Origin: Bacteroidetes bacterium 43-93
GTDB taxonomy: Bacteria > Bacteroidota > Bacteroidia > Chitinophagales > Chitinophagaceae
Assembly: GCA_001897855.1 (NCBI GenBank)
Contig: MKUO01000023.1
Location: 124,001 to 188,000, forward strand
Direction of reading: 5' to 3'
Length of the DNA: 64,000 nucleotides
Below, in pieces: positions 1 through 64,000 of the stretch. Numbering within the stretch: the stretch's first letter is position 1; every line of letters begins with the position of its first letter. The position numbers and the translations under genes are program-made. The notes beneath the pieces are model-generated. The model ran no database searches, was not told where the DNA came from, and saw only the letters and a list, made by a program, of their open reading frames with translations.

Positions 1-1630
1 GTAATAAGTAATATTTCATCACAGCTTTGTCTCTCGTTGCCGGGTTCAGGAATTCAGGCGTTAATTCGCTCACTTTAAAATAGTCTCCCTGCTGCAACAT
101 TTCATAATGTGTTTGTTGCTCATTTAGTGCAGTTAATCCTTCCGGCGATGTCAGCACAATTTTTCCCGGCACCAGGCCAAGCGTATCTTCCACCATCAGC
201 CTGTCTGCATAAAAATGCATGGCGTTCAGCGGATGATCCAGTTTGTATACTACTAGTCCGTTTGCAGGAACATCATGTTGTTTGATGTATTTACCCACTA
301 CCGTGCCCAATTGATACTTCAGCAGGTTGTAGTAAAAATGGTGCGTGATAAACACATTAGCCAGCATAATAGATGCAGCACTTGCCCAGAAGAACCTGTA
401 GCTGATCTTCTTATTTATCACGATCAATAGTAACACTACCAGTGCTGCTATCCATAAGCTTGTCATCAACAAACTGCCGGGGAAAACAAATACGATCGTC
501 ATTAAAGCTGCGATCATGATGAGAAAGGAAACTACTAGCTGGAATGGCTTCATTGCCTTAAATATTCCTGCGTACTTACCGTTCAGCATATCTGCGATAA
601 GCTTCGCCACCATCAGTGCAGCCAGCGGGAATACTACGAATATATAGTGTGGCAATTGATATTTAGAAGAGCCTAATGCCAGGTAAGCAAGAATAAAGCC
701 CCCGGTTGTCAGGAATTCCTGGTTTGGGAGTAGTTTGAATTTCTGTTTAATTACCTGTACAATATTGATCACCAACGCAGGCACAAACAGAAACATCCAT
801 GGCAGAAATGCCCAAAACATACCAACAAAAAGGAACTCGAAAGGCGCATGATTATTCCATGGGCTTTCACCTGTTATCCTCCCAAAACTCTGTGACCAAT
901 AGAAAAACCTAAGCCCCGAAACATGCGTCAGTCCGTTTACCGATTTTTCAGGGTGCATATCAAACTGCTGATACAGCCCTATACTCATCGGTATCAGGAA
1001 TATACCTATTAGTATCACATCAATAATATGATAAGGGCTGAATATCTTCTTCCAATCGCGTTTCAATACCCAATCGCTGCCAAAGCAAAACATGGGCACC
1101 ATCAAGGCTATAGGCCCCTTGGTCATCATACCGGCGGCAATAGCTGCCGTACCTCCCAATACATATTGCCACCGACGCTTCGCTTCACATTCTTTTATCA
1201 TCCATATAGCCGTTATCACACAGCTCATTAATATGGTATCGGTACGCACATCATTGGTCATTAGGAACATACCCTGGCAACAACCTAATATCAAAGCTGC
1301 CATCCGCCCTGTTGCATCATCATACAGCAACCTGCCTAATCTATATACGGCATACATAGCCCATATAGCAAATAATATGGAGGGGAACTTATATCCAAAA
1401 TCATTTACACCAAATACTTTCATACTCAGCGAGCTTACCCAAAACAGCATAGGTGGCTTATCCAGGTAGTCGAGACCCCGGTCGTATAGATGCAGGTAAT
1501 CCCCGCTTTGCATCATTTCCCGGCTTATTTCGGCATATTGTGTGGCATCTATATCCATCATATCTATGCGAGCGGCAGAAAAGTGCAGCAGTGCAAGCAG
1601 GATGAAAACCCAATTAGGAATCTTTGGCAT
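1..1630 (-). CDS. ArnT-like lipid-linked sugar glycosyltransferase (GT83/GT39 family), C-terminus cut by window edge
   Basis: Reading the minus strand from the ATG at 1630 gives an open frame to the left edge (about 543 codons). Residues near 25-35 carry the D-I-D-A-T-Q-Y-A-E motif and residues 55-64 D-Y-L-D-K-P-P-M-L-F, followed near 165 by T-K-G-P; these are the hallmarks of ArnT/PMT-type membrane glycosyltransferases, which move a sugar from an undecaprenyl- or dolichyl-phosphate carrier to lipid A or protein outside the membrane. Many hydrophobic segments follow. The acceptor and sugar cannot be told from sequence. An exact TAnnTTTG promoter element lies 19 nt upstream. The gene is divergent from the epimerase-murB pair. 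Confidence 0.85.
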   Translation of the reverse strand, partial: MPKIPNWVFILLALLHFSAARIDMMDIDATQYAEISREMMQSGDYLHLYDRGLDYLDKPPMLFWVSSLSMKVFGVNDFGYKFPSILFAIWAMYAVYRLGRLLYDDATGRMAALILGCCQGMFLMTNDVRTDTILMSCVITAIWMIKECEAKRRWQYVLGGTAAIAAGMMTKGPIALMVPMFCFGSDWVLKRDWKKIFSPYHIIDVILIGIFLIPMSIGLYQQFDMHPEKSVNGLTHVSGLRFFYWSQSFGRITGESPWNNHAPFEFLFVGMFWAFLPWMFLFVPALVINIVQVIKQKFKLLPNQEFLTTGGFILAYLALGSSKYQLPHYIFVVFPLAALMVAKLIADMLNGKYAGIFKAMKPFQLVVSFLIMIAALMTIVFVFPGSLLMTSLWIAALVVLLLIVINKKISYRFFWASAASIMLANVFITHHFYYNLLKYQLGTVVGKYIKQHDVPANGLVVYKLDHPLNAMHFYADRLMVEDTLGLVPGKIVLTSPEGLTALNEQQTHYEMLQQGDYFKVSELTPEFLNPATRDKAVMKYYLL

Positions 1631-1649
1631 GTAAGGAATTTTCCGTGTG

Positions 1650-1657
1650 CAAAATTA
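1650..1657 (-). promoter_or_regulatory. Bacteroidota -7 element for the ArnT-like gene
   Basis: Minus strand reads TAATTTTG, an exact TAnnTTTG, 19 nt before the start at 1630. Confidence 0.55.
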
Positions 1658-1673
1658 ATCGCAATTTTATCGA

Positions 1674-2705
1674 ATGTTGCAATTGCGTCATTTCTCTTTC
1701 GATCTGGCTTTTGAATACCCGTTTACGATAGCCAAAGGTACCAAAACACATCAGCCTACCTTAGTAGTTGGTTTGGGCATGGGCAGACTCGCGGGTTTTG
1801 GTGAAGCACCAGCAATCAGCTACTATAATGTTACGGTAGAAAGTATGATAACGGCGCTGGAGGAAAAACGTGGCGTAATAGAAAGATATGCCCTGATAGA
1901 TCCTAAGCGCTTCTGGCATTTCCTGCATCATTTATTACCGGGTCAGAATTTCCTGATCGCTGCGTTGGATATTGCCGGTTGGGATCTCTTTGCCCAATTG
2001 CGCAGGGTACCGTTGTATCAACTACTGGGGCTGCAATGGAAAGCCCCGCTATGTGACTATACACTCGGGCTGGACACTGCAGATAAAATGGTGGAAAAGC
2101 TAAAAAAACATCCGTGGCCGCTGTACAAGATAAAAATGCGCAGCGCGGACGATATAGACCTCATCCGCACCTTACGCCAACATACAGATGCTCCTTTTCG
2201 CGTAGATGCCAACGAAGTCTTCAATTTTGAGGAAGCGAAGGCTTTGATACCGGAATTGCATGCATTAAACGTCACCATGATCGAGCAGCCACTAAATAAA
2301 ACAGAATGGGATGCGATGAAGGAATTAAAAGCCATCAGTAATATCCCCCTTTTTGCAGACGAAAGCTGCGTGGAAGAGGAAGATGTTGCCAAATGCGCAG
2401 ACGCCTTTCATGGTATTAATATCAAGCTTACAAAATGCGGGGGTATCACACCCGCGCTGCGCATGATAGAGGAAGCCCGCAAACTGCATCTGAATATAAT
2501 GGTGGGCTCTATGAATGAAAGCACTATAGGCAGCGCTGCCATTGCTCATCTGCTGCCATTAATAGATGAAACAGACGCCGATGGACCATTATTGCTAAAC
2601 GAAGATGTGGCAGAGGGACTGCAATACGAGAATGGCATTATAAAAGTCAGCAGCGCTCCGGGCCTGGGTATTCGGTTCCGTGGCAAAAAGTTCGAAAAGC
2701 AATAA
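1674..2705 (+). CDS. L-Ala-D/L-Glu (dipeptide) epimerase, enolase superfamily
   Basis: 343 aa. Enolase-superfamily muconate-lactonizing subgroup protein: K-I-K catalytic pair at residues 152-154, metal ligands D178 (V-D-A-N), E204 (I-E-Q-P) and D229 (A-D-E-S), opposing lysine K251 (N-I-K-L) and a D-A-D at 301-303 that matches the DxD motif binding the dipeptide amino group in Ala-Glu epimerases. It epimerizes L-Ala-D-Glu from peptidoglycan turnover to L-Ala-L-Glu for reuse. murB follows 15 nt downstream, which fits a cell-wall role. An o-succinylbenzoate synthase is the main alternative, but the DxD motif and the absence of men genes argue against it. Confidence 0.85.
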   Translation: MLQLRHFSFDLAFEYPFTIAKGTKTHQPTLVVGLGMGRLAGFGEAPAISYYNVTVESMITALEEKRGVIERYALIDPKRFWHFLHHLLPGQNFLIAALDIAGWDLFAQLRRVPLYQLLGLQWKAPLCDYTLGLDTADKMVEKLKKHPWPLYKIKMRSADDIDLIRTLRQHTDAPFRVDANEVFNFEEAKALIPELHALNVTMIEQPLNKTEWDAMKELKAISNIPLFADESCVEEEDVAKCADAFHGINIKLTKCGGITPALRMIEEARKLHLNIMVGSMNESTIGSAAIAHLLPLIDETDADGPLLLNEDVAEGLQYENGIIKVSSAPGLGIRFRGKKFEKQ

Positions 2706-2706
2706 C

Positions 2707-2714
2707 TACTTTTG
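2707..2714 (+). promoter_or_regulatory. -7 element for murB
   Basis: TACTTTTG, an exact TAnnTTTG, with only 6 nt before the murB ATG at 2721, so transcription should begin at or next to the start codon. An in-frame TTG at 2712 lies inside this element and is an unlikely start. Confidence 0.6.
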
Positions 2715-2720
2715 CGCCAC

Positions 2721-3731
2721 ATGCAGCTACAGCAAAACATATCGCTCAAGCCATATAATACTTTCGGCATAGACATGCCTGCCGAATATTTTGCAGAGGT
2801 AACAGACGAAACTTTTCTTCCACTGATAACAGAAAATGATCTGCCGTCAGAGAAGCACGTATTGGGCGGTGGCAGCAATATACTACTTACCAAGCCTGTG
2901 AAGGGGTTAACCATTCATAACAAGATCAAGGGCATCTTCAAGATCAATGAAGATGAGCATCACGTTTGGATAAAAGTGGGTTCCGGCGAGATCTGGCATG
3001 AGTTTGTGATGTACGCAATTGCCAATGGCTGGGCAGGTGTAGAGAACCTTGCTTTGATACCCGGTACGGTAGGCGCAGCTCCTATTCAGAACATTGGAGC
3101 TTATGGTGTGGAAGTAAAAGAGGTTATAGACAATATTTCCGCGTGGCATTGGGAAGCCGGGCAATTCTTTCCCTATAACAGTAATGAATGTGCATTCGGT
3201 TATCGCGACAGCATTTTCAAGCACCAGTTAAAGAATAAAGTATTTATTACTTCGGTAACCTTCAAGCTGAATAAGAAGCCTAAGTTCAACACAAGCTATG
3301 GTGCTATTGAGCAGGAGCTGGCTAAAATGAAAGTAACAGAGCTATCTATTAAAGCCATTGCAGATGTTGTGATAGCCATTCGCACCAGCAAATTACCAGA
3401 TCCTAAAAAGATAGGCAACGCGGGCAGCTTCTTTAAGAACCCTACTATAGCCAAACAGCAATATGAACATCTAAAGGACTTTCATCCGCAAATACCAAGC
3501 TACCCGGTAGACAATGATACTGTGAAAGTACCCGCGGGCTGGCTCATTGAACAATGCGGCTGGAAAGGTTTTCGTGCCGGCGAAACAGGTGTACATGATA
3601 AGCAAGCTCTTGTATTGGTAAACTACGGACATGCAGATGGCAATGCTGTCTGGAACTTATCAGAAAATATCGTTAAGACAGTAAAAGATAAATTCGGCAT
3701 TACGCTGGAACGCGAGGTGCAGGTTTGGTAA
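2721..3731 (+). CDS. murB: UDP-N-acetylenolpyruvoylglucosamine reductase MurB
   Basis: 336 aa from the ATG at 2721. Type I-like MurB: N-terminal Y-N-T-F-G near residue 13, FAD-binding L-G-G-G-S-N near 50, A-L-I-P-G-T-V-G-A-A-P near 110, Y-R-D-S, and G-N-A-G-S-F-F-K-N-P carrying the catalytic Ser; C-terminal A-G-W-L-I-E-Q-C-G-W-K. It reduces UDP-GlcNAc-enolpyruvate to UDP-MurNAc with NADPH in the cytoplasm. It follows the Ala-Glu epimerase but has its own promoter element. Its 3' end overlaps the convergent histidine kinase by 32 bp. Confidence 0.96.
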   Translation: MQLQQNISLKPYNTFGIDMPAEYFAEVTDETFLPLITENDLPSEKHVLGGGSNILLTKPVKGLTIHNKIKGIFKINEDEHHVWIKVGSGEIWHEFVMYAIANGWAGVENLALIPGTVGAAPIQNIGAYGVEVKEVIDNISAWHWEAGQFFPYNSNECAFGYRDSIFKHQLKNKVFITSVTFKLNKKPKFNTSYGAIEQELAKMKVTELSIKAIADVVIAIRTSKLPDPKKIGNAGSFFKNPTIAKQQYEHLKDFHPQIPSYPVDNDTVKVPAGWLIEQCGWKGFRAGETGVHDKQALVLVNYGHADGNAVWNLSENIVKTVKDKFGITLEREVQVW

Positions 3732-6700
3732 CGTCATCTTTCTTAATGGATGGCAGGCTGATAAAGAAGGTGGTTCCCTTGCCGGCTTCTGTTTCAAACC
3801 AGATAGTCCCTTTCCAGAATTCAATGATCTTTTTCGTCATTGCAAGGCCAAGGCCGGTGCCCGATGATTTGGTGGTAAAATAAGGTTGAAAAATCTTATC
3901 AATTTTATCTTCGCTGATGCCGGCACCATTGTCTTCTATTGCGATAATAGCCTGCTGATCCTTCCGGTCAATAACTACATTTACTGCGCCAGACCTTCCT
4001 TCAGGCATAGCCTGGATGGCATTAATGATAAGGTTGGTACATACGCGCAGTAACTGGCTGTAATCTGCATACACATACACCGGCTCCGCATACGGCCTTG
4101 CACTAACCTTTACCTGCTGTTCATTCAGGTACAATTCCACCACCCGTTCCGCTAGGTCATTTAGTTCTATTACTTCCGGCCTTGCTTCTGGCATCTTAGC
4201 GAAGTTAGAGAACTCAGATGCTATGTAAGAAAGGTTATCTATCTGCTCAATCAGCGAATCTGCAACCTTCTCCGTCAGTTCCTGCACATTGCTGTATTTA
4301 TTTTTCAGCGCTTGCTGCAGGTACTGAATATTTAGCTTCATGGGGGTCAGCGGGTTTTTGATCTCATGCGCTACCTGCTGGGCCATTTCGCGCCAGGCAC
4401 CTTCACGCTCACTCTGTGCCAGCAGTATTGCATTCTCCTCCACATTCTTCACCATTTTATTATACTCCTTTATCAGCAATCCTATCTCATCATCGTATGG
4501 CCAGTCTACCAGTTCATTCTTACTCAGGTTCAGCTTTTCAAACCGTTCTATCACAACGTTAAAGCTCCTGGTGATCCACCTTGTAATGAACACGGTAAGC
4601 AGGCCAGATAACAGGAAGATGAAAGCATAAAGATTGATGAGCGCCACCAGTATGTTTGATATCTGGTAACTCAGCTCCTTCTGAGAAGAAAAATATGGTA
4701 TGTTGATATACCCCAGCGCATTACCGCTCTCATCTCTTATAGGTACATAACAAGAGAGGTATGACAGTTTTCCTATCCGTTCATTTTGTGTTAGTAATGA
4801 TGTATTGTTTTGCGATAGCTGATAATACGCGTCTGCCCGCATAATACGTGCAAGCAAGGCACGGTCATAGATATTATCTTGTGATGTTACATCCAGCAGA
4901 CCGCTGGCTTTATATATGTTGATATCTATTTTCTGGTTATTGGAAAGATCAACAATAAAGTATTTGAAAGCTGCTGTACTTGTAGCATTATTGAATGCGT
5001 CTATGTCAGCCAACCCATTTTGCTGGGCCAAATGTTGCACCACAGTTCTTTCTACATTCTGTATAATACCCAGCAATTTTTTCCTGTTATTCTGGTCATA
5101 CTGTACCTGGAAGTAAATGATCGTTACCAGGCCGATGATAAGGAATGATACCAACACAATGCCCAGCATTGAAAAGTGGATCCTCCTGCGCAATGTAAAG
5201 CTGATAAACTTACCCGACGCTTTCGGCATCACTAAATAAGACAACGCCGACCGGTAAATAACAATCAGTAACGCTGTGATCACCTGTATGCCAAAGAGGT
5301 AGGAGAACAATGTTATCAGCTCCAGTACGGTATTAGTCCTATGAACTACTACTACCGTTTTACTCTTGTCTGATGCATCTGTGTACCATAGTTCAGAATA
5401 TCCCTCCTTATCGTAATAGGCATAGGGAGTAGTTTCTTTTCCGTTTATCAATAAGGGAAAGGCATAATCATTTGTTTGTGTCAGCAGTTTGCGGTTTACA
5501 TATATACCATAAGAATAGCCTGCTTCGTTTTCATTGCCCATTGTTTTATTGGGCTGCAACAATTCCGGGTATAACGATTCGCCGGTTGCCTGTTTGATGG
5601 CAAGGTCCAGGAATACATAACCTACCTTTTTTGTATGGTTATAATCGTATACCGGTATAGAGGCAATATAATAGTGTCCATCCTGCGCATCACCGCGAAA
5701 GTATAAGTTACTATCGGCTGTGGGTATTGATTGCCTTACTAATTTCCAAAGACTATTGTAGCTGGCAGTATCATTATTGTAAAGGCTCCTGCCTACAGCA
5801 TCAAATACATAAATATTGGTCTGGTATTTATTTAGCTGTCCATTCAGGTACAATACACCAAATCTTTCATTAAGCTCGCGCCTCAATTCCCTGTTAGGCG
5901 TCTTAATAAATGCCTGTATAACGCGGTCGTTCTCTACATTCTTTGATATGTTCTTGATATCAAAGTCGTACTCCGATGCATAATCGCGGCGCGGCTGCGT
6001 CATGTCTTCGGCAAAACGTTCGCGGGTACGTTTTTCTTTTACATCATTAAAATAGAAGAGTACACCGGTGCAAAATGCGCAGACGAAAAACGCCCAAAAG
6101 ATCATGTGTGGCGCCAGCACATCACGGCTGTAAGTAAGCTTCTTAACATCAAGCAATATGATGAATAAAAGGAACCATACGAACATCAGGTAAGACATGC
6201 TCCCGGTCCTTGTCTTATCGCTTAGCAATGTCATAATGATGCCAAGAACGGTCAGCAACAGGTACTTGACCCATTTATTAGTTACCAGGGTAGATAACTG
6301 TATATTCAGCAGATATATAAACAGGCAGCAGCCAAGGGTAATGATACCAATGGTGAGCAGGCCAAAGAGCGTATACTTGCTAATGGAGTAGAAGTGGCTC
6401 ACATCAAAAGATATGGCAGAGTCGAGCACCAGGCTACTGATGATATTAATGAACCAGAAAGCGCAGATAAGAATAGTAGCGGCGCACAACAAGCTAATTA
6501 CAATCTTTAAATGCTTACTCAGCCTGGCCGGTTCTACACTTATCACAGATGTATTGGCCAGCATGTAAGCCACTATCCATAAAAAGCAGAGAGAGTTTAA
6601 AAGAAGGTCGCCAAGCGAAGGATGTAATGCACTGGTGGCATACAAGCGGGGGTCAAATATCGGCATCGATCGCAGGTGAAACGGCAGGCCAAACTTGTAT

Positions 6701-7461
6701 GTGAGTACGCGTGTGCCTATCACTAGTATCAGCGTCAGCAAAAATCCAAGTATCGGCGATCGCTTCCGCGATATGTTCACACTGATCAGCTGCAGCCATG
6801 CTATTGTGGTTAGCAGCGCTGCCAGCAATAGGCATATCATCAGCGTATCGGGCATCCAGCCCGGTAGGCTTGTAGTATTAAACTTGAGATAAAAAATATG
6901 CTTACCGCTAATATCCGTTACAGCATATCCACCTTTTACAGGATTGGCAGATATCCTGGTTTCCATAGGTATATGGTTACCGGCTTCAAAACGCGATTCC
7001 AGGTATTTGTTCTCAAAAGGATATTGGATAACTATAGGAAAGAGCACTGTAATTACTTCCCCTTTTGAAAGGTATTTTGGCCTGTAGCACTTTTGCACAA
7101 AAACACCTCTTTCATTAAATACCAGTTTTTCGGCCTCGCTGTCTGCACACGCCGCAAGGGTCTTGTTATTGTTCCAGAAAACGAGGCTGCTATCTTTATA
7201 AGCATACAGGCCAAAAGGTAATTCGGTAAGCTCCTTTACATCCCGGCTATCCAGGTGCTCAGAAAATATTCCTTTAATCAGTTCGTTATCATCTATTACC
7301 CGCTGCATCTTATTTTCCTTATCCACAAGGTTGTTGCTCACGGCCCTCGCCATAGCAGCGGGACTTATATCATGGCTTTGGCGGGTAAACCAATAGATAG
7401 CCATCCCCCAGAACATAATGCTGAGCAGCAACCAACCGGTGTATGGATATCGCCTGAACAC
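3700..7461 (-). CDS. Giant multi-sensor membrane histidine kinase (NtrY-like)
   Basis: 1253 aa, far longer than ordinary NtrY kinases (about 700-750). I count about 12 transmembrane segments (near 9-25, 205-228, 236-256, 285-302, 317-345, 362-386, 398-414, 421-438, 451-470, 711-737, 762-784, 933-960), leaving three large presumably extracytoplasmic segments (26-204, 471-710, 785-932). A HAMP-like linker follows, then the H-box with H1032 (A-H-E-I-K-N-P), N-box (N1143/N1147), G1 (D1177-N-G) and the F/G2 boxes, so the kinase core looks intact. The start is a GTG immediately after the mazG stop (TAA-GTG), so translation is coupled. No response regulator lies in the window; the ligand is unknown. 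Confidence 0.9.
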   Translation of the reverse strand: MFRRYPYTGWLLLSIMFWGMAIYWFTRQSHDISPAAMARAVSNNLVDKENKMQRVIDDNELIKGIFSEHLDSRDVKELTELPFGLYAYKDSSLVFWNNNKTLAACADSEAEKLVFNERGVFVQKCYRPKYLSKGEVITVLFPIVIQYPFENKYLESRFEAGNHIPMETRISANPVKGGYAVTDISGKHIFYLKFNTTSLPGWMPDTLMICLLLAALLTTIAWLQLISVNISRKRSPILGFLLTLILVIGTRVLTYKFGLPFHLRSMPIFDPRLYATSALHPSLGDLLLNSLCFLWIVAYMLANTSVISVEPARLSKHLKIVISLLCAATILICAFWFINIISSLVLDSAISFDVSHFYSISKYTLFGLLTIGIITLGCCLFIYLLNIQLSTLVTNKWVKYLLLTVLGIIMTLLSDKTRTGSMSYLMFVWFLLFIILLDVKKLTYSRDVLAPHMIFWAFFVCAFCTGVLFYFNDVKEKRTRERFAEDMTQPRRDYASEYDFDIKNISKNVENDRVIQAFIKTPNRELRRELNERFGVLYLNGQLNKYQTNIYVFDAVGRSLYNNDTASYNSLWKLVRQSIPTADSNLYFRGDAQDGHYYIASIPVYDYNHTKKVGYVFLDLAIKQATGESLYPELLQPNKTMGNENEAGYSYGIYVNRKLLTQTNDYAFPLLINGKETTPYAYYDKEGYSELWYTDASDKSKTVVVVHRTNTVLELITLFSYLFGIQVITALLIVIYRSALSYLVMPKASGKFISFTLRRRIHFSMLGIVLVSFLIIGLVTIIYFQVQYDQNNRKKLLGIIQNVERTVVQHLAQQNGLADIDAFNNATSTAAFKYFIVDLSNNQKIDINIYKASGLLDVTSQDNIYDRALLARIMRADAYYQLSQNNTSLLTQNERIGKLSYLSCYVPIRDESGNALGYINIPYFSSQKELSYQISNILVALINLYAFIFLLSGLLTVFITRWITRSFNVVIERFEKLNLSKNELVDWPYDDEIGLLIKEYNKMVKNVEENAILLAQSEREGAWREMAQQVAHEIKNPLTPMKLNIQYLQQALKNKYSNVQELTEKVADSLIEQIDNLSYIASEFSNFAKMPEARPEVIELNDLAERVVELYLNEQQVKVSARPYAEPVYVYADYSQLLRVCTNLIINAIQAMPEGRSGAVNVVIDRKDQQAIIAIEDNGAGISEDKIDKIFQPYFTTKSSGTGLGLAMTKKIIEFWKGTIWFETEAGKGTTFFISLPSIKKDDVTKPAPRVPA

Positions 7462-8232
7462 TTATTGCCTTTCCTGTTCTTTAGCTTTATTCCAGAGTGC
7501 ATCCATTTCTTCAAGGCTCATATCATGCAATATCTTTCCTTGTGCCGATGCCATCTCTTCTATATGCTGAAACCTGCGGATGAATTTTTTATTAGTCTTA
7601 TCCAACGCCATTTCAGGATCTACCTTTGCAAAGCGTGCATAGTTCACAAGGGCAAACAATACATCCCCCATTTCTTCTTCTATCTTTTCCTGCTCACCTT
7701 CCTGCACTGCCTCATATAGTTCTGCTATCTCTTCGTTTACTTTATCCTGCACTTGCTCTATATGGTCCCATTCAAAACCTACCTGCTTTGTTTTATCCTG
7801 CAGGCGCAGTGCTTTGATAATTGCAGGTAATGAATTAGGTACACCACTTAATATCGATTTCTTTCCTTCTTTCAGTTTCAGCTTTTCCCAGTTTTGCTTC
7901 ACATCTTCTTCGTCATTCACTGTTGTGCTGCTATATATATGCGGATGCCGGTGCACCAGTTTATTACATACACCTTCTATCACATCTTCCAGTGTAAACT
8001 GGTTTTGCTCTGCACCAATTTTGCTATAGAAAATAATATGCAGTAAAAGATCGCCAAGTTCTTCTTTTACTCCCTTCCAATCGTTGTCTGTTATGGCATC
8101 TGCCAGCTCATAAGTTTCTTCAATGGTTTGCGGCCTCAGGGTTTGCAATGTTTGCTTTTTATCCCATGGACAATTTTCTCTTAGCTCATCCATTATTGTC
8201 CTCAGCCGTTCCAGCGATCCTGCGTAGTTCAT
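7462..8232 (-). CDS. mazG: Nucleoside triphosphate pyrophosphohydrolase MazG
   Basis: 256 aa, the length of two-domain MazG. Tandem all-alpha MazG domains are visible: the N-terminal one with C-P-W-D-K-K-Q-T near residue 20, E-E-T-Y-E and E-E-L-G-D-L-L-L-H; the C-terminal one with E-E-I-A-E-L-Y-E-A and E-E-E-M-G-D-V-L-F-A. These acidic clusters bind Mg2+. It hydrolyses (d)NTPs to NMP plus PPi, cleansing the nucleotide pool. It sits in a tight ubiX-mazG-kinase operon: 5 nt after ubiX and 0 nt before the kinase. Confidence 0.95.
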   Translation of the reverse strand: MNYAGSLERLRTIMDELRENCPWDKKQTLQTLRPQTIEETYELADAITDNDWKGVKEELGDLLLHIIFYSKIGAEQNQFTLEDVIEGVCNKLVHRHPHIYSSTTVNDEEDVKQNWEKLKLKEGKKSILSGVPNSLPAIIKALRLQDKTKQVGFEWDHIEQVQDKVNEEIAELYEAVQEGEQEKIEEEMGDVLFALVNYARFAKVDPEMALDKTNKKFIRRFQHIEEMASAQGKILHDMSLEEMDALWNKAKEQERQ

Positions 8233-8237
8233 TTTGC

Positions 8238-8801
8238 TTAGTTTTTATCTGTTCCCCATCTATAGGTTTTAATATCCATTCCTGCCAGTTGCAGTACTCT
8301 ATCTACTACGGTTGCAGCCACTTCGTCCATATCCTTTGGGCGACTGTAAAAAGATGGCGTTGCAGGACATATAATACCACCTGCCTCTGTAACAGCGGTC
8401 ATATTGCGCAGGTGTATAAGGTTGTACGGTGTCTCCCGAACTACACACACTAATTTTCTGCGCTCTTTCAGCATTACATCTGCTGCGCGTGTTACCAGGT
8501 CGTTGCTAATGCCGCCTGCTATCCTTCCGAGTGTTCCCATACTGCATGGGCAAATGATCAGGGCATCGTAGCCTGCGCTTCCTGATGCGATAGGCGCCAT
8601 AAAATCGCTCTTCTCCCATACCTTGAAGGCAAACTGTTCATAAGTTTTATCCCCGATCTCATGTTCCCAGACGGTTCTTGCATTATCACTCCATACCAAC
8701 CCTACTTCTGTAAGTTGCTGATCCAGTTGCTGTAATTTCTGCAACAGTACTTTCGCGTATATAGATCCGCTTGCGCCTGTTATGGCAACGGCAATTTTCA
8801 T
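8238..8801 (-). CDS. ubiX: UbiX-like flavin prenyltransferase
   Basis: 187 aa, the normal UbiX length. N-terminal A-I-T-G-A-S-G-S-I-Y FMN-binding loop, central A-S-G-S (residues 73-76), P-C-S-M-G-T-L-G and R-E-T-P-Y-N-L motifs. It makes prenylated FMN, the cofactor of UbiD-type decarboxylases, although no ubiD is in the window. First gene of the ubiX-mazG-kinase operon. Confidence 0.93.
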   Translation of the reverse strand: MKIAVAITGASGSIYAKVLLQKLQQLDQQLTEVGLVWSDNARTVWEHEIGDKTYEQFAFKVWEKSDFMAPIASGSAGYDALIICPCSMGTLGRIAGGISNDLVTRAADVMLKERRKLVCVVRETPYNLIHLRNMTAVTEAGGIICPATPSFYSRPKDMDEVAATVVDRVLQLAGMDIKTYRWGTDKN

Positions 8802-8892
8802 ATCGTATTAATATATATAATTATCACAAGATATTAACAAAGCTACATGGAATTAGTCGTAAATTAGCTTTATTAAAATACGGCTAATCCTA

Positions 8893-9486
8893 ATGAAATA
8901 TGCATTGTTAACATTTATCGCGGTGTTAAGTTTAACGGCTGTGAAAGCAGAAGATAAAAAGAAGGCAACTGCGGCCAAAGGAAATAAAGAGATCGAGTGG
9001 ATCAGTTTTGCGGAGGCGGAAAAGCGCATGAAACAGGAGCCGCGTAAAGTATGGATAGATGTGTACACAGACTGGTGCGGATGGTGCAAAGTGCTGGATA
9101 AGAAAGTGTTTACCAACCCGGATGTGATCAATTATATGAATAAAAAATTCTACGCTATAAAGTTCAATGCAGAACGACAGGATAGCATAGAGTTTCTTGG
9201 TAAAAAATGGGGTTTTAAGCCCGAGTATAAAGCTAACGAACTGGCAGTGCAATTGATGAATGGACAGATGGCTTATCCTACAACCATTCTCATGACAGAG
9301 AACTTTCAGAATCCCAGCCCGCTTGGTGGCTATCACCCTGTAGAAGAAGTAGAGCAGTTCTTAAAATTCCTGGGCGAGGACATCTACAAAACCACTAAAT
9401 GGGAAGATTACAGTAAAAACTTCAAAAACGAGTGGCATGAGGTTCCATCTTCTGCACCGGCAACACCGCCTGCTCACGCTAATTAA
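8893..9486 (+). CDS. Secreted thioredoxin-fold protein with WCGWC motif
   Basis: 197 aa. Signal peptide at about 1-19 (cleavage near V-K-A/E), then a thioredoxin fold with W-C-G-W-C-K at 61-66 (C62/C65) and a cis-Pro in A-Y-P-T-T. The WCGWC sequence and the extended helix-rich insert resemble the thioredoxin_7/DUF255-type periplasmic proteins of Bacteroidota rather than TrxA. Likely a periplasmic thiol-disulfide oxidoreductase of unknown client. Its stop codon overlaps the convergent nth stop (TTAA). Confidence 0.82.
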   Translation: MKYALLTFIAVLSLTAVKAEDKKKATAAKGNKEIEWISFAEAEKRMKQEPRKVWIDVYTDWCGWCKVLDKKVFTNPDVINYMNKKFYAIKFNAERQDSIEFLGKKWGFKPEYKANELAVQLMNGQMAYPTTILMTENFQNPSPLGGYHPVEEVEQFLKFLGEDIYKTTKWEDYSKNFKNEWHEVPSSAPATPPAHAN

Positions 9487-10145
9487 TCTGCTTTTTCAAC
9501 GATATATTTCATATCGCTATTATAATATTTGCAAACTTTCGTCAGCCCGCAGCGTTCGCATTTTGGCCTGCGGGCTACGCATATATAGCGGCCATGTAGT
9601 ATCAACCAATGATGGGCTATATGTATCAGTTCTTCGGGTATATTAGCCACCAGCTGCTTTTCAGCCTGCAATACATTCTTTGCGTTTGTTGTTAACCCGA
9701 TCCTTGCCGATACCCGGAATACGTGCGTATCTACTGCCATATTGGGCTGCTCATAAATTACAGAGGTGATCACATTAGCGGTTTTTCTCCCTACCCCGGG
9801 TAGTTTCACTAATTCGTCCACCGTATCGGGTACTTCTCCGTGATATTGCTCTGTCAGCATTTTTGCCATACCCAGCAGATGCCTTGTCTTGTTATTAGCA
9901 AAGGAAATGCTGCGTATGATGGGCTCTACATCTTCAAACTCTGCCTTAGCTAATGTTTCGGCGGTAGGGAATTTTTTGAAGAGGTTGGGTGTTACTATGT
10001 TTACACGTTTATCAGTGCATTGCGCAGATAATATCACCGCCACTAATAGCTGGTACGGATTTTCATAATGCAATTCGGTTTCTGCTTCCGGCATGTTCTT
10101 TTGAAACCAGTCTAATACATAAGCATACCGTTCTTTTTTGGTCAT
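9483..10145 (-). CDS. nth: Endonuclease III (DNA glycosylase/AP lyase)
   Basis: 220 aa, typical. Helix-hairpin-helix L-P-G-V-G-R-K-T-A-N-V with the catalytic Lys, the catalytic Asp in V-D-T-H-V-F-R, and a complete C-terminal [4Fe-4S] ligand set spaced C-x6-C-x2-C-x5-C. Removes oxidised pyrimidines and nicks at abasic sites. Single-gene unit, convergent with the thioredoxin gene. Confidence 0.97.
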   Translation of the reverse strand: MTKKERYAYVLDWFQKNMPEAETELHYENPYQLLVAVILSAQCTDKRVNIVTPNLFKKFPTAETLAKAEFEDVEPIIRSISFANNKTRHLLGMAKMLTEQYHGEVPDTVDELVKLPGVGRKTANVITSVIYEQPNMAVDTHVFRVSARIGLTTNAKNVLQAEKQLVANIPEELIHIAHHWLILHGRYICVARRPKCERCGLTKVCKYYNSDMKYIVEKAD

Positions 10146-10179
10146 CGTCGCGCAATAATTATCTCCGCTAAAATACTAA

Positions 10180-10207
10180 AGCCGCTCCTCTTTTCAGAAG
10201 AACGGCT
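10180..10207 (-). terminator. Rho-independent terminator after msrB
   Basis: Twelve-base-pair stem (two G-U pairs) closed by a GAAA tetraloop on the minus strand, followed by a T-rich tract, located 20 bp past the msrB stop. Confidence 0.75.
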
Positions 10208-10228
10208 CGCTATCTATATCAATCAATC

Positions 10229-10759
10229 TTATTTAGTGGTTTCATCCGGTTCAAATTCCAGCACCGCCGAGTTCATGCAGAACCTTTTATGTGTTGGTGG
10301 CGGCCCGTCGTCAAATATATGTCCCAGGTGAGAATCGCAGCGGCCACAAGTAACCTCTATGCGCTGCATTCCGTGCGAGTTATCCGGTTTATAAGTCACG
10401 CTGTTAGGCTTGATGGTTTCATAAAAGCTGGGCCATCCGCAACTGCTGGCAAATTTTGCATCTGAGCGAAATAAAGGATTACCGCATACCGCACAATAGT
10501 ACATGCCTTTCGTATCAGTCTTGTAATATTTGCCGGTAAATGCCCATTCTGTATTGGCTTCTCTACCAATAGAATAAACATCCTTGGGAAGGATCTTCTT
10601 CCACTCTTCATTACTCACATGCAGCTTGCTGGTATCTGTACGCGAGTAGTACGGGTTGTTTTTATGTTCGTCACTCATAGGTTTATCATTTTGTGAATTG
10701 GCACAACTGCAATTGAACAACAGTATGCCAATGGTCATTATAATATTCAAATACTTCAT
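10229..10759 (-). CDS. msrB: Peptide-methionine (R)-S-oxide reductase MsrB, exported
   Basis: 176 aa from the ATG at 10759, chosen because the N-terminus then begins with a signal sequence ending in a Cys-rich lipobox-like stretch (L-F-N-C-S-C, C17/C19). Two zinc-binding C-x2-C pairs (C-A-V-C-G and C-G-R-C-D), S-C-G-W-P-S-F, and the catalytic Cys in R-F-C-M-N-S. Repairs methionine-R-sulfoxide in exported proteins. A longer upstream reading (to 10840) would bury the signal sequence and is rejected. Confidence 0.92.
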   Translation of the reverse strand: MKYLNIIMTIGILLFNCSCANSQNDKPMSDEHKNNPYYSRTDTSKLHVSNEEWKKILPKDVYSIGREANTEWAFTGKYYKTDTKGMYYCAVCGNPLFRSDAKFASSCGWPSFYETIKPNSVTYKPDNSHGMQRIEVTCGRCDSHLGHIFDDGPPPTHKRFCMNSAVLEFEPDETTK

Positions 10760-10858
10760 AAATGCCTCATCAGTATTATATAAACGATGCAGCAATGCAA
10801 TTGGTTTACCTGATGGTGCAAATTTCCATATTCTTAACAATCAAAATTGTCGTGTATC

Positions 10859-12142
10859 TTACACAACTACTACTTCATGGTAATCGCCAATGTTAAAGTA
10901 TCGCTGCGCCAGTACCTGTAGTTCTTCGGCAGTAATGCTCTTATATATCCTGATGTTACGGTTAAAATGCTCTTCGTTCATGCCATTCATGATCAGGCTA
11001 CGCCAGCGCTGTATGATAGAGAATGGCCCGTCCAGGTCGCCAAGCAGGTTGCCAAGCAGGTAGTTCTTTACCAGCAATAATTCTTCCTCATCTACGCGTT
11101 CTTGCTGCAATACATTCATTTCGTGGTATATCTCCTTCACGGCAGGCTCTATCACGTCGCGGCCCACTTCAGTATGTATAGTAAAAGAACCACCATTTAC
11201 AAACGGCGCCAGCGAACTGTATATCCCATAAGTGTAGCCTTTCTCTTCCCTGATATTACTCATCAGCCTGGAACCAAAGTAGCCGCCGAATAAGGTATTC
11301 AGCACTACCATCGGTGCAAAGTCGGGATGCTGCCGATTAGGGAACAACCGGCCTATGCGTATAGCGCCCTGCACGCCATCCGGATCGTTTATAAGGTTCA
11401 TTTTCTTGTCGGCTGCGGTTTCTACGGCAAATACCCTTTCAGGTAATGCTGTGGTAGCTGCTGCTGCCTGCCCAAATACGTCATCCAGTATTTTTACATC
11501 AGCAACAGATATCTTCCCTGCCATGAATATTTTCACATTCCCCAGGTCGTAATGCTGTTTGTAAAAAGCCAGTAGATCTTCTCGGGTAAATGCCGCTATC
11601 GTTTCTTTCTGCGTATATCTTCCATAAGGATGCTCATCTCCAAACAGAACAGCATCGATCTTCTGATTGGCTACAAAATCGCACTGGCGCAGATTCACCA
11701 TCAGACGTTGTATAGCGTTCTGCTTATGTATCTCTATCTCTTCCTGCGGAAAAATGGCGTCCGTTAATACTTCATATACAATAGGTAGTAATGCTGCCAG
11801 GTGTTTAGTAAGTGTATAGAGTGTTACTGTGCTGAAATCGTTACTGGGAGCAACTTTAAGAGTAGCTCCATAAAACTCCAGGGCTTCATGTATCTCCTGC
11901 GAAGAGCGCTTAGAGGTTCCGTTCTTCATTAACCCGGCAACTGCCTGCGATACTGCCTGCTTTTTTTCGTACCACAATCCTGCGGGAAACACCCAGTCTA
12001 TTTCCACTACGTCCTGCACACCTGCGTTCAGCCAATAAAGAGGTAGGCCGTTACTTAATGTTTGTTCATTAATGGCCGGCAGTATATAGTCAAACTCTAT
12101 TGCAGAATGTATGGCGGGTGCTGTCTTTCTATCTAAACTCAT
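10859..12142 (-). CDS. M16 (insulinase/PqqL) peptidase homologue lacking the zinc motif
   Basis: 427 aa. Two M16 domains are recognisable: an N-terminal domain with L-S-N-G-L-P-L-Y near residue 30 and a C-terminal domain with N-T-L-F-G-G-Y-F-G-S-R-L-M and R-E-E-K-G-Y-T-Y-G. Where active enzymes have HxxEH, this protein reads A-V-S-Q-A-V-A-G-L-M, so no zinc ligands remain and it should be inactive. Such dead subunits usually pair with an active M16 protein; none is in the window. No signal peptide is evident. It lies 16 nt downstream of the thioesterase gene, probably co-transcribed. Confidence 0.88.
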   Translation of the reverse strand: MSLDRKTAPAIHSAIEFDYILPAINEQTLSNGLPLYWLNAGVQDVVEIDWVFPAGLWYEKKQAVSQAVAGLMKNGTSKRSSQEIHEALEFYGATLKVAPSNDFSTVTLYTLTKHLAALLPIVYEVLTDAIFPQEEIEIHKQNAIQRLMVNLRQCDFVANQKIDAVLFGDEHPYGRYTQKETIAAFTREDLLAFYKQHYDLGNVKIFMAGKISVADVKILDDVFGQAAAATTALPERVFAVETAADKKMNLINDPDGVQGAIRIGRLFPNRQHPDFAPMVVLNTLFGGYFGSRLMSNIREEKGYTYGIYSSLAPFVNGGSFTIHTEVGRDVIEPAVKEIYHEMNVLQQERVDEEELLLVKNYLLGNLLGDLDGPFSIIQRWRSLIMNGMNEEHFNRNIRIYKSITAEELQVLAQRYFNIGDYHEVVVV

Positions 12143-12158
12143 GTCTTTGGGATTCTTG

Positions 12159-12677
12159 TTACTCTTTAATAAATAATGCCCTCAATTCTCCGGCATCTTC
12201 TGCTTTCATCCTTCCACCCAGTATCAACCTCAACTGCCTGCGGCTCAGTGCGCTGTCAAACATCTTCTTCTCCCCTTCCGTTTCAGGTACCAGGTTCGGT
12301 ACTTTGCGCGGACGACTGTTAGGGTCTAAAGCAACAAAGGTAAAATAAGCCTCGTTGGATAAATATTTGTATTGTGCGGCAAGATCTTCACCCCAAACAC
12401 GCAGGTACACTTCCATAGAAGTATTAAACGCGCGGGTCAGCTTGGCCTCAACTGTCAGCAAATTGCCCAGTTTTATTGGATTGTTAAAAGATACATTATC
12501 AACTGATGCAGTAACTACCGGGCAGTTACAATGCTTTTGGGCTGCAATAGCTGCGGCAATATCCATCCAGTGCATCAGGCGGCCGCCCATGAGGTTGCCC
12601 AATGTATTGGTATCATTCGGCAGCACCAGCTCCGACATCATCACATAACTATCCTTGGGATGTTTCTCTTTGATCAT
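12159..12677 (-). CDS. Acyl-CoA thioesterase, hotdog fold (YciA-like)
   Basis: 172 aa. A single hotdog domain with N-T-L-G-N-L-M-G-G-R-L-M-H-W-M-D, supplying the Asn and Asp used by the YciA/acyl-CoA hydrolase group, and the strand F-N-N-P-I-K-L-G-N. Hydrolyses acyl-CoA to free acid and CoA in the cytoplasm; chain length unknown. Own promoter element at 12697-12704; the M16 homologue follows. Confidence 0.88.
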   Translation of the reverse strand: MIKEKHPKDSYVMMSELVLPNDTNTLGNLMGGRLMHWMDIAAAIAAQKHCNCPVVTASVDNVSFNNPIKLGNLLTVEAKLTRAFNTSMEVYLRVWGEDLAAQYKYLSNEAYFTFVALDPNSRPRKVPNLVPETEGEKKMFDSALSRRQLRLILGGRMKAEDAGELRALFIKE

Positions 12678-12696
12678 ACAGATATTTAAACGGCGA

Positions 12697-12704
12697 CAAA
12701 GTTA
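12697..12704 (-). promoter_or_regulatory. -7 element for the thioesterase gene
   Basis: Minus strand reads TAACTTTG, exact TAnnTTTG, 19 nt before the start at 12677. Confidence 0.55.
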
Positions 12705-12746
12705 TAGGAAAAAGCTTAGGCCGTATCTATACCTATATAATATAAA

Positions 12747-12768
12747 GAGGGGGCTATAGTGCCCCCTC
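12747..12768 (-). terminator. Terminator of the metal-handling gene group
   Basis: Eight-base-pair GC stem (GAGGGGGC with its complement) around a 6-nt loop, with an AT-rich tail on the minus strand, just past the YHS lipoprotein stop. Confidence 0.7.
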
Positions 12769-12774
12769 CATTAT

Positions 12775-13059
12775 CTACTTCAGTTTAGCTTCGTACTTAG
12801 CCGGGTTTTTTAGAAACACACCCTTACAAACATCAGAACAAAACTTGACTGTATCTCCTTTGTACACGGTGTATTCTGTCCAGGAGGTATCCTGCGGCAT
12901 CTCACAAACCGGGTCTATTTTCACTCCTGCAGGCTTATCTTCTGCTTTGACAACTGCCGCTGTATCTGTATCGCCAAATGTTACGGTAGCTGTTTCTGTA
13001 TTTGAATTGCAGGCAGAAACAAGCATCAATGCCGCAACATATAAAGTATTTCTAATCAT
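12775..13059 (-). CDS. YHS-domain lipoprotein (putative metal binder)
   Basis: 94 aa. Lipobox V-S-A-C with C17, then a linker and a C-terminal YHS-type domain: D-P-V-C-E-M (C52) and K-F-C-S-D-V-C-K (C74, C78), ending N-P-A-K-Y. YHS/TRASH-like Cys clusters bind copper or other soft metals. Last of four minus-strand genes starting with a TonB-dependent receptor, 12 nt after the MbnP-like gene. Metal identity is inference. Confidence 0.8.
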   Translation of the reverse strand: MIRNTLYVAALMLVSACNSNTETATVTFGDTDTAAVVKAEDKPAGVKIDPVCEMPQDTSWTEYTVYKGDTVKFCSDVCKGVFLKNPAKYEAKLK

Positions 13060-13071
13060 AGTTGCTATTCT

Positions 13072-13854
13072 TTATTCTTCGTAATCAAACATAGACGGGA
13101 TATTACCTGCTACTTTAGTGGCCAGGGTTCCCGCGTTATCTGTGGCGGACATGATCATCAGGTTACCGCTGTTATTAAGCTGTATGCCGCTGAACAATTT
13201 GTAGTAATCAATGGTAATGTGGATATACTGATCCGTGCCTTTAACAACATTGTATACTGTTGGATGATCGGGCATTTTTACCTCCGTGTATCTTGCGTCC
13301 GTACCTATCATGTACATGAAGGGCTGCATCTGTGCAACCGTTCCGTTTGCATTGGTTGTAGTATCAATCTTACCCTGGAAGTTCAGGAATAGATACCCAC
13401 CGGGTTGTGCAGTAGAGCCAAACCACATATCAGAGTGATTGAGCTCTGTATTTGCAGCAGTAGGGGTTACCTTATTGGTAGCAGCATCTAAACCTACATG
13501 GAAATTGATGGACTTATAATTGCCAACCGGTACTTTAGCAACGAAGTATATTTCGGTTTCAACCACCTTCAGAATTATCTTTCCGGGAATTGTAAGCAGG
13601 CTGCCATCTGACTTCACCAATTCGATATTGGATAAGTATAACTGCGCCTTGTCTATTGAAACTTTCCGGCCTTCAGCGGTAGTATATACAGCTCCGTAAT
13701 CGGCTTCGTTGCTATCAAGGTTTGTGTGTAAGTGCAGGTACACATTACTGCTGTCTGCTGCAGGTGTAGTTGTGTTGTTATTGTTGTCTTTATTGTGGCA
13801 GCTTGCGCCAAATATGGTAAGGCCGGCTAATGCCAGGTATTTTATCGATTTCAT
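13072..13854 (-). CDS. MbnP-like lipoprotein (copper-associated family)
   Basis: 260 aa. Lipoprotein signal with C19 (G-A-S-C-H), a low-complexity N/T linker, then a beta-rich domain with Y-L-H-L-H-T-N near 40, the Y-L-S-N-I-E-L-V segment near 92, G-N-Y-K-S-I-N-F-H-V-G-L-D near 126 and a late M-Q-P-F-M-Y-M-I-G. This order matches the MbnP-like domain found with methanobactin and copper systems and with TonB receptors in Bacteroidota. Family assignment is by recognition, without a search. It probably sits in the periplasm and shares an operon with the YHS lipoprotein. Confidence 0.72.
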   Translation of the reverse strand: MKSIKYLALAGLTIFGASCHNKDNNNNTTTPAADSSNVYLHLHTNLDSNEADYGAVYTTAEGRKVSIDKAQLYLSNIELVKSDGSLLTIPGKIILKVVETEIYFVAKVPVGNYKSINFHVGLDAATNKVTPTAANTELNHSDMWFGSTAQPGGYLFLNFQGKIDTTTNANGTVAQMQPFMYMIGTDARYTEVKMPDHPTVYNVVKGTDQYIHITIDYYKLFSGIQLNNSGNLMIMSATDNAGTLATKVAGNIPSMFDYEE

Positions 13855-13944
13855 TTTTAGTTGTTTAAGTATTGTTTTTAAAAGGGTTATGCACGGAGCA
13901 GTAACCGCTATTGTAGTGGCTATATGGTGTGCAAGAAAACGGTA

Positions 13945-14328
13945 TTATGAAAACAATACAGACGGCGGATGAAATATGCTTCCCTCATAAACACTCCCAT
14001 ACATCTTCTGATATCCGGGATTAAAAATCGAAAGTTCTTCGTTATAAAAAGCCCGAATCTTTACCGGAGCAGGAATAACAAATGCCTCAATCGATATCCT
14101 GCTGTTTTTGGATGGCGCTTGCTTATCATCCGTTTGCTGATCTGCTTTGTTCAGCTGCTTTTTCAGGTAACATTTACCACAGCATTTTAATTCCGGTTTG
14201 TTCCGGTTCACACAGAGATTTTTGGCAATATAGTCCTTGTTCACCTCGTACCAGGTAACAATACTGAGTTGCACTACCAAATGAAAACTCAGTGCCATAA
14301 AGAGTAGTATGCTTATCGCTATACGCAT
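13945..14328 (-). CDS. Small membrane-anchored Cys-rich protein of a TonB-receptor locus
   Basis: 127 aa. One N-terminal hydrophobic segment (3-25), then a compact cluster with C39, C49, C50 and C53 (N-R-N-K-P-E-L-K-C-C-G-K-C), K/Q-rich linker and an aromatic C-terminus. I recognise no named domain; proteins of this design commonly accompany metal-linked TonB receptors in Bacteroidota. The Cys cluster suggests metal or redox binding facing the periplasm. Separated from the upstream receptor by a terminator hairpin. Confidence 0.72.
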   Translation of the reverse strand: MRIAISILLFMALSFHLVVQLSIVTWYEVNKDYIAKNLCVNRNKPELKCCGKCYLKKQLNKADQQTDDKQAPSKNSRISIEAFVIPAPVKIRAFYNEELSIFNPGYQKMYGSVYEGSIFHPPSVLFS

Positions 14329-14366
14329 CTAACACTAAGTTATGCAATCCATTTCGTGTATAAACA

Positions 14367-14393
14367 AAAATACCGGCGCATCGCCGGTATTTT
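14367..14393 (-). terminator. Terminator downstream of the TonB-dependent receptor
   Basis: Perfect 12-bp stem with a 3-nt loop, A-run on one side and T-run on the other, 20 bp past the receptor stop. It may end receptor transcription or attenuate read-through into the small Cys-rich gene. Confidence 0.8.
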
Positions 14394-14413
14394 CTTAAAA
14401 GTTCAACCTACAA

Positions 14414-16276
14414 TTAAAATGGGGTATTCAGCCTTACACCAAGTGTATACCACCTGCCCGGCATAGGTACAGATCCTATCTCTTTGTACTGTGTATCCAA
14501 TATATTGTTCACATCGGCATAGATGTTCCAATGTTTGAACTGGTAACAAACCCTTGCATCCAGTAGTGTGTAATCGTTAGCACTGATCCGATACAAATAA
14601 CGGGCATTCGCATTCACCTGTAACTTGTTCCACCACAAAGTACGTACACTGAAAGTTGCCTGGTGTTTCAAAGCTTCTATTGAATATTTAGAAGATTCGG
14701 TAGTTGGTGTTTGTATCATCGGATCGAGGTAGGTATAGTTGGCATTCAATACAATGCTATTGCCTTTACGCATAGCCAGTTGATCGCTCAGGGAATAATT
14801 AGCGGTAACCGTTACACCCGGAGTATTGATAGCCTGGAAGTTCATCGGCTGCCACGGATCCAGTGGGTTAGCGCGTACCCAATCTATAAAGTTGGTGATA
14901 TGCTTGTAAAAATAAGCACCCTGTAACCATATATAAGTTGTCTGGTAGCGCAGGCCGCCTTCTGCATACTGTGAGTATTCAGGATTCAGATTGGCATTAC
15001 CTATGTTAGCAGGCCCTTTGTAATAAAGATCCGTGTAAGTTGGCAGGCGTTCGCCCATGGTAGCATTAGCATATACCTTCCAGTTTTTTGCAAAACGGTA
15101 CCCAGCATCTACACCCGGGAACAATTGCCAATCATAGTTGTCGTTGTAGTTACCGTACACCCCTGCACCTGCATTCAGCTTGTCAGAGAAGTAGTACTTG
15201 TATTCTGCAGAGATACCTACGTTGTTCCTGTCTCTCTGACCAAGGCTCTTACTGTTGATGCGGTCGTTTCGATACTCAACGCCTGCACCCAGTATACCCT
15301 TACCTATTTTCACAGTGCTTTGTACCTCTGCAGTCATTACATAAGTTTCATGCTGGTTGTGGTACAGTTCCGGATTTTGCTTCACATAGATATAATCATC
15401 GCTGTTGTAACGATAGCTTACACGCGGGCGTATCATCACTTTGTCATTAGGAGTATAGGTATAAGCAATACTACCTAATGCAGTTTCTACCTTTTCTTTT
15501 GAGTTAACATCGCCCGGTGCACTGTAATAACCATTTGCACCAAAGTCGTTGTGGATATAACCACCCGTAGCTTCCAGTTTGCTTCGTTTGCCAAAATCGA
15601 AGTGGTCCTGGTAGAAAAGGCGATAGTTGCTATAAGCAGTATTATACCTATAGCCGGTGCCTTCGTCATGTCCTACAGAAAGAATATGCCCCTGGTTTTT
15701 ACCCGCGAGGGACGCAGAAGCTTGAGCACCCCAACCGTAATAACTATCACCGTTGGATGAGTCTGATTTAAAACTGCTACCGGCATATACCTGGGCAGAT
15801 ACTTCGTTTTGTACAGGAGTACGTGTAACGATGTTTACTGCACCCGCCAGCGCATTTACACCATAGATCATGGCAGCAGGGCCACGTAATACCTCGACAT
15901 GGTCGATGGAAGAAAGTGGTATTGGCAGGTTCATCATGTGGTGCCCTGTTTGCGGGTCACTCATCTTTACGCCATTTACCATTACCAGCACTTCGTCGAA
16001 GGAACTACCGTCAATACTGATATCAGCCTGGGTGCCGCTGGGGCCACGCTGACGAAGATCAACGCCGGCTACATAAGACAGCAACTCGTTTACCGACTTT
16101 ACCGGAAGCGTAGCTATTTGCTTCGCATCCAGTAACTGGATGTTCCTGTTTTGGCGTCCGTAAGGCTCCTGTATCCTATTCTGCCTGATGATGACAGAAT
16201 CCAGTTGATTCTCCTTTGCGGATGCGGGTAACTGCAAGAGTAAAAAAGCAGTTCCTAAAAACCAATGTTTGTGCAT
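14414..16276 (-). CDS. TonB-dependent outer-membrane receptor
   Basis: 620 aa, BtuB-sized and without an N-terminal carboxypeptidase-like domain. Signal peptide (1-20), plug domain with L-P-V-K-S-V-N-E-L-L-S-Y and V-E-V-L-R-G-P-A-A-M-I-Y-G near 125, then alternating beta-strand sequence ending in an aromatic residue (T-P-F). It imports a scarce ligand using TonB energy. Neighbouring MbnP-like and YHS genes suggest a metal, perhaps copper, or a metal chelate; B12 is a possible alternative but no btu gene is adjacent. Promoter element at 16296-16303. Confidence 0.92.
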   Translation of the reverse strand: MHKHWFLGTAFLLLQLPASAKENQLDSVIIRQNRIQEPYGRQNRNIQLLDAKQIATLPVKSVNELLSYVAGVDLRQRGPSGTQADISIDGSSFDEVLVMVNGVKMSDPQTGHHMMNLPIPLSSIDHVEVLRGPAAMIYGVNALAGAVNIVTRTPVQNEVSAQVYAGSSFKSDSSNGDSYYGWGAQASASLAGKNQGHILSVGHDEGTGYRYNTAYSNYRLFYQDHFDFGKRSKLEATGGYIHNDFGANGYYSAPGDVNSKEKVETALGSIAYTYTPNDKVMIRPRVSYRYNSDDYIYVKQNPELYHNQHETYVMTAEVQSTVKIGKGILGAGVEYRNDRINSKSLGQRDRNNVGISAEYKYYFSDKLNAGAGVYGNYNDNYDWQLFPGVDAGYRFAKNWKVYANATMGERLPTYTDLYYKGPANIGNANLNPEYSQYAEGGLRYQTTYIWLQGAYFYKHITNFIDWVRANPLDPWQPMNFQAINTPGVTVTANYSLSDQLAMRKGNSIVLNANYTYLDPMIQTPTTESSKYSIEALKHQATFSVRTLWWNKLQVNANARYLYRISANDYTLLDARVCYQFKHWNIYADVNNILDTQYKEIGSVPMPGRWYTLGVRLNTPF

Positions 16277-16295
16277 GAGTAGTTTTTTAGCGCCG

Positions 16296-16303
16296 CAAAG
16301 GTA
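16296..16303 (-). promoter_or_regulatory. -7 element for the TonB-dependent receptor
   Basis: Minus strand reads TACCTTTG, exact TAnnTTTG, 19 nt before the start at 16276. Confidence 0.55.
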
Positions 16304-16343
16304 TAGGCGTTAAAAGCTGGCAATCAAACTATTAGAAGCATAT

Positions 16344-16784
16344 TTACAATCGTAACATTTCAACGTGTGGTATTCCGTCCTCTATATATACCTCACTATT
16401 TGCATTAAAACCAAAACTATTGTAAAAAGCCTCTAAATAGCATTGTGCACCAATGCGTATGGGTTGATTGCCATATTCCTCAACCAGTTTATCAATAGCA
16501 TTTTGCATCAGGTTTTTGCCAATTCCTTTACCACGATATTCCGGGTCGGTAACCACACGGCCAATCGACGCTTCTTTATAAGATACACCTGCAGGCAGCA
16601 GGCGACAATATGCTGCCAGTTCATCGTTCTGAAAACCCATCAGGTGCATCCCCTTCTGGTCTTTGTCATCCATATCCTGGAAAACGCAGTTCTGCTCTAC
16701 CACAAACACCTTTGCACGCAACTTCAGTATTGCGTACAACTCATAATTATTCAGCTCGTTAAATGCCTTGATCTTCCAGTTCAT
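16344..16784 (-). CDS. GNAT-family N-acetyltransferase, ElaA type
   Basis: 146 aa. ElaA-like features: L-R-A-K-V-F-V-V-E-Q near residue 22, A-Y-C-R-L-L-P near 58, the acetyl-CoA loop V-T-D-P-E-Y-R-G-K-G-I-G-K (77-89), and the C-terminal F-Y-N-S-F-G-F with I-P-H-V-E-M. Probable cytoplasmic acyltransferase of unknown substrate. It follows carB-C but a terminator separates them. Confidence 0.88.
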   Translation of the reverse strand: MNWKIKAFNELNNYELYAILKLRAKVFVVEQNCVFQDMDDKDQKGMHLMGFQNDELAAYCRLLPAGVSYKEASIGRVVTDPEYRGKGIGKNLMQNAIDKLVEEYGNQPIRIGAQCYLEAFYNSFGFNANSEVYIEDGIPHVEMLRL

Positions 16785-16794
16785 ACGATTTAAA

Positions 16795-16812
16795 AAGCCC
16801 CTTGCGGGGCTT
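16795..16812 (-). terminator. Terminator after carB C-terminal-half gene
   Basis: Seven-base-pair stem AAGCCCC/GGGGCTT with a 4-nt loop and a T5 tail on the minus strand, between carB-C and the GNAT gene. Confidence 0.78.
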
Positions 16813-16823
16813 CTTTGTTTAGA

Positions 16824-18023
16824 TTATTTACTCAGGTGCATGCTCCGTTCTTTATAAAGCTGCCTGAACCATGGGTCGCGCAGGTCTTTGATAAAGCGGA
16901 TGGCCTCACCCGTACTCTTCATTTCAGGGCCTAACTCTTTGTTTACGTTAGGGAATTTATTGAAGCTGAATACCGGCTCCTTCACAGCATATCCTTCCAG
17001 CTTTTTCTCCAGTTTGAAGTCTTTGAGTTTTTTCTCACCCAGCATTACTTTGGTAGCAACATTGAGGTAAGGGATGCCGTATGCTTTAGCTATGAAAGGC
17101 GTAGTGCGGCTGGCACGTGGATTAGCTTCGATCACATATACCTTACCATCTTTGATGGCATACTGTATGTTGATCAATCCACGCACATTCAGTTTCAGCG
17201 CTATTTTGCGGGCTATATCAGCCATTTCCTCTATCACCAATGGCCCCAGGTTGAAGCAAGGAAGCAATGCATGGCTGTCACCGCTGTGAATACCTGCCGG
17301 CTCAATGTGCTCCATGATACCCATGATATGCACTTCCTCTCCATCGCAGATAGCATCTACCTCCGCCTCCTGGCAACGATCCAGGAAGTGGTCGATCAGT
17401 ATCTTATTATTAGGCAGGTGCTTCAGCAGGCTGATCACACCCTTCTCCAATTCTTCATCATTGATAACGATACGCATCCTTTGTCCGCCCAACACGTACG
17501 AAGGACGTACCAGTACCGGGTAACCTACTTCCTTAGCTACCTCTATAGCTTCGTCGGTAGTGTAGGCCGTACCGTATTTAGGATAAGGGATGCCCAGGTC
17601 TTTCAGCATATCGCTAAAGCGGCCGCGATCTTCGGCGATATCCATATCATCAAAGGAAGTACCGATGATGCGGATGCCTTTTTCGTGGAGCTTTTTAGCC
17701 AGTTTCAGGGCAGTTTGACCACCCAGCTGAACGATGACACCATAAGGTTGCTCATGTTCTATGATTTCCCAAAGATGTTCCCAGTACACCGGCTCGAAGT
17801 ATAGCTTATCCGCTATATCGAAATCGGTGGATACCGTTTCAGGATTACAATTGACCATAATGGCCTCATAACCACACTCCTTAATGGCCATCAGGCCGTG
17901 TGTGCAGCAATAATCGAACTCAATACCCTGCCCGATCCTATTGGGTCCTGAACCCAATACAATTATCTTCTTATTATTACCAGGGATTGATTCGTTGAAC
18001 AGAATGGAAGACGACGAACTCAT
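16824..18023 (-). CDS. carB: Carbamoyl-phosphate synthase large chain, C-terminal half (split CarB)
   Basis: 399 aa from the ATG at 18023. It begins in the inter-half linker (N-E-S near residue 11) and then has the G-S-G-P-N-R-I-G-Q-G-I-E-F-D-Y-C-C and N-C-N-P-E-T-V-S-T-D-F signatures of the second carboxyphosphate/carbamate ATP-grasp half, V-L-G-G-Q-R-M, and N-P-R-A-S-R-T-T-P-F. It ends about where Bacteroidota CarB ends, without the MGS allosteric domain. This half phosphorylates carbamate to carbamoyl phosphate and needs the N-terminal half (25024-26667), 7 kb away. It has its own promoter element; an in-frame TTG at 18032 falls inside that element and is rejected as start. Confidence 0.93.
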   Translation of the reverse strand: MSSSSSILFNESIPGNNKKIIVLGSGPNRIGQGIEFDYCCTHGLMAIKECGYEAIMVNCNPETVSTDFDIADKLYFEPVYWEHLWEIIEHEQPYGVIVQLGGQTALKLAKKLHEKGIRIIGTSFDDMDIAEDRGRFSDMLKDLGIPYPKYGTAYTTDEAIEVAKEVGYPVLVRPSYVLGGQRMRIVINDEELEKGVISLLKHLPNNKILIDHFLDRCQEAEVDAICDGEEVHIMGIMEHIEPAGIHSGDSHALLPCFNLGPLVIEEMADIARKIALKLNVRGLINIQYAIKDGKVYVIEANPRASRTTPFIAKAYGIPYLNVATKVMLGEKKLKDFKLEKKLEGYAVKEPVFSFNKFPNVNKELGPEMKSTGEAIRFIKDLRDPWFRQLYKERSMHLSK

Positions 18024-18029
18024 GAGCTG

Positions 18030-18037
18030 CAAAGTTA
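18030..18037 (-). promoter_or_regulatory. -7 element for carB C-terminal half
   Basis: Minus strand reads TAACTTTG, exact TAnnTTTG, 6 nt from the ATG at 18023, predicting a leaderless transcript separate from the sxtJ operon read-through. Confidence 0.6.
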
Positions 18038-18041
18038 ATGA

Positions 18042-18404
18042 CTACCACGGATTATTGAGGTCGTTTTTTGTAAAAAGATGGTCGCGAATTTTAAAATTAC
18101 TGCCAACCGGCTTTTTTAAGGTAACCCCTGTTTTGCCTAAAAGCCGCATCAGCAAAGCAACAGGAGTCAAAACCACCCAGTAAATAAGGGTGAGGAAAAC
18201 TATATTATTAATTTTTCCTATAACCCCAGTGAGCATGCCCCACCATTTGTGTACAAACCCCGCAAAAGCGGAAGATGCCAGGCCGAAGATGCCAATCACA
18301 AAAGCTACGTAGAGGATCTGCGGCCTTTTTGTAATAAAGTAGAGCAGCAAGCCCACCAGTACGATGGCCAGTATAGACTCCTTCTTTTTTACAAGCTCTT
18401 CCAT
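18042..18404 (-). CDS. SxtJ-family membrane protein
   Basis: 120 aa from the ATG at 18404, which overlaps the stop of the small upstream gene (TAATG), so the two are coupled. Three hydrophobic segments (near 12-26, 31-50, 64-85) and a C-terminal basic tail with G-K-T-G-V-T-L-K-K-P. The family is named for its link with carbamoyltransferases; its role is unknown, possibly a membrane partner of the modification system. Located 18 nt upstream of carB-C. Confidence 0.78.
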   Translation of the reverse strand: MEELVKKKESILAIVLVGLLLYFITKRPQILYVAFVIGIFGLASSAFAGFVHKWWGMLTGVIGKINNIVFLTLIYWVVLTPVALLMRLLGKTGVTLKKPVGSNFKIRDHLFTKNDLNNPW

Positions 18405-18550
18405 TAGAACAAAGTATATATAAATGGCGCAAGGCCTGTATTCGCAGCAATGATCAGCACGGCTATCAGCAGCAGGGCGATGATAATGGGGGTGAGCCAC
18501 CATTTTTTACGCTCTTTGAGAAACAACCATAGGTCTTTTAAAAATTCCAT
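18404..18550 (-). CDS. DUF5989-type small membrane protein of the carbamoyltransferase module
   Basis: 48 aa, start ATG at 18550. Amphipathic N-terminus (M-E-F-L-K-D-L-W-L-F-L-K-E-R-K-K-W-W) followed by one membrane span (about 20-42). This is the expected tiny partner found between carbamoyltransferase and SxtJ genes in many bacteria. It lies 25 nt after the carbamoyltransferase and its TAA overlaps the SxtJ ATG. Function unknown. Confidence 0.75.
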   Translation of the reverse strand: MEFLKDLWLFLKERKKWWLTPIIIALLLIAVLIIAANTGLAPFIYTLF

Positions 18551-18575
18551 ACGCTTCAAAAATAGGGTTAATAAA

Positions 18576-20432
18576 TCAATCGCCTGCAAACCGGCGCTTC
18601 CAGCGGTCTTTATTATCAGCATCGGGTTGCCCTTCTTTATATAGCACAAAATTGCCCATTACCAGCATATCCATATCCGTTTGCATAAAACAGCGGTAGG
18701 CATCATCCGGGCTGCAGACAATAGGTTCGCCCCGAACGTTGAAGGAGGTATTGATCAATACCCCGTAACCGGTGAGCTTTTTAAATGCATATAATAACTG
18801 ATATACCTGCGGATTGGCATCTTCTGCCACCGTTTGTATGCGGGCCGAGAAGTCTATGTGGGTAATAGCAGGTAATTCGCTACGCTGCACATACAGCTTT
18901 TCCATTAGGGAGAGGCTCTGATAATTATCAGGTAATGCTTTGCGGTATTGTTCCTTTATGGGATGCACAAAAAGCATATAAGGCGATGGCTGCTGCAAAC
19001 CAAACAAACGCTCCGCCTCTTCCTGCAGCATCAGCGGTGCGAACGGACGGAAACCTTCGCGGAACTTGATCTTGATGTTGAGCTTCTTCTGCATTTCGGG
19101 GTTGCGGGGATCGGCGAGGATACTGCGATGCCCTAAAGCACGCGGACCAAACTCCATCCTTCCCTGGAACCAACCTACTACTTTACCCGCAGCTATTTCC
19201 GCAGCTATCGTATCAGCCAGCAGTATTTCGTCTTCTATATGATCGGCAGGAGCATCGTACCTGTTCAGCACTTTGATGATCTCCTTGTCTGTATATTCTA
19301 TACCCAGGTAGGCAGCGCGCATGGCATCTGTACCTACATTACCGCGAGGCTGTTCTTCGTGGATATGATATGCAGCCAATGCAGCGCCTACCGCACCACC
19401 GGCATCGCCGGCGGCAGGTTGTATATATATGTTCTTGAAAATGCCAGCTTCTGCCAGCTTGCCGTTAGCCACACAGTTGAGCGCTACGCCGCCTGCCATA
19501 CATAGGTTATCGCTGCCTGTGAGCTTCTTTGCTGTGGCAGCCAGCTTCATTACAATGTCTTCCGTTACCTGTTGAATGGCCAGGCCAAGATCGCAATGGT
19601 GTTGCTGCAGCGGCTCTTCTTCCGTTTTGCGGGGAAAGCCGAAGAGCTTTTGCCATTTGGCATCATCCACCATGCGCAATGCGGTGGCATAGGTAAAGTA
19701 GTCCTGGTTGAGGAAGATAGAGCCATCTTCATACACAGTACAGATATGATCGAGTATGATCTTCTTATATCGCTCCACTGCTTCACCATCATTGCCGTAA
19801 GGTGCAAGGCCCATCAGCTTATACTCACCGGAATTGACCTTGAAGCCGAGGAAATAAGTAAAGGCAGAGTATAGCAGCCCTACCGAATGCGGGAAATGCA
19901 ACTCCCTCAACACGGTAATATCCCTGCCTGAGCCTTTGCAAATAGAAGTAGTACACCATTCACCCACACCGTCTATGGTGAGTATGGCTGCATCGTCATA
20001 GGGTGACGGGTAAAACGCACTGGCGGCATGAGACAGGTGGTGCTCCGGGAAGAGCAGCTTTTGCTTGCCATTGCAACTTTCATCCACTTCTTTCAGCCCT
20101 TTGCGCACATTGTCTTTCAGGAAGACCTTCTCCTTAATCCATACCGGCATAGAGCGCATAAATGACATCCAACCCTTAGGGGAGAACGCATAGTAGGTCT
20201 CTAACAGCCGTTCGAACTTCAGGAGAGGCTTATCGTAGAAAGCAACAAAGTCTATATCATTGATATCCAGTCCGGCTTCATCCAGGCAGTAGCGTACCGC
20301 ATGTACCGGGAACCGTTCATCATGCTTCATGCGTGCGAACCGCTCTTCCTGGGCTGCAGCTACAATGATACCGTCCACTATTATAGCGGCGGCGGCATCG
20401 TGATAATAACAGGAAATACCGAGGATATTCAT
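18576..20432 (-). CDS. O-carbamoyltransferase, CmcH/NodU family
   Basis: 618 aa. N-terminal Kae1-like domain: G-I-S-C-Y-Y-H-D-A-A-A-A (4-15), Q-E-E-R-F-A-R, E-H-H-L-S-H-A-A-S-A-F-Y-P-S with the carbamoyl-phosphate/metal His residues, T-I-D-G-V-G-E-W, and G-G-V-A-L-N-C. The C-terminal domain has F-Q-G-R-M-E-F-G-P-R-A-L-G-H-R-S-I and N-T-S-F-N. It transfers a carbamoyl group from carbamoyl phosphate through carbamoyl-AMP to a hydroxyl. The acceptor is unknown, perhaps a glycan or lipid. Heads a carbamoyltransferase-DUF5989-SxtJ unit. Start at 20432; an upstream in-frame TTG lies in the -7 box. Confidence 0.93.
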   Translation of the reverse strand: MNILGISCYYHDAAAAIIVDGIIVAAAQEERFARMKHDERFPVHAVRYCLDEAGLDINDIDFVAFYDKPLLKFERLLETYYAFSPKGWMSFMRSMPVWIKEKVFLKDNVRKGLKEVDESCNGKQKLLFPEHHLSHAASAFYPSPYDDAAILTIDGVGEWCTTSICKGSGRDITVLRELHFPHSVGLLYSAFTYFLGFKVNSGEYKLMGLAPYGNDGEAVERYKKIILDHICTVYEDGSIFLNQDYFTYATALRMVDDAKWQKLFGFPRKTEEEPLQQHHCDLGLAIQQVTEDIVMKLAATAKKLTGSDNLCMAGGVALNCVANGKLAEAGIFKNIYIQPAAGDAGGAVGAALAAYHIHEEQPRGNVGTDAMRAAYLGIEYTDKEIIKVLNRYDAPADHIEDEILLADTIAAEIAAGKVVGWFQGRMEFGPRALGHRSILADPRNPEMQKKLNIKIKFREGFRPFAPLMLQEEAERLFGLQQPSPYMLFVHPIKEQYRKALPDNYQSLSLMEKLYVQRSELPAITHIDFSARIQTVAEDANPQVYQLLYAFKKLTGYGVLINTSFNVRGEPIVCSPDDAYRCFMQTDMDMLVMGNFVLYKEGQPDADNKDRWKRRFAGD

Positions 20433-20441
20433 TGACGGATT

Positions 20442-20449
20442 CAAAAATA
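20442..20449 (-). promoter_or_regulatory. -7 element for the carbamoyltransferase operon
   Basis: Minus strand reads TATTTTTG, exact TAnnTTTG, 9 nt from the ATG at 20432. Confidence 0.58.
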
Positions 20450-20481
20450 TAGAGCCAGTACCAAAAAGCAGAATCTGCGGA

Positions 20482-20521
20482 TGTTAGATTTTGTTAGAAA
20501 ATGCTAGTTTTTGCTAGTCTT
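20482..20521. repeat. Four 10-bp direct repeats TGYTAG, helically phased
   Basis: TTAG at 20484 and 20494 and CTAG at 20504 and 20514, each preceded by TG and followed by T/A-rich bases, repeat at exactly 10-bp spacing in the divergent region between the carbamoyltransferase and barrel genes. Possible multi-site operator; no regulator is identified. Confidence 0.5.
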
Positions 20522-20647
20522 TTTGGCGTTTTTGTTCTTTTTTTCTTTGTTTAAACAGTATCTGATACTTGCAAATTACCATCAATTTCTGAACTGGTAA
20601 AAAATTATATTTAACAGCTATGGGAGCGGTTTTCAGGCCATTTTCGG

Positions 20648-20655
20648 TATTTTTG
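20648..20655 (+). promoter_or_regulatory. -7 element for the first small outer-membrane barrel gene
   Basis: TATTTTTG, exact TAnnTTTG, 7 nt before the ATG at 20663. Confidence 0.58.
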
Positions 20656-20662
20656 CAATCAT

Positions 20663-21187
20663 ATGAAATGCCTGATCTCAACACTCTTCGCTATCCTTTT
20701 TGCCACAACTACTGCCCTTGCACAAAAACACACCAAAGTCCGCCCATCCTATAGCGATTATGAGCTGAAGGAAGAACCGGCGACCTATGCAGCCAGCGAA
20801 ATGGGCATTACAGCGGGGCCATACTTTGCAAATACAAACATCGATTTTGCCGCACGCATACAATACACAGCAAGGGTAGCAGACCATGTGCAGATTGCAC
20901 CGATGCTCACCTATGTTCATGATAATATTAGTAAAGAGTCTATCCTTGGGCCGGGCCTCAACATTAATTTCCCGATAGGTAAAAGCAAGTCCTATTTCTA
21001 TCCCGGCGTGGAATTCGGTTATTTTTTAAGGCAGGGGGTTTCTTATGGTGCGCATATTGGATACACCGCCAGCGTAAGCGAACACATTGGGATAAATATT
21101 GAACCGGGCCTTAGTTTTATACGCAATAACGCATTTGACAATAATGCCTTATTTTCTATTTTGTGTGGCATCAGGGTTAACCTGTAA
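20663..21187 (+). CDS. Small secreted beta-barrel protein, paralogue 1
   Basis: 174 aa. Signal peptide (1-20, A-L-A-Q). The mature part alternates polar and hydrophobic residues in about eight strand-like stretches and shares the pattern P-I-G-K-S-K-S-Y-F-Y-P-G-V-E (about 106-119) and H-I-G-Y-T with the next gene; it ends with a polar/aromatic strand (G-I-R-V-N-L). Likely an 8-stranded outer-membrane barrel (OmpW/OmpX-like fold), function unknown. Followed 20 nt later by its paralogue. Confidence 0.75.
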   Translation: MKCLISTLFAILFATTTALAQKHTKVRPSYSDYELKEEPATYAASEMGITAGPYFANTNIDFAARIQYTARVADHVQIAPMLTYVHDNISKESILGPGLNINFPIGKSKSYFYPGVEFGYFLRQGVSYGAHIGYTASVSEHIGINIEPGLSFIRNNAFDNNALFSILCGIRVNL

Positions 21188-21207
21188 TTGATATCACTAC
21201 CTACTTT

Positions 21208-21699
21208 ATGAAATACTGTTTTGCAGCGTTGCTGCTATTATCTGCTCATAACTTACGAGCACAAAACACAGATGTGCCCGGGAATGAGTTTCACATACAA
21301 AAACCGGCCTATGCGCAGGCAGAAATAGGCTTGAGCTTAGGCATTTATCGGGATCAACCTTCTCCTGACCAGGCTTTTAAACTGCAATACTTTGACCGCG
21401 GAAGCGATCATTTCCAATTTTCCATTGCTGTTGGTTTTATGCAATTTGATGGTATCAATATTGGTGCGGGATTGGGTGCCAACTTTCCTCTTAGCAGCGG
21501 ACGATCTTATTTTTATCCCGGCCTCGAGGTCAGCTATTATCGCACGGTAGGATTACTCGGAAGCGTACATATAGGCTACACTTATAGATTATCTCAACTT
21601 ATCAGCCTGAACCTGGAACCGGGATATACCTTCTTACGGCAAAACTCGCCTCCGTATTTTGACTTTTCCGGCCATGGGGGAGTGCGTTTCAATTTTTAA
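21208..21699 (+). CDS. Small secreted beta-barrel protein, paralogue 2
   Basis: 163 aa. Signal peptide (1-18, L-R-A-Q), then barrel-like strands with P-L-S-S-G-R-S-Y-F-Y-P-G-L-E and H-I-G-Y-T-Y matching the upstream gene, and a C-terminal G-V-R-F-N-F that fits the terminal-aromatic rule for outer-membrane proteins. A tandem duplicate of the preceding gene, now well diverged. Its end overlaps the convergent gene by 11 bp. Confidence 0.72.
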   Translation: MKYCFAALLLLSAHNLRAQNTDVPGNEFHIQKPAYAQAEIGLSLGIYRDQPSPDQAFKLQYFDRGSDHFQFSIAVGFMQFDGINIGAGLGANFPLSSGRSYFYPGLEVSYYRTVGLLGSVHIGYTYRLSQLISLNLEPGYTFLRQNSPPYFDFSGHGGVRFNF

Positions 21700-22378
21700 G
21701 ATATTTGTTTAAATCTATCCGGATTTTTTCTTCCTTTTTACCAGTGACACTGTAGGATAAAGCAACCACACCATTTTTTAATATAGGTTCGCTAAAAAGA
21801 AGCTCGGGATAATATATGTCGGCTTTTAGTGTTTCTTTTGCCAGCTTTGGTGGCAGTGGTATTTTGTAGATTTTATTTTTATCAACATTTACTATCGAAA
21901 TAGTTTTGTATCCTTTAAATTTTACGGACGAGGTATCATAGTTACTATTCGTAATTCCGATTACAAATGGAAACTTTTTATCCTCACTATAAAATATAAG
22001 CCGACCTACGTTCTTTATTTCTGACCCATTCTTTTTATTAAATAAATAATATTCGGGCGGTTCACAACATCCGGATATCACATTATTTCTTATCCAAAAT
22101 GTTGTATGGTATTCGGTCGCATAACTAAAGCCTAAACGGCCTGTATAACCTTGTAGCCCATCTCCCAAAGAGAATATTATTTTCGTTATTTCGGCGTGCT
22201 TGAATGTGAGCCAAGACGAGTCACAATTATAACTCCAATACAATTTAGCTTGATTATCGAAAACCAAGGGTGTGCAGTCTAGTAGAATTAGACTTGAATC
22301 TTTTTCACAACTACAAGTCTGGGCAAATGCAGGTAATTGCTGCATTACCAATAACGAAAGCAATATCCTCGCAATCAT
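21689..22378 (-). CDS. Hypothetical secreted protein
   Basis: 229 aa. Signal peptide (1-19, A-F-A-Q) followed by T-C-S-C-E; further Cys pairs at S-Y-N-C and S-G-C-C-E-P-P suggest disulfides. Mixed beta content, no family recognised. More AT-rich than its neighbours. Stands alone on the minus strand. Confidence 0.7.
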   Translation of the reverse strand: MIARILLSLLVMQQLPAFAQTCSCEKDSSLILLDCTPLVFDNQAKLYWSYNCDSSWLTFKHAEITKIIFSLGDGLQGYTGRLGFSYATEYHTTFWIRNNVISGCCEPPEYYLFNKKNGSEIKNVGRLIFYSEDKKFPFVIGITNSNYDTSSVKFKGYKTISIVNVDKNKIYKIPLPPKLAKETLKADIYYPELLFSEPILKNGVVALSYSVTGKKEEKIRIDLNKYLKN

Positions 22379-22442
22379 TCCTGAATTTATATTATTAATC
22401 CGGTTATAAGAAGTATAATGTAATCTAAGGTATCGGGATTAT

Positions 22443-22450
22443 TATATTTG
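22443..22450 (+). promoter_or_regulatory. -7 element for the NdpA-like gene
   Basis: TATATTTG, exact TAnnTTTG, 6 nt before the ATG at 22457. An in-frame TTG at 22448 lies in this element. Confidence 0.6.
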
Positions 22451-22456
22451 CGCGCA

Positions 22457-23503
22457 ATGATAGACTTAAGCAGCGCAGCACTCAAAAGCGTATCTGTACA
22501 TTTTGTTGGTAATAAAAGTGTAGGGGATGAACTGATCCATAGTAAAAAACCTATGGACCTGCCGGAGCGTGAAAAGAAGATATTGGCGAATGCCTTCCTC
22601 GGACGGTTTAAGCTGGAAACCAATCTTTATTCGTTTACCCATGGCGCCTCGCTGGACTATAACGAGGTCTATAACTATTGCCTGGAAACGCTTGCCGAGC
22701 CGGATGAACTGCATAAGAATGCGGTAAACATTACCAAACACCTATACGAGAGTGCTACACACCCCAAGATAAAAGCAGGGGATGTATATATATGCCTGTT
22801 TGAGAACTGCGTAGTGAATAGCGCTTATGTTGATGCCATTGGTATCTATAAAGCGGAAAGCAAGACCGACTTCCTGGACCTGAACATCGAGGACAAAGAA
22901 TTTGAACTGACGCTGCGGCAGGGTGTGGACATCAGCAAGGTAGATAAGGCTTGCCTGGTATTATCTACGAACGGCGACAAAGGCTTTGATGTGCTGATCT
23001 ATGATACCAATGGTAAAGGCGAAGAAGCTGTGTATTGGCGGGAGACGTTTTTGAACATTGCACCGCAGGCCAATGAGTACTACCAAACCAACGAGTTCCT
23101 GACCATTGCCAAGCAGTTTATAGCCAAGCAGGTGCCACAGGAATTTGAGATAGAAAAAACAGAGCAGATAGATATGCTCAACAAATCGGTAGAGTACTTC
23201 CGTGCCAATACATCGTTTGACAAAAAACAGTTTGAAGAAACGGTGATGGGTGATGAGAGTATGATACGATCGTTTCGCAAGTTTGAAGATGCTTATCGGG
23301 AGGATCATGATATAGACCTGCCGGACAGGTTTGATATATCTGCACAGGCGGTGAAGAAACAGGCGCGTGTATTTAAGAGTGTGCTAAAGCTGGACAGGAA
23401 CTTCCACATCTATATACATGGCGATAAAGACCTGATAGAAAAAGGCTATGACCCGGTATCGGGTAAGCATTTTTACAAGATCTATTTTGATGAGGAAGAA
23501 TAA
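22457..23503 (+). CDS. Nucleoid-associated protein, NdpA/YejK family
   Basis: 348 aa, start ATG at 22457 chosen because the next upstream start is inside the promoter. The NdpA family pattern is visible: F-V-G-N-K near 17, the central D-V-Y-I-C-L-F-E segment and G-I-Y-K-A-E-S-K-T-D-F-L, and a C-terminal I-Y-I-H-G-D with a catalytic-free basic end. Binds DNA as a nucleoid protein; some homologues occur in phage-defence contexts but nothing here suggests that. Monocistronic. Confidence 0.8.
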   Translation: MIDLSSAALKSVSVHFVGNKSVGDELIHSKKPMDLPEREKKILANAFLGRFKLETNLYSFTHGASLDYNEVYNYCLETLAEPDELHKNAVNITKHLYESATHPKIKAGDVYICLFENCVVNSAYVDAIGIYKAESKTDFLDLNIEDKEFELTLRQGVDISKVDKACLVLSTNGDKGFDVLIYDTNGKGEEAVYWRETFLNIAPQANEYYQTNEFLTIAKQFIAKQVPQEFEIEKTEQIDMLNKSVEYFRANTSFDKKQFEETVMGDESMIRSFRKFEDAYREDHDIDLPDRFDISAQAVKKQARVFKSVLKLDRNFHIYIHGDKDLIEKGYDPVSGKHFYKIYFDEEE

Positions 23504-23911
23504 TGTGGGAAATACTAAGCTCTAATTTCTAAATACTAATGCTCATAGCGAGTGTTACCACCTCCCCCTCGCTGCGCTTGGGTACTCCTCCCGCCATTAA
23601 TATTTGACGGTATCTTTTGCATGGCTATAAACAGGAGGAGAAGGGTTTGTGTGATTTTGATGCGCGAGGGCATGGCGCGAGTGGAACCACCCCGGCCTAT
23701 CGGCCACCCCTCCTATAAACAGGAGGGGAGAGGCTCGTGTAGATTGGATGCGCGAGGGCCTGGCGCGAGTGTAACCACCCCGGCCTATCGGCCACCCCTC
23801 CTATAAACAGGAGGGGAGAATTGGGTGCATCGACTATAATTCATCTAAAGAATTCTATTCAGGAGATTTCTCGCTGCAGTCGAAATGACGGCGCTTAAAG
23901 AAATTGCACCA
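23504..23911. other. Gene-free stretch holding a tandem repeat array
   Basis: About 400 bp between the NdpA-like gene and the SGNH hydrolase without a credible gene. It is dominated by 88-bp GC-rich repeat units and short inverted repeats, then an AT-rich segment near 23830-23880. Confidence 0.7.
23627..23816. repeat. 88-bp tandem repeat with GC-rich hairpins
   Basis: The start of the unit (ATAAACAGGAGG) occurs at 23627, 23715 and 23803, exactly 88 bp apart; two full units and one partial. Each junction forms a hairpin, CCCCTCCT/AGGAGGGG with a 6-nt loop (23707-23728 and 23795-23816), beside a GGCC-TATC-GGCC inverted repeat. Not a CRISPR: no unique spacers. It resembles the dispersed GC-rich intergenic elements seen in Bacteroidota genomes. 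Confidence 0.8.
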
Positions 23912-25024
23912 CTACTTAAAATACTGCCTAACGCTATCTGCTACAATGCGGGCGACTACGGGTGTACCGATGGATGTGTAGTGTGTATAGTCGTAATAAT
24001 AGCGGCTATCGTATGGCATGGCGGCGGCAATATCTACCACATTCAAATGATAGCTTTCTTTTAATTGCAACAAGACCTGGTTATACTCATCCAGTATTTT
24101 TCCCTGCAACATGGCATTACGGCCGGGGCTTACCTGTATATCTGCAAATTCGAGGCCGGTTGCCGGATCTTTGAAATGAGCATATAAGGAAGGCTGTGTA
24201 AGGAAGATGGCTTTGATGTTATTGGCCTTGCAAATAGAATCAAGAGTAAGGATACGCCTGCGATAAGATGCTAAATATGGTTGCTGTTGTGCTAATTGTT
24301 GTACTACAGTAGCACTATCTACTTTTAGTTTGGGTTCTTTCGCATAATTCACCTCGCGATGCACCAGGCCTTTTTCGTAAGCAATGCGGTAACGGTAGAT
24401 ATTTTCTAGCAGGGAACCTATCTCTGTTTTGCGGATGAGGGAGCGCATATAATCTTTAAAGCTGCGCTTATCCAACTCATTGGTATGGTACGTATCAAAG
24501 CCGCCCATTGCTTTTTCCTCCATATCATTCACACCGGTAAGGAAGATCACATAGTCGGGGTGCAGGGCAACGATATGATCCTGTAATAAAACAATATGTC
24601 CGAAAGTTGAAGTACCATCAAGGCCGGCATTATCGAGCCAGATGTTTGGTGCTACTTCTTTACGAAGGTCTTTCTTCAGCAACTCGGGCCAGGTAAGGCT
24701 ATCGCTATTGTAAGAACATTCTGTAGTACTGCCCCCAATGGTGATAATCTTGATCCATTTCGCCGGGTCTTTGGGCATTTCTTCTCCGCGCAAGCCTAAG
24801 GAATTGCGTGAATAGTAAATGACAGCTTCCAGCTTATTGCTGTGCGGATTTTTATGAACCAAATGCTGATTGGCGGGCAATACGATCTTACCATGTTTTA
24901 CCCGGAACGGAAAAGGGTGGAAGATGCGCAGTATCAGCTCTATCAAAAACAAAGCAACCAACAAACCGAAAAACAATGCTTTTACATTGCCCCAGAATGT
25001 TGGTTGCTTTTTAGTATTTTCCAT
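23912..25024 (-). CDS. Membrane-anchored SGNH/GDSL hydrolase
   Basis: 370 aa. One N-terminal membrane span (about 13-33). SGNH blocks: nucleophile S99 in I-G-G-S-T-T-E, G-V-N-D in the middle, and D345-Y-T-H348 as the C-terminal Asp/His pair. Probably a periplasmic esterase or O-acetyl transferase-like enzyme acting on a glycan. Its ATG overlaps the stop of the carB N-terminal half (TAATG), so the two are translated together. SGNH proteins of this type often accompany carbamoyltransferase/SxtJ/DUF5989 genes, which here lie 3.5 kb downstream. Confidence 0.87.
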   Translation of the reverse strand: MENTKKQPTFWGNVKALFFGLLVALFLIELILRIFHPFPFRVKHGKIVLPANQHLVHKNPHSNKLEAVIYYSRNSLGLRGEEMPKDPAKWIKIITIGGSTTECSYNSDSLTWPELLKKDLRKEVAPNIWLDNAGLDGTSTFGHIVLLQDHIVALHPDYVIFLTGVNDMEEKAMGGFDTYHTNELDKRSFKDYMRSLIRKTEIGSLLENIYRYRIAYEKGLVHREVNYAKEPKLKVDSATVVQQLAQQQPYLASYRRRILTLDSICKANNIKAIFLTQPSLYAHFKDPATGLEFADIQVSPGRNAMLQGKILDEYNQVLLQLKESYHLNVVDIAAAMPYDSRYYYDYTHYTSIGTPVVARIVADSVRQYFK

Positions 25025-26667
25025 TAAAGGAAGGTACTATAGAAATATGGTGTTTTAGCTTCGAATTCTGCGCTGCAGGTATCTACCATTTTGTATACGC
25101 GGGTGATACCGGCTTTTTTACGGAATTCGTACACTTCTTCTGCTGTACAGTCTTTTACCAGTTCCGCTATCTGCTCATCACTAAAGCCCATTACTTTGGC
25201 CTCACGCATCAGCTCTACCGGCATTTTTTCCAGGTGCTTGATCTCCTGGATTTGTTTTTCCAGGTTTACGATATCCTGTATCTGGTAAAGGAACCAGCGG
25301 TCGATCTGTGTGAGCTCGCGAAGCGTTTTGATAGATATGCCGGCAGCAATGGCTTCTTTGATGCGGAAGATCCTGTCCCACTTCGGCTTTTTCAATGTTT
25401 CCAGCAGTTCTTCCGGGCGCAGGCGGGCTGTGCTCAGGAAAGAAAGGCCGGTAGCGTTGTTCTCCAGGCTCTGGCAGGCTTTCTGTAGTGCCTCAGGGAA
25501 TGTGCGACCGATGGCCATTACTTCACCTACGGATTTCATCTGCAGGCCCAGTGTATCATCAGCACCTTTGAATTTATCGAAGTTCCAGCGAGGCATTTTT
25601 ACTATTACATAGTCGAGCGCAGGCTCAAAATATGCAGAAGTAGTTTGCGTGATCTGGTTTTTCAGTTCGTCAAGCGAATAACCCACCGCCAGTTTTGCTG
25701 CGATCTTAGCTATCGGGTAGCCGGTAGCTTTAGATGCCAGCGCAGAAGAGCGGCTTACGCGAGGGTTGATCTCGATAGCGATGATCTCTTCTGTTTCGGG
25801 GTTGAGCGCAAACTGTACGTTACAACCACCGGCGAAGTTGCCGAGGTCGCGCATCATTTTGATGGCTGTGTTACGCATCAGCTGGAAAGCTGTATCGCTG
25901 AGCGTCATAGCAGGTGCTACCGTGATACTATCACCGGTGTGGATACCCATCGGGTCGAAGTTCTCTACCGTACAGATGATCACCACATTGTCCCTGTTAT
26001 CGCGCAGCAGTTCCAGTTCAAATTCCTTCCAGCCGAGCATAGCGCGCTCTACCAGTACCTCGTGTATCGGGGAAGCGGTAAGGCCGCGTTCCAGCGCTAC
26101 ATCCAGTTCTTCTTTATGCATTACGAAACCCCCACCTGTACCACCAAGGGTGAAGGATGGGCGGATAACGATAGGCAGGCCTATTTCCTGTGCAAACTCT
26201 TTACCTTCCAGCAGGGAGTTAGCTGTTTTTGCAGAAGCTACCGGTACACCTATCTCGATCATCCATTTACGGAAGAGCTCGCGGTCTTCTGCTTTTTCTA
26301 TGGCTTTGATATCTACACCTATCAGGCGAATGTTGTATTGTTTCCAGATACCCAGCTCATCTGCTTCTTTTGCTAGGTTCAGTGCTGTCTGGCCACCCAT
26401 GGTAGGCAGTACGGCATCGATCTCGTTTTCCTGCAGTATTTTTTCAATGCTTTCTACCGTCAGTGGCAACAGGTACACCTTGTCTGCCATCATCGGGTCT
26501 GTCATAATAGTTGCGGGGTTGGAATTGATCAGGATCACTTTGATCCCTTCTTCCCGGAGGCTTCGTGCAGCCTGGGAACCGGAATAGTCAAACTCGCAGG
26601 CCTGGCCGATGATAATTGGTCCGGAACCTATGATCAGTACGCTTTTAATGGAAGTGTCTAGTGGCAT
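25024..26667 (-). CDS. carB: Carbamoyl-phosphate synthase large chain, N-terminal half (split CarB)
   Basis: 547 aa. It opens with [21 protein letters not shown] and [11 protein letters not shown], then the first ATP-grasp domain ([33 protein letters not shown]) and the oligomerization domain up to V-D-T-C-S-A-E-F and Y-F-Y-S-T-F. It stops there, in the linker where single-chain CarB continues. This half makes carboxyphosphate and carbamate from bicarbonate, ATP and glutamine-derived ammonia. With the C-terminal half the total is 946 aa, the normal Bacteroidota CarB size. Coupled to the SGNH gene. No carA in the window. Confidence 0.94.
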
Positions 26668-26677
26668 TTTAAAATAT

Positions 26678-26685
26678 CAAAAGTA
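26678..26685 (-). promoter_or_regulatory. Proximal -7 element for carB N-terminal half
   Basis: Minus strand reads TACTTTTG, exact TAnnTTTG, 10 nt from the ATG at 26667. Confidence 0.5.
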
Positions 26686-26770
26686 AAAAGTCAAAATTCA
26701 AAACAACCGGCGGGACGCAAAACAAAAGCTTTTGGCTTTTAAATTTTGATTTTTGAATTTATTAGATACA

Positions 26771-26803
26771 AAAATCGGGCTTTGCGCCCGAGGTGCAAAA
26801 GTA
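26771..26803 (-). promoter_or_regulatory. Distal carB promoter with an immediate leader hairpin
   Basis: Minus strand TACTTTTG at 26796-26803 is a second exact -7 element. The transcript would begin near 26789 with a 6-bp stem (TCGGGC/GCCCGA, 26775-26791) followed by five T residues, a terminator-like structure in the first 25 nt of a leader of about 120 nt. Confidence 0.45.
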
Positions 26804-26900
26804 GGGAAAAAACCGTTACGCTCAACATAGCAAAGCACTAAATAGGATTTTTTCATATCTGGCACCGTTTATGCTTTGGTATGAAAATAAATCCCCCTAA

Positions 26901-27347
26901 ATGGCAAGAAAAGCGACTCTATTTATTATAGCAGTAATACTAGCTTCAGCATTAATATCCTGCGGGAAAAAGGTTGATTGTGAAGATGGCCATCTTTTCG
27001 TGCATGTCCCTGCTGATTCCACCTTATATATAGTTAGCAGCTATCAAAAAGACGGCAGCTTTACACAATCTGTACATGTAGACAGTTTACATAACGGTGG
27101 CACGATCCCAATTTCCACTCAATATGACTGGTTAGTTTTAGCGGTTTCAAAAAACAAAGAATACAAGATCACAAACTATTATTATCAGTCGAAAAGAAAG
27201 AGAGTAGAAGGATCTGCTTTTGTAGGACACGCCTGGCATTGTACCAATGATCTTTACTATACAGTAAATGGTATAGAATACCAGGTAAAGGGAGATACCT
27301 GGCGCGATGACAACGGACAAGGTTATGAAACCATAGAAATAAAATAA
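26901..27347 (+). CDS. Hypothetical lipoprotein
   Basis: 148 aa. Lipoprotein signal (A-L-I-S-C, C21) followed by a beta-rich domain with H-L-F-V-H-V-P and a Y/K-rich middle section. No family recognised. Monocistronic, with a bidirectional terminator 14 bp after its stop. Confidence 0.72.
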   Translation: MARKATLFIIAVILASALISCGKKVDCEDGHLFVHVPADSTLYIVSSYQKDGSFTQSVHVDSLHNGGTIPISTQYDWLVLAVSKNKEYKITNYYYQSKRKRVEGSAFVGHAWHCTNDLYYTVNGIEYQVKGDTWRDDNGQGYETIEIK

Positions 27348-27361
27348 TAAACGCTAATGCA

Positions 27362-27390
27362 AAACACCCGGCAATAGTTACCGGGCGTTT
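27362..27390. terminator. Bidirectional terminator between convergent lipoprotein genes
   Basis: Ten-base-pair stem (AAACACCCGG with CCGGGCGTTT, one mismatch or wobble) around a 9-nt loop, between genes ending at 27347 (plus) and 27413 (minus). Confidence 0.75.
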
Positions 27391-27412
27391 CTTAACCTAT
27401 CATGAAAATTCT

Positions 27413-28165
27413 TTAGTTGGTGATCTTAGCAGCGAGGCTGATCTCGTCGTTTGTTTTTAATTCGTATAGCGCAGTACCACCCTCAATCATAGCTACCATC
27501 AGGTTATCAATGATGATGACATCATAGAATGTATTGCCTGCGAGTTGCTTTAATAACTTAGGCTGTATAGGGTTGCTGATATCATATACATTCAACCCGT
27601 TGGCACCATTACATACATAGAGTCTGTTATCTTTCATGCCCAAACCCCAGGGGCTTTCCATATTTACTGTAGTGCGGAGCAATGGCTGCATAATATATTT
27701 TACATCATACACCATCAGTGCATTGTTGGTACCACCGCAACGGCTGCCGCTACGCACAGTGACATACGCCAGTGAATCATTGGCTACTACGGGGTCACAG
27801 GCGCGCACGTGTTGTGCCTGCCCCAGCTTATCAGGGTGTGCAGGATCTGTTAATGAATACACATACATGGCAGTACTGGAGCCAATGAATAATTTGTCTT
27901 TGTAACTGTAGATGGTCTCGATGCTAAAACCTACATCTATAGTACCTTTTAATTGCGGGTGCGCGGTATTGGCCATACTGTAGGTATAGAGCTTGCTATC
28001 ATCTACCACGTAGAGATAATCCATAGCCGTAGTGAAACGGGCCAGTGAACCACCCTGGCCGGTATTGCTTGTGGATGTAGTTTTGTTTCCTGAAGAGGTG
28101 TCTGTTTTATCGCAGGAGGCAAACAATACAGCACCGGATATTATTAAGTAAAATAGCTTTTTCAT
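27413..28165 (-). CDS. LVIVD-repeat lipoprotein
   Basis: 250 aa. Lipobox F-A-S-C (C18), S/T/N-rich linker, then repeated strands of the LVIVD type: L-Y-T-Y-S-M-A-N-T-A-H-P, M-Y-V-Y-S-L-T-D-P-A-H-P, L-M-V-Y-D-V, L-N-V-Y-D-I-S-N-P-I-Q-P. These form a beta-propeller-like surface lipoprotein; function unknown. Paired with a second LVIVD gene 24 nt upstream. Confidence 0.82.
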   Translation of the reverse strand: MKKLFYLIISGAVLFASCDKTDTSSGNKTTSTSNTGQGGSLARFTTAMDYLYVVDDSKLYTYSMANTAHPQLKGTIDVGFSIETIYSYKDKLFIGSSTAMYVYSLTDPAHPDKLGQAQHVRACDPVVANDSLAYVTVRSGSRCGGTNNALMVYDVKYIMQPLLRTTVNMESPWGLGMKDNRLYVCNGANGLNVYDISNPIQPKLLKQLAGNTFYDVIIIDNLMVAMIEGGTALYELKTNDEISLAAKITN

Positions 28166-28189
28166 TAGTTTGGTTTTTTGCGGTTTTAA

Positions 28190-28750
28190 TTATCTGCTGC
28201 ATTGCGGATAGTTCAATGTTTTTTGTTCCCATCCTACAACAGTTCCTTTAGATCTGTCTACACATTCGTAATAGCCGGTGCCCGGCGGAAAGTTCTGATC
28301 TACCATGTGAAATACGCTGCTGATGCGATCGAGCAGTTTGATATCTTTTACATTGCTGATGTCGAGCACTACCAGGTCGTTCAGGTTGTTGGTGTACATC
28401 ACATTGTCCTTAATTGCCATCTCCTGCGCACCCAATACGTTAATAAAAGCCAGCTTTTGCGGGTTGGCAGGCTGCTTTACATCTATTACATGAATGCCTT
28501 TGCCTACTTCTACCTGGTAGAGGGTATCTCCCTTTATATATATCTTGCCACCTTTATCGATAGTGCGTGGGTCTGATGACTTGATGATAGCAGCGGAAGA
28601 GTCCTTATTATATACAGGCGCCCATCCATCTACCTCGGCAGGTGGATTGGGTTTCGGATCCACGTGATGACGCTTTCGGTAAGGATCGCAGGACGAGAGG
28701 ATGATTGTACCCAGTAACAGGGTACAAAACAGAAGGTTATTTGGTCTCAT
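28190..28750 (-). CDS. LVIVD-repeat lipoprotein, short
   Basis: 186 aa. Lipobox L-S-S-C (C21), proline-rich linker, then LVIVD repeats (I-H-V-I-D-V-K-Q-P-A-N-P and L-V-V-L-D-I-S-N-V). Only about three repeats are present, fewer than in the adjacent gene. First gene of the two-gene unit; the 270 bp between it and mreB is AT-rich without another gene. Confidence 0.8.
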   Translation of the reverse strand: MRPNNLLFCTLLLGTIILSSCDPYRKRHHVDPKPNPPAEVDGWAPVYNKDSSAAIIKSSDPRTIDKGGKIYIKGDTLYQVEVGKGIHVIDVKQPANPQKLAFINVLGAQEMAIKDNVMYTNNLNDLVVLDISNVKDIKLLDRISSVFHMVDQNFPPGTGYYECVDRSKGTVVGWEQKTLNYPQCSR

Positions 28751-29023
28751 ATCAGATTTTTTGAAATTCAGGATCTATATAAAAAATGGTAATTAATGCC
28801 GAAACAAATTCCGTGCTAAACTGTAACACATTCAGAAAATTCTTCAAGAAAAAATTCCGGGCAATATATTATGTAATAGATAATATTTAGGCGATTTGAA
28901 CTTTGAGTTACAATTCAATTATCTTTACCAAATCGCTGAAATTTTTACGTTTTTGCTTAAAAACGGGGTAATTTTCCGCAACTTTGCCATCATTTTATAC
29001 AAAAAGCAGCCGAAGGAGCATAT

Positions 29024-30046
29024 ATGGGATTGTTTAGTTTTTTAACTCAAGAAATTGCAATTGACCTGGGTACAGCGAATACCCTTATTATACATAACGA
29101 CCAGGTAGTGGTGGACGAGCCATCTATCGTTGCTACCGACCGTATGACGAGTAAGATCGTTGCGGTGGGTAAAAAAGCGATGATGATGCACGAAAAAACC
29201 CACGAAAACCTGAAAACAATCCGACCGTTAAAAGACGGTGTAATTGCAGACTTCAACGCGGCTGAAGGTATGCTGAGGGAAATGATCAAAATGGTGTATC
29301 CAAAGAAGCCATTGTTCCCGCCAAGCTGGAAGATGGTTATATGCATACCATCGAGCATTACCGAAGTAGAAAAACGTGCGGTACGCGACTCTGCAGAACA
29401 GGCAGGCGCGAAGGAAGTATATATGATACATGAGCCAATGGCTGCTGCATTGGGTATAGGTATAGATGTAGAAGAGCCAACCGGTAACATGATCATTGAT
29501 ATAGGCGGTGGTACAACAGGCATCTCTGTAATAGCACTGGCAGGTATTGTATGCGACCAGTCTATACGTATTGCAGGTGATGAATTCACAGCAGACATTA
29601 TGGAAGCGATGCGCCGCTATCATAGCTTAATGATAGGTGAGCGTACTGCGGAACAAATAAAAATACAAGTAGGCTCTGCGCTGAAAGAACTGGACACTCC
29701 GCCGGATGATATAGCTGTTAACGGACGCGACCTGGTAACGGGTATTCCTAAACAGATCATGGTATCTTACCAGGAAGTAGCAGAAGCACTTGATAAATCT
29801 ATCTTCAAAATAGAAGAAGCTATATTAAAGGCGCTGGAAAGCACACCGCCGGAACTGGCTGCGGATATTTATCGCCGCGGGCTGTACCTGACAGGTGGTG
29901 GCGCATTGCTGCGCGGCCTTGATAAGCGTATCTCCCATAAGATCAAACTACCGGTTCATGTAGCAGACGATCCTCTGCGCGCGGTAGTGCGTGGTACAGG
30001 TATGGCGCTGAAGAACATTGCCAAGATGCCGTTTTTAATGAAATAG
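29024..30046 (+). CDS. mreB: Rod-shape determining protein MreB
   Basis: 340 aa. Actin-fold phosphate loops: I-D-L-G-T-A-N-T near 14 and I-D-I-G-G-G-T-T near 160, R-A-V-R-D-S near 120, and the adenosine loop L-T-G-G-G-A-L-L near 290. Forms membrane-associated filaments that direct lateral cell-wall synthesis. Unusual for this window, it has a clear Shine-Dalgarno (AAGGAG, about 6 nt before the ATG) and a longer leader. mreC and mreD follow. Confidence 0.97.
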   Translation: MGLFSFLTQEIAIDLGTANTLIIHNDQVVVDEPSIVATDRMTSKIVAVGKKAMMMHEKTHENLKTIRPLKDGVIADFNAAEGMLREMIKMVYPKKPLFPPSWKMVICIPSSITEVEKRAVRDSAEQAGAKEVYMIHEPMAAALGIGIDVEEPTGNMIIDIGGGTTGISVIALAGIVCDQSIRIAGDEFTADIMEAMRRYHSLMIGERTAEQIKIQVGSALKELDTPPDDIAVNGRDLVTGIPKQIMVSYQEVAEALDKSIFKIEEAILKALESTPPELAADIYRRGLYLTGGGALLRGLDKRISHKIKLPVHVADDPLRAVVRGTGMALKNIAKMPFLMK

Positions 30047-30059
30047 TTTTTTTGTCTGG

Positions 30060-30121
30060 AATTGGGAATCGGGAATTTGTAATTTGGTATTATCACGGTT
30101 ACAGAGTCCCCATTCCCAATT
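30060..30121. repeat. Inverted repeat in the mreB-mreC gap
   Basis: AATTGGGAAT at 30060-30069 is the exact reverse complement of 30112-30121, bracketing an AT-rich loop with further GGGAATTTG-like copies. It may be a weak terminator or a dispersed intergenic element. Confidence 0.5.
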
Positions 30122-30139
30122 ACTAATTTGTAAAAAGAG

Positions 30140-30994
30140 GTGCGCAATTTTATTCTATTCATCCGCAGGTTTTTTAATCTGATCCTTTTCCTGGGACTGG
30201 AGATAGTGTGTATTGTGCTGATAGCGCGTACCAATAATATGCAGGGCAATGATGTGATGAGCAGCGCTAATACCGTGGTAGGCCTGATGTACCAGAAGCA
30301 GAACGATGTGGTATATTATTTTGGCCTGCGCCGCATGAATGACAGCCTTATCAATGAAAATGCCTTCCTGCGTCAGCGACTTGCCAAATACAATATGTAT
30401 GATACGCTGAAGGATAGCGCAGTACACCAGGTTGTTCAGCAAAAAGATTCAAGTCATGTAGTAAAATATGCAGACTACACATACAGAACCGCTAAGGTGG
30501 TGAACAATTCCGTAAGCGCAGCCAACAACTATGTAACCATTAATCGCGGTAGCGCCGATGGCATAGGCAAGGGCATGGCCGTGATATCAGGTAGTGGTAT
30601 CGTAGGAAAAGTGGAACATGTATCCGCACACTTTGCCAGTGTGCTATCTGTGCTGAGCGTAAAACAAAAAGTGAGCGCTAAAATAAAAGATGGCACCACA
30701 GGGTATGTAGAATGGGAAGGCAACCGACCGGATGTGTTGTTGATGAAGGATATACCACAGCAAGTGAAGGTGAAGAAAGGTGATTCTATATACACTACCA
30801 GCTATTCCTTCTTCCCACAGGATGTGCTGATAGGTACAGTGTATGAGATAGCTTTGATAAAAAAGAACAGCCTGCTGCTATTGCGTTTGCGACCAAGTAC
30901 CAACTTCCGCAACCTGCAGTATGTGTACGTGGTTGAAAATAAAATGCTTGGTGAACGCCAGCAACTTGAGGACTCTGTAAAAGCTAAGAAATGA
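30140..30994 (+). CDS. mreC: Rod-shape determining protein MreC
   Basis: 284 aa, GTG start. One membrane span at about 10-29, a coiled-coil-like segment (about 62-80), then the periplasmic beta domain with the Y-V-T-I-N-R-G-S-A-D-G-I-G-K-G-M-A-V and G-I-V-G-K-V motifs. Periplasmic scaffold of the elongasome. Its TGA overlaps the mreD ATG (ATGA). Confidence 0.94.
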   Translation: MRNFILFIRRFFNLILFLGLEIVCIVLIARTNNMQGNDVMSSANTVVGLMYQKQNDVVYYFGLRRMNDSLINENAFLRQRLAKYNMYDTLKDSAVHQVVQQKDSSHVVKYADYTYRTAKVVNNSVSAANNYVTINRGSADGIGKGMAVISGSGIVGKVEHVSAHFASVLSVLSVKQKVSAKIKDGTTGYVEWEGNRPDVLLMKDIPQQVKVKKGDSIYTTSYSFFPQDVLIGTVYEIALIKKNSLLLLRLRPSTNFRNLQYVYVVENKMLGERQQLEDSVKAKK

Positions 30995-31536
30995 GCACAT
31001 TTGTAAAGAACCTTTTACGTTTTTGCATCATTATGGCGCTGCAGGTGCTTATCCTTAACAAGATAACACTGCGGTGGTGGAGTCAGCCTGCCGGTTTCCC
31101 GGTATTCATACCTTATGTGTATCCATTGTTCCTGTTGCTGCTGCCTTTTGAAGTACCAGTTTGGGGTCTGCTGATCATTGGCTTCCTTACGGGGCTAACG
31201 ATGGACTCTTTTGCCAACACAGCAGGCATACATGCCTGTGCCACCGTGCTGGTAGCCTACCTGCGCACCAATGTGCTGAATGCGTTGATGCCAAAGAACC
31301 TGTCTGAGTATCCTAATCAAAGCCCCGGGGTGAAGAATATGGGCTGGATGCCCTTCCTGGTATATAGTTCGTTCCTGATATTGTTACACCACACGGTGTA
31401 TTTCTCCATAGAACTGTGGAGCTTCGTAAACATTGGATACCTGCTGCTGAAGATCATTGCATCTACGCTTACATCTATGCTGTTTATCGTTGCATACCTG
31501 TTGCTGTTTACCAGGCAGGTGAACGCCCGTTCATAA
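30991..31536 (+). CDS. mreD: Rod-shape determining protein MreD
   Basis: 181 aa. Five or six hydrophobic helices, with the family-like G-F-L-T-G-L-T-M-D-S-F near 71. Integral membrane part of the elongasome. Identity rests on position after mreBC as much as on sequence. Overlaps mreC by 4 bp. Confidence 0.9.
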   Translation: MSTFVKNLLRFCIIMALQVLILNKITLRWWSQPAGFPVFIPYVYPLFLLLLPFEVPVWGLLIIGFLTGLTMDSFANTAGIHACATVLVAYLRTNVLNALMPKNLSEYPNQSPGVKNMGWMPFLVYSSFLILLHHTVYFSIELWSFVNIGYLLLKIIASTLTSMLFIVAYLLLFTRQVNARS

Positions 31537-31580
31537 ATAATAAAATTGTAATCGGCTCAATAATGATGTAGCTTAGTTGT

Positions 31581-32375
31581 GTGAGTATACGCACAACCAT
31601 ATTGCTACCTGTTTTGCTGCTTGCATTCCATTGCAATGCACAAACACAAAAAGACTTAGCAAAATTTACCGCTGAGCCGAGGCATATCGTATCTCTTTCT
31701 GAAGATTATTGTACTACAGCGCCTGATACCAGTTTTATAGAATGGTTGCGGGAAACGAACGTGCAACGGAAGCATCTGCCAGCAGATGTGGCGGCCGTGC
31801 AAAAAGCAGCACCATTTTCCGGTGGTAAAGAGATCATTGTTGTGTACAGACCTACCGCCTTGCCGCATATAACATTGGATAGCAATACCATTGTGCGACA
31901 TAACAGGGACCTGTATGGCTACTGGCGGGCAATAACCATAAGAACCGTTACCTATAAAGATTCCTGCTCACTTGCAGATAGCAGCGTTCATCGTACATCG
32001 AATACATTAAGTGAAAGTAAAACCGATGACATTGTTGCTGTATTTACAGAAGATATCATGAAGCTGTTTTTAAAAGAAGCGGATAAAAAGAAATTCCAGG
32101 TGCTTGTCGACAGTAAGTATGAAGTTGTCAACAAACGCTACCTGCTGCAATACAAAGCTTTGAAATCCGGGGCTAACATTTCTTTGATAGGCATGGACAA
32201 AGAAGGCAGGCTTATTATCAATGCGTATTCCATGATAGAAAGAAGAGCGCAGAAAGAATACATTAGTTATGAAACAACGATGCAGCAACTGGTGTTTGAA
32301 AAGCTGCGGGTTGGACAATTGCGCTACGATAAAGAAAAGAAAGATTTCCAGGGACCGAAACACGGATCTTTTTAG
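31581..32375 (+). CDS. Hypothetical secreted protein
   Basis: 264 aa from a GTG start, chosen because a clean signal peptide (1-20, C-N-A-Q) follows. The mature part is charged, with D-K-E-G-R-L-I-I-N-A-Y and K-K-D-F-Q-G-P-K-H at the end. No family recognised. It lies 44 nt after mreD and could be read through from mreBCD. Confidence 0.7.
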   Translation: MSIRTTILLPVLLLAFHCNAQTQKDLAKFTAEPRHIVSLSEDYCTTAPDTSFIEWLRETNVQRKHLPADVAAVQKAAPFSGGKEIIVVYRPTALPHITLDSNTIVRHNRDLYGYWRAITIRTVTYKDSCSLADSSVHRTSNTLSESKTDDIVAVFTEDIMKLFLKEADKKKFQVLVDSKYEVVNKRYLLQYKALKSGANISLIGMDKEGRLIINAYSMIERRAQKEYISYETTMQQLVFEKLRVGQLRYDKEKKDFQGPKHGSF

Positions 32376-32434
32376 CTATTGACAATTAACTGTTTTATAA
32401 AACAATAGAACATTTAGTTTGCTATCTTCATACA

Positions 32435-33637
32435 ATGGCTTTGGGAAGTTATACTATCATCATTATCCTAAGTACCGTAGTAATACTGAGTTATATATTC
32501 AGTCTCATCAGCAGGAAAACCAATATACCTTCGGTGCTGCTATTGATAGCATCTGGTATTGCTTTAAAAGAACTGATGCCTATACAATGGCATTATGAAG
32601 CGGTGGTGAATAAGCTGGTGAAGATATTGGGCGCTATCGGTCTTATCATGATCGTGCTGGAAGCAGCGCTGGACTTAAAGATCAATCGTGGCAAGATCAA
32701 ATTGATACGCAATTCTTTTTCTTCTGCCCTGTTTATTTTTCTTATTTCTGCATTTGGCATTGGCTTGCTAATTATGCAACAATTGGGCGTTCCGTTAGAG
32801 AATGCGTTTATCTATGCTGTACCGCTCAGCATCATCAGCAGCTCTGTAGCGATCCCTAGTGCAGAACGATTGCCTGAAGAGAAGAGGGAATTCGTTATTT
32901 ATGAATCATCGTTCTCTGATATACTGGGTATACTGTTATTCAATTACCTGCTGATGGATGACGTGCTTAGCCTGAAGGCAGTTGGGGTATTTTTTGGTAA
33001 TGTAGGACTTGCCATTATTATATCTATCATCGCTTCACTTTTGCTGATCTACACGCTTACACAAAGCAAAACCAATATCCGTTTCTTCCTGGTGTTTGCT
33101 ATACTGGCGCTCATCTATTCCCTTGGCGAACAAATCCATCTCCCTTCATTGTTAATCGTATTGGTGTTTGGATTGGTATTCAACAATAATGAGCTGATAT
33201 TAAGGGGACGATTAAAAACATTTCTGCACAATGAAAATATTGAAGGCATCTTATCGTTCCTGAAATCTATTACTGCAGAGACATCTTTTTTGTTACGCAC
33301 CTTCTTCTTTATACTCTTCGGTTATACAATAGATCTGCGATTGCTGATAAGACAGGAAGTATGGCAAACAGGAAGCATGATTGTACTGATATTATTTGCA
33401 GTCCGTTTCCTGTATCTGCGGTTTATTCTGAAATCAAATTTGTTTCCTGAACTATTCCTGATGCCAAGGGGATTGATCACTATATTATTGCTCTATAGCA
33501 TACCGGCATCTAAAAGCCTCGGCAATTTTAATGCAGGTATCCTCTTTTTTGTAGTGGTAGTAACCAGCCTGCTGATGATGTTGGGATTACTCTTCTATAA
33601 AGACAATAAAAAGGAGTTGCTGGAAAAAGAGATCTGA
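32435..33637 (+). CDS. Cation:proton antiporter, CPA1-like
   Basis: 400 aa with 11-12 hydrophobic segments. Features of the Na+/H+ exchanger family: N-I-P-S-V-L-L-L-I-A-S-G-I near 30, E-A-A-L-D-L near 77, E-S-S-F-S-D-I-L near 157 where the ion-binding acidic pair is expected, and R-G-L-I-T-I near 345. Inner-membrane ion exchanger; the cation is not predictable. Short for the family, with no C-terminal regulatory domain. Confidence 0.88.
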   Translation: MALGSYTIIIILSTVVILSYIFSLISRKTNIPSVLLLIASGIALKELMPIQWHYEAVVNKLVKILGAIGLIMIVLEAALDLKINRGKIKLIRNSFSSALFIFLISAFGIGLLIMQQLGVPLENAFIYAVPLSIISSSVAIPSAERLPEEKREFVIYESSFSDILGILLFNYLLMDDVLSLKAVGVFFGNVGLAIIISIIASLLLIYTLTQSKTNIRFFLVFAILALIYSLGEQIHLPSLLIVLVFGLVFNNNELILRGRLKTFLHNENIEGILSFLKSITAETSFLLRTFFFILFGYTIDLRLLIRQEVWQTGSMIVLILFAVRFLYLRFILKSNLFPELFLMPRGLITILLLYSIPASKSLGNFNAGILFFVVVVTSLLMMLGLLFYKDNKKELLEKEI

Positions 33638-33691
33638 TCTATTTACCCGGGAACACATTGCATAAGACAACTAAATATCGATCGCCGAATC

Positions 33692-34189
33692 TTAATTTAT
33701 ATACTTAGAAACTTTGCTCCAATTTGGATCCCGTTCAATGACATACTCAAATTCACGAACAAATTTTCTAGACTTTATATTCTTTGATAGATAGTTATTA
33801 ACAGCTTTAGGATCTTTTAGATAAATATAGATATCAAGAAAGCCATTGTAATAAATATGTCCTATATACTGAATTCGGTCGACCTTTTCCAATTTCACAA
33901 TAAGGCTATCTTCTAAATTATTAGCGATTGCGCTTTCTTCACCTTTCGGCAATTTGTTCTCAAATAAGTGCCCTTCATCCAACGCGATTGAAATCTTAAG
34001 ACACCAAGGATAGACTATTTTCTCTTTAAAATTCTTATAAGACATATCAAGACTTCCCACCGAGAGTAATTCGCCATTGTTTGAAGTAGCTTGTACTACG
34101 GAGAAGCTAGGTGTTCTCGTTTGAGCATTGATTTTGGAAAGACCAGAAAAGAGAAACAATAAAAAAAATAATCTCAGTATCCTTTTCAC
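33692..34189 (-). CDS. Hypothetical secreted protein, possibly DUF695-like
   Basis: 165 aa. Signal peptide (1-22, I-N-A-Q). The segment P-W-C-L-K-I-S-I-A-L, N-N-L-E-D-S-L and the end F-E-Y-V-I-E-R-D-P-N-W resemble the DUF695 pattern, but this is by eye only. Much more AT-rich than the flanking genes. Its start is 7 nt before the GT4 stop on the same strand (7-nt gap). Confidence 0.65.
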   Translation of the reverse strand: MKRILRLFFLLFLFSGLSKINAQTRTPSFSVVQATSNNGELLSVGSLDMSYKNFKEKIVYPWCLKISIALDEGHLFENKLPKGEESAIANNLEDSLIVKLEKVDRIQYIGHIYYNGFLDIYIYLKDPKAVNNYLSKNIKSRKFVREFEYVIERDPNWSKVSKYIN

Positions 34190-34195
34190 AGATTT

Positions 34196-35320
34196 CTACT
34201 TTACACATTTCATAAGGCAGTTCCACAGCCGCTCGGCAGATTGATCCCAACTGAATTTTTTCACCTGCTGCTGTGCATTGGCTATAAGTTTGCTGCGGAG
34301 CATTTCATCCTTATATATCTGTTCCATTTTATCAGCAATATCCTGCACATCGGTAGGATCTACCAACAAACCCGCATCGCCCGCCACTTCCGGCATAGAG
34401 GATGTATTACTTACGATAGCAGGTACGTTACACTCCAACGCCTCGAGGATAGGAATACCAAAGCCTTCGAATAAGGATGGGTATACCAATGCATAAGCTC
34501 CACCCATTACGCGGCTCAGCTCGTCAACATTCATGTAGCCTACCCAGTTGACATCTTCTTTAAAAGGCATCTCCTCGCGCATCTTCACCACCTCGTCATA
34601 CTTCCAGGCATAGCGCCCTACTATTACCAGTTTCATATTGCTACGCTGGCGGCGTTTGAACGCTATGAAGGCCTTTAGCAGGTTCACGATATTCTTTCGG
34701 GGATGTAGCGCCCCGGCGAATACAAAATATTCACAACCATCGGCATACTGCCTTTTCACCGCTTCGCGGTCTTGCCAGCTCAATGGTTTATATTCATTAT
34801 GCGCACCATTGTACACCACATCTATCTTGTCCTCAGGTATATGGTACTGCTTGCTGATATCTTCTTTTGAGTAAGTAGATACTGTTGCTATGCGGGTAGC
34901 CTTTTTTGCAAAACGGGGTGAATAATACCTCCAATACATTTTATGGCTTTTTACAAAATGTTCCGGGTAATGCTCAAATGCCAGGTCATGTATTACCAGG
35001 CAGGTAGGCACCTTAGTACTTAGCGACATATAACCATCGGGTGACAGGAACACATCTGCTTTGTACTTCCGCAACATGGCAGGTATGCGCCATTCGAACC
35101 ACAGATAGAATAAAACTGGGTGTCTTGCCGGCGGAGATACTACAACAGGCGTTACATTAGAGGCGAAGACAAAAGAAGGATCATAGGGGCGATCGAAAAA
35201 GAAAATAAATTCATGCTCGGGATGGTTGCGTACCATTCGCTCCAGTGTCTGGTGTGTAAACCAGCCTATGCCTTCGAGTTTTCCTTTTAATAAAAGCCTA
35301 GTATTGACCGCTATGCGCAT
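34196..35320 (-). CDS. GT4-family glycosyltransferase
   Basis: 374 aa from the ATG at 35320. N-terminal Rossmann half with N-T-R-L-L-L and G-I-G-W-F, central H-D-L-A-F-E-H-Y-P-E-H-F, and the GT4 donor site: A-G-A-L-H-P-R-K-N-I, P-S-L-F-E-G-F-G-I-P-I-L-E-A-L (the E-x7-E pair), and S-S-M-P-E-V-A-G-D-A-G. Retaining transfer from a nucleotide sugar. Divergent from a flippase, so probably part of surface polysaccharide assembly. The frame is open further upstream but overlaps the flippase and does not look coding. Confidence 0.92.
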   Translation of the reverse strand: MRIAVNTRLLLKGKLEGIGWFTHQTLERMVRNHPEHEFIFFFDRPYDPSFVFASNVTPVVVSPPARHPVLFYLWFEWRIPAMLRKYKADVFLSPDGYMSLSTKVPTCLVIHDLAFEHYPEHFVKSHKMYWRYYSPRFAKKATRIATVSTYSKEDISKQYHIPEDKIDVVYNGAHNEYKPLSWQDREAVKRQYADGCEYFVFAGALHPRKNIVNLLKAFIAFKRRQRSNMKLVIVGRYAWKYDEVVKMREEMPFKEDVNWVGYMNVDELSRVMGGAYALVYPSLFEGFGIPILEALECNVPAIVSNTSSMPEVAGDAGLLVDPTDVQDIADKMEQIYKDEMLRSKLIANAQQQVKKFSWDQSAERLWNCLMKCVK

Positions 35321-35329
35321 TGCTGGCGA

Positions 35330-35337
35330 CAAAAATA
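35330..35337 (-). promoter_or_regulatory. -7 element for the GT4 gene
   Basis: Minus strand reads TATTTTTG, exact TAnnTTTG, 9 nt before the ATG at 35320; this also fixes the start. Confidence 0.58.
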
Positions 35338-35374
35338 TAATTTTACCCCTCAATAGCGTTATTAATTTAGCTGA

Positions 35375-36811
35375 ATGCGCCGATTTTTTGTCAAAAACCT
35401 TTTGTTCATCATTGCCCTGAACCTGCTGGTGAAGCCGATTTGGGTTTTTATGATAGACAGGACGGTGCAAAACAGGGTGGGGCACGAGTCGTACGGTACC
35501 TACCAGGCGCTGCTGAGCATCTGCAGCATGTTCCAGATACTGCTGGACCTGGGGCTTACCAATTATAATACCAATATCATATCCCAAAATCCGGGCAAGC
35601 TGAAAGCTTTTTACCCGGCCATGCTTACCACAAAGCTGTTCCTCACTGCCATATTTCTTGTAGTGGTGATGGCGACCGGCATTATTAGCCATTACAGTGC
35701 AGGGGAAATATTGCTGCTGTTTGCCATATCTTTTATATCGCTGCTGAATTCATTGGTGCAATACTTGCGGAGTAATGTTGCTGCCTTGCAAAAATTTAAA
35801 CTGGATGGTATTTTATCGGTAAGTGACCGGCTACTGATGATCGTTGTCTGCGGATACCTGCTTTATTCACCGGCAACTGCTGCCAATTTCAAGATCGAGT
35901 GGTTTGTAATGACTCAGGTGGCGTGCTATGCAGTGGCAGCGATAGCCGGCTTCTTTTTTATATATAAACTTACACGTTCACTTCCGGGTTTGTCCTTCAA
36001 TACCGGCGAGGTAATGGCTACGATCAAAAAGAGCCTGCCTTTTGCGCTGATGGTATTTTTGATGGGGGTACATACCACATCTGACAGGATGCTGATAGAA
36101 CGACTTGGCAGTAAGGATGAAGCCGGTATCTACGCATCGGCCTATCGCCTGCTCGATGTCAGTACCATGTTCGGCGTAATGTTTGCCGGAGTGTTATTAC
36201 CCATGTTTGGCAAGATGATGGCTACGAAACAGAGCGTGCAGCCTGTATTGAAATTAAGTGTAAACCTGTTACTGCCGTTCGCTTTCACGCTGTTTGGCAT
36301 TGCTGCTTTCTGGGGGCAGGATGTGATGCAGCTATTATATAAAGGGGCAGGAACGTATGACGGAAAGATATTTGCATGGGTGATGGCTGCATTCCCCGCC
36401 TATTGCATCATGTATACCTATTCTACGCTCCTGACTGCCAATGGGAATATCCCGGTAATGATAAAGATATCTGTAGTTGGTGTGATCATCAGCCTGGGAC
36501 TCAATATGTACATGATACCGCATTACTTTGCGATGGGTGCCGCGATAACAGCTTTTATCACGCAAACGATATTAGCCATCTGCTATATTATTTTCTGTGG
36601 CAGGGAAATACAATTGCCCACTAATATAAAGTGGATCGGGGCGCATATCTTATTCCTGTTTTTGCTGGCAGTTGGTGGCTATGTACTAAGTCTATTGCAG
36701 ATAAACTGGATGCTGCAAGTTGTGATATTTGGCTGCCTGAGCCTGGCGGGTATCTTCAGTTTCCGGTTTTTGTCTATTAGCGGAATAAAGATGTTGATGC
36801 AAAAAAACTAA
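35375..36811 (+). CDS. Wzx-like oligosaccharide flippase (MOP superfamily)
   Basis: 478 aa with about 14 hydrophobic helices. Early Y-G-T-Y-Q-A-L and L-D-L-G-L-T-N-Y motifs and central S-D-R-M-L-I-E-R-L-G with G-I-Y-A-S-A-Y-R-L are typical of polysaccharide transporter/flippase proteins. Moves a lipid-linked glycan across the inner membrane. Divergent from the GT4 gene; overlaps the convergent YihY gene by 4 bp. Confidence 0.88.
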   Translation: MRRFFVKNLLFIIALNLLVKPIWVFMIDRTVQNRVGHESYGTYQALLSICSMFQILLDLGLTNYNTNIISQNPGKLKAFYPAMLTTKLFLTAIFLVVVMATGIISHYSAGEILLLFAISFISLLNSLVQYLRSNVAALQKFKLDGILSVSDRLLMIVVCGYLLYSPATAANFKIEWFVMTQVACYAVAAIAGFFFIYKLTRSLPGLSFNTGEVMATIKKSLPFALMVFLMGVHTTSDRMLIERLGSKDEAGIYASAYRLLDVSTMFGVMFAGVLLPMFGKMMATKQSVQPVLKLSVNLLLPFAFTLFGIAAFWGQDVMQLLYKGAGTYDGKIFAWVMAAFPAYCIMYTYSTLLTANGNIPVMIKISVVGVIISLGLNMYMIPHYFAMGAAITAFITQTILAICYIIFCGREIQLPTNIKWIGAHILFLFLLAVGGYVLSLLQINWMLQVVIFGCLSLAGIFSFRFLSISGIKMLMQKN

Positions 36812-37737
36812 CCTGTTACCTTCTTTACTTCCGGCATTTCTTTTGCTTCGCGCTTCAGGATAAATACGGCTGTGTCATAAGGTTCTATCCCTGCACCCAT
36901 TTTTAACGCATATACCTTGGTAAACTCTGCACCGAAGTATAGGATGATGGAAGTGTAATACACCCAGGAAAGAATAATGATGATAGATGCTGCAGCGCCG
37001 TATGTATTGCCTATTCTCGAGTTTCCCAGATAAAACCCAATCAGAAATTTGCCGATCAGGAAAAGCACACCTGTAAACCACGCCCCCTTCATAGCATCCT
37101 TCCAGCGAATGCGCGCATCGGGCAAAACCTTATAGATAACACCAAACAACAAAGAAATAATGACAAACAGTAAGGCCACATTAAATACCTTGAAGAAAAT
37201 AACCGCTTCATCGGCAAACAGGTGCTGCAACCTATCTGTGAGCGCATCTGAAATGGTATTGATCAGTAAGGTTACGATAAACAGGAAGCCTAAACCTACT
37301 ATCAAGGAAAAAGAGAGTAAACGATTCTTCAAATACTTGAGCCAGCCTTTTTTAGGTTTGGCTTTTATAGACCAGATGTAATTGATAGAATCCTGTATAT
37401 CTGCAAACATAGATGTAGCACCTATTACCAGCACCACTATGCCAATGATACCAAATCGGGCAGCCGCATTTTGCTGCTGCATATTTTGTATGATGCTCAG
37501 TATTTGCTCTGCGCCCTGCTTGCCTATAAGTGTTTGTATCTGGTAGAACATCCTGCCTGTCACGGCCTTCTGCTCAAAAAATAAACCCGTTAGTGAAATG
37601 ATCACCAGTAAGAAAGGACCAATGGCGAAAATGGTATTGTAGGCCAATGAAGCACTAAGCTTTACAACATTATCGTTCGCAAATTCCTTAATCGTTTCTT
37701 TAAATAAGCCAAAATACCTGACAAAAATATTAGCCAT
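36808..37737 (-). CDS. YihY/BrkB-family inner-membrane protein
   Basis: 309 aa, six hydrophobic helices. Family features: L-S-A-S-L-A-Y-N-T-I-F-A-I-G-P near 27-41, the D-I-Q-D-S-I-N-Y-I-W segment near 113, and N-T-Y-G-A-A-A-S-I-I-I-I-L-S-W-V-Y-Y near 245. Inner-membrane protein of unsettled function. Confidence 0.9.
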   Translation of the reverse strand: MANIFVRYFGLFKETIKEFANDNVVKLSASLAYNTIFAIGPFLLVIISLTGLFFEQKAVTGRMFYQIQTLIGKQGAEQILSIIQNMQQQNAAARFGIIGIVVLVIGATSMFADIQDSINYIWSIKAKPKKGWLKYLKNRLLSFSLIVGLGFLFIVTLLINTISDALTDRLQHLFADEAVIFFKVFNVALLFVIISLLFGVIYKVLPDARIRWKDAMKGAWFTGVLFLIGKFLIGFYLGNSRIGNTYGAAASIIIILSWVYYTSIILYFGAEFTKVYALKMGAGIEPYDTAVFILKREAKEMPEVKKVTG

Positions 37738-37848
37738 AATGTGCGGTTTTAGAATTGGTTATTCCAAGTCTGTGCCAACAGCGATAATATCTGCCAATTG
37801 ATGGCGTGATTTTTTAATATATAACTACACCATTAAATATTTACAACT

Positions 37849-38157
37849 ATGGCTGAAAGAAAATATTCTAAAAAGGCACAAGACAAGGTTGGTAAAGTCA
37901 TGCACGAGTACAAGCATGGCGAACTGAAATCGGGCAATAGTGATAAACCTGTAAAAAGCAGGAAACAGGCTATTGCCATAGGCATATCTGAAGCGCGCCA
38001 GGAGGGTGATAAGTACCTAAGAAGGCCAGCAAGAAATCGGCATCTAAAAAGACAGCAAGTAAAAAAACTGCGGCTAAAAAATCAACAAGCAGGAAAAGTC
38101 CGGCAAAGAAAACAGCAAGAAAAAAAGCTGCCCGTAAAAAGAGCAGCTAGTTTATGA
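37849..38157 (+). pseudogene. DUF6496/histone-H1-like basic protein with a frameshifted tail
   Basis: The N-terminal 54 codons encode a DUF6496-like domain (K-K-A-Q-D-K-V-G-K-V-M-H-E-Y-K-H-G, S-R-K-Q-A-I-A-I-G-I-S-E-A-R). After D-K (38006-38013) the open frame turns into an R/Q/K-rich tail ending at 38157. Reading the -1 frame from 38013 instead gives V-P-K-K-A-S-K-K-S-A-S-K-K-T-A-S, a regular Lys/Ala/Ser histone-H1-like tail ending at a TAG at 38148-38150. One missing A in GATAAGTA would explain it. Either a real frameshift, a sequencing error, or less likely recoding. Intact protein would be about 100 aa and DNA-binding. Confidence 0.72.
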
Positions 38158-38172
38158 ATGAAAACGTTGAAA

Positions 38173-39162
38173 TTAATATTGAGGCATCTGGGGCTTTGTA
38201 TCCATGATGCCCTCTATTTTATTTACCACCTCATCGGTAAGCTTTGGTAATACTTCCAGCGCCTGCAGGTTTTGTTTCAACTGCTCTTCTTTAGTAGCAC
38301 CAATTATTGCGGTAGTAACATTAGGATTGTGAATGCACCAGGCAAGGGATAATGTTGCGGTGGAAGTTCCCAGCTCTGCAGCCAGTTTACCCAGCTCTCG
38401 TACGCGGCCTATCTTCTCTTCACTTAAGGTCCTGTCTTTCAACCATTCAAAACCTTCGAGTGCCAGCCTTGATCCTTCGGGTATTCCATCATTATATTTA
38501 CCTGTAAGCAGGCCTGATGCCAGCGGGCTCCAGATGGTAGTGCCCATACCTATGTTTTTGAAAATAGTATAGTATTCTACCTCCATTTTATCGCGATGGA
38601 ACAGGTTATATTCCGGCTGTTCTACAGCAGGCCCTATCAATCTCAATTCTTTCGCTACCATGTGCGCTTCCATGATCTCAGCAGCACTCCATTCGCTGGT
38701 ACCCCAATACAGGATCTTACCTTGCTGTATCAGTATATTCATAGACCATACCACTTCTTCAATGGGTACTTTTTTATCTGGCCTATGGCAGAAGAAGATA
38801 TCAAGATAATCTACCTGCAGGCGTTGTAATGCTTCGTGGCAGGCTTCTATGATATGCTTGCGACTAAGGCCTGTTTGGTTAGGTTTATTATTCTCACCCC
38901 TCCATCCAAAAAACACTTTACTGGAAACCGTGTAAGAGCTACGTTCCCAATTTTTGCTTTTCAGCACACGGCCCATCATCTTTTCTGATTCGCCGCGGGA
39001 ATAAACTTCCGCGTTATCAAAAAAGTTAACTCCATTGTCATAGGCAATACTCATCAGCCTGTCAGAAATTCCATCATCTATCTGCTTGGCGAACGTAACC
39101 CATGAACCATAGGAAAGTACACTTAACTGCAGGCCTGTTTTGCCCATTATCCTGTATTGCAT
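38173..39162 (-). CDS. Aldo/keto reductase, Kv-beta-like (AKR6/YghZ group)
   Basis: 329 aa. Catalytic tetrad visible as D49 (F-F-D-N), Y54 (A-E-V-Y), K82 (S-S-K-V) and H126 (F-F-C-H-R-P-D). W-G-T-S-E-W and A-I-I-G-A-T supply the NADPH site. The G-W-R-G insertion and the sequence G-K-T-G-L-Q-L-S match Kv-channel beta-subunit-like reductases. Probably reduces small aldehydes such as methylglyoxal. Monocistronic. Confidence 0.93.
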   Translation of the reverse strand: MQYRIMGKTGLQLSVLSYGSWVTFAKQIDDGISDRLMSIAYDNGVNFFDNAEVYSRGESEKMMGRVLKSKNWERSSYTVSSKVFFGWRGENNKPNQTGLSRKHIIEACHEALQRLQVDYLDIFFCHRPDKKVPIEEVVWSMNILIQQGKILYWGTSEWSAAEIMEAHMVAKELRLIGPAVEQPEYNLFHRDKMEVEYYTIFKNIGMGTTIWSPLASGLLTGKYNDGIPEGSRLALEGFEWLKDRTLSEEKIGRVRELGKLAAELGTSTATLSLAWCIHNPNVTTAIIGATKEEQLKQNLQALEVLPKLTDEVVNKIEGIMDTKPQMPQY

Positions 39163-39188
39163 CTTCTTAAGTTTTTTTATGTTTTCAA

Positions 39189-40430
39189 TTAAATCATATA
39201 GACTACCAGGCCGTCCCTGAGTTTAGGTTCGAACCAGGTACTTTTTGGCGGCATTACATTTCCGCTATCGGCGATATCAAACAATTGCTTGATGCTTACC
39301 GGGTAGCAGGCAAATGCCGCTGCCATATCACCGCTATTCACACGTTTCTCCAGTTCTCCAAGTCCGCGGATGCCCCCTACAAAATCCACACGCTTATCTG
39401 TGCGCGGATCGTTGATGTTTAACAATTTTGACAGCACATTGTTTTGCAGGATGCTCACATCCAGTACGCCAATAGGATCGTTGGAATAAGTACCGGGCTT
39501 TACTTCCAGTCGATACCATTTGCCATCGAGGTACATGCCAAACTCATGTGGTTTGGCTGGTTTGAATTGTGTATCCATTGGTTTGGAAACTTCAAATTCA
39601 CCTTTCAAAGCATCCAGGAACTCGCCGCTACTCATGCCGTTCAGGTCTTTTACTACCCTGTTGTAATCCATGATCTTCAACTGGCTTTCCGGGAAAATGC
39701 AGGTCACAAAGTAGTTAAAGGATTCATCGCCTGTGATCGATAAACCTGATTCCCTCATTTCGATAGCTACCTTAGCTGCTGATGCTGCACGGTGGTGGCC
39801 ATCTGCTATATATGTTGCCGGAATTTCTTCCTGGAATATCCTTGTCAGCGTAGCGACTTTTGCATAATCATCCACTACCCATAAAGTATGCTGCACGCCA
39901 TCCTCTGCCGTGAAATCGTATTCAGGCTCGTGCGTAGATTTCCATTCTTCAATAATGGTATCCATGTCTTCATTGTCGTTGCAGGCAAGGAATACAACAC
40001 CTGTTTGGGCGCGCGTTGTTTTGATATGGTTGATACGGTCGAGTTCTTTTTCCGGCCTTGTGAATTCGTGTTTTTTGATGATGCCGTTAAAGTAGTCATC
40101 GAGTGAAGAACCGCAGATGACACCTGTTTGCGCACGTCCCTCCATCACAAGGCGATAGATATAGTAGCAAGGTTCCTCATCCTGGAACATATAGCCGTTA
40201 TCCACCAGCCAGTCAAGATTTTCTTTAGCCTTGTCATATACCTGCTGGCTATGCACATCTACATTCGAAGGCAGATCTATCTCTGCACGGGTAACATGAT
40301 AGAAATGATAGGGATTGCTTTTGTAAGCACGCGCCTCTTCTACATTTACTACATCGTATGGAAGCGTTGCAAGTTCAGGGGCAATTTCTTTTTTGGGCCT
40401 TAATCCTTTGAATGGTGTGATCTTTGCCAT
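39189..40430 (-). CDS. DUF1015 family protein
   Basis: 413 aa, the usual length. N-terminal F-K-G-L-R-P-K-K-E-I-A-P-E-L-A with A-T-L-P-Y-D-V-V, Y-H-F-Y-H-V-T-R, central I-A-D-G-H-H-R-A-A-S-A (a conserved HH near 200) and C-terminal S-T-W-F-E-P-K-L-R-D-G. The family is common beside serine-biosynthesis genes; enzymatic role unknown. Starts 7 nt after serC ends, so in its operon. Confidence 0.9.
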   Translation of the reverse strand: MAKITPFKGLRPKKEIAPELATLPYDVVNVEEARAYKSNPYHFYHVTRAEIDLPSNVDVHSQQVYDKAKENLDWLVDNGYMFQDEEPCYYIYRLVMEGRAQTGVICGSSLDDYFNGIIKKHEFTRPEKELDRINHIKTTRAQTGVVFLACNDNEDMDTIIEEWKSTHEPEYDFTAEDGVQHTLWVVDDYAKVATLTRIFQEEIPATYIADGHHRAASAAKVAIEMRESGLSITGDESFNYFVTCIFPESQLKIMDYNRVVKDLNGMSSGEFLDALKGEFEVSKPMDTQFKPAKPHEFGMYLDGKWYRLEVKPGTYSNDPIGVLDVSILQNNVLSKLLNINDPRTDKRVDFVGGIRGLGELEKRVNSGDMAAAFACYPVSIKQLFDIADSGNVMPPKSTWFEPKLRDGLVVYMI

Positions 40431-40437
40431 TTACTAT

Positions 40438-41523
40438 TTATGATTTGTTTAAATTTTCAAATTCCTGCATTACGGCAACGAGATGCAGCACATCTGCTAC
40501 GGTAATAGTATTGTATAATGATACCCTGAATGCGCCAACAGACCTGTGCCCTTCGATACCGGTGATATTTCTTTCCTCACAAAAATCTATGAACATTTTT
40601 TCGTGCGCTTTGTTCACAGCACCGAAACAAACATTCATGATGCTCCTATCTGCCTCGTGCACGTTACATACAAAAAGATCATTTCGCTCGACCTCTTCGT
40701 AAAGTAGCGACGCCTTGGTCTTGTTATCAGATTCGATATTATCTATTCCTTTTTCTTTTGTCCACCTGAGTGTAAGCAGGGAGGTATAGATCGCAAATAC
40801 AGGTGGTGTATTCAGCACAGACCCGGCCTTTGCATGGCCTGCATAACTGAGCATTGGCGGCAACCCGGGGTTCACTTTATGAAGCAGATCTTTTTTTACT
40901 ACGACCAATGTTGCCCCGGCAGGACCGATATTCTTTTGTGCGACTGCATAAAAAAGATCGCAATTGGCATAGTTGCGACGCATACTGAATATATCGCTGC
41001 TCATATCTGCAATTAGCGGAACGGAACACTTCGGAATATCCTTCCACTGCGTGCCGTATATAGTATTGTTGGTGGTGAAATGCAGATAGGCTGTGCCCGC
41101 AGGTATCCCGGACGGCAATTCCGGCAAGTGCGCATAATTATCTTGCTGCGAAGAAGATAACACCTTTACATCTCCATAATAATTGGCATGTGCTATGGCA
41201 TCGGCAGACCAATAACCACTATCCACATAAGCTGCTACCTGCCCCTGCGACAAAAAGTTCATGGGTACCATGCAAAACTGCATCCTGCCGCCGCCCTGCA
41301 TCCAGAGTACTTCATAATCATCACCAATACAGCAAAGCTCTTTTACCAATTGTTTACTTTCTTCGAGTATATCCGTAAACAATTTGCCGCGGTGGGGGAT
41401 GCTAAGAATAGATAGACCGGTGTTGTTGTAGTTGAGTATGGCTTCAGAAGCTTCCTGTAACACTACATAGGGAAGCGCTGCAGGACCGGGGTTGAAATTT
41501 ATTTTTAGTTTATTTTCTCTCAT
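40438..41523 (-). CDS. serC: Phosphoserine aminotransferase SerC
   Basis: 361 aa from the ATG at 41523. N-F-N-P-G-P-A-A-L-P at residues 8-17, G-I-H/R-type substrate loop (S-I-P-H-R-G), W-M-Q-G-G-G-R, D-M-S-S-D-I near the PLP pyridine, the PLP lysine in A-Q-K-N-I-G-P-A-G, and C-terminal G-H-R-S-V-G-A-F-R-V-S. Converts 3-phosphohydroxypyruvate and glutamate to phosphoserine. The start overlaps the DUF502 gene end by 14 bp; no serA in the window. Confidence 0.95.
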   Translation of the reverse strand: MRENKLKINFNPGPAALPYVVLQEASEAILNYNNTGLSILSIPHRGKLFTDILEESKQLVKELCCIGDDYEVLWMQGGGRMQFCMVPMNFLSQGQVAAYVDSGYWSADAIAHANYYGDVKVLSSSQQDNYAHLPELPSGIPAGTAYLHFTTNNTIYGTQWKDIPKCSVPLIADMSSDIFSMRRNYANCDLFYAVAQKNIGPAGATLVVVKKDLLHKVNPGLPPMLSYAGHAKAGSVLNTPPVFAIYTSLLTLRWTKEKGIDNIESDNKTKASLLYEEVERNDLFVCNVHEADRSIMNVCFGAVNKAHEKMFIDFCEERNITGIEGHRSVGAFRVSLYNTITVADVLHLVAVMQEFENLNKS

Positions 41524-42097
41524 GCCTTTCCTCTTCCGCACCGGTAATGCCACCACTGACAGCAAACTTCATTGCATCAGCTGCAGACATTTTGGTAACA
41601 GGTTTCAGATTTTTTGCTTCTGCTAATATTACATATCCTGATACGGCATAGGAATGCGGCATATATACCGCAACCTTATTGGCCATACCCAGGTATGCGA
41701 GATCTTTTTGTGTCATAAACCCGATGCGCCAAATTTCGGGATTGTGGTTGATGCAGACCCATACAGGTTTGTTAAACCGCTTTTTATCGCCCACAAAAGA
41801 GCCCATAACATCTTTGATAGAAGAGTAGATGTATTTGATGCCCGGAATATGCTGGAGTAAGTGATCGAAGGCATCGAACAACATCTTGCCCAGGAAGAAC
41901 CGGGTACCCATGTACCCGATAAAAGTTACCAATGCAATAATGAGAAAAAAGCCTACACCACGTGGTACCCATGGCTGCACCAGGCTATCTACACTGTCAA
42001 ATACAATGTATATAACATAGGCAGTGACCGCAATAGGGCTTAGTATCAATAAGCCTTGCAGAAACGAGCGAAATAATATGCTGGCAAAACGGCGCAT
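41510..42097 (-). CDS. DUF502 family membrane protein
   Basis: 195 aa from the ATG at 42097, preceded directly by AGGAGG. Two transmembrane segments (about 10-30 and 45-65) around P-R-G-V-G, then H-I-P-G-I-K-Y-I-Y-S-S-I-K-D-V and M-P-H-S-Y-A-V-S-G, all typical of DUF502. Function unknown. First gene of the DUF502-serC-DUF1015 unit. Confidence 0.87.
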   Translation of the reverse strand: MRRFASILFRSFLQGLLILSPIAVTAYVIYIVFDSVDSLVQPWVPRGVGFFLIIALVTFIGYMGTRFFLGKMLFDAFDHLLQHIPGIKYIYSSIKDVMGSFVGDKKRFNKPVWVCINHNPEIWRIGFMTQKDLAYLGMANKVAVYMPHSYAVSGYVILAEAKNLKPVTKMSAADAMKFAVSGGITGAEEERHERK

Positions 42098-42118
42098 CCT
42101 CCTATGTAATGAACGTAC

Positions 42119-42126
42119 CAAAGGTA
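42119..42126 (-). promoter_or_regulatory. -7 element for the DUF502-serC-DUF1015 operon
   Basis: Minus strand reads TACCTTTG, exact TAnnTTTG, 21 nt before the ATG at 42097; an in-frame TTG lies within it. Confidence 0.55.
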
Positions 42127-42210
42127 CATGTTTGGCTGTGCTTTTAACTACATCGAATATGGTAAATTGCCAGATAAACTATTTATTTGCATAAATTGGG
42201 ATGCTCCCGT

Positions 42211-43332
42211 ATGAAGCATTGTTTTTTACTTGCCTCCACAATACTGTTATTATCTAATGCACTAGCCCAGGACAAGAATAACCTGGCAGGCTTTGGTGTA
42301 GAAGCGAATTATTCTATCGGCAGCGGTGTTGTACACACCTCTAAAATGAGGGCAGGGTTCCCATACACTATCAATTCTGGTATCCTCAATTTTGTGCAGC
42401 AAACCAACGGCCGCAAGGATTGGCAGCAAAGAAGGCATTACCCGCTCATAGGCTGGGCCATTATGTACACCGATTATGATCGCAACCATGTATATGGACA
42501 TGCCGTTTGCATTTTCCCGAACCTGCAGATACCACTGATTGGAGGTAAAAAGGTAGAATGGACCTTGACGGCGGGGTTTGGTGTTGGCTATCTTTCTAAA
42601 CGGTACGGACTTTATCCTGATTTTGACACGCTGAATACAGCTATCGGCAGCCATATGAACAACTGCTCTTACTTCGCCACAGATATACGTTACCATCTGA
42701 ATAAACATGTAGACCTGCAGATGGGCATGGATTTCGCGCACATGTCTAATGCAGCATTTCGCCAGCCTAACCTGGGTATTAACAAATATGGCGCCCATAT
42801 TGGTGTGCGCTATTTCCCGGTAACTTCGCAGCCCGAAAGGATACATACAGAACTACCCAAACTAAAGAACAGGATATACATAGAAGGTAAATTTGGTATG
42901 GCCGCTGTGGAACAAAGCACCCCCAACGGGCCCATGTACCCCGTATATCTTGGCAGCCTACTGGCCAGCAGGCGCTATGCCGGTAAAAATAAAATGTTCA
43001 TAGGCGTAGATTATTCGTTTTACAATAATGTGTACCGGTTCTTGTTGAATAATGAGATCTTTCCCGGGCATGAAAAAGAACATTCGTGGAAGAGCGCCGT
43101 ATTTATAGGAAATGAATTCCTGATAGGAAGGGTGGGTATTATGTTCCAGCTGGGGTATTACCTGAAAAAAAATGCGTTGTCTGACTATATTATCTATGAA
43201 AAGCTGGGTGGTAATGTGTACATCGTACAACGGGAAAAGGGAGTGATCAAAGAATTCTTCCCTTATGTGTACCTCAAGACCCACTCTACCCAGGCTGAAC
43301 TGGTAGAAGCGGGGTTAGGTATTGGTTTTTAG
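42211..43332 (+). CDS. Acyloxyacyl hydrolase / lipid A 3-O-deacylase (PagL-like)
   Basis: 373 aa from the ATG at 42211, which places the signal peptide (1-19, A-L-A-Q) at the N-terminus. The first half is a PagL-like 8-stranded barrel with the catalytic region F-A-H-M-S-N-A (His-Ser) and G-I-N-K-Y-G. A second beta-rich half (after about 215) is longer than PagL itself and is typical of the Bacteroidota version. It removes an acyl chain from lipid A in the outer membrane. Confidence 0.85.
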   Translation: MKHCFLLASTILLLSNALAQDKNNLAGFGVEANYSIGSGVVHTSKMRAGFPYTINSGILNFVQQTNGRKDWQQRRHYPLIGWAIMYTDYDRNHVYGHAVCIFPNLQIPLIGGKKVEWTLTAGFGVGYLSKRYGLYPDFDTLNTAIGSHMNNCSYFATDIRYHLNKHVDLQMGMDFAHMSNAAFRQPNLGINKYGAHIGVRYFPVTSQPERIHTELPKLKNRIYIEGKFGMAAVEQSTPNGPMYPVYLGSLLASRRYAGKNKMFIGVDYSFYNNVYRFLLNNEIFPGHEKEHSWKSAVFIGNEFLIGRVGIMFQLGYYLKKNALSDYIIYEKLGGNVYIVQREKGVIKEFFPYVYLKTHSTQAELVEAGLGIGF

Positions 43333-43377
43333 AAAATATGACAATTAAAAACGTAGCATTATAATAACTTTATATCT

Positions 43378-44241
43378 ATGCTACGGTTCCTTATTCTTGT
43401 TTACTTTTTGTTGCCATGTCATCTGCTGGCGCAGGTAGTGATGGAAAATGGCAAAGTGCTATCTGACAACAGCATCTATGCGAACTATGAAGCAGTTGGA
43501 GAAAAGAAGCCCAACCTGATAAATAAGGGTTACGCAGGCACCTACGAAAGCAATCCCGAATCTATCCCCGGCAAGTTTAAAGATTATTTTTTTAGTACGC
43601 CGGAGGGGGAACAATTTGTGTTTGCTACCGCTAAAGTTGTGGCATCGCCCTACAACGACTTTGTAAAATATTTTTATAGCATCCGGTTTGGCGAAGAGGA
43701 AGAAGCGTTGAACATACAATACCATCCGTTGACGATGGACTGCCTGGCAAGGGATATGGTAAAGTATAAAGTACTAAAAAACGGAGAACCTGATGAAGAA
43801 GCCTGGCAGCGCCTTGCCGCTAACTGGAAGAAAAACAAGACCCTGATTGACGATAGAATATTATCATTGGGCAGCATCCGGTACTACAACAATTCGCCCT
43901 ATCACCCGGAAGAGACCGATCGTTACCTTGTAATCTTGCATGAGCACAATATATATTATAAAGACAGCTTGATAGCCACGTATGAGCTATCACAAAATAT
44001 GGCCAGTACATTGCCCGGCACCTCAAAAGAAGATTATTACTACTACCTGAACTACCCAGATGGGAAGCCATACGCCGAGGTGCAATTCCAGATATACAGT
44101 TCTAAATTATTTGTATGGCCGGCACCATTAAAAGATCCTTTTAATATCTATACGGCGGAAAGGGATGAAGCCGGCATTATAAAAGCAGCCTGTACCTTTT
44201 TACTAAACCGCCAGTCAGAACTGGCCGCCAACAATAAATAA
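43378..44241 (+). CDS. Hypothetical secreted protein
   Basis: 287 aa. Signal peptide (1-18, L-L-A-Q). Mature part is acidic and aromatic-rich, with H-P-L-T-M-D-C-L-A-R-D-M and Y-Y-Y-Y-L-N-Y-P-D-G-K-P. No family recognised. It lies 45 nt after the lipid A deacylase gene and may be co-transcribed with it. Confidence 0.7.
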   Translation: MLRFLILVYFLLPCHLLAQVVMENGKVLSDNSIYANYEAVGEKKPNLINKGYAGTYESNPESIPGKFKDYFFSTPEGEQFVFATAKVVASPYNDFVKYFYSIRFGEEEEALNIQYHPLTMDCLARDMVKYKVLKNGEPDEEAWQRLAANWKKNKTLIDDRILSLGSIRYYNNSPYHPEETDRYLVILHEHNIYYKDSLIATYELSQNMASTLPGTSKEDYYYYLNYPDGKPYAEVQFQIYSSKLFVWPAPLKDPFNIYTAERDEAGIIKAACTFLLNRQSELAANNK

Positions 44242-44262
44242 GGGCCTTTACCTGTTTTTTCT

Positions 44263-44270
44263 TAGGTTTG
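44263..44270 (+). promoter_or_regulatory. -7 element for lutB
   Basis: TAGGTTTG, exact TAnnTTTG, 10 nt before the ATG at 44281. Confidence 0.55.
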
Positions 44271-44280
44271 TGTATCCGTT

Positions 44281-45657
44281 ATGGCCGATAATCTTACCGA
44301 ATTCATTGCCAAGAGCAAGGTCAAGGCAGGAGACCTTGAGCATAAGCGCAAACTAAGCTTTAACATACAAAAGTATGCAGATACTGTTGTTAAGGGTAAA
44401 ATGCAATTTGCAGACCTGGATCTTGCACGCAAAAAGGCGAAGAATGTAAAATGGCGTGCGATAGAAAAGCTGGACCAGCACCTGGAACAGTTTGAAAAAA
44501 ACTTTACGGCGCGCGGTGGCAAAGTGATATGGGCGGAGAATGCAGAAGAAGCCCTGGAAGCTGTTTTGCAAATATGCCAGGCCAAGAACACGAAACAGGT
44601 GGTGAAGTCTAAATCCATGGTGACGGAAGAGATTCACCTGAATGATTTTCTTGCCAAACATAATATTGATTCTGTAGAAACCGACCTCGGTGAATACATT
44701 CAGCAACTGGATGGTGAAGCTCCCTACCATATTGTAACCCCTGCCATGCACAAAAGCAAGGAGGATGTTGCCAGGGTATTTCACGAAAAACTGGGGACGG
44801 AGCCTAACCTGAGCCCTAATGAACTGACACAAATAGCCCGTAAGAACCTGAGGGCAAAATATACAACATCTGAAGTAGGCATCACCGGAGGTAATTTTTT
44901 GATCGCGGATATTGGCGCCGTATGTGTAAGCGAGAACGAAGGTAATGGCCGTTTGAGCACTGCCTTCCCTAAAACACATATTGCTATTGTAGGTATAGAA
45001 AAGGTATTGCCATCGCTGAACGACCTGGCACTTTTCTGGCCGCTGCTTGCAACATACGGAACCGGGCAAAATGTTACGGTATACAACACCATCTTTACCG
45101 GTGGTAAACAAGCCGGCGAAACAGATGGGCCGGAAGAAATGTATGTGATATTGCTGGATAATGGCCGTACCAACCTGATAAGAAACGAAGTGCGCGAAAG
45201 CATGTATTGCATCCGTTGCGGTTCTTGCCTGAATGCCTGCCCTGTTTACAAAAATATTGGTGGCCATGCTTACGGAACCACTTATAGCGGCCCCATAGGA
45301 TCTGTAATATCTCCGCACCTGAAAGGCATGGCAGAGTTTAAACACCTGAGCTATGCATCGAGCCTGTGCGGCAACTGTACAGAAGTGTGTCCTGTAAAAA
45401 TAAACATCCACGAGATGTTGCTGGAGAACAGGCATATTGCAGTAAAGGAGCACCTGAACAGCTTTGCTGAGAATACCGGCTGGAAAATATGGAAGATAGG
45501 TATGCTAAACAGGGGACTGATGAATAGCGCCGGTGCCGGCATCAAAAACAAACTGGTAAATAAGCTATTTAAAAACAACTGGGTAGATGGACGCGGTGAA
45601 CTGGAATTTGCGCCGAAGACATTTAACCAGATGTGGAAAGAACGCGATAAGCGATAA
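44281..45657 (+). CDS. lutB: LutB-like iron-sulfur lactate-utilization protein
   Basis: 458 aa. N-terminal LUD domain with S-K-S-M-V-T-E-E-I-H-L-N and S-E-V-G-I-T-G-G-N-F-L-I-A, then two [4Fe-4S] clusters: C-I-R-C-G-S-C-L-N-A-C-P (about 310-321) and C-G-N-C-T-E-V-C-P (about 362-370). Electron-transfer part of the LutABC L-lactate oxidase. No lutA or lutC lies beside it; instead a polysaccharide deacetylase gene follows 11 nt later. Confidence 0.92.
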   Translation: MADNLTEFIAKSKVKAGDLEHKRKLSFNIQKYADTVVKGKMQFADLDLARKKAKNVKWRAIEKLDQHLEQFEKNFTARGGKVIWAENAEEALEAVLQICQAKNTKQVVKSKSMVTEEIHLNDFLAKHNIDSVETDLGEYIQQLDGEAPYHIVTPAMHKSKEDVARVFHEKLGTEPNLSPNELTQIARKNLRAKYTTSEVGITGGNFLIADIGAVCVSENEGNGRLSTAFPKTHIAIVGIEKVLPSLNDLALFWPLLATYGTGQNVTVYNTIFTGGKQAGETDGPEEMYVILLDNGRTNLIRNEVRESMYCIRCGSCLNACPVYKNIGGHAYGTTYSGPIGSVISPHLKGMAEFKHLSYASSLCGNCTEVCPVKINIHEMLLENRHIAVKEHLNSFAENTGWKIWKIGMLNRGLMNSAGAGIKNKLVNKLFKNNWVDGRGELEFAPKTFNQMWKERDKR

Positions 45658-45668
45658 TTGCAGTGCTT

Positions 45669-46988
45669 ATGCACAACTCCCTTACAATATTTACATCCGC
45701 CAAAACGGAGCGCCTGCTTTATGTGCTGGACTGGATATTTACGGAGTGCCTCCAGATAAATTACACTATAGCATCAGGCCCGGCCCGTGATGATAAGGAT
45801 ACAATAGCTGTAGGTTATGGAGTACTTATTCCCGGTGGCATCAATATTCCCTCATCGGGCTTGCTGGAAGAATCCGGTATTCGTACACAGGATATCGCAA
45901 CCGGCAGCTGGGAAAATATACCAACATTATACGCTGCGGAACAGAACGAATACTCTATTCCTTTCGATATTTTCTCTGCTGTATTCTTCCTGGTATCCCG
46001 TTATGAAGAATATTACCAGTACACTCCAGATAAACATGGCCGTTACCCGGCTACAGAAAGTATCCTATATAATAACAAATGGTTGGAAAGACCATTAGTT
46101 GATGAATGGTTATCTGCATTTCGCGAGTTATTAGTAAAGAAATTCAATATGGAGGTGGCAGGATTCAGGTTCTCTTACCTGCCAACTTATGATATTGATA
46201 TTGCATGGTCTTATAAACATAAAGGTGGGCTGAGAAATGCCGGCGGCCTTGTAAAAAACCTATTGGCTTTGCAACCTGCGATAGCCGCAGAACGATTGCA
46301 GGTGTTATCTGGAGTTCATACGGATCCTTTTGATAGTTTTTCGTTCCTGAAAAACCTACATACTGCCCACCATTACAAACCCGTATATTTTATACTGGCT
46401 GCGTTAAATACGGGACCGTTTGATAAGAATATTCACCCGATGCACCCGGCTATGCAGGAACTGATAAAAAGCCTGGCTGAAGAAGGTGATATTGGTATGC
46501 ACCCTTCATATGAAACAGAAAACAGTGCGGAAAGATTTCGTAACGAAAAGCATGTACTACAGGACATAAGCGGAAAACCTATCCATATCTCCAGGCAGCA
46601 TTATATAAAAATGGTATTGCCTGTAACCTACCGAAACCTGCTTGCCTATGGCATTAATACAGACTATAGTATGGGCTACGGTACCAGACTGGGTTTTCGT
46701 GCGGGAACGGGACGTTCCTTTTTATGGTATGACCTGGAAAATGAAAAGCTAACAGGGTTACGTGTTTACCCATTTTGCTTTATGGATTCCACCGCTCATT
46801 ATGAAAATAGCCTACATGTAAGTTTCGCATTTGATACATTGAGGGAAATGACAGAACGATTGAAAAATGCAGGCAGCTTACTAATAACTGTATTCCACAA
46901 TTTTTCGCTGGGGACAGACAAGGAATGGAGCGGATGGGCGGCACAATATGAGCGCTTCCTCGCAGATATGGCAGAAGCTATTTCCTGA
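45669..46988 (+). CDS. Polysaccharide deacetylase-like (NodB-fold) protein
   Basis: 439 aa from the ATG at 45669; a GTG at 45663 is an alternative. The N-terminal 200 residues form an extra domain seen in Bacteroidota deacetylases (S-R-Y-E-E-Y near 115); then the NodB fold begins at P-T-Y-D-I-D-I-A (metal Asp pair), with I-G-M-H-P-S-Y (His ligand) and R-Q-H-Y-I-K. Probable metal-dependent N- or O-deacetylase of a cell-surface glycan. Overlaps the L,D-transpeptidase end by 11 bp. Confidence 0.82.
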   Translation: MHNSLTIFTSAKTERLLYVLDWIFTECLQINYTIASGPARDDKDTIAVGYGVLIPGGINIPSSGLLEESGIRTQDIATGSWENIPTLYAAEQNEYSIPFDIFSAVFFLVSRYEEYYQYTPDKHGRYPATESILYNNKWLERPLVDEWLSAFRELLVKKFNMEVAGFRFSYLPTYDIDIAWSYKHKGGLRNAGGLVKNLLALQPAIAAERLQVLSGVHTDPFDSFSFLKNLHTAHHYKPVYFILAALNTGPFDKNIHPMHPAMQELIKSLAEEGDIGMHPSYETENSAERFRNEKHVLQDISGKPIHISRQHYIKMVLPVTYRNLLAYGINTDYSMGYGTRLGFRAGTGRSFLWYDLENEKLTGLRVYPFCFMDSTAHYENSLHVSFAFDTLREMTERLKNAGSLLITVFHNFSLGTDKEWSGWAAQYERFLADMAEAIS

Positions 46989-47700
46989 TATATACCTTAG
47001 TGCCAACGTGCACCCATCTGAATAACTCATCTACATCTACGTTTCTTAATGCGATGCAGCCGTCGGTCCAGCCTACACCCATTTCTATCATATCATCTCC
47101 GCGGGGCCATATGCCATGTATGCCCACATCACCCCCTATACGTGCATTTTTGGGAATCTTGCCTTGCTCTTTTAGTTTATTGAATTCTGCATAGTTTTTC
47201 TCGTTGGGATAATTAAGCAGCATAAACTTATTGTATTTACCACTGGCCCGTTTGTCTACTATTTTAAACCAGCCCTCGGGAGTACACCTGTCGCCTTCCA
47301 TACATTTATTCAGTTTAGGGTTCGGCCCAAAAACTGCGCGAAAGCCACGGATCAGCTTTTTCTTATAATATACCTGTAACACGTATTTGCCTTTATCTAT
47401 CATTATCCAGATAGAATCTTTATTTACCGTATCGGGATTCAATGGCACGCGCACACCAATACCGGTAACGACCTTGGGCATAAATATCGTTTCCGTAACC
47501 CGCATACTGCCCTGCTTGTACTGCACCTCGCGTATTGTATTGCCCCTGCCATCATCGTATTCAGCGATCACTTTCAGATCGCGCGGTTTATCATAATCCT
47601 TTATGCGCGCTTCCTGGGAAAAAGCATTTGCACTGAACAGGGAAAACAAAACCGGGAGACAATAAAAAAGTGCTTTTACTAAACTATTTATTCTTTGCAT
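46978..47700 (-). CDS. L,D-transpeptidase (YkuD domain)
   Basis: About 240 aa. Signal peptide (F-S-L-F-S-A-N-A-F-S-Q). The YkuD domain spans roughly I-W-I-M-I-D-K-G-K-Y to the C-terminus, with the catalytic His in G-I-H-G-I-W and the catalytic Cys in T-D-G-C-I-A-L-R-N. Makes 3-3 peptidoglycan cross-links or anchors proteins in the periplasm. In-frame ATGs at 47706 and 47709 are alternative starts. Confidence 0.9.
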   Translation of the reverse strand: MQRINSLVKALFYCLPVLFSLFSANAFSQEARIKDYDKPRDLKVIAEYDDGRGNTIREVQYKQGSMRVTETIFMPKVVTGIGVRVPLNPDTVNKDSIWIMIDKGKYVLQVYYKKKLIRGFRAVFGPNPKLNKCMEGDRCTPEGWFKIVDKRASGKYNKFMLLNYPNEKNYAEFNKLKEQGKIPKNARIGGDVGIHGIWPRGDDMIEMGVGWTDGCIALRNVDVDELFRWVHVGTKVYIRK

Positions 47701-47761
47701 GGGCATCATTATCACATTAACCAAGGCTTACTAAGCTAATAAAAAAGACTGATATTAGGGA

Positions 47762-47769
47762 TATGTTTG
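47762..47769 (+). promoter_or_regulatory. -7 element for the MntR-like regulator
   Basis: TATGTTTG, exact TAnnTTTG, 15 nt before the ATG at 47785. A GCTTA-C-TAAGC palindrome at 47726-47736 lies about 30 bp upstream and could be an operator. Confidence 0.55.
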
Positions 47770-47784
47770 CTAATTTTCGGGCTG

Positions 47785-48447
47785 ATGCAGTTGCTAAGTT
47801 TAACAGAAGAGAATTATATAAAGGCCATCTACAGTATTCAGCATAGTAATGGAACGGGTGAGGTTTCCGTAAATGAAATAGCTGAAAAAATGCAAACCCG
47901 GCCGGCAACGGTAACCGATATGTTGCGCAAACTATCAGAGAAGGCGCTGATACATTATGAGAAGTATAAAAAAGTGCAGCTTACCGCTCCCGGCACTAAA
48001 ACAGCACTTTCTATCCTTCGGAAGCATCGCTTGTGGGAAACATTTCTATATCAACGGCTTAACTTCTCCTGGGACGAAGTACACGAGGTAGCGGAGCAAC
48101 TGGAACATATACACTCTGCAAAACTTATAGAACGACTGGATGAATTTTTGGGATTTCCGGAATATGATCCGCATGGAGATCCGATACCAAAACCTAATGG
48201 TGATGTTCCTGTATCTACTGCAAAACTGCTAAGTGAAATAAAAAGTGGTGATAAGTGTAAGATCGTTGCAGTAAAAGACACTACCAGCCCCTTTCTGCGA
48301 CAATTACAACGTTATAATTTAACAATTGGCTGCAGGCTTACGGTATTAGAACGACTACCATTTGACGGCAGCATTATTGTGAGAACAGAAAAGGAGGAGC
48401 AAATACAGCTTTCGGAAAAAATAGCTGTTAATCTTCTTGTTTTGTAG
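47785..48447 (+). CDS. DtxR/MntR-family metal-dependent repressor
   Basis: 220 aa from the ATG at 47785. N-terminal winged helix (S-L-T-E-E-N-Y-I-K-A-I-Y, E-M/K-x-Q-T-R-P-A-T-V-T-D-M-L-R-K-L), dimerization domain with the metal-binding E-x-x-H-x-x-A-E-Q-L-E-H-I-H, and a C-terminal FeoA/SH3-like domain (I-G-C-R-L-T-V-L-E-R). Senses Mn2+ or Fe2+ and represses metal-uptake genes. Its targets are not evident here, though a TonB/MbnP locus lies 31 kb to the left. Confidence 0.92.
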   Translation: MQLLSLTEENYIKAIYSIQHSNGTGEVSVNEIAEKMQTRPATVTDMLRKLSEKALIHYEKYKKVQLTAPGTKTALSILRKHRLWETFLYQRLNFSWDEVHEVAEQLEHIHSAKLIERLDEFLGFPEYDPHGDPIPKPNGDVPVSTAKLLSEIKSGDKCKIVAVKDTTSPFLRQLQRYNLTIGCRLTVLERLPFDGSIIVRTEKEEQIQLSEKIAVNLLVL

Positions 48448-48952
48448 CCGGCTTTTTGAAGATAGGCACTGTAGAACAAGGCTCTCCATACATCAGGGAT
48501 TTTACTACGGGCCTTAGTTTTTCCGTAATAGCTACATACGCTGCCTCGGGTATTTGCTTGTCACCGCAACCCTTTACCACAACACGCTTGTCTTCATATT
48601 CTAAAGCATTAATAGCGCCGATATTATGCAGCATAATATGCTTAGATAATTCTGCCGCTGAACCAAAATATACGGACCTGGCTATAGGTTGCAAATAGGT
48701 AGCCGCCAACATATAAGACCATAAAGGCACAATCGCGTCAACAGAACAAAAAACTGCAACATCTTTGTCTTTATATTGTTGCCAGTCATGCGTTGCCAGT
48801 GCAGCCCGGTAATCTTTCTCCTTTAATATCATCTCCATAAAAAGAAATGGCTTTAGGTCGAACATAGCTATATCTGCCTGGTTTGCCAGGTAGTTGGCAA
48901 GATCCAATGTTATTATTCCACTTTCCGCTACTTTATTTCTTATTACTTCCAT
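48428..48952 (-). CDS. DUF2480 family protein
   Basis: 174 aa. G-I-I-T-L-D-L near 12, D-L-K-P-F-L-F near 32, the H-D-W-Q-Q-Y segment, C-S-V-D-A-I-V-P-L-W-S-Y-M-L near 69 and G-C-G-D-K-Q-I-P-E near 129 identify the DUF2480 family, which is nearly confined to Bacteroidota. Function unknown. Overlaps the regulator by 20 bp tail to tail. Confidence 0.9.
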   Translation of the reverse strand: MEVIRNKVAESGIITLDLANYLANQADIAMFDLKPFLFMEMILKEKDYRAALATHDWQQYKDKDVAVFCSVDAIVPLWSYMLAATYLQPIARSVYFGSAAELSKHIMLHNIGAINALEYEDKRVVVKGCGDKQIPEAAYVAITEKLRPVVKSLMYGEPCSTVPIFKKPATKQED

Positions 48953-48960
48953 GATATATG

Positions 48961-48968
48961 CAAAGTTA
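48961..48968 (-). promoter_or_regulatory. -7 element for the DUF2480 gene
   Basis: Minus strand reads TAACTTTG, exact TAnnTTTG, 8 nt before the ATG at 48952. Confidence 0.58.
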
Positions 48969-48990
48969 GCTATAGTATGTGCAATGAAAA

Positions 48991-49020
48991 AAAACTGCCG
49001 GGCGATAACCCGGCAGTTTT
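48991..49020 (-). terminator. Terminator after ppiD
   Basis: Perfect 12-bp stem AAAACTGCCGGG with a 6-nt loop, ending in a T-run on the minus strand, 25 bp past the ppiD stop. Confidence 0.85.
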
Positions 49021-49044
49021 AACTTATAGAACGTTCAATTTTAA

Positions 49045-51195
49045 TTATAGATTTTTGACGCTATAGGTAATCTTAGCAGCCTTCTTCAAGGTTTCTGTGT
49101 ACAAACCAAGAGAGTTGCGGAGCATCATAGCCATAGACATCTGCTGTGCCTGCATTTGCTCAGGTGTTACCTGTGGCGCCGGCTTTTCAAATTTGTATTT
49201 TATACTGATGTAGTAAACACCGTCCTGACCCTGGAATGGAGGGCAAAGAGTATTGATCTTAGCGTTTTTAGAGAAAATGTAACCTACCAGTTTTGGCACA
49301 TAACCAATGTGATTTACATAGCTGTTAGCCCAGTTGAAAGAATCCGCATCGTTGATTGGTTGTGCTGATGCTGTACCCAGAGCTTCGATGGTAGTGCTCG
49401 ACTTGTATTTGTCGATGATCATCTTCGTTTTCTTTTCGCCCCTAACAATGTTCTCTATCTGAGGTTTGATATTCTCATCCAGTTTCATCAAGCCCGGTTT
49501 TTGTACGGTAGTAACCTTGGCAACGATATAACGCTGATTCAGAGGAAATACCTGCGATACATCTCCTTCTTTAGATTCGTATACCCATCTGATCAGTTCG
49601 CGGCTATTACCAATACCAGGAATAGAGAAATCGTTTACCTTAATATTTTCTGCTACGCGCTTATTATAAGATTCCTTTTTAGTAGCATCATCAAATGCTT
49701 TTGCAGTATTGTATTTACCTGCAAATTCAGAAGCTTTTGCGTATACAGCAGATTGCGTGTTTTCGCTCGCTTCCAATTCTTTTGTAATGGTTGCGATCTT
49801 AGCTGAAGTTTCGAAATCTTTCTGATCCAGTATTTCTATAAGGTGGTACCCTGCATAAGCATCGTTTTTCACTTTCACCACTTTCATTTCACCTTTCTTA
49901 CCATCAAAGATAAAATCAGCGAATTCTTTTGACAGGCCATCACGTTGTTGCAAAGTAAATGTGTATTCCCCAGCTGTATTTTTACTGCCTTCGTCTTCAG
50001 AATACTTAGCCACCATTTCTTTAAAGTCCGCGCCGTTTTTAATAGCCATTTCTACGCTGTCGATTTTTGCTTTGGCTATTGTATCAGCTGCAACTTCCTG
50101 GCCGCGATCTTCTGTCCTTATTAGTATATGCCTGCAGACAACAGAATCCGGTAATTGTTTCTTTTCTATAAGTTTTGTCAGCTTGTAGCTACCATTTTCA
50201 AAATATGGACCGAACACGCCACCTGCCGGGAGAGATAAAATAGAATCTGCGTAGAAAGACATCATGCTTTTCTTGTTCACAAATCCACCTTTATACTGTT
50301 CATCAGAATTACGGTTTACCATGCTTTCTACATCAACCGTATTTGCAAATTCAGATTTCAGGTGTTCTAATGTACCTAAAGAGCTTGCTGTATCTTCTGC
50401 AGATGGCAGCAGATCAAAAGAAACGTATTCAATGTTCCTTGTCTCTTCATCTGTAGTGTACATTTTTTCGTGCTTCTTCATATAAGCAACCATTTCCTCG
50501 TCACTAACCGGTACGGTTTTATCATCTATTGTATTGAAAGGAACTTTCACAAATTTTACACCTGCATATTCATCACGTTGTTTTTGCGCATAGTCCATCA
50601 TGAATTTTGGAGCAAATACAGCCTTGCCGAAAAGAGCATTGAATTTTCTGAGGTTATTGTTTTGAACAATATACCTTTTCAAAGTTTCCCATTCTTCCCT
50701 CATTTTACCTGTAGGATCAATTTGGTCTGCCTGTTGTTCAAAAGCCTTTACATATTGCGGATTGAACTGGTGTGTATTTTGATCCTGGAACATAGGATAC
50801 TGCTGCACCATGCCATCAGGGATAGAACCATATATCAGATCTTTTTCTTCTTCTTTAGTAGTAGTGATGCCAAGCTTTTCGCACTCATCATTTACCAACT
50901 GCATGTTTATAAGGTCAGTCAATGCCTGCTGATCCAGCTGTGCACGTGTTGCATCATCCATCGGGCGACCTTTGGTACTATAATTATATAGTATTTCGTA
51001 GTCTTTTACTTTTAATGAATAGTCCTTAATGTCTATTTTATTACCATTCACTTTTGCTACGGCATTATCACGGCCAAGGAAATCACCAAAGCGGCCACTT
51101 GCGGCGTCCATCAATATAAAACCGATCAGCGACAGGGCAATAACGCCACCGGCAAGCTTGGCATACTTAGTTCTTATTTTCTGAATTACAGACAT
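49045..51195 (-). CDS. ppiD: Periplasmic peptidyl-prolyl isomerase/chaperone, PpiD-like
   Basis: 716 aa. One N-terminal membrane anchor (about 14-31), SurA-type N-terminal chaperone region (V-A-K-V-N-G-N-K-I near 46), then a parvulin domain at about 345-455 (C-R-H-I-L-I-R and G-A-D-F-K-E-M-V-A-K-Y-S-E-D) and a C-terminal region. Assists folding of exported and outer-membrane proteins at the inner membrane. Left boundary of the candidate origin region. Confidence 0.92.
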   Translation of the reverse strand: MSVIQKIRTKYAKLAGGVIALSLIGFILMDAASGRFGDFLGRDNAVAKVNGNKIDIKDYSLKVKDYEILYNYSTKGRPMDDATRAQLDQQALTDLINMQLVNDECEKLGITTTKEEEKDLIYGSIPDGMVQQYPMFQDQNTHQFNPQYVKAFEQQADQIDPTGKMREEWETLKRYIVQNNNLRKFNALFGKAVFAPKFMMDYAQKQRDEYAGVKFVKVPFNTIDDKTVPVSDEEMVAYMKKHEKMYTTDEETRNIEYVSFDLLPSAEDTASSLGTLEHLKSEFANTVDVESMVNRNSDEQYKGGFVNKKSMMSFYADSILSLPAGGVFGPYFENGSYKLTKLIEKKQLPDSVVCRHILIRTEDRGQEVAADTIAKAKIDSVEMAIKNGADFKEMVAKYSEDEGSKNTAGEYTFTLQQRDGLSKEFADFIFDGKKGEMKVVKVKNDAYAGYHLIEILDQKDFETSAKIATITKELEASENTQSAVYAKASEFAGKYNTAKAFDDATKKESYNKRVAENIKVNDFSIPGIGNSRELIRWVYESKEGDVSQVFPLNQRYIVAKVTTVQKPGLMKLDENIKPQIENIVRGEKKTKMIIDKYKSSTTIEALGTASAQPINDADSFNWANSYVNHIGYVPKLVGYIFSKNAKINTLCPPFQGQDGVYYISIKYKFEKPAPQVTPEQMQAQQMSMAMMLRNSLGLYTETLKKAAKITYSVKNL

Positions 51196-51716
51196 GTGCT
51201 AAATACATTTATAACAAGGACGGCAAATTTATAGGAAAAATTGAGATAACAAAGAGAGAAAGCGAGTAAAATGCTTATTAAATCTTAAATATGGAATATT
51301 GCATAATATATAGTGGCACATTTAATATGGTTATTATTTTCCTATTATTATTTAATAGTTATTAAACTGCTATGTTAATATGAGTGGATTTGGTAGTTAA
51401 AAAGAAGCATTTACTCACTGTGAATAACTTTAAAATGGCTCGAAAATTTATTTATCATTTTCTGACGGGGGATTTTACACTCCGATCTAAGAAATTTAGA
51501 AGAGCGATTTTTAAACAACTAACGTAATCCACAAAATGAGAAATTTTGTGAGTATCCTTTATTAATGAGCTGTGTAGCTGTGTATAAGTATTTGATAACC
51601 TGAGGATGAGTAAAAATCTGTTACTTTGCAATAGCAGGGCTATATAAATATCCCCATATCCACAGCCCTAATTGGTAATAATCTTTTTTTTAAAAATCTT
51701 TTTATACTAAAATTAT
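51196..51716. other. Candidate chromosomal replication origin (oriC) in a gene-free divergent region
   Basis: 520 bp between ppiD and nadA with no gene. It holds two exact DnaA boxes (TTATTCACA, minus strand 51419-51427; TTATACACA, minus strand 51579-51587) and two with one mismatch (TAATCCACA 51525-51533; ATATCCACA 51656-51664). Very AT-rich segments at 51260-51370 and 51680-51716 could unwind. Two parS-like sites and mnmG lie within 4.5 kb. Inferred, not proven. Confidence 0.55.
51224..51231 (-). promoter_or_regulatory. -7 element for ppiD
   Basis: Minus strand reads TAAATTTG, exact TAnnTTTG, 28 nt before the ATG at 51195. Confidence 0.5.
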
Positions 51717-52724
51717 ATGGCTGTGAATTTTGATGAAGCCGTTGTACATTTGGAGAAGAGAGGTTTCCTGGATGTAAGTATTGATCCCACTCTCGACCTG
51801 TTTGCTGAGATAGAACGACTGAAGAAAGAAAAGAATGCAGTAATTCTTGCCCACTACTACCAGGAAGCTGATATACAGGATATTGCTGATTACATAGGAG
51901 ATAGCCTGGGGTTAGCACAGGAAGCTGAAAAGACAGATGCAGATATTATAGTTTTTGCCGGCGTGCATTTTATGGCAGAAACAGCCAAAATCCTGAATCC
52001 TGAGAAAAAAGTATTGCTGCCTGACCTGAAGGCCGGATGTTCGTTAAGTGATAGTTGCCCTCCATCGGTTTTCAAGAAGTTTAAAGAAGAGCATCCCGAT
52101 CATATTGTTATATCCTATATAAACTGCTCGGCGGGGATTAAAGCACTAAGCGATATTATATGTACTTCATCTAACGCTAAGTTGATAGTTGATAGCTTGC
52201 CTAAAGATCAGAAAATAATATTTGCACCGGATAAGAACCTGGGAGGATATATTAATAAGAAAAGCGGAAGGGATATGCTGCTTTGGAATGGTACGTGTAT
52301 GGTGCACGAGATATTCTCCCTTGAGAAGATCACCAAGTTAAAAATTCGCCATCCTGAAGCAAAGCTGATAGCGCACCCTGAATGTGAGGAAGCGGTTTTG
52401 AAGATTGCAGATTTTGTAGGCTCCACCACGCAGTTACTAAAATACACACAGACATCAGATGTTAATACCTTTATTGTAGCTACAGAAACAGGAATATTGC
52501 ACCAAATGCAGCAGTCATCACCAGGGAAGACATTTATAGCTGCGCCTCCGGACAATGCCTGTGCTTGTAATGACTGCCCGCATATGAAATTAAATACCCT
52601 GGAGAAGTTATATCTCTGCCTGAAATACGAGTTGCCTGAAATAACTATGGAAGAGGGCTTAAGAATAGCTGCTAAGAAACCAATAGACAGAATGTTACAG
52701 ATGAGTAAGGAATTAGGTTTGTAA
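51717..52724 (+). CDS. nadA: Quinolinate synthase A
   Basis: 335 aa. Three-fold NadA repeat with A-H-Y-Y-Q near 44, D-S-L-G-L near 61, the [4Fe-4S] cysteines in [17 protein letters not shown] and C-A-C-N-D-C-P-H-M, and H-P-E-C. Condenses iminoaspartate and DHAP to quinolinate for NAD synthesis. nadB and nadC are not in the window. First gene to the right of the candidate origin. Confidence 0.97.
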
Positions 52725-52825
52725 TATTCTCAAGTCATCATATTGCCAAAAATCCAACTTGAAATTTGATTTATAAGTAATTTGATATAACTTGTTCACC
52801 GCTTTACTAAAACTTAGACAGTATT

Positions 52826-54721
52826 ATGAAAAGAGTATTTCTACTTAGAATTTTTGTTGCTGTGTTTGCCTTGTTTTTCTACATAGGAGCAAATGCACAG
52901 AGTAATCAATCCATTATGGGATTGAGGTTAATTGTAAATAACAATGTTGCCGGTGGTGTTAAAAGATTTACATATTCTTCCAGCAATGCCACAGGAAGTT
53001 GGGGACGCGCACTGGATTCTACCTGGCAGAATGTTCCATTAGTTGAGGCTAGCCCCGATATTACTGCTTGTGGTAGTTTGAACCCGGTAACCGGAAATAG
53101 CTGGGTGCTGATCTACAGAGGAAATTGTGAGTTTGGTGCGAAGGCTCTTGCAGCACAGAACGTCGGCGCTAAAGGTGTAATCATCGTTCAAAATATAGCT
53201 GGCGCGGGACCAATTGGTATGGCAGCCGGCTCGTCTGGTAACTCGGTAACTATACCTGTGTTGATGATATCAAAAGAAGATGGTGATTTGATAAAGGCTG
53301 AATTGGACGCCAGTCATTCTGTTTCTATTTCTTTAACTAAATGGGGCTTTGGTTATGCACATGATTTAGCAATAGTTCCAGGTTCTGTAGCGGCACCTCA
53401 TGACAAGTCTGTTCCTTTGGCGCAGGTATCTACTGGAAATCCAAGTCAATATCTTTTTTATCATGGTGGCTTTGTTGCAAATACCGGTACTGCTAATACT
53501 ACAAATGTTAAATTGAAACAAGTAGTAACTTTCACGCCAACGAGCGGTTCCGCTACTGTTTTGTATGAAGATTCGGCCAGTGTTGCTAGTTTCAACGCTG
53601 CTGACTCTATTATACAAATGTTCAGCGCCAACTCCAAGGCTCTTAACGCAACTGAAACTGGGCGTTATGATGTAGCATATACAGTTAGCTCTGACGATGC
53701 TGATCAAAATCCAGCTGATAATACTATGACAGCTTCTATGGATGTGACGCCACAGCTTTTTTGCAAAGGTAGAATTAACCCTAACGGACAAAATCCGTTA
53801 GCAAACCAATTTTTCAGTTACAGGAATAATCCTGAATTTGTTTGGGGCCCTCTGTTTTATGTAAATAAAGACGGATATAAAGCTGATAAGGTAAAAATGA
53901 TATTTTATGATAATGATACCACTAAGCATCAGCTTGCCGGTGATGCTATTGCGTATATTTTTAAGTGGGTTGACGGTAGTAACGGCGGGACTGTGGATGG
54001 GTTTATGCAATCTAGAGAATTATCTCTTAAGAGCATTGCCGGTAGGTCGTTCCAATCGCTTGATTCTAATTCACAACCGATTACAGTGAGCTGTGGTGAT
54101 TCTAACGGTATCGCCGCAACTATTGTTCTTGAAGACAACTCTACTTATTGGGTTGGTGTGAAAGTTCCTACCGGATGGTATCTTGGTTGCGATGGAGATG
54201 TAAATTATTATAATCGCACTAATGCCGCGCAGAACTTTGCCACAAATAAAAGAGATGATTTTTGGGCAGCGTTGTACAATCAACCTTTCACCACACTTAG
54301 ATCTAACATAACTGATACTGTTGAGACTATACCTTTTGCGAGTAACAACTATAATTCTAAATTTATTGATTCTATTGCGTATTCGAGCGTCGTTGGAACT
54401 GTGCCTGCTGTTGCATTTTTTACCGGGCAATTTCCTGAGAAGGTACAGAATAGTGAGCAATTAGCAGCTCAAATAAGCATGTATCCTATACCAACGTCTT
54501 CTGTAATTAATGCTAAGGTAAACTTGCTCGATAATAAGAAAATAGAGGAAGTTTCTGTTATTGACGGAATGGGTCGTACAGTGTATAGCTCAGCCATCGA
54601 CCATATGAATCAAGGTATAATTTCTGTATCTACTAATTCTTTTGCAGGAGGTACATATTATATGATATTCAAGACACATGATAGTTATTTGAGCAGGACT
54701 TTTGTCGTTGCAGGGAAATAG
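52826..54721 (+). CDS. PA-domain secreted protein with T9SS sorting domain
   Basis: 631 aa. Signal peptide (1-25, A-N-A-Q). A protease-associated (PA) domain at about 60-190 with Y-R-G-N-C-E-F-G-A-K and A-K-G-V-I-I-V-Q-N, a long beta-rich middle, and a C-terminal T9SS type A domain (about 550-631: M-Y-P-I-P-T-S and S-F-A-G-G-T-Y-Y-M). No catalytic domain seen. Probably surface-exposed or released. Confidence 0.86.
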   Translation: MKRVFLLRIFVAVFALFFYIGANAQSNQSIMGLRLIVNNNVAGGVKRFTYSSSNATGSWGRALDSTWQNVPLVEASPDITACGSLNPVTGNSWVLIYRGNCEFGAKALAAQNVGAKGVIIVQNIAGAGPIGMAAGSSGNSVTIPVLMISKEDGDLIKAELDASHSVSISLTKWGFGYAHDLAIVPGSVAAPHDKSVPLAQVSTGNPSQYLFYHGGFVANTGTANTTNVKLKQVVTFTPTSGSATVLYEDSASVASFNAADSIIQMFSANSKALNATETGRYDVAYTVSSDDADQNPADNTMTASMDVTPQLFCKGRINPNGQNPLANQFFSYRNNPEFVWGPLFYVNKDGYKADKVKMIFYDNDTTKHQLAGDAIAYIFKWVDGSNGGTVDGFMQSRELSLKSIAGRSFQSLDSNSQPITVSCGDSNGIAATIVLEDNSTYWVGVKVPTGWYLGCDGDVNYYNRTNAAQNFATNKRDDFWAALYNQPFTTLRSNITDTVETIPFASNNYNSKFIDSIAYSSVVGTVPAVAFFTGQFPEKVQNSEQLAAQISMYPIPTSSVINAKVNLLDNKKIEEVSVIDGMGRTVYSSAIDHMNQGIISVSTNSFAGGTYYMIFKTHDSYLSRTFVVAGK

Positions 54722-54740
54722 CATTTTTTATTTCTATTTA

Positions 54741-54769
54741 AAACCGTCAGAAAATCTGACGGTTTTTTT
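54741..54769 (+). terminator. Terminator after the PA-domain gene
   Basis: Perfect 11-bp stem AAACCGTCAGA with a 3-nt loop followed by a T-run, 20 bp past the stop. Confidence 0.85.
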
Positions 54770-55087
54770 ATTTAATATTTGCCAAAGTTCAATCTTATGG
54801 AGCAACTATTTTTAAAGGAACTGTTTGTACCCGCGATTAACCTTCATTGCGGCTTTACGCTATAGAGATATAACCACGTTTGTACAGTTTTATTTAGCGT
54901 GCGTAACTTTTGGTAAGATAGCCCGCCTAGGTATCCGACTAATAAATTGAATTATAGGTATTCACAGCCTTTGATTTCGAATAGTAGTTTATTGATTGAT
55001 TTTTAGCCATTTTGCCGTTGGATTGCACACAATAAGAATTACCTGTAGCGGTAAGCCAATCACCGCCAAGTTTAGTATAGCTCGATA

Positions 55088-55123
55088 ACTTTAAAGCCTC
55101 ATCGCCAGATGGGGCTTTAAAGT
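55088..55123 (+). terminator. Orphan terminator hairpin
   Basis: 16-bp stem with one G-U pair and a GCCA loop, then a T-rich tail on the plus strand. The preceding plus-strand gene already has its own terminator 320 bp upstream, so this hairpin should end a separate transcript. Confidence 0.7.
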
Positions 55124-55159
55124 GTTATTATTTTGATGATTTGTTGTATAATTGTTATT

Positions 55160-55175
55160 CGTTCCACGTGGAACG
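55160..55175. other. parS-like ParB-binding site upstream of mnmG
   Basis: The 14-bp perfect palindrome GTTCCACGTGGAAC (55161-55174) matches the core of known parS sites such as those of Pseudomonas. A 14-bp palindrome of this sequence is not expected by chance in 64 kb. Confidence 0.72.
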
Positions 55176-55224
55176 TATGGTTTAGGAATCATCAGTATAA
55201 TAGCTAAGTTGCCTGTATAGTTCT

Positions 55225-55232
55225 TACCTTTG
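55225..55232 (+). promoter_or_regulatory. -7 element for mnmG
   Basis: TACCTTTG, exact TAnnTTTG, 7 nt before the ATG at 55240, predicting a leaderless mRNA. Confidence 0.6.
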
Positions 55233-55239
55233 CAATCTT

Positions 55240-57108
55240 ATGTTTAAAGAGTACGATGTAATAGTTGTTGGGGCAGGCCATGCCGGCTGTGAAGCTGCCG
55301 CTGCTGCAGCAAACATGGGTTCTAAGGTCTTGCTGATTACCATGAATATGCAGACTATAGCACAGATGAGTTGTAACCCCGCTATGGGTGGTATTGCTAA
55401 AGGGCAGATAGTGAGGGAGATTGATGCCTTAGGCGGATATAGTGGAGTAGTGAGCGATAAGAGCATGATTCAATTCAGGATGCTCAACAAGTCTAAAGGG
55501 CCTGGTATGTGGAGCCCTCGTACTCAGAATGACAGGATGTTATTTGCAGGTACATGGCGTGAGATGTTAGAAGCTACGCCTAATATCGACTTTTGGCAGG
55601 ATATGGTGAAAGGATTGATTGTTTCACGTGGAACAGTAGAAGGTGTAGTTACAGGGATGGGGCAGGAAATTAGAGCTAAGGCTGTGGTTCTTACCAATGG
55701 AACCTTTTTGAATGGCGTTATCCATATAGGAGAGAAACAATTTGGAGGTGGGCGTATTGGTGAAAACAAAGCTACAGGTATTACAGAACAGCTTGTAGGA
55801 ATAGGATTTGAGTCTGATAGACTTAAAACAGGTACACCGCCGCGTATAGACGGGCGTAGTCTCGACTATAGCAAGATGGAAATACAAGACGGAGATGAGG
55901 AAATTGTAGGGTTTTCCTATTTGCCTATAGAAAGAATAAAGCCTCAACAGCAAAGAAACTGCTGGGTAGCCTATACAAGTCCTGAAGTACACGAAATATT
56001 AAAGACCGGCTTTGAGAAATCGCCCATGTATCAAGGCAGGATCAAAGGTAGCGGCCCAAGATATTGTCCAAGTATAGAAGATAAGATCAGCAGATTTGCT
56101 GAAAGGGAACGACATCAATTATTTGTAGAACCGGAGGGCTGGAACACTGTAGAGATATATGTAAACGGGTTTAGCACATCTTTGCCGGAGGAAGTGCAGT
56201 ATAAAGCACTACAAATGGTGCCTGGCTTTGAAAACTGCAAATTCTTCAGGCCGGGATATGCAATAGAGTACGATTATTTTCCACCTACACAGTTAAAATT
56301 CACGCTGGAGACCAAGCTTATAAGGAATCTTTTCTTCGCAGGACAGATAAATGGTACTACCGGATACGAAGAAGCTGCCTGCCAGGGGTTAATAGCAGGA
56401 ATAAATGCGCACAGGAATGTACATGAGCTGGAACCATTTATTTTGCAGAGAAGTGATGCGTATATCGGGGTTCTTATAGATGATCTGATTAATAAAGGCA
56501 CAGATGAGCCTTACCGAATGTTTACAAGCAGGGCTGAGTTCAGGACTTTGCTCAGGCAAGATAATGCAGACCTTAGGTTAACGCAGCTGGGATATGATAT
56601 TGGATTAGCTAAGGAAGACAGAATGGAATTACTGAGGGAAAAACAAGCTAATATAGAAGCAGTGAGAAATTTACTTGCTGATTTTGTAATTGAGCCATCT
56701 ACCGCTAATGAATATCTGCATTCAATTGGTAATTCACCGTTAAATGAAAAAACCAGGGCTAGTAAATTGCTTTTACGACCTGGGATTGGTATAAGTAATC
56801 TTAAGAAGGTCATACATGCACTGAATGATTCCCTATCCGGATTTGATCCATTGGTATTGGAACAAGTAGAAATACAGCTAAAGTATGAGGTATATATTGA
56901 AAAGGAAAAAGAGCTTGTAAAGAAGATGGCTACACTGGAGGATCTTGTTATTCCGGAAAATTTCAATTATGACAAACTATCTGCTCTATCTACAGAAGCC
57001 AGGCAAAAGCTCAAGAAAATAAAACCAGGTACTCTGGGTCAAGCTAGTCGAATAAGCGGAGTGAACCCGAGCGATGTACAAATACTTATGGTATATATGG
57101 GACGATAA
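55240..57108 (+). CDS. mnmG: tRNA uridine-5-carboxymethylaminomethyl modification enzyme MnmG (GidA)
   Basis: 622 aa, full length. N-terminal FAD site V-V-G-A-G-H-A-G-C-E-A-A, P-A-M-G-G-I-A-K-G, L-K-T-G-T-P-P-R, and the C-terminal helical domain with T-S-R-A-E-F-R, L-R-Q-D-N-A-D-L-R-L and Q-A-S-R-I-S-G-V-N-P-S-D. With MnmE it modifies the wobble uridine of tRNAs. Classical neighbour of oriC in many bacteria. A parS-like site lies within its coding sequence (55620-55635). recX and apaG follow. Confidence 0.97.
   Translation: MFKEYDVIVVGAGHAGCEAAAAAANMGSKVLLITMNMQTIAQMSCNPAMGGIAKGQIVREIDALGGYSGVVSDKSMIQFRMLNKSKGPGMWSPRTQNDRMLFAGTWREMLEATPNIDFWQDMVKGLIVSRGTVEGVVTGMGQEIRAKAVVLTNGTFLNGVIHIGEKQFGGGRIGENKATGITEQLVGIGFESDRLKTGTPPRIDGRSLDYSKMEIQDGDEEIVGFSYLPIERIKPQQQRNCWVAYTSPEVHEILKTGFEKSPMYQGRIKGSGPRYCPSIEDKISRFAERERHQLFVEPEGWNTVEIYVNGFSTSLPEEVQYKALQMVPGFENCKFFRPGYAIEYDYFPPTQLKFTLETKLIRNLFFAGQINGTTGYEEAACQGLIAGINAHRNVHELEPFILQRSDAYIGVLIDDLINKGTDEPYRMFTSRAEFRTLLRQDNADLRLTQLGYDIGLAKEDRMELLREKQANIEAVRNLLADFVIEPSTANEYLHSIGNSPLNEKTRASKLLLRPGIGISNLKKVIHALNDSLSGFDPLVLEQVEIQLKYEVYIEKEKELVKKMATLEDLVIPENFNYDKLSALSTEARQKLKKIKPGTLGQASRISGVNPSDVQILMVYMGR
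55620..55635. other. parS-like ParB-binding site inside mnmG
   Basis: TGTTTCACGTGGAACA differs from the 16-bp parS consensus TGTTTCACGTGAAACA at one position. It lies 460 bp from the other parS-like site. Confidence 0.7.
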
Positions 57109-57132
57109 ATCTGATTCCTATTTTAGCGAAGA

Positions 57133-57588
57133 ATGTTACCAGAATCTATTATTAGGTATTGTAATTATCAGCCCAGGTGCCACCAGGAAGTGAGGAACAA
57201 ATTATATGAACTGGCTTATTCTAAAGAAGATGTAGAAAATTATCTTTCTGAATTAATAAGTAATGATCTATTAAACGAGGAGCGGTACGCACGGGCAATA
57301 GCCCGTGGAAAGTTTAGGATGAAGAAATGGGGAAGGATAAAAATTATTCAGCAATTAAGGCAAAATCAGATATCTGAATATTGTATCAAAAAAGGTTTAT
57401 CAGAAATAGATGCCAGTGAATATTTCGCTACTGCTAAAAGGTTAGCTGAGAAAAGGATAGGGGAAAAGAATCTAAAGATTAACAAAGAAATAAAAAATAA
57501 TATATATAAATATCTAATTCAAAAGGGATACGAATCAAATATCATTATAGAAATAATTAACGATATTATTAATAATGAGGTAAACTAA
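57133..57588 (+). CDS. recX: RecX-family regulatory protein
   Basis: 151 aa. All-helical, with three RecX-type repeats: an N-terminal C-H-Q-E-V-R-N-K-L, central L-N-E-E-R-Y-A-R-A-I-A-R-G-K-F-R-M-K-K-W-G, and C-terminal Y-L-I-Q-K-G-Y. Modulates RecA filaments. Not next to recA; 24 nt after mnmG, so probably co-transcribed with it. Strongly AT-rich at the 3' end. Confidence 0.85.
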   Translation: MLPESIIRYCNYQPRCHQEVRNKLYELAYSKEDVENYLSELISNDLLNEERYARAIARGKFRMKKWGRIKIIQQLRQNQISEYCIKKGLSEIDASEYFATAKRLAEKRIGEKNLKINKEIKNNIYKYLIQKGYESNIIIEIINDIINNEVN

Positions 57589-57628
57589 ACGATTTGATAT
57601 TTGTTTATATTTACAATAAACCTATAGC

Positions 57629-58015
57629 ATGGTTACAGAAGTTACAGATGGGGTAAGTGTTTCAGTAGAAACCTTCTATCAGCCTAATCAGTCCAGCCCT
57701 TCCCATTCTGAATATTTATTTGCCTACAGAATTACAATCGAAAATCAAACCGCAGTTCCGGTACAATTGATTTCCAGGCATTGGTATATAAAAGACAGTA
57801 ATTGCGATAACAGGGAAGTTGCCGGAGACGGTGTTGTTGGGCAACAACCAATAATAGATCCGGGACAGTCCTATCAATATATATCTGCAGCACAATTGAA
57901 GAGCGATATTGGAAAGATGTACGGAACCTACGAAATGGAAAACCTATATAACAAAAGAAGATTTTCTGTAAATATTCCAACCTTTAAATTAGTGACGCCT
58001 TTTAAACTTAATTAA
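57629..58015 (+). CDS. apaG: ApaG-domain protein
   Basis: 128 aa, the ApaG length. Fn3-like beta-sandwich with G-V-S-V-S-V-E-T-F-Y, Y-R-I-T-I-E-N, L-I-S-R-H-W-Y-I, V-V-G-Q-Q-P-I-I-D-P-G and Y-G-T-Y-E-M. Family linked to Co2+/Mg2+ handling; biochemical role unclear. Likely last gene after mnmG-recX. Confidence 0.92.
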   Translation: MVTEVTDGVSVSVETFYQPNQSSPSHSEYLFAYRITIENQTAVPVQLISRHWYIKDSNCDNREVAGDGVVGQQPIIDPGQSYQYISAAQLKSDIGKMYGTYEMENLYNKRRFSVNIPTFKLVTPFKLN

Positions 58016-58223
58016 TATATTAATGTTATAATAAGATAATCCCTGTCTTACTAGGCAAGGATTAAATATCCATTAATTGCTTATTTAAATTTGGCATAAT
58101 AGGTGAGTTTTAATAAATTTAATGTACCTATATGCACATAATGTTTGCCTTGCAGACATGTTCTTTTGATTTAGCGAAACCTTTGTTCGTATAGGCTAAG
58201 AGATTTTACAATTAGTCTATAGA

Positions 58224-61223
58224 ATGCGTAAACCTTTACTTTTTTCCCTTTTATTAATTCATTCTTTCCTGGCTTATAGCCAATGTGACCCTGTGTTGAA
58301 GAAAGACCTTGGAGAGATTTATTTTGATGGTCCTGTAAATAAGATGGCTGTACAGGACCATTATTTATATGTTGGCGGCTCCTTTAGTAATGTGGGACGA
58401 TATACGGGCGCTTTTGTAAATATCAATAAGAAAACAGGATTTGAACAAGATCATTTGTCTGCCGTTGGGGGAGCTGTTTCTGGATTTGCAAACGGTGTGG
58501 CGGACGGCTCTGGCAACCTGGTTGTATTTGGTAATTTTTCTCATGCAGGCGATTCCCAACGTAGTAATATTGCTGTCATCAATGCAACGACGGGGAAAGT
58601 AACATCACTGTATATAAAAACAGATAGTATTATAAATAGTGTTGTCATAGCTAACGGAGTCATTTACATTGGTGGATATTTCAATAGAGTAAATGGAGTA
58701 CCCCGCAGCAAGATAGCTGCCATCAGCATAACAACAGGCCAATTAACCGCCTGGGATCCCAATATTACAAATGCAGGCAGAGCATTGCCCTGCAGGGTAG
58801 AGTGCATGGTGCTGAATGGAACCAGTTTATATGTGGGAGGAGCGTTTAGTAAGATAGGCAATACCGCACGTAATAATATCGGCGCGATAGATATTAACAC
58901 AGGATCCGCAACAAGTTTTGCACCAGACGCATATTATAGTACAGCGCCTACATATGGTAATGTATCGAAAATGCTGAAAATAGGAAGCCTGTTATATATC
59001 TGCGGCGGTTTTGATTATGTTGGAGGCAAGATACATGGAGACGTAGCTGCAATAGATCTTACCAGCGGCACATCAACCAACTGGACGCCTAATCCGAATT
59101 CAGTAGTATTAGGTATGGCCAACAAAGGAGATACCTTGTATTTGGGCGGAGCATTTTTTCAGATAGATAACCAGCCAAGAAAGGGATTCGCAGCATATTC
59201 CATAAGTACAGGAAATCTATTACCATTGACAATTGACACACGCAGGATAGTACTTGATAAAGTATATGATATATTGCCTGTAGAAGATACCATATACCTG
59301 GCGGGCAGTTTTGATACAATAGGTAATGTTGCCAGAAAGAATCTTGCTGCATTTAGCAGGTTGCACGGTACTCCGTTTCCTTTCCAATCTAACATTAATG
59401 GAGAGCCGAGAAACTTGCTGCATTATAACAATAAATTGTATATAGGGGGCTATTTTACGAGTGCAGGCATGAAGGATCGCAAAAATATTGCAGCATTGGA
59501 CCTTGATGCAGACACATTGATACCATGGTACCCGAAAATAAATGGGCAAGTAAAAAGAATAGTGCCTGATGGGGATCGGTTATATGTCAGTGGAGATTTT
59601 ACCAAGGTGAATGATTCTCTACGAAATTATAATGCTACGGTATCGGCAAAGACTGGAGCGACGTTGAAATGGGATCCAAAAGCTGATGGTCCATTTCTAA
59701 GTCTTGTTAGATATAAGAATAATATTTACATGGCGGGCGGATTTAGCACGATAAATGGCAACGCTGCATCAGGATTTGTAAAACTGGATACTCTTGGACA
59801 GCCCTTAGCATGGACAAATAATACTAACGGAACAGTAAATTCAATAACACTATATAATGACGATCTATATCTAGGAGGATTATTTACAACGGTAGCAGGA
59901 AAGACAAGAAATTATTTTGCATCAGTAAACCTAATTACAGACACACTTAATGCATGGCCACTGCAGAATAGTTCGCTAATATATACAATGAGCTTGGCGG
60001 GGGATACATTATATGTAGCTACTGATACAGCAATAATACCATGTCAAAATTGTGTTCCCATCATCAAACAAACATTTAAGGCATATTTGCTTACTCTAAA
60101 AACACAAGACGGTTGGACTTCGCTCCCAATACTTAACGATCCAATTAACGACATGAATATAGCGAATCTGCGCATATATGTTGCTGGCGAGTATACAATA
60201 GCAGACGGTTCAGCCAGAAACGGGATATCTATTTTTAATAAACCAGGTCCACCTCCATCACCGCCGGCAAAGCCAGATAGAACAGCAACGTTACGTTCTA
60301 CTGATTTTAAAATTCAAAACATGCAAAGTGTACGCACTATTGCCCTATATGGAAATAAGCTTTATATCGGCGGCGATTTCTACGACTGGGCAGGCGGCTA
60401 CAGATATGCCCAGGAGTATTATCTACCCTATAATGTAACAGAAGGTAACTTAACCACAGATACGAATGGGGTATGTTCCGGACAAAAAACAACGGTCCGT
60501 TTGCACAGCAGCGTTACCCTTGGGGCAGATTATCACTGGTATGTAAACGGAACTGCTATAAGTAACACTCTGCCATATTACACCTTTACACCTGCAAATA
60601 AGGATAGTGTTAGTTGTGTCATTACCACCGCTGCCAATGGTTGTATGAATAATGGCTGGGATACCACAAACGCGATAGTATATAATGTAACCCCAACAGT
60701 TACCCCAGACATCAGTATCAGTGGGCCAGCTACAGAAGAAGCAGGCAAACAAGTAGTGGTAAAGGCAACTGTAAAAGATGCAGCTACAGGCTATACAATA
60801 GAATGGTTTAATAAAGGAGTGAACATGGGTAAGACTACGGTGGATAGCATAGTGTATACCAAGGGAACAAATACAGACAGTATCTATGCAGTGATCACCC
60901 CGAGGACCGATACCTGCTATGTAACGGATACATCATCACTGATAACAATAGAAGAAACACCTGTAGGGATATCTTCTGTAACAGGCGATGCGAGCATTAA
61001 AGTGTACCCGAATCCGTTTGATACCTATGTAAGAATTACAGGCCTGGAACAGGGAGATGTGATACAGGTGTATGATGTAACCGGCAGGAAGATATGGAGT
61101 ACTATTTGTAATGATAAAGAATACCTGTTACCAACGAAAGAAATGCGTACAGGAGTATATGTATTGAATATTAATAACAAATTGGGCATAGACAAGAAGC
61201 ACCTGTTAATAGAAAAACGTTGA
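58224..61223 (+). CDS. Giant delta-60/beta-propeller-repeat T9SS surface protein, copy 1
   Basis: 999 aa. Signal peptide (1-19, A-Y-S-Q). About ten repeats of the type L-Y-V-G-G-x-F-x-x-x-x-x-x-x-R-x-x-I-A-A-I-D-x-x-T-G, each around 50-60 residues and fitting DUF5122/delta-60 propeller blades, cover residues 30-700. Then a Cys-bearing Ig-like region (about 745-920) and a T9SS type A sorting domain (V-Y-P-N-P-F near 935). No enzymatic motif. Exported and attached to the surface; likely adhesive or structural. Its neighbour downstream is a paralogue. Confidence 0.87.
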   Translation: MRKPLLFSLLLIHSFLAYSQCDPVLKKDLGEIYFDGPVNKMAVQDHYLYVGGSFSNVGRYTGAFVNINKKTGFEQDHLSAVGGAVSGFANGVADGSGNLVVFGNFSHAGDSQRSNIAVINATTGKVTSLYIKTDSIINSVVIANGVIYIGGYFNRVNGVPRSKIAAISITTGQLTAWDPNITNAGRALPCRVECMVLNGTSLYVGGAFSKIGNTARNNIGAIDINTGSATSFAPDAYYSTAPTYGNVSKMLKIGSLLYICGGFDYVGGKIHGDVAAIDLTSGTSTNWTPNPNSVVLGMANKGDTLYLGGAFFQIDNQPRKGFAAYSISTGNLLPLTIDTRRIVLDKVYDILPVEDTIYLAGSFDTIGNVARKNLAAFSRLHGTPFPFQSNINGEPRNLLHYNNKLYIGGYFTSAGMKDRKNIAALDLDADTLIPWYPKINGQVKRIVPDGDRLYVSGDFTKVNDSLRNYNATVSAKTGATLKWDPKADGPFLSLVRYKNNIYMAGGFSTINGNAASGFVKLDTLGQPLAWTNNTNGTVNSITLYNDDLYLGGLFTTVAGKTRNYFASVNLITDTLNAWPLQNSSLIYTMSLAGDTLYVATDTAIIPCQNCVPIIKQTFKAYLLTLKTQDGWTSLPILNDPINDMNIANLRIYVAGEYTIADGSARNGISIFNKPGPPPSPPAKPDRTATLRSTDFKIQNMQSVRTIALYGNKLYIGGDFYDWAGGYRYAQEYYLPYNVTEGNLTTDTNGVCSGQKTTVRLHSSVTLGADYHWYVNGTAISNTLPYYTFTPANKDSVSCVITTAANGCMNNGWDTTNAIVYNVTPTVTPDISISGPATEEAGKQVVVKATVKDAATGYTIEWFNKGVNMGKTTVDSIVYTKGTNTDSIYAVITPRTDTCYVTDTSSLITIEETPVGISSVTGDASIKVYPNPFDTYVRITGLEQGDVIQVYDVTGRKIWSTICNDKEYLLPTKEMRTGVYVLNINNKLGIDKKHLLIEKR
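60699..60983 (+). repeat. C-terminal domain direct repeat, copy 1
   Basis: 285 bp of this gene matches 63716-64000 at about 93% (about 21 differences counted by eye), whereas the propeller parts of the two genes are much less alike. Confidence 0.8.
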
Positions 61224-61225
61224 AT

Positions 61226-64000
61226 ATGAAGAACCATTATTTTAAACTTTTTTTTGCGATTGTACTGACATTGTCATCGGGCAAATCTTTTAGTCAATGC
61301 ATTCCATTACTAAAAACAGACAGTGCGCAACTGGTATTTGATGGCCCGGTAAATAAATTCCTGGTATGGGATCATTACCTGTTTGCAGGAGGATCATTCA
61401 GTAGTGTAGGTAAGTTAACCGGTGCTTTTACTGAATTAAGAATAAACAACACTTTAGGCTTAAGTATAGAGCCGGTCATAGGAACCGCTAATGGGATCCC
61501 CGATGGCAAAGGGCATATCATTATATACGGATCGTTCAGTAAGATCGGTGAACACACAGTGAGTAACATTGCAATGGTAGATAGCAGCACGGGTAAATGG
61601 AGATTATTTAATGTAAGCACTGACGGCGAGATACGATGCGCTGCCATCAACAATGGTACTTTGTACATCGGGGGATATTTTACAAAAGTGAATGGCATCA
61701 GCCGTAATCACATAGCAGCAGTGGATATAGCTACAGCAACCGTCACCGGCTGGAATCCAAATATTACTAACCCGGCAGGGTCGTTGCCTTGCCGGGTTGA
61801 GTGCATGTTCTACTTTGCGGGGACTATCTATACCGGCGGCGTGTTCAGCCAGGTAGGTAGCAGCATAAGGTTGAATATAGCAGGCATAGATGCGACCACC
61901 GGGGTTGCTAATAACTGGATTCCTAATGCATTCTTCAATAGTGCCCCGGGATATGGTAATGTGAGGAAGATGCTGCGTTATTATAATACCATTTATATCT
62001 GCGGAGACTTTGATTTTGTCGGTGGAAAATCGCATAGCGATGTTGCGGCAATAGATATGAGTACGGGTTTATCTACCAACTGGACGCCAAACCCTAACTC
62101 TGTGGTGTATGGTATAGCCAACAAAGGAGATACCCTGTATCTCAGTGGAGCTTTTTACCAGATGGGCAGCCAGGTAAGGAAAGGATTTGCGGCGTTCTCC
62201 ATTAGCACCGGAAATCTACTGCCGATTACTATCAATACAAATAAGCAATTATCAGAGTATGTAGATGAAATAGGAGTGTTTGGAGATACGATCGTATTAG
62301 GAGGATTGTTTGATACGATCGCTAACCAGGCCCGCAAGAATATAGCAGCATTTAACAGGCTAAACGGCGGCATACTTAGTTTTAATAATATGGTTAACGG
62401 AGAAGTGATGCATGTGAATAATTATTGGGGAAGATTATTTATCGGCGGTAGTTTTTACAGTGCAGGAAGGAAGGAAAGAAAGAACATAGCAGTGCTGGAC
62501 CTGGATGCGGATACCGTATTACCATTATATCCAAAGGTAAATGGTACGATCAACAGGATGGCCGCAGACAAACATCATATATTCCTGAGTGGTGACTTTA
62601 CCCAGGTAAATAATGTGGCAAGAAACTATAATGCTGCTATAGATGCCCTGACCGGTAAAATTACTAACTGGGACCCACAGGCAGACAGTGGATTCACTGA
62701 CCTGGTAAGATACTCAGACGACATTTACATGGGTGGAAGCTTTGGTCATGTAAGAGGAAATGTACATAAGGGATTGGTTAGGCTGGATACACTGGGTAAT
62801 CCTAAGTCGGCAAGCCCGGGACTCACCGACGGTTATGTAAGTTGTATGAATGTCTACGATGATACCATGTATGTAGGTGGCGGATTTAGTAAGCTGGCAG
62901 ATAGCAGCAGGAGAAATTTTGGCGCTATTAATCTGCAAACTTACAAGCCTAATACATGGCCGCTGGGGTCAGATACGGTTACTGCCATCACCCGAACTAA
63001 TGACAGCATATTTACTGCAACAATGACAATAGATAGCGCAGGCCCAAAATCTATTTGCCACCGGTATGATATTACACATCGTAAAGATCTTACCTGGGCA
63101 ACAAATGCGCTATTCAGAGGTATAATCAGAGAAATGTTCGCTGATGCCTACCAACAACTATACACTGTAGGAAATTATAAAACTGTACGCAGGGCGTTTC
63201 ACGCCAATAATGATATAGAACAATGGTCAGGGGCAAGTATTATTAATGTACCCGACTCTATGCCACCACCACCCCCGCCAAATCCGCCATTGATTTATAT
63301 GCCTGGAATATTGGATTATTTTAATCCGTCAATTACTAACCTGGATTCTATGCAAACCGTAGCGGTATACGGTAACCATCTTTACTTAGGAGGTGCGTTT
63401 TATGATATTAATACCAATACTCATGATGCACAGGTGTACGAAATATCCAACCCTTTGGAGTCTAAACTTGGCGTAGATACTAACCAGATATGTGAAGGGT
63501 CTTATGCTACACTACGCGTAAAGGCAAGCAATACTTATGGTACAACGTACGATTGGGTGAAAAATGGTGTCCATGTAAATAACCCGCTGCCCTATTACAA
63601 ATATATACCGGTAGACAGCGATTCTATTATTTGTTATGTAAAATCTCCTATGAGCAATTGCTATGCGAATCAGTATGATACAACAGAAAGTATAGTATTA
63701 AGAGTATTCCCTGTAGTTACCCCCGACATTAGTATCAGTGGGCCAGCTACAGAAGAAGCGGGTAAACAAGTAGTGGTAAAAGCAACTGTAAAAGATGCAG
63801 CTACAGGCTATACAATAGAATGGTTTAATAAAGGAGTGAGTATGGGCAAGACTACGGTGGATAGTATCGCATATACCAAAGGCACAGGTACAGACAGCAT
63901 CTATGCGGTGATCACCCCGAGGACGGATACCTGCTATGTAACAGATACCTCATCACTGATAACAATAGAAGAAACACCTGTAGGGATATCTTCTGTAACA
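61226..64000 (+). CDS. Giant delta-60/beta-propeller-repeat T9SS surface protein, copy 2, C-terminus cut by window edge
   Basis: 925 codons from the ATG at 61226, 2 nt after the upstream stop, open to the right edge. Signal peptide ends at S-F-S-Q, followed by C-I-P-L-L-K and F-D-G-P-V-N-K as in copy 1. The same repeats (L-Y-I-G-G-Y-F-T-K-V-N-G, N-H-I-A-A-V-D) and the same Cys pair L-P-C-R-V-E-C occur at matching positions, with P-P-P-P-P-P before the Ig-like region. The window stops just before the expected T9SS domain. Operon with copy 1. Confidence 0.85.
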   Translation, partial: MKNHYFKLFFAIVLTLSSGKSFSQCIPLLKTDSAQLVFDGPVNKFLVWDHYLFAGGSFSSVGKLTGAFTELRINNTLGLSIEPVIGTANGIPDGKGHIIIYGSFSKIGEHTVSNIAMVDSSTGKWRLFNVSTDGEIRCAAINNGTLYIGGYFTKVNGISRNHIAAVDIATATVTGWNPNITNPAGSLPCRVECMFYFAGTIYTGGVFSQVGSSIRLNIAGIDATTGVANNWIPNAFFNSAPGYGNVRKMLRYYNTIYICGDFDFVGGKSHSDVAAIDMSTGLSTNWTPNPNSVVYGIANKGDTLYLSGAFYQMGSQVRKGFAAFSISTGNLLPITINTNKQLSEYVDEIGVFGDTIVLGGLFDTIANQARKNIAAFNRLNGGILSFNNMVNGEVMHVNNYWGRLFIGGSFYSAGRKERKNIAVLDLDADTVLPLYPKVNGTINRMAADKHHIFLSGDFTQVNNVARNYNAAIDALTGKITNWDPQADSGFTDLVRYSDDIYMGGSFGHVRGNVHKGLVRLDTLGNPKSASPGLTDGYVSCMNVYDDTMYVGGGFSKLADSSRRNFGAINLQTYKPNTWPLGSDTVTAITRTNDSIFTATMTIDSAGPKSICHRYDITHRKDLTWATNALFRGIIREMFADAYQQLYTVGNYKTVRRAFHANNDIEQWSGASIINVPDSMPPPPPPNPPLIYMPGILDYFNPSITNLDSMQTVAVYGNHLYLGGAFYDINTNTHDAQVYEISNPLESKLGVDTNQICEGSYATLRVKASNTYGTTYDWVKNGVHVNNPLPYYKYIPVDSDSIICYVKSPMSNCYANQYDTTESIVLRVFPVVTPDISISGPATEEAGKQVVVKATVKDAATGYTIEWFNKGVSMGKTTVDSIAYTKGTGTDSIYAVITPRTDTCYVTDTSSLITIEETPVGISSVT
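63716..64000 (+). repeat. C-terminal domain direct repeat, copy 2
   Basis: Matches 60699-60983 at an offset of exactly 3017 bp, without gaps, up to the window edge. Confidence 0.8.

Follow-up and report, generated by a model that had tools for sequence, protein, structure and literature searches.

Separate CPS.A, CPS.B and GLN have been described for the split carbamoyl phosphate synthetase (CPS) of Aquifex aeolicus (PMC6022934). The locus described here is alike in that the large subunit is divided between its two synthetase domains with both pieces complete, and differs in that a carbamoyl-phosphate-using cassette sits between the pieces and in that the split recurs in a single bacterial family whose members include close relatives with an intact gene. 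Split carB is also found in Methanocaldococcus. O-carbamoyltransferases of the CmcH/NodU type, such as GdmN, TobZ and decarbamoylnovobiocin carbamoyltransferase, have the same two Pfam domains as the carbamoyltransferase (CTase) of this locus and align with it over a long stretch; the neighbours of the CTase, however, encode an SGNH hydrolase and two small hydrophobic proteins instead of antibiotic functions. The same three genes make up the widespread CTase-DUF5989-SxtJ cassette, but here they lie between carB halves. The name SxtJ derives from a saxitoxin operon protein (Pfam), and the locus does not suggest toxin synthesis. Among the titles listed in a literature search, none dealt with a divided carB in Bacteroidota or with carB enclosing a carbamoylation cassette.

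The window is the whole 64,000-nucleotide stretch analysed from the genome of Bacteroidetes bacterium 43-93 (Chitinophagaceae), and Table 1 gives positions within it. Both halves lie on one 433 kb contig. An assembly error is unlikely because a separate assembly, G008, shows the same gene order, and its two carB halves are 99 and 100% identical to those of the window; nested forms also occur in other genomes. Scans of the window found no tRNA and no excess of promoters (21 versus 20.8 in shuffles). Terminator-like sites numbered 19 versus 10.3 in shuffles (sd 2.9), on both strands.

Table 1. Features of the divided carB locus and its flanks, by position in the window.
Feature	Position	Strand	Remarks
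GNAT acetyltransferase	16344-16784	-	C-half-side flank; adjoins intact carB too in G012
carB C half	16824-18023	-	399 aa; ATG 18 nt past SxtJ stop
SxtJ-like protein	18042-18404	-	120 aa; hydrophobic (by eye); overlaps DUF5989 stop; Pfam match run on ORF 18042-18503
DUF5989 small protein	18404-18550	-	48 aa; a single stretch is hydrophobic (by eye); Pfam match run on ORF 18404-18649, matched part 34-81
O-carbamoyltransferase (CTase), GdmN/TobZ/NodU kind (predicted)	18576-20444	-	622 aa
Extra genes, SGNH-CTase gap	20663-23503	mixed	two small ORFs (+), 229 aa ORF (-), NA37 nucleoid-associated protein (+)
SGNH/GDSL hydrolase	23912-25024	-	370 aa; TAATG-coupled to carB N half
carB N half	25024-26667	-	547 aa; preATP-grasp, ATP-grasp, oligomerisation domain
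250 aa ORF (-) and presumably MreB-like gene (+)	27413-30046		N-half-side flank; adjoins intact carB too in G001, G011, G012

A preliminary description of this DNA had read carB as two complete halves that add up to an ordinary Bacteroidota CarB with no domain lost, and the alignments and profile searches agree. The N half aligns with residues 1-547 of Escherichia coli CarB and the C half (402 aa if begun at an upstream TTG) with residues 558-919; the two match positions 3-543 and 551-942 of TIGR01369, and Pfam matches to D1, D2 and D3 show that both ATP-grasp synthetase domains and the oligomerisation domain are present. Together they make up 946 aa, as expected for a CarB that stops near position 933 of TIGR01369, as most of the family and class-wide CarB matches listed do, whereas 13 genomes among the class-wide matches listed reach position 1051-1052. 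A missing CarB domain was ruled out, since most class-wide matches listed likewise end near position 933. The two checks proposed on the rest of the genome gave no further full-strength carB, the three other TIGR01369 matches being partial (about 645-879, 50-68 bits), and a single copy of carA, on another contig. Each synthetase domain thus has its own gene with no full-length copy in the genome, as in a split CPS, and because no further full-strength carB is present the two halves presumably supply the carbamoyl phosphate of this genome. Both are under purifying selection, with dN of 0.04-0.09 against dS of at least 1.3 or saturated between the window and four split genus-mates.

Pfam also confirmed the gene set reported between the halves, through Carbam_trans_N/C, DUF5989, SxtJ and Lipase_GDSL_2, SxtJ (PF19588) being a weak pass at 25.6 bits against a cut-off of 24.4; the TAATG junction of the N half with the SGNH gene and the C half directly behind SxtJ are likewise present in the sequence. 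The CTase, which matches GdmN and TobZ with E-values of 1e-75 to 1e-89 over a long alignment to solved members, is a predicted O-carbamoyltransferase of the CmcH/NodU/TobZ class; NodU itself was ruled out, the NodU equivalog model giving 169.7 bits, far short of its cut-off of 1000. Catalytic Ser, Asn and Asp-x-x-His blocks are the hallmark of SGNH hydrolases. In the hydrolase of this locus (Lipase_GDSL_2, 42.8 bits), which has an N-terminal hydrophobic stretch by eye, the GGS, GxND and DxxH blocks are invariant across 13 aligned sequences, and solved structures gave 10 weak matches (E up to 0.1, best 0.0004). The CTase-DUF5989-SxtJ cassette is widespread in bacteria: among 80 loci kept, DUF5989 accompanies the CTase in 71 and SxtJ in 70.

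Single-chain relatives, which the preliminary description had proposed to look for, exist within the genus of the window (g1): four genus-mates (G001, G005, G011 and G012) have carB as one uninterrupted gene in the corresponding syntenic position, that of G011 being truncated by a contig end. Among nine split genus-mates, six now have the halves 73-107 kb apart; in five of these six, where the halves are 76-107 kb apart, one half has kept module genes beside it, the break points differing between genomes. In G006 the halves are split with no module gene near either of them. The genes between the SGNH gene and the CTase can be regarded as extra because the compact forms L091, L078 and L276 lack them, which fits the earlier proposal that they entered later.

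Across the family, at least 117 of 394 genomes have a split carB, and most of these splits lack the module. Between the halves lies an ORF6N gene in G172, a PIN gene in G322, a methyltransferase in G342 and SGNH alone in G368, and nothing at all in G147, G059 and G025. No module gene was detected near the halves of 48 far-split genomes outside g1, g84 and g28, in fetched flanks some of which ended at contig ends (tblastn, E 1e-4), where the queries were the window's own genes, so that SGNH or SxtJ copies of high divergence may have escaped detection. Five genomes appeared as one frame in the profile search; an intein or other in-frame insertion was rejected for G025, G301, G353 and G368, whose DNA has in-frame stops between the halves, and for G396, which has separate ORFs for the N half, SGNH, CTase and the C half. 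The module is absent from most of the split carB genes examined and so is not required for the split; and since, besides, some gaps are empty and a single CarB clade of all splits was rejected (p-AU 1e-5), linker fission is a separate, recurrent event, after which the module may have entered. Of the earlier proposal that the module entered at the domain linker, the position therefore stands, given the compact relatives and the uninterrupted sites, but the module is not supported as the cause of the split.

The same halves flank the same module, a pattern that the preliminary description had proposed to look for, in G041, in six g84 genomes and in the MAG locus L276, and in the compact relatives G041, G396 and L276 the module lies directly between them. 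In G041 the N half and SGNH are separated by 3 nt, and SGNH and CTase overlap by 4 nt, on the same strand; in L276, where gene order and SGNH differ from the other nested loci, 2 nt separate the N half from the CTase and 4 nt SxtJ from the C half, again on one strand. In G330 (g84) a GT2 glycosyltransferase and a UDP-galactopyranose mutase lie on the opposite strand between SxtJ and the C half. The CTase was found in 60 of 388 family genomes searched, as a single copy in 59. In 15 of the 60, all of them split or with only one half found, no more than about 6 kb separates it from a carB half; of the other 45, 37 have a known carB position, and none of these has the two less than 84 kb apart on the same contig. 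As a class control, DUF5989 was present in 47 of 197 genomes and, in the 35 that could be compared among the 46 besides the window's, never within 20 kb of a listed carB, the nearest being 20.7 kb away in G407. In two loci from outside the family, L229 and L248, the cassette is 2-5 kb away from a carB that shows no visible split, and the two are on opposite strands.

The reading that we favour, with confidence a little above even, is that a working two-piece CarB received the cassette between its halves, giving an operon of supply and use that was later broken in the genus of the window. A somewhat unlikely alternative, and the strongest, is that the carB linker is merely a tolerant break site where many genes land, the cassette among them with no functional link. 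The frequency of splits, the assorted or empty gaps and the far-split genomes with no module genes in their fetched flanks agree with such a site. The CTase, however, although present in so few of the family genomes, lies between the halves in three (g1, g84 and g28) of the eight family lineages with linked halves by our own grouping (L276 would make it four of nine, but came from a CTase query); it reads in the same direction as the halves, with spacings of a few nucleotides in G041 and L276, and in the 37 other family genomes keeps the distance from carB given above. Among the occupants of this recurrent fission site, the module is over-represented.

A single ancient insertion that split carB, followed by loss of the cassette from other splits and re-fusion of the intact genes, is improbable. 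It could account for the linkers of intact carB in g1, g43 and g32, which at 23-27 aa, against 15-17 aa in other intact genes read, might be fusion scars. CTase trees from sets without stand-alone family copies, and without L213 as a duplicate of G003, also favour it; in one such set, with 33 of 78 other CTases, the tree forcing all carB-linked copies together outscored the free tree (p-AU 0.93). The best match of the window CTase outside its genus is the carB-linked G302 (892.6 bits), by a small margin over the stand-alone G115 (888.9 bits). Against this, the CarB trees reject a single clade not only for the splits but also for the module hosts: the 17 module-bearing rows are not one clade (p-AU 8.8e-54), and while g84 with G041 was not rejected (p 0.22), g1 with L276 was (p 1.7e-6). 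These AU tests covered 99 rows, with G089 and G081 dropped and six genera thinned of surplus rows, and the CarB tree omitted matches below 55% identity (which removed most outgroup loci) and, for want of a partner, G013, G277 and the second N half of G084. The g84 CTase, moreover, resembles copies remote from carB (G185, 70% identity; G350, 67%) more than those of g1 (61-63%); with that of G330 as query, 28 copies from outside g84, G041 and g1 outscore the best g1 copy, and 8 also outscore G041. The gene order and SGNH of L276 likewise speak against one insertion.

Transfer of a ready-made nested locus between species by homologous recombination through the conserved carB flanks is very improbable. 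Possibly closer kinship of the carB-linked CTases than of their hosts would agree with it, as would the conflict between trees of the separate halves (three further outgroup rows omitted, as in the host-clade AU test) over g84, whose N half joins intact g3, g72, g86 and kin (support 95) and whose C half joins g46 and L276 (support 82). That conflict, however, is not strongly supported, and both halves of g1 group with genus-mates or near kin.

Because the module's CarB hosts do not form a single clade, these sequences are best read as the outcome of two or three separate joinings of module and carB, with the CTase comparisons pointing both ways, and the nested arrangement in Chitinophagaceae seems to have had more than one origin. 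Insertion into a working two-piece CarB, the favoured account, starts from what was observed: the anatomy of the locus, uninterrupted sites in relatives, compact forms, remnants, non-monophyletic hosts and purifying selection on the halves. The domain linker, which differs in length among relatives, would have been broken so that each synthetase domain became its own gene, the two pieces probably reassembling with CarA into a working large subunit; a membrane-associated O-carbamoylation cassette (SGNH, CTase, DUF5989 and SxtJ), most likely acting on a cell-surface glycan or glycolipid, would then have been inserted between them, and in the resulting operon, carBN-SGNH-CTase-DUF5989-SxtJ-carBC, the maker and user of carbamoyl phosphate would be co-transcribed. 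In the genus of the window, extra genes and rearrangement would later have broken this operon; tight co-expression has not been maintained there, since in the window plus-strand genes intervene between SGNH and CTase, and in six genus-mates the halves are far apart. Coupling of carbamoyl phosphate supply and use, as judged from gene arrangement, is plausible. More tentatively, and with the balance against it, repeated linker cuts and repeated capture of the cassette may have led to the nested operon by convergence, driven by selection for such coupling.

Within one family an essential metabolic gene has been split repeatedly while close relatives keep it intact, and genes expected to use carbamoyl phosphate occupy the gap in several lineages. 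The locus suggests that the poorly known CTase-DUF5989-SxtJ cassette takes carbamoyl phosphate as its donor, and the intact and split relatives would provide natural before-and-after pairs for the coupling of supply and demand of an unstable intermediate through operon nesting.

carB, the gene for the large subunit of carbamoyl phosphate synthase, had been described from the sequence as two complete halves flanking a predicted O-carbamoylation module. This was borne out by the match of both halves to the CarB profile model TIGR01369 and by their alignment with Escherichia coli CarB; the halves lie 7 kb apart. Nothing typical is missing from the gene, since most of the class-wide matches listed end near model position 933, and the statement that no domain was lost therefore holds. 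The three other TIGR01369 matches in the same genome (G000), which had been suggested as a place to look for a full-length carB, are partial and weak. Its single carA is on a contig other than that of carB, and carA is single copy in all 13 genomes queried. The four module genes, for an SGNH hydrolase, a carbamoyltransferase (CTase), DUF5989 and SxtJ, were confirmed by Pfam, and the window sequence contains the TAATG junction of carBN and SGNH. An 88 bp tandem repeat (23625-23819, 2.2 copies) lies between NA37 and SGNH, where extra genes interrupt the module.

The two halves of carB in the window (carBN, N half; carBC, C half)
Feature	Position	Strand	Length	TIGR01369 positions	E. coli CarB residues aligned
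carBN	25024-26667	minus	547 aa	3-543	1-547
carBC	16824-18023	minus	399 aa from ATG	551-942	558-919

Both halves were found in 9 of the 15 genomes sampled from the window's genus (g1) and one uninterrupted carB in four, among which G011 is counted with its carB cut by a contig end. Of the remaining two, G013 has part of the C half only, at a contig edge, and G007, whose assembly is nominally 100% complete, has carA but yielded nothing for carB at E 1e-30; this is either a gap or a loss. Single-chain relatives, to which the preliminary description had looked, are thus available to the extent of these four genomes, in which carB is at the syntenic position. It is neighbored by an MreB-like gene in all four, a 250 aa ORF in three, a TonB receptor gene in two and a GNAT gene in one (the names TonB and MreB being those that we presume for these genes). 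Every one of the nine split genomes has carBN on the MreB flank and carBC on the GNAT or TonB flank. The module lies between the halves in G000, G008 and G014. A distance of 76-107 kb separates the halves in G002, G003, G004, G009 and G010, with module genes still beside them: G002, G009 and G010 have SGNH adjoining the N half, and CTase is on the C-half side in G002, G003, G004 and G010 and on the N-half side in G009. Neither half has a module gene beside it in G006 (73 kb apart), and CTase was not found at E 1e-150 in G001 and G005, whose carB is intact.

Within the family Chitinophagaceae, the halves are separate genes in at least 117 of 394 genomes, as counted from 133 genomes (one outside the 394), which take in part of the genomes with two matches. 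Twenty regions with closely paired halves contain the module between them in eight cases (G008, G041 and six of genus g84), SGNH only in one (G368, with CTase on another contig) and neither in 11. Other gaps hold ORF6N-like genes (genus g83, assigned by Pfam on G172, locus L082, alone), a PIN gene (G322) or a methyltransferase gene (G342), and some hold only a small ORF, or a bare stop or short spacer. ORF6N-like ORFs occupy five g83 loci (L075, L079, L080, L081 and L082; two-piece in L080), as if this gene type were a frequent visitor of the split site. In G025 (L074) the halves share a frame, with 47 codons and a single stop between them; a recent fission or an error in sequencing may account for this. 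In G084 (L166, L167) one C half is accompanied by two N halves, which lie on different contigs. G302 (g84; L086 and L072) has a split carB with the module and, on a different contig, a second, intact carB, which falls with outgroup sequences in the CarB tree and was perhaps acquired horizontally. In G423 and G570, from other families, TIGR01369 matches twice and the best scores resemble those of N halves, so that split carB may occur there too.

Is the module, then, a regular occupant of the split site? Its nested form is real and repeated, but most far-split carB genes examined have no module in their flanks: among 50 such genomes fetched, module genes are near a half only in G173 (g84), and none of the 48 outside g84 has any in the flanks fetched (8.5 kb where the contig allows; N-half side only for G277). 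CTase is present in 60 of 388 family genomes and is beside a carB half in 15 (seven g1, G041 and seven g84), including G013 and G376, where the C half alone was found. The carB position is known in 37 of the other 45 and unlisted in four, and four have no carB match; in the 37, CTase is nowhere nearer to carB than 84 kb on one contig (G320), most having the two on different contigs, so that contig ends limit this distance test. Class-wide, 47 of 197 genomes have DUF5989; of the 46 besides the window's, carB is listed in 35, unlisted in nine and without a match in two, and DUF5989 is within 20 kb of carB in none of the 35 (nearest G407, 20.7 kb). Because the genomes are related, all these counts represent few independent events.

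A scan of genome contigs with a CTase alignment gave at least 566 loci, of which the best 80 were kept; 71 of these have DUF5989 and 70 have SxtJ, and CTase-DUF5989-SxtJ is therefore a widespread cassette. Some genomes whose carB is intact also have SGNH and CTase as a pair that is not near carB (e.g., G073; SGNH 46%). Locus L276 (JAFEAB010000042.1, a Bacteroidetes MAG) reads carBN-CTase-SGNH-DUF5989-SxtJ-carBC, with spacings of 2 nt and 4 nt at the two carB joints and a different SGNH from that of the window. Two loci count against a strict link of the cassette to carB splitting: in L229 (Flavobacteriaceae MAG) a carB with adjoining halves is ~4.5 kb from the cassette, and in L248 (Balneolales MAG) only the N part of carB, at the contig end, is ~2 kb away; in each of the two, carB and the cassette are on opposite strands.

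A CarB tree of 117 rows needs seven changes between split and intact, at least five of them forced by well-supported branches. The AU test rejected single CarB clades of all splits (p-AU 1e-5), of the 17 module hosts (p-AU 8.8e-54) and of g1 with L276 (p-AU 1.7e-6), and did not reject those of g84 with G041 (p-AU 0.22) and of g1 (p-AU 0.46). Without stand-alone family copies, the CTase tree needs two groups of carB-linked copies; in a reduced CTase set, the tree keeping carB-linked copies together scores higher (p-AU 0.93). For the CTase of G330 (g84), the nearest copy outside g84 is that of G185 (70%), whose intact carB is on another contig; seven more copies (carB is placed in all of these genomes except G133 and G042) rank above G041, and 28 from outside g84, G041 and g1 rank above the best g1 copy. 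The G041 CTase is nearest to eight g84 copies, then to G185. The window's CTase finds G302 of g84 first outside its genus (892.6 bits), followed by G115, G237, G303 and G016 (888.9-883.1 bits), all away from carB; the g84 copies linked to carB are therefore no nearer to g1 than the stand-alone copies are. The best count, a reading of these sequences rather than a proof, would be at least two joinings of module and carB, one in g1 and one in g84 with or without G041; read in the same way, L276 is probably a third. In the set of intact carB genes from which linker lengths were read, linkers are 15-16 aa in outgroups, 15-17 aa in most family genera and 23-27 aa in g1, g43 and g32, these intact lineages lying within groups of split ones. 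The explanation is either that a longer linker eased fission or that these genes are re-fusions.

Both halves are under purifying selection, and a working split synthetase has a precedent in Aquifex (PMC6022934). The window's CTase is of the GdmN/TobZ kind; CmcH/NodU enzymes are described in review as carbamoylating hydroxyl groups at the expense of carbamoyl phosphate and ATP (PMC6022934). The small hydrophobic partners, SGNH and, in G330, a GT2 glycosyltransferase and a UDP-galactopyranose mutase on the other strand suggest a surface glycan as the target. For compact loci such as G041 and L276, close spacing is the one basis on which we infer co-transcription. In the window, opposite-strand genes lie between SGNH and CTase, which makes two transcription units likelier than one. 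The proposal that the module split carB and that supply and use are co-regulated is only partly supported. A cassette that uses carbamoyl phosphate nested in a split carB was not found in the literature searched. The arrangement itself is real and repeated, and what appears new is the nesting of a user cassette in the split carB, the split synthetase being already known.
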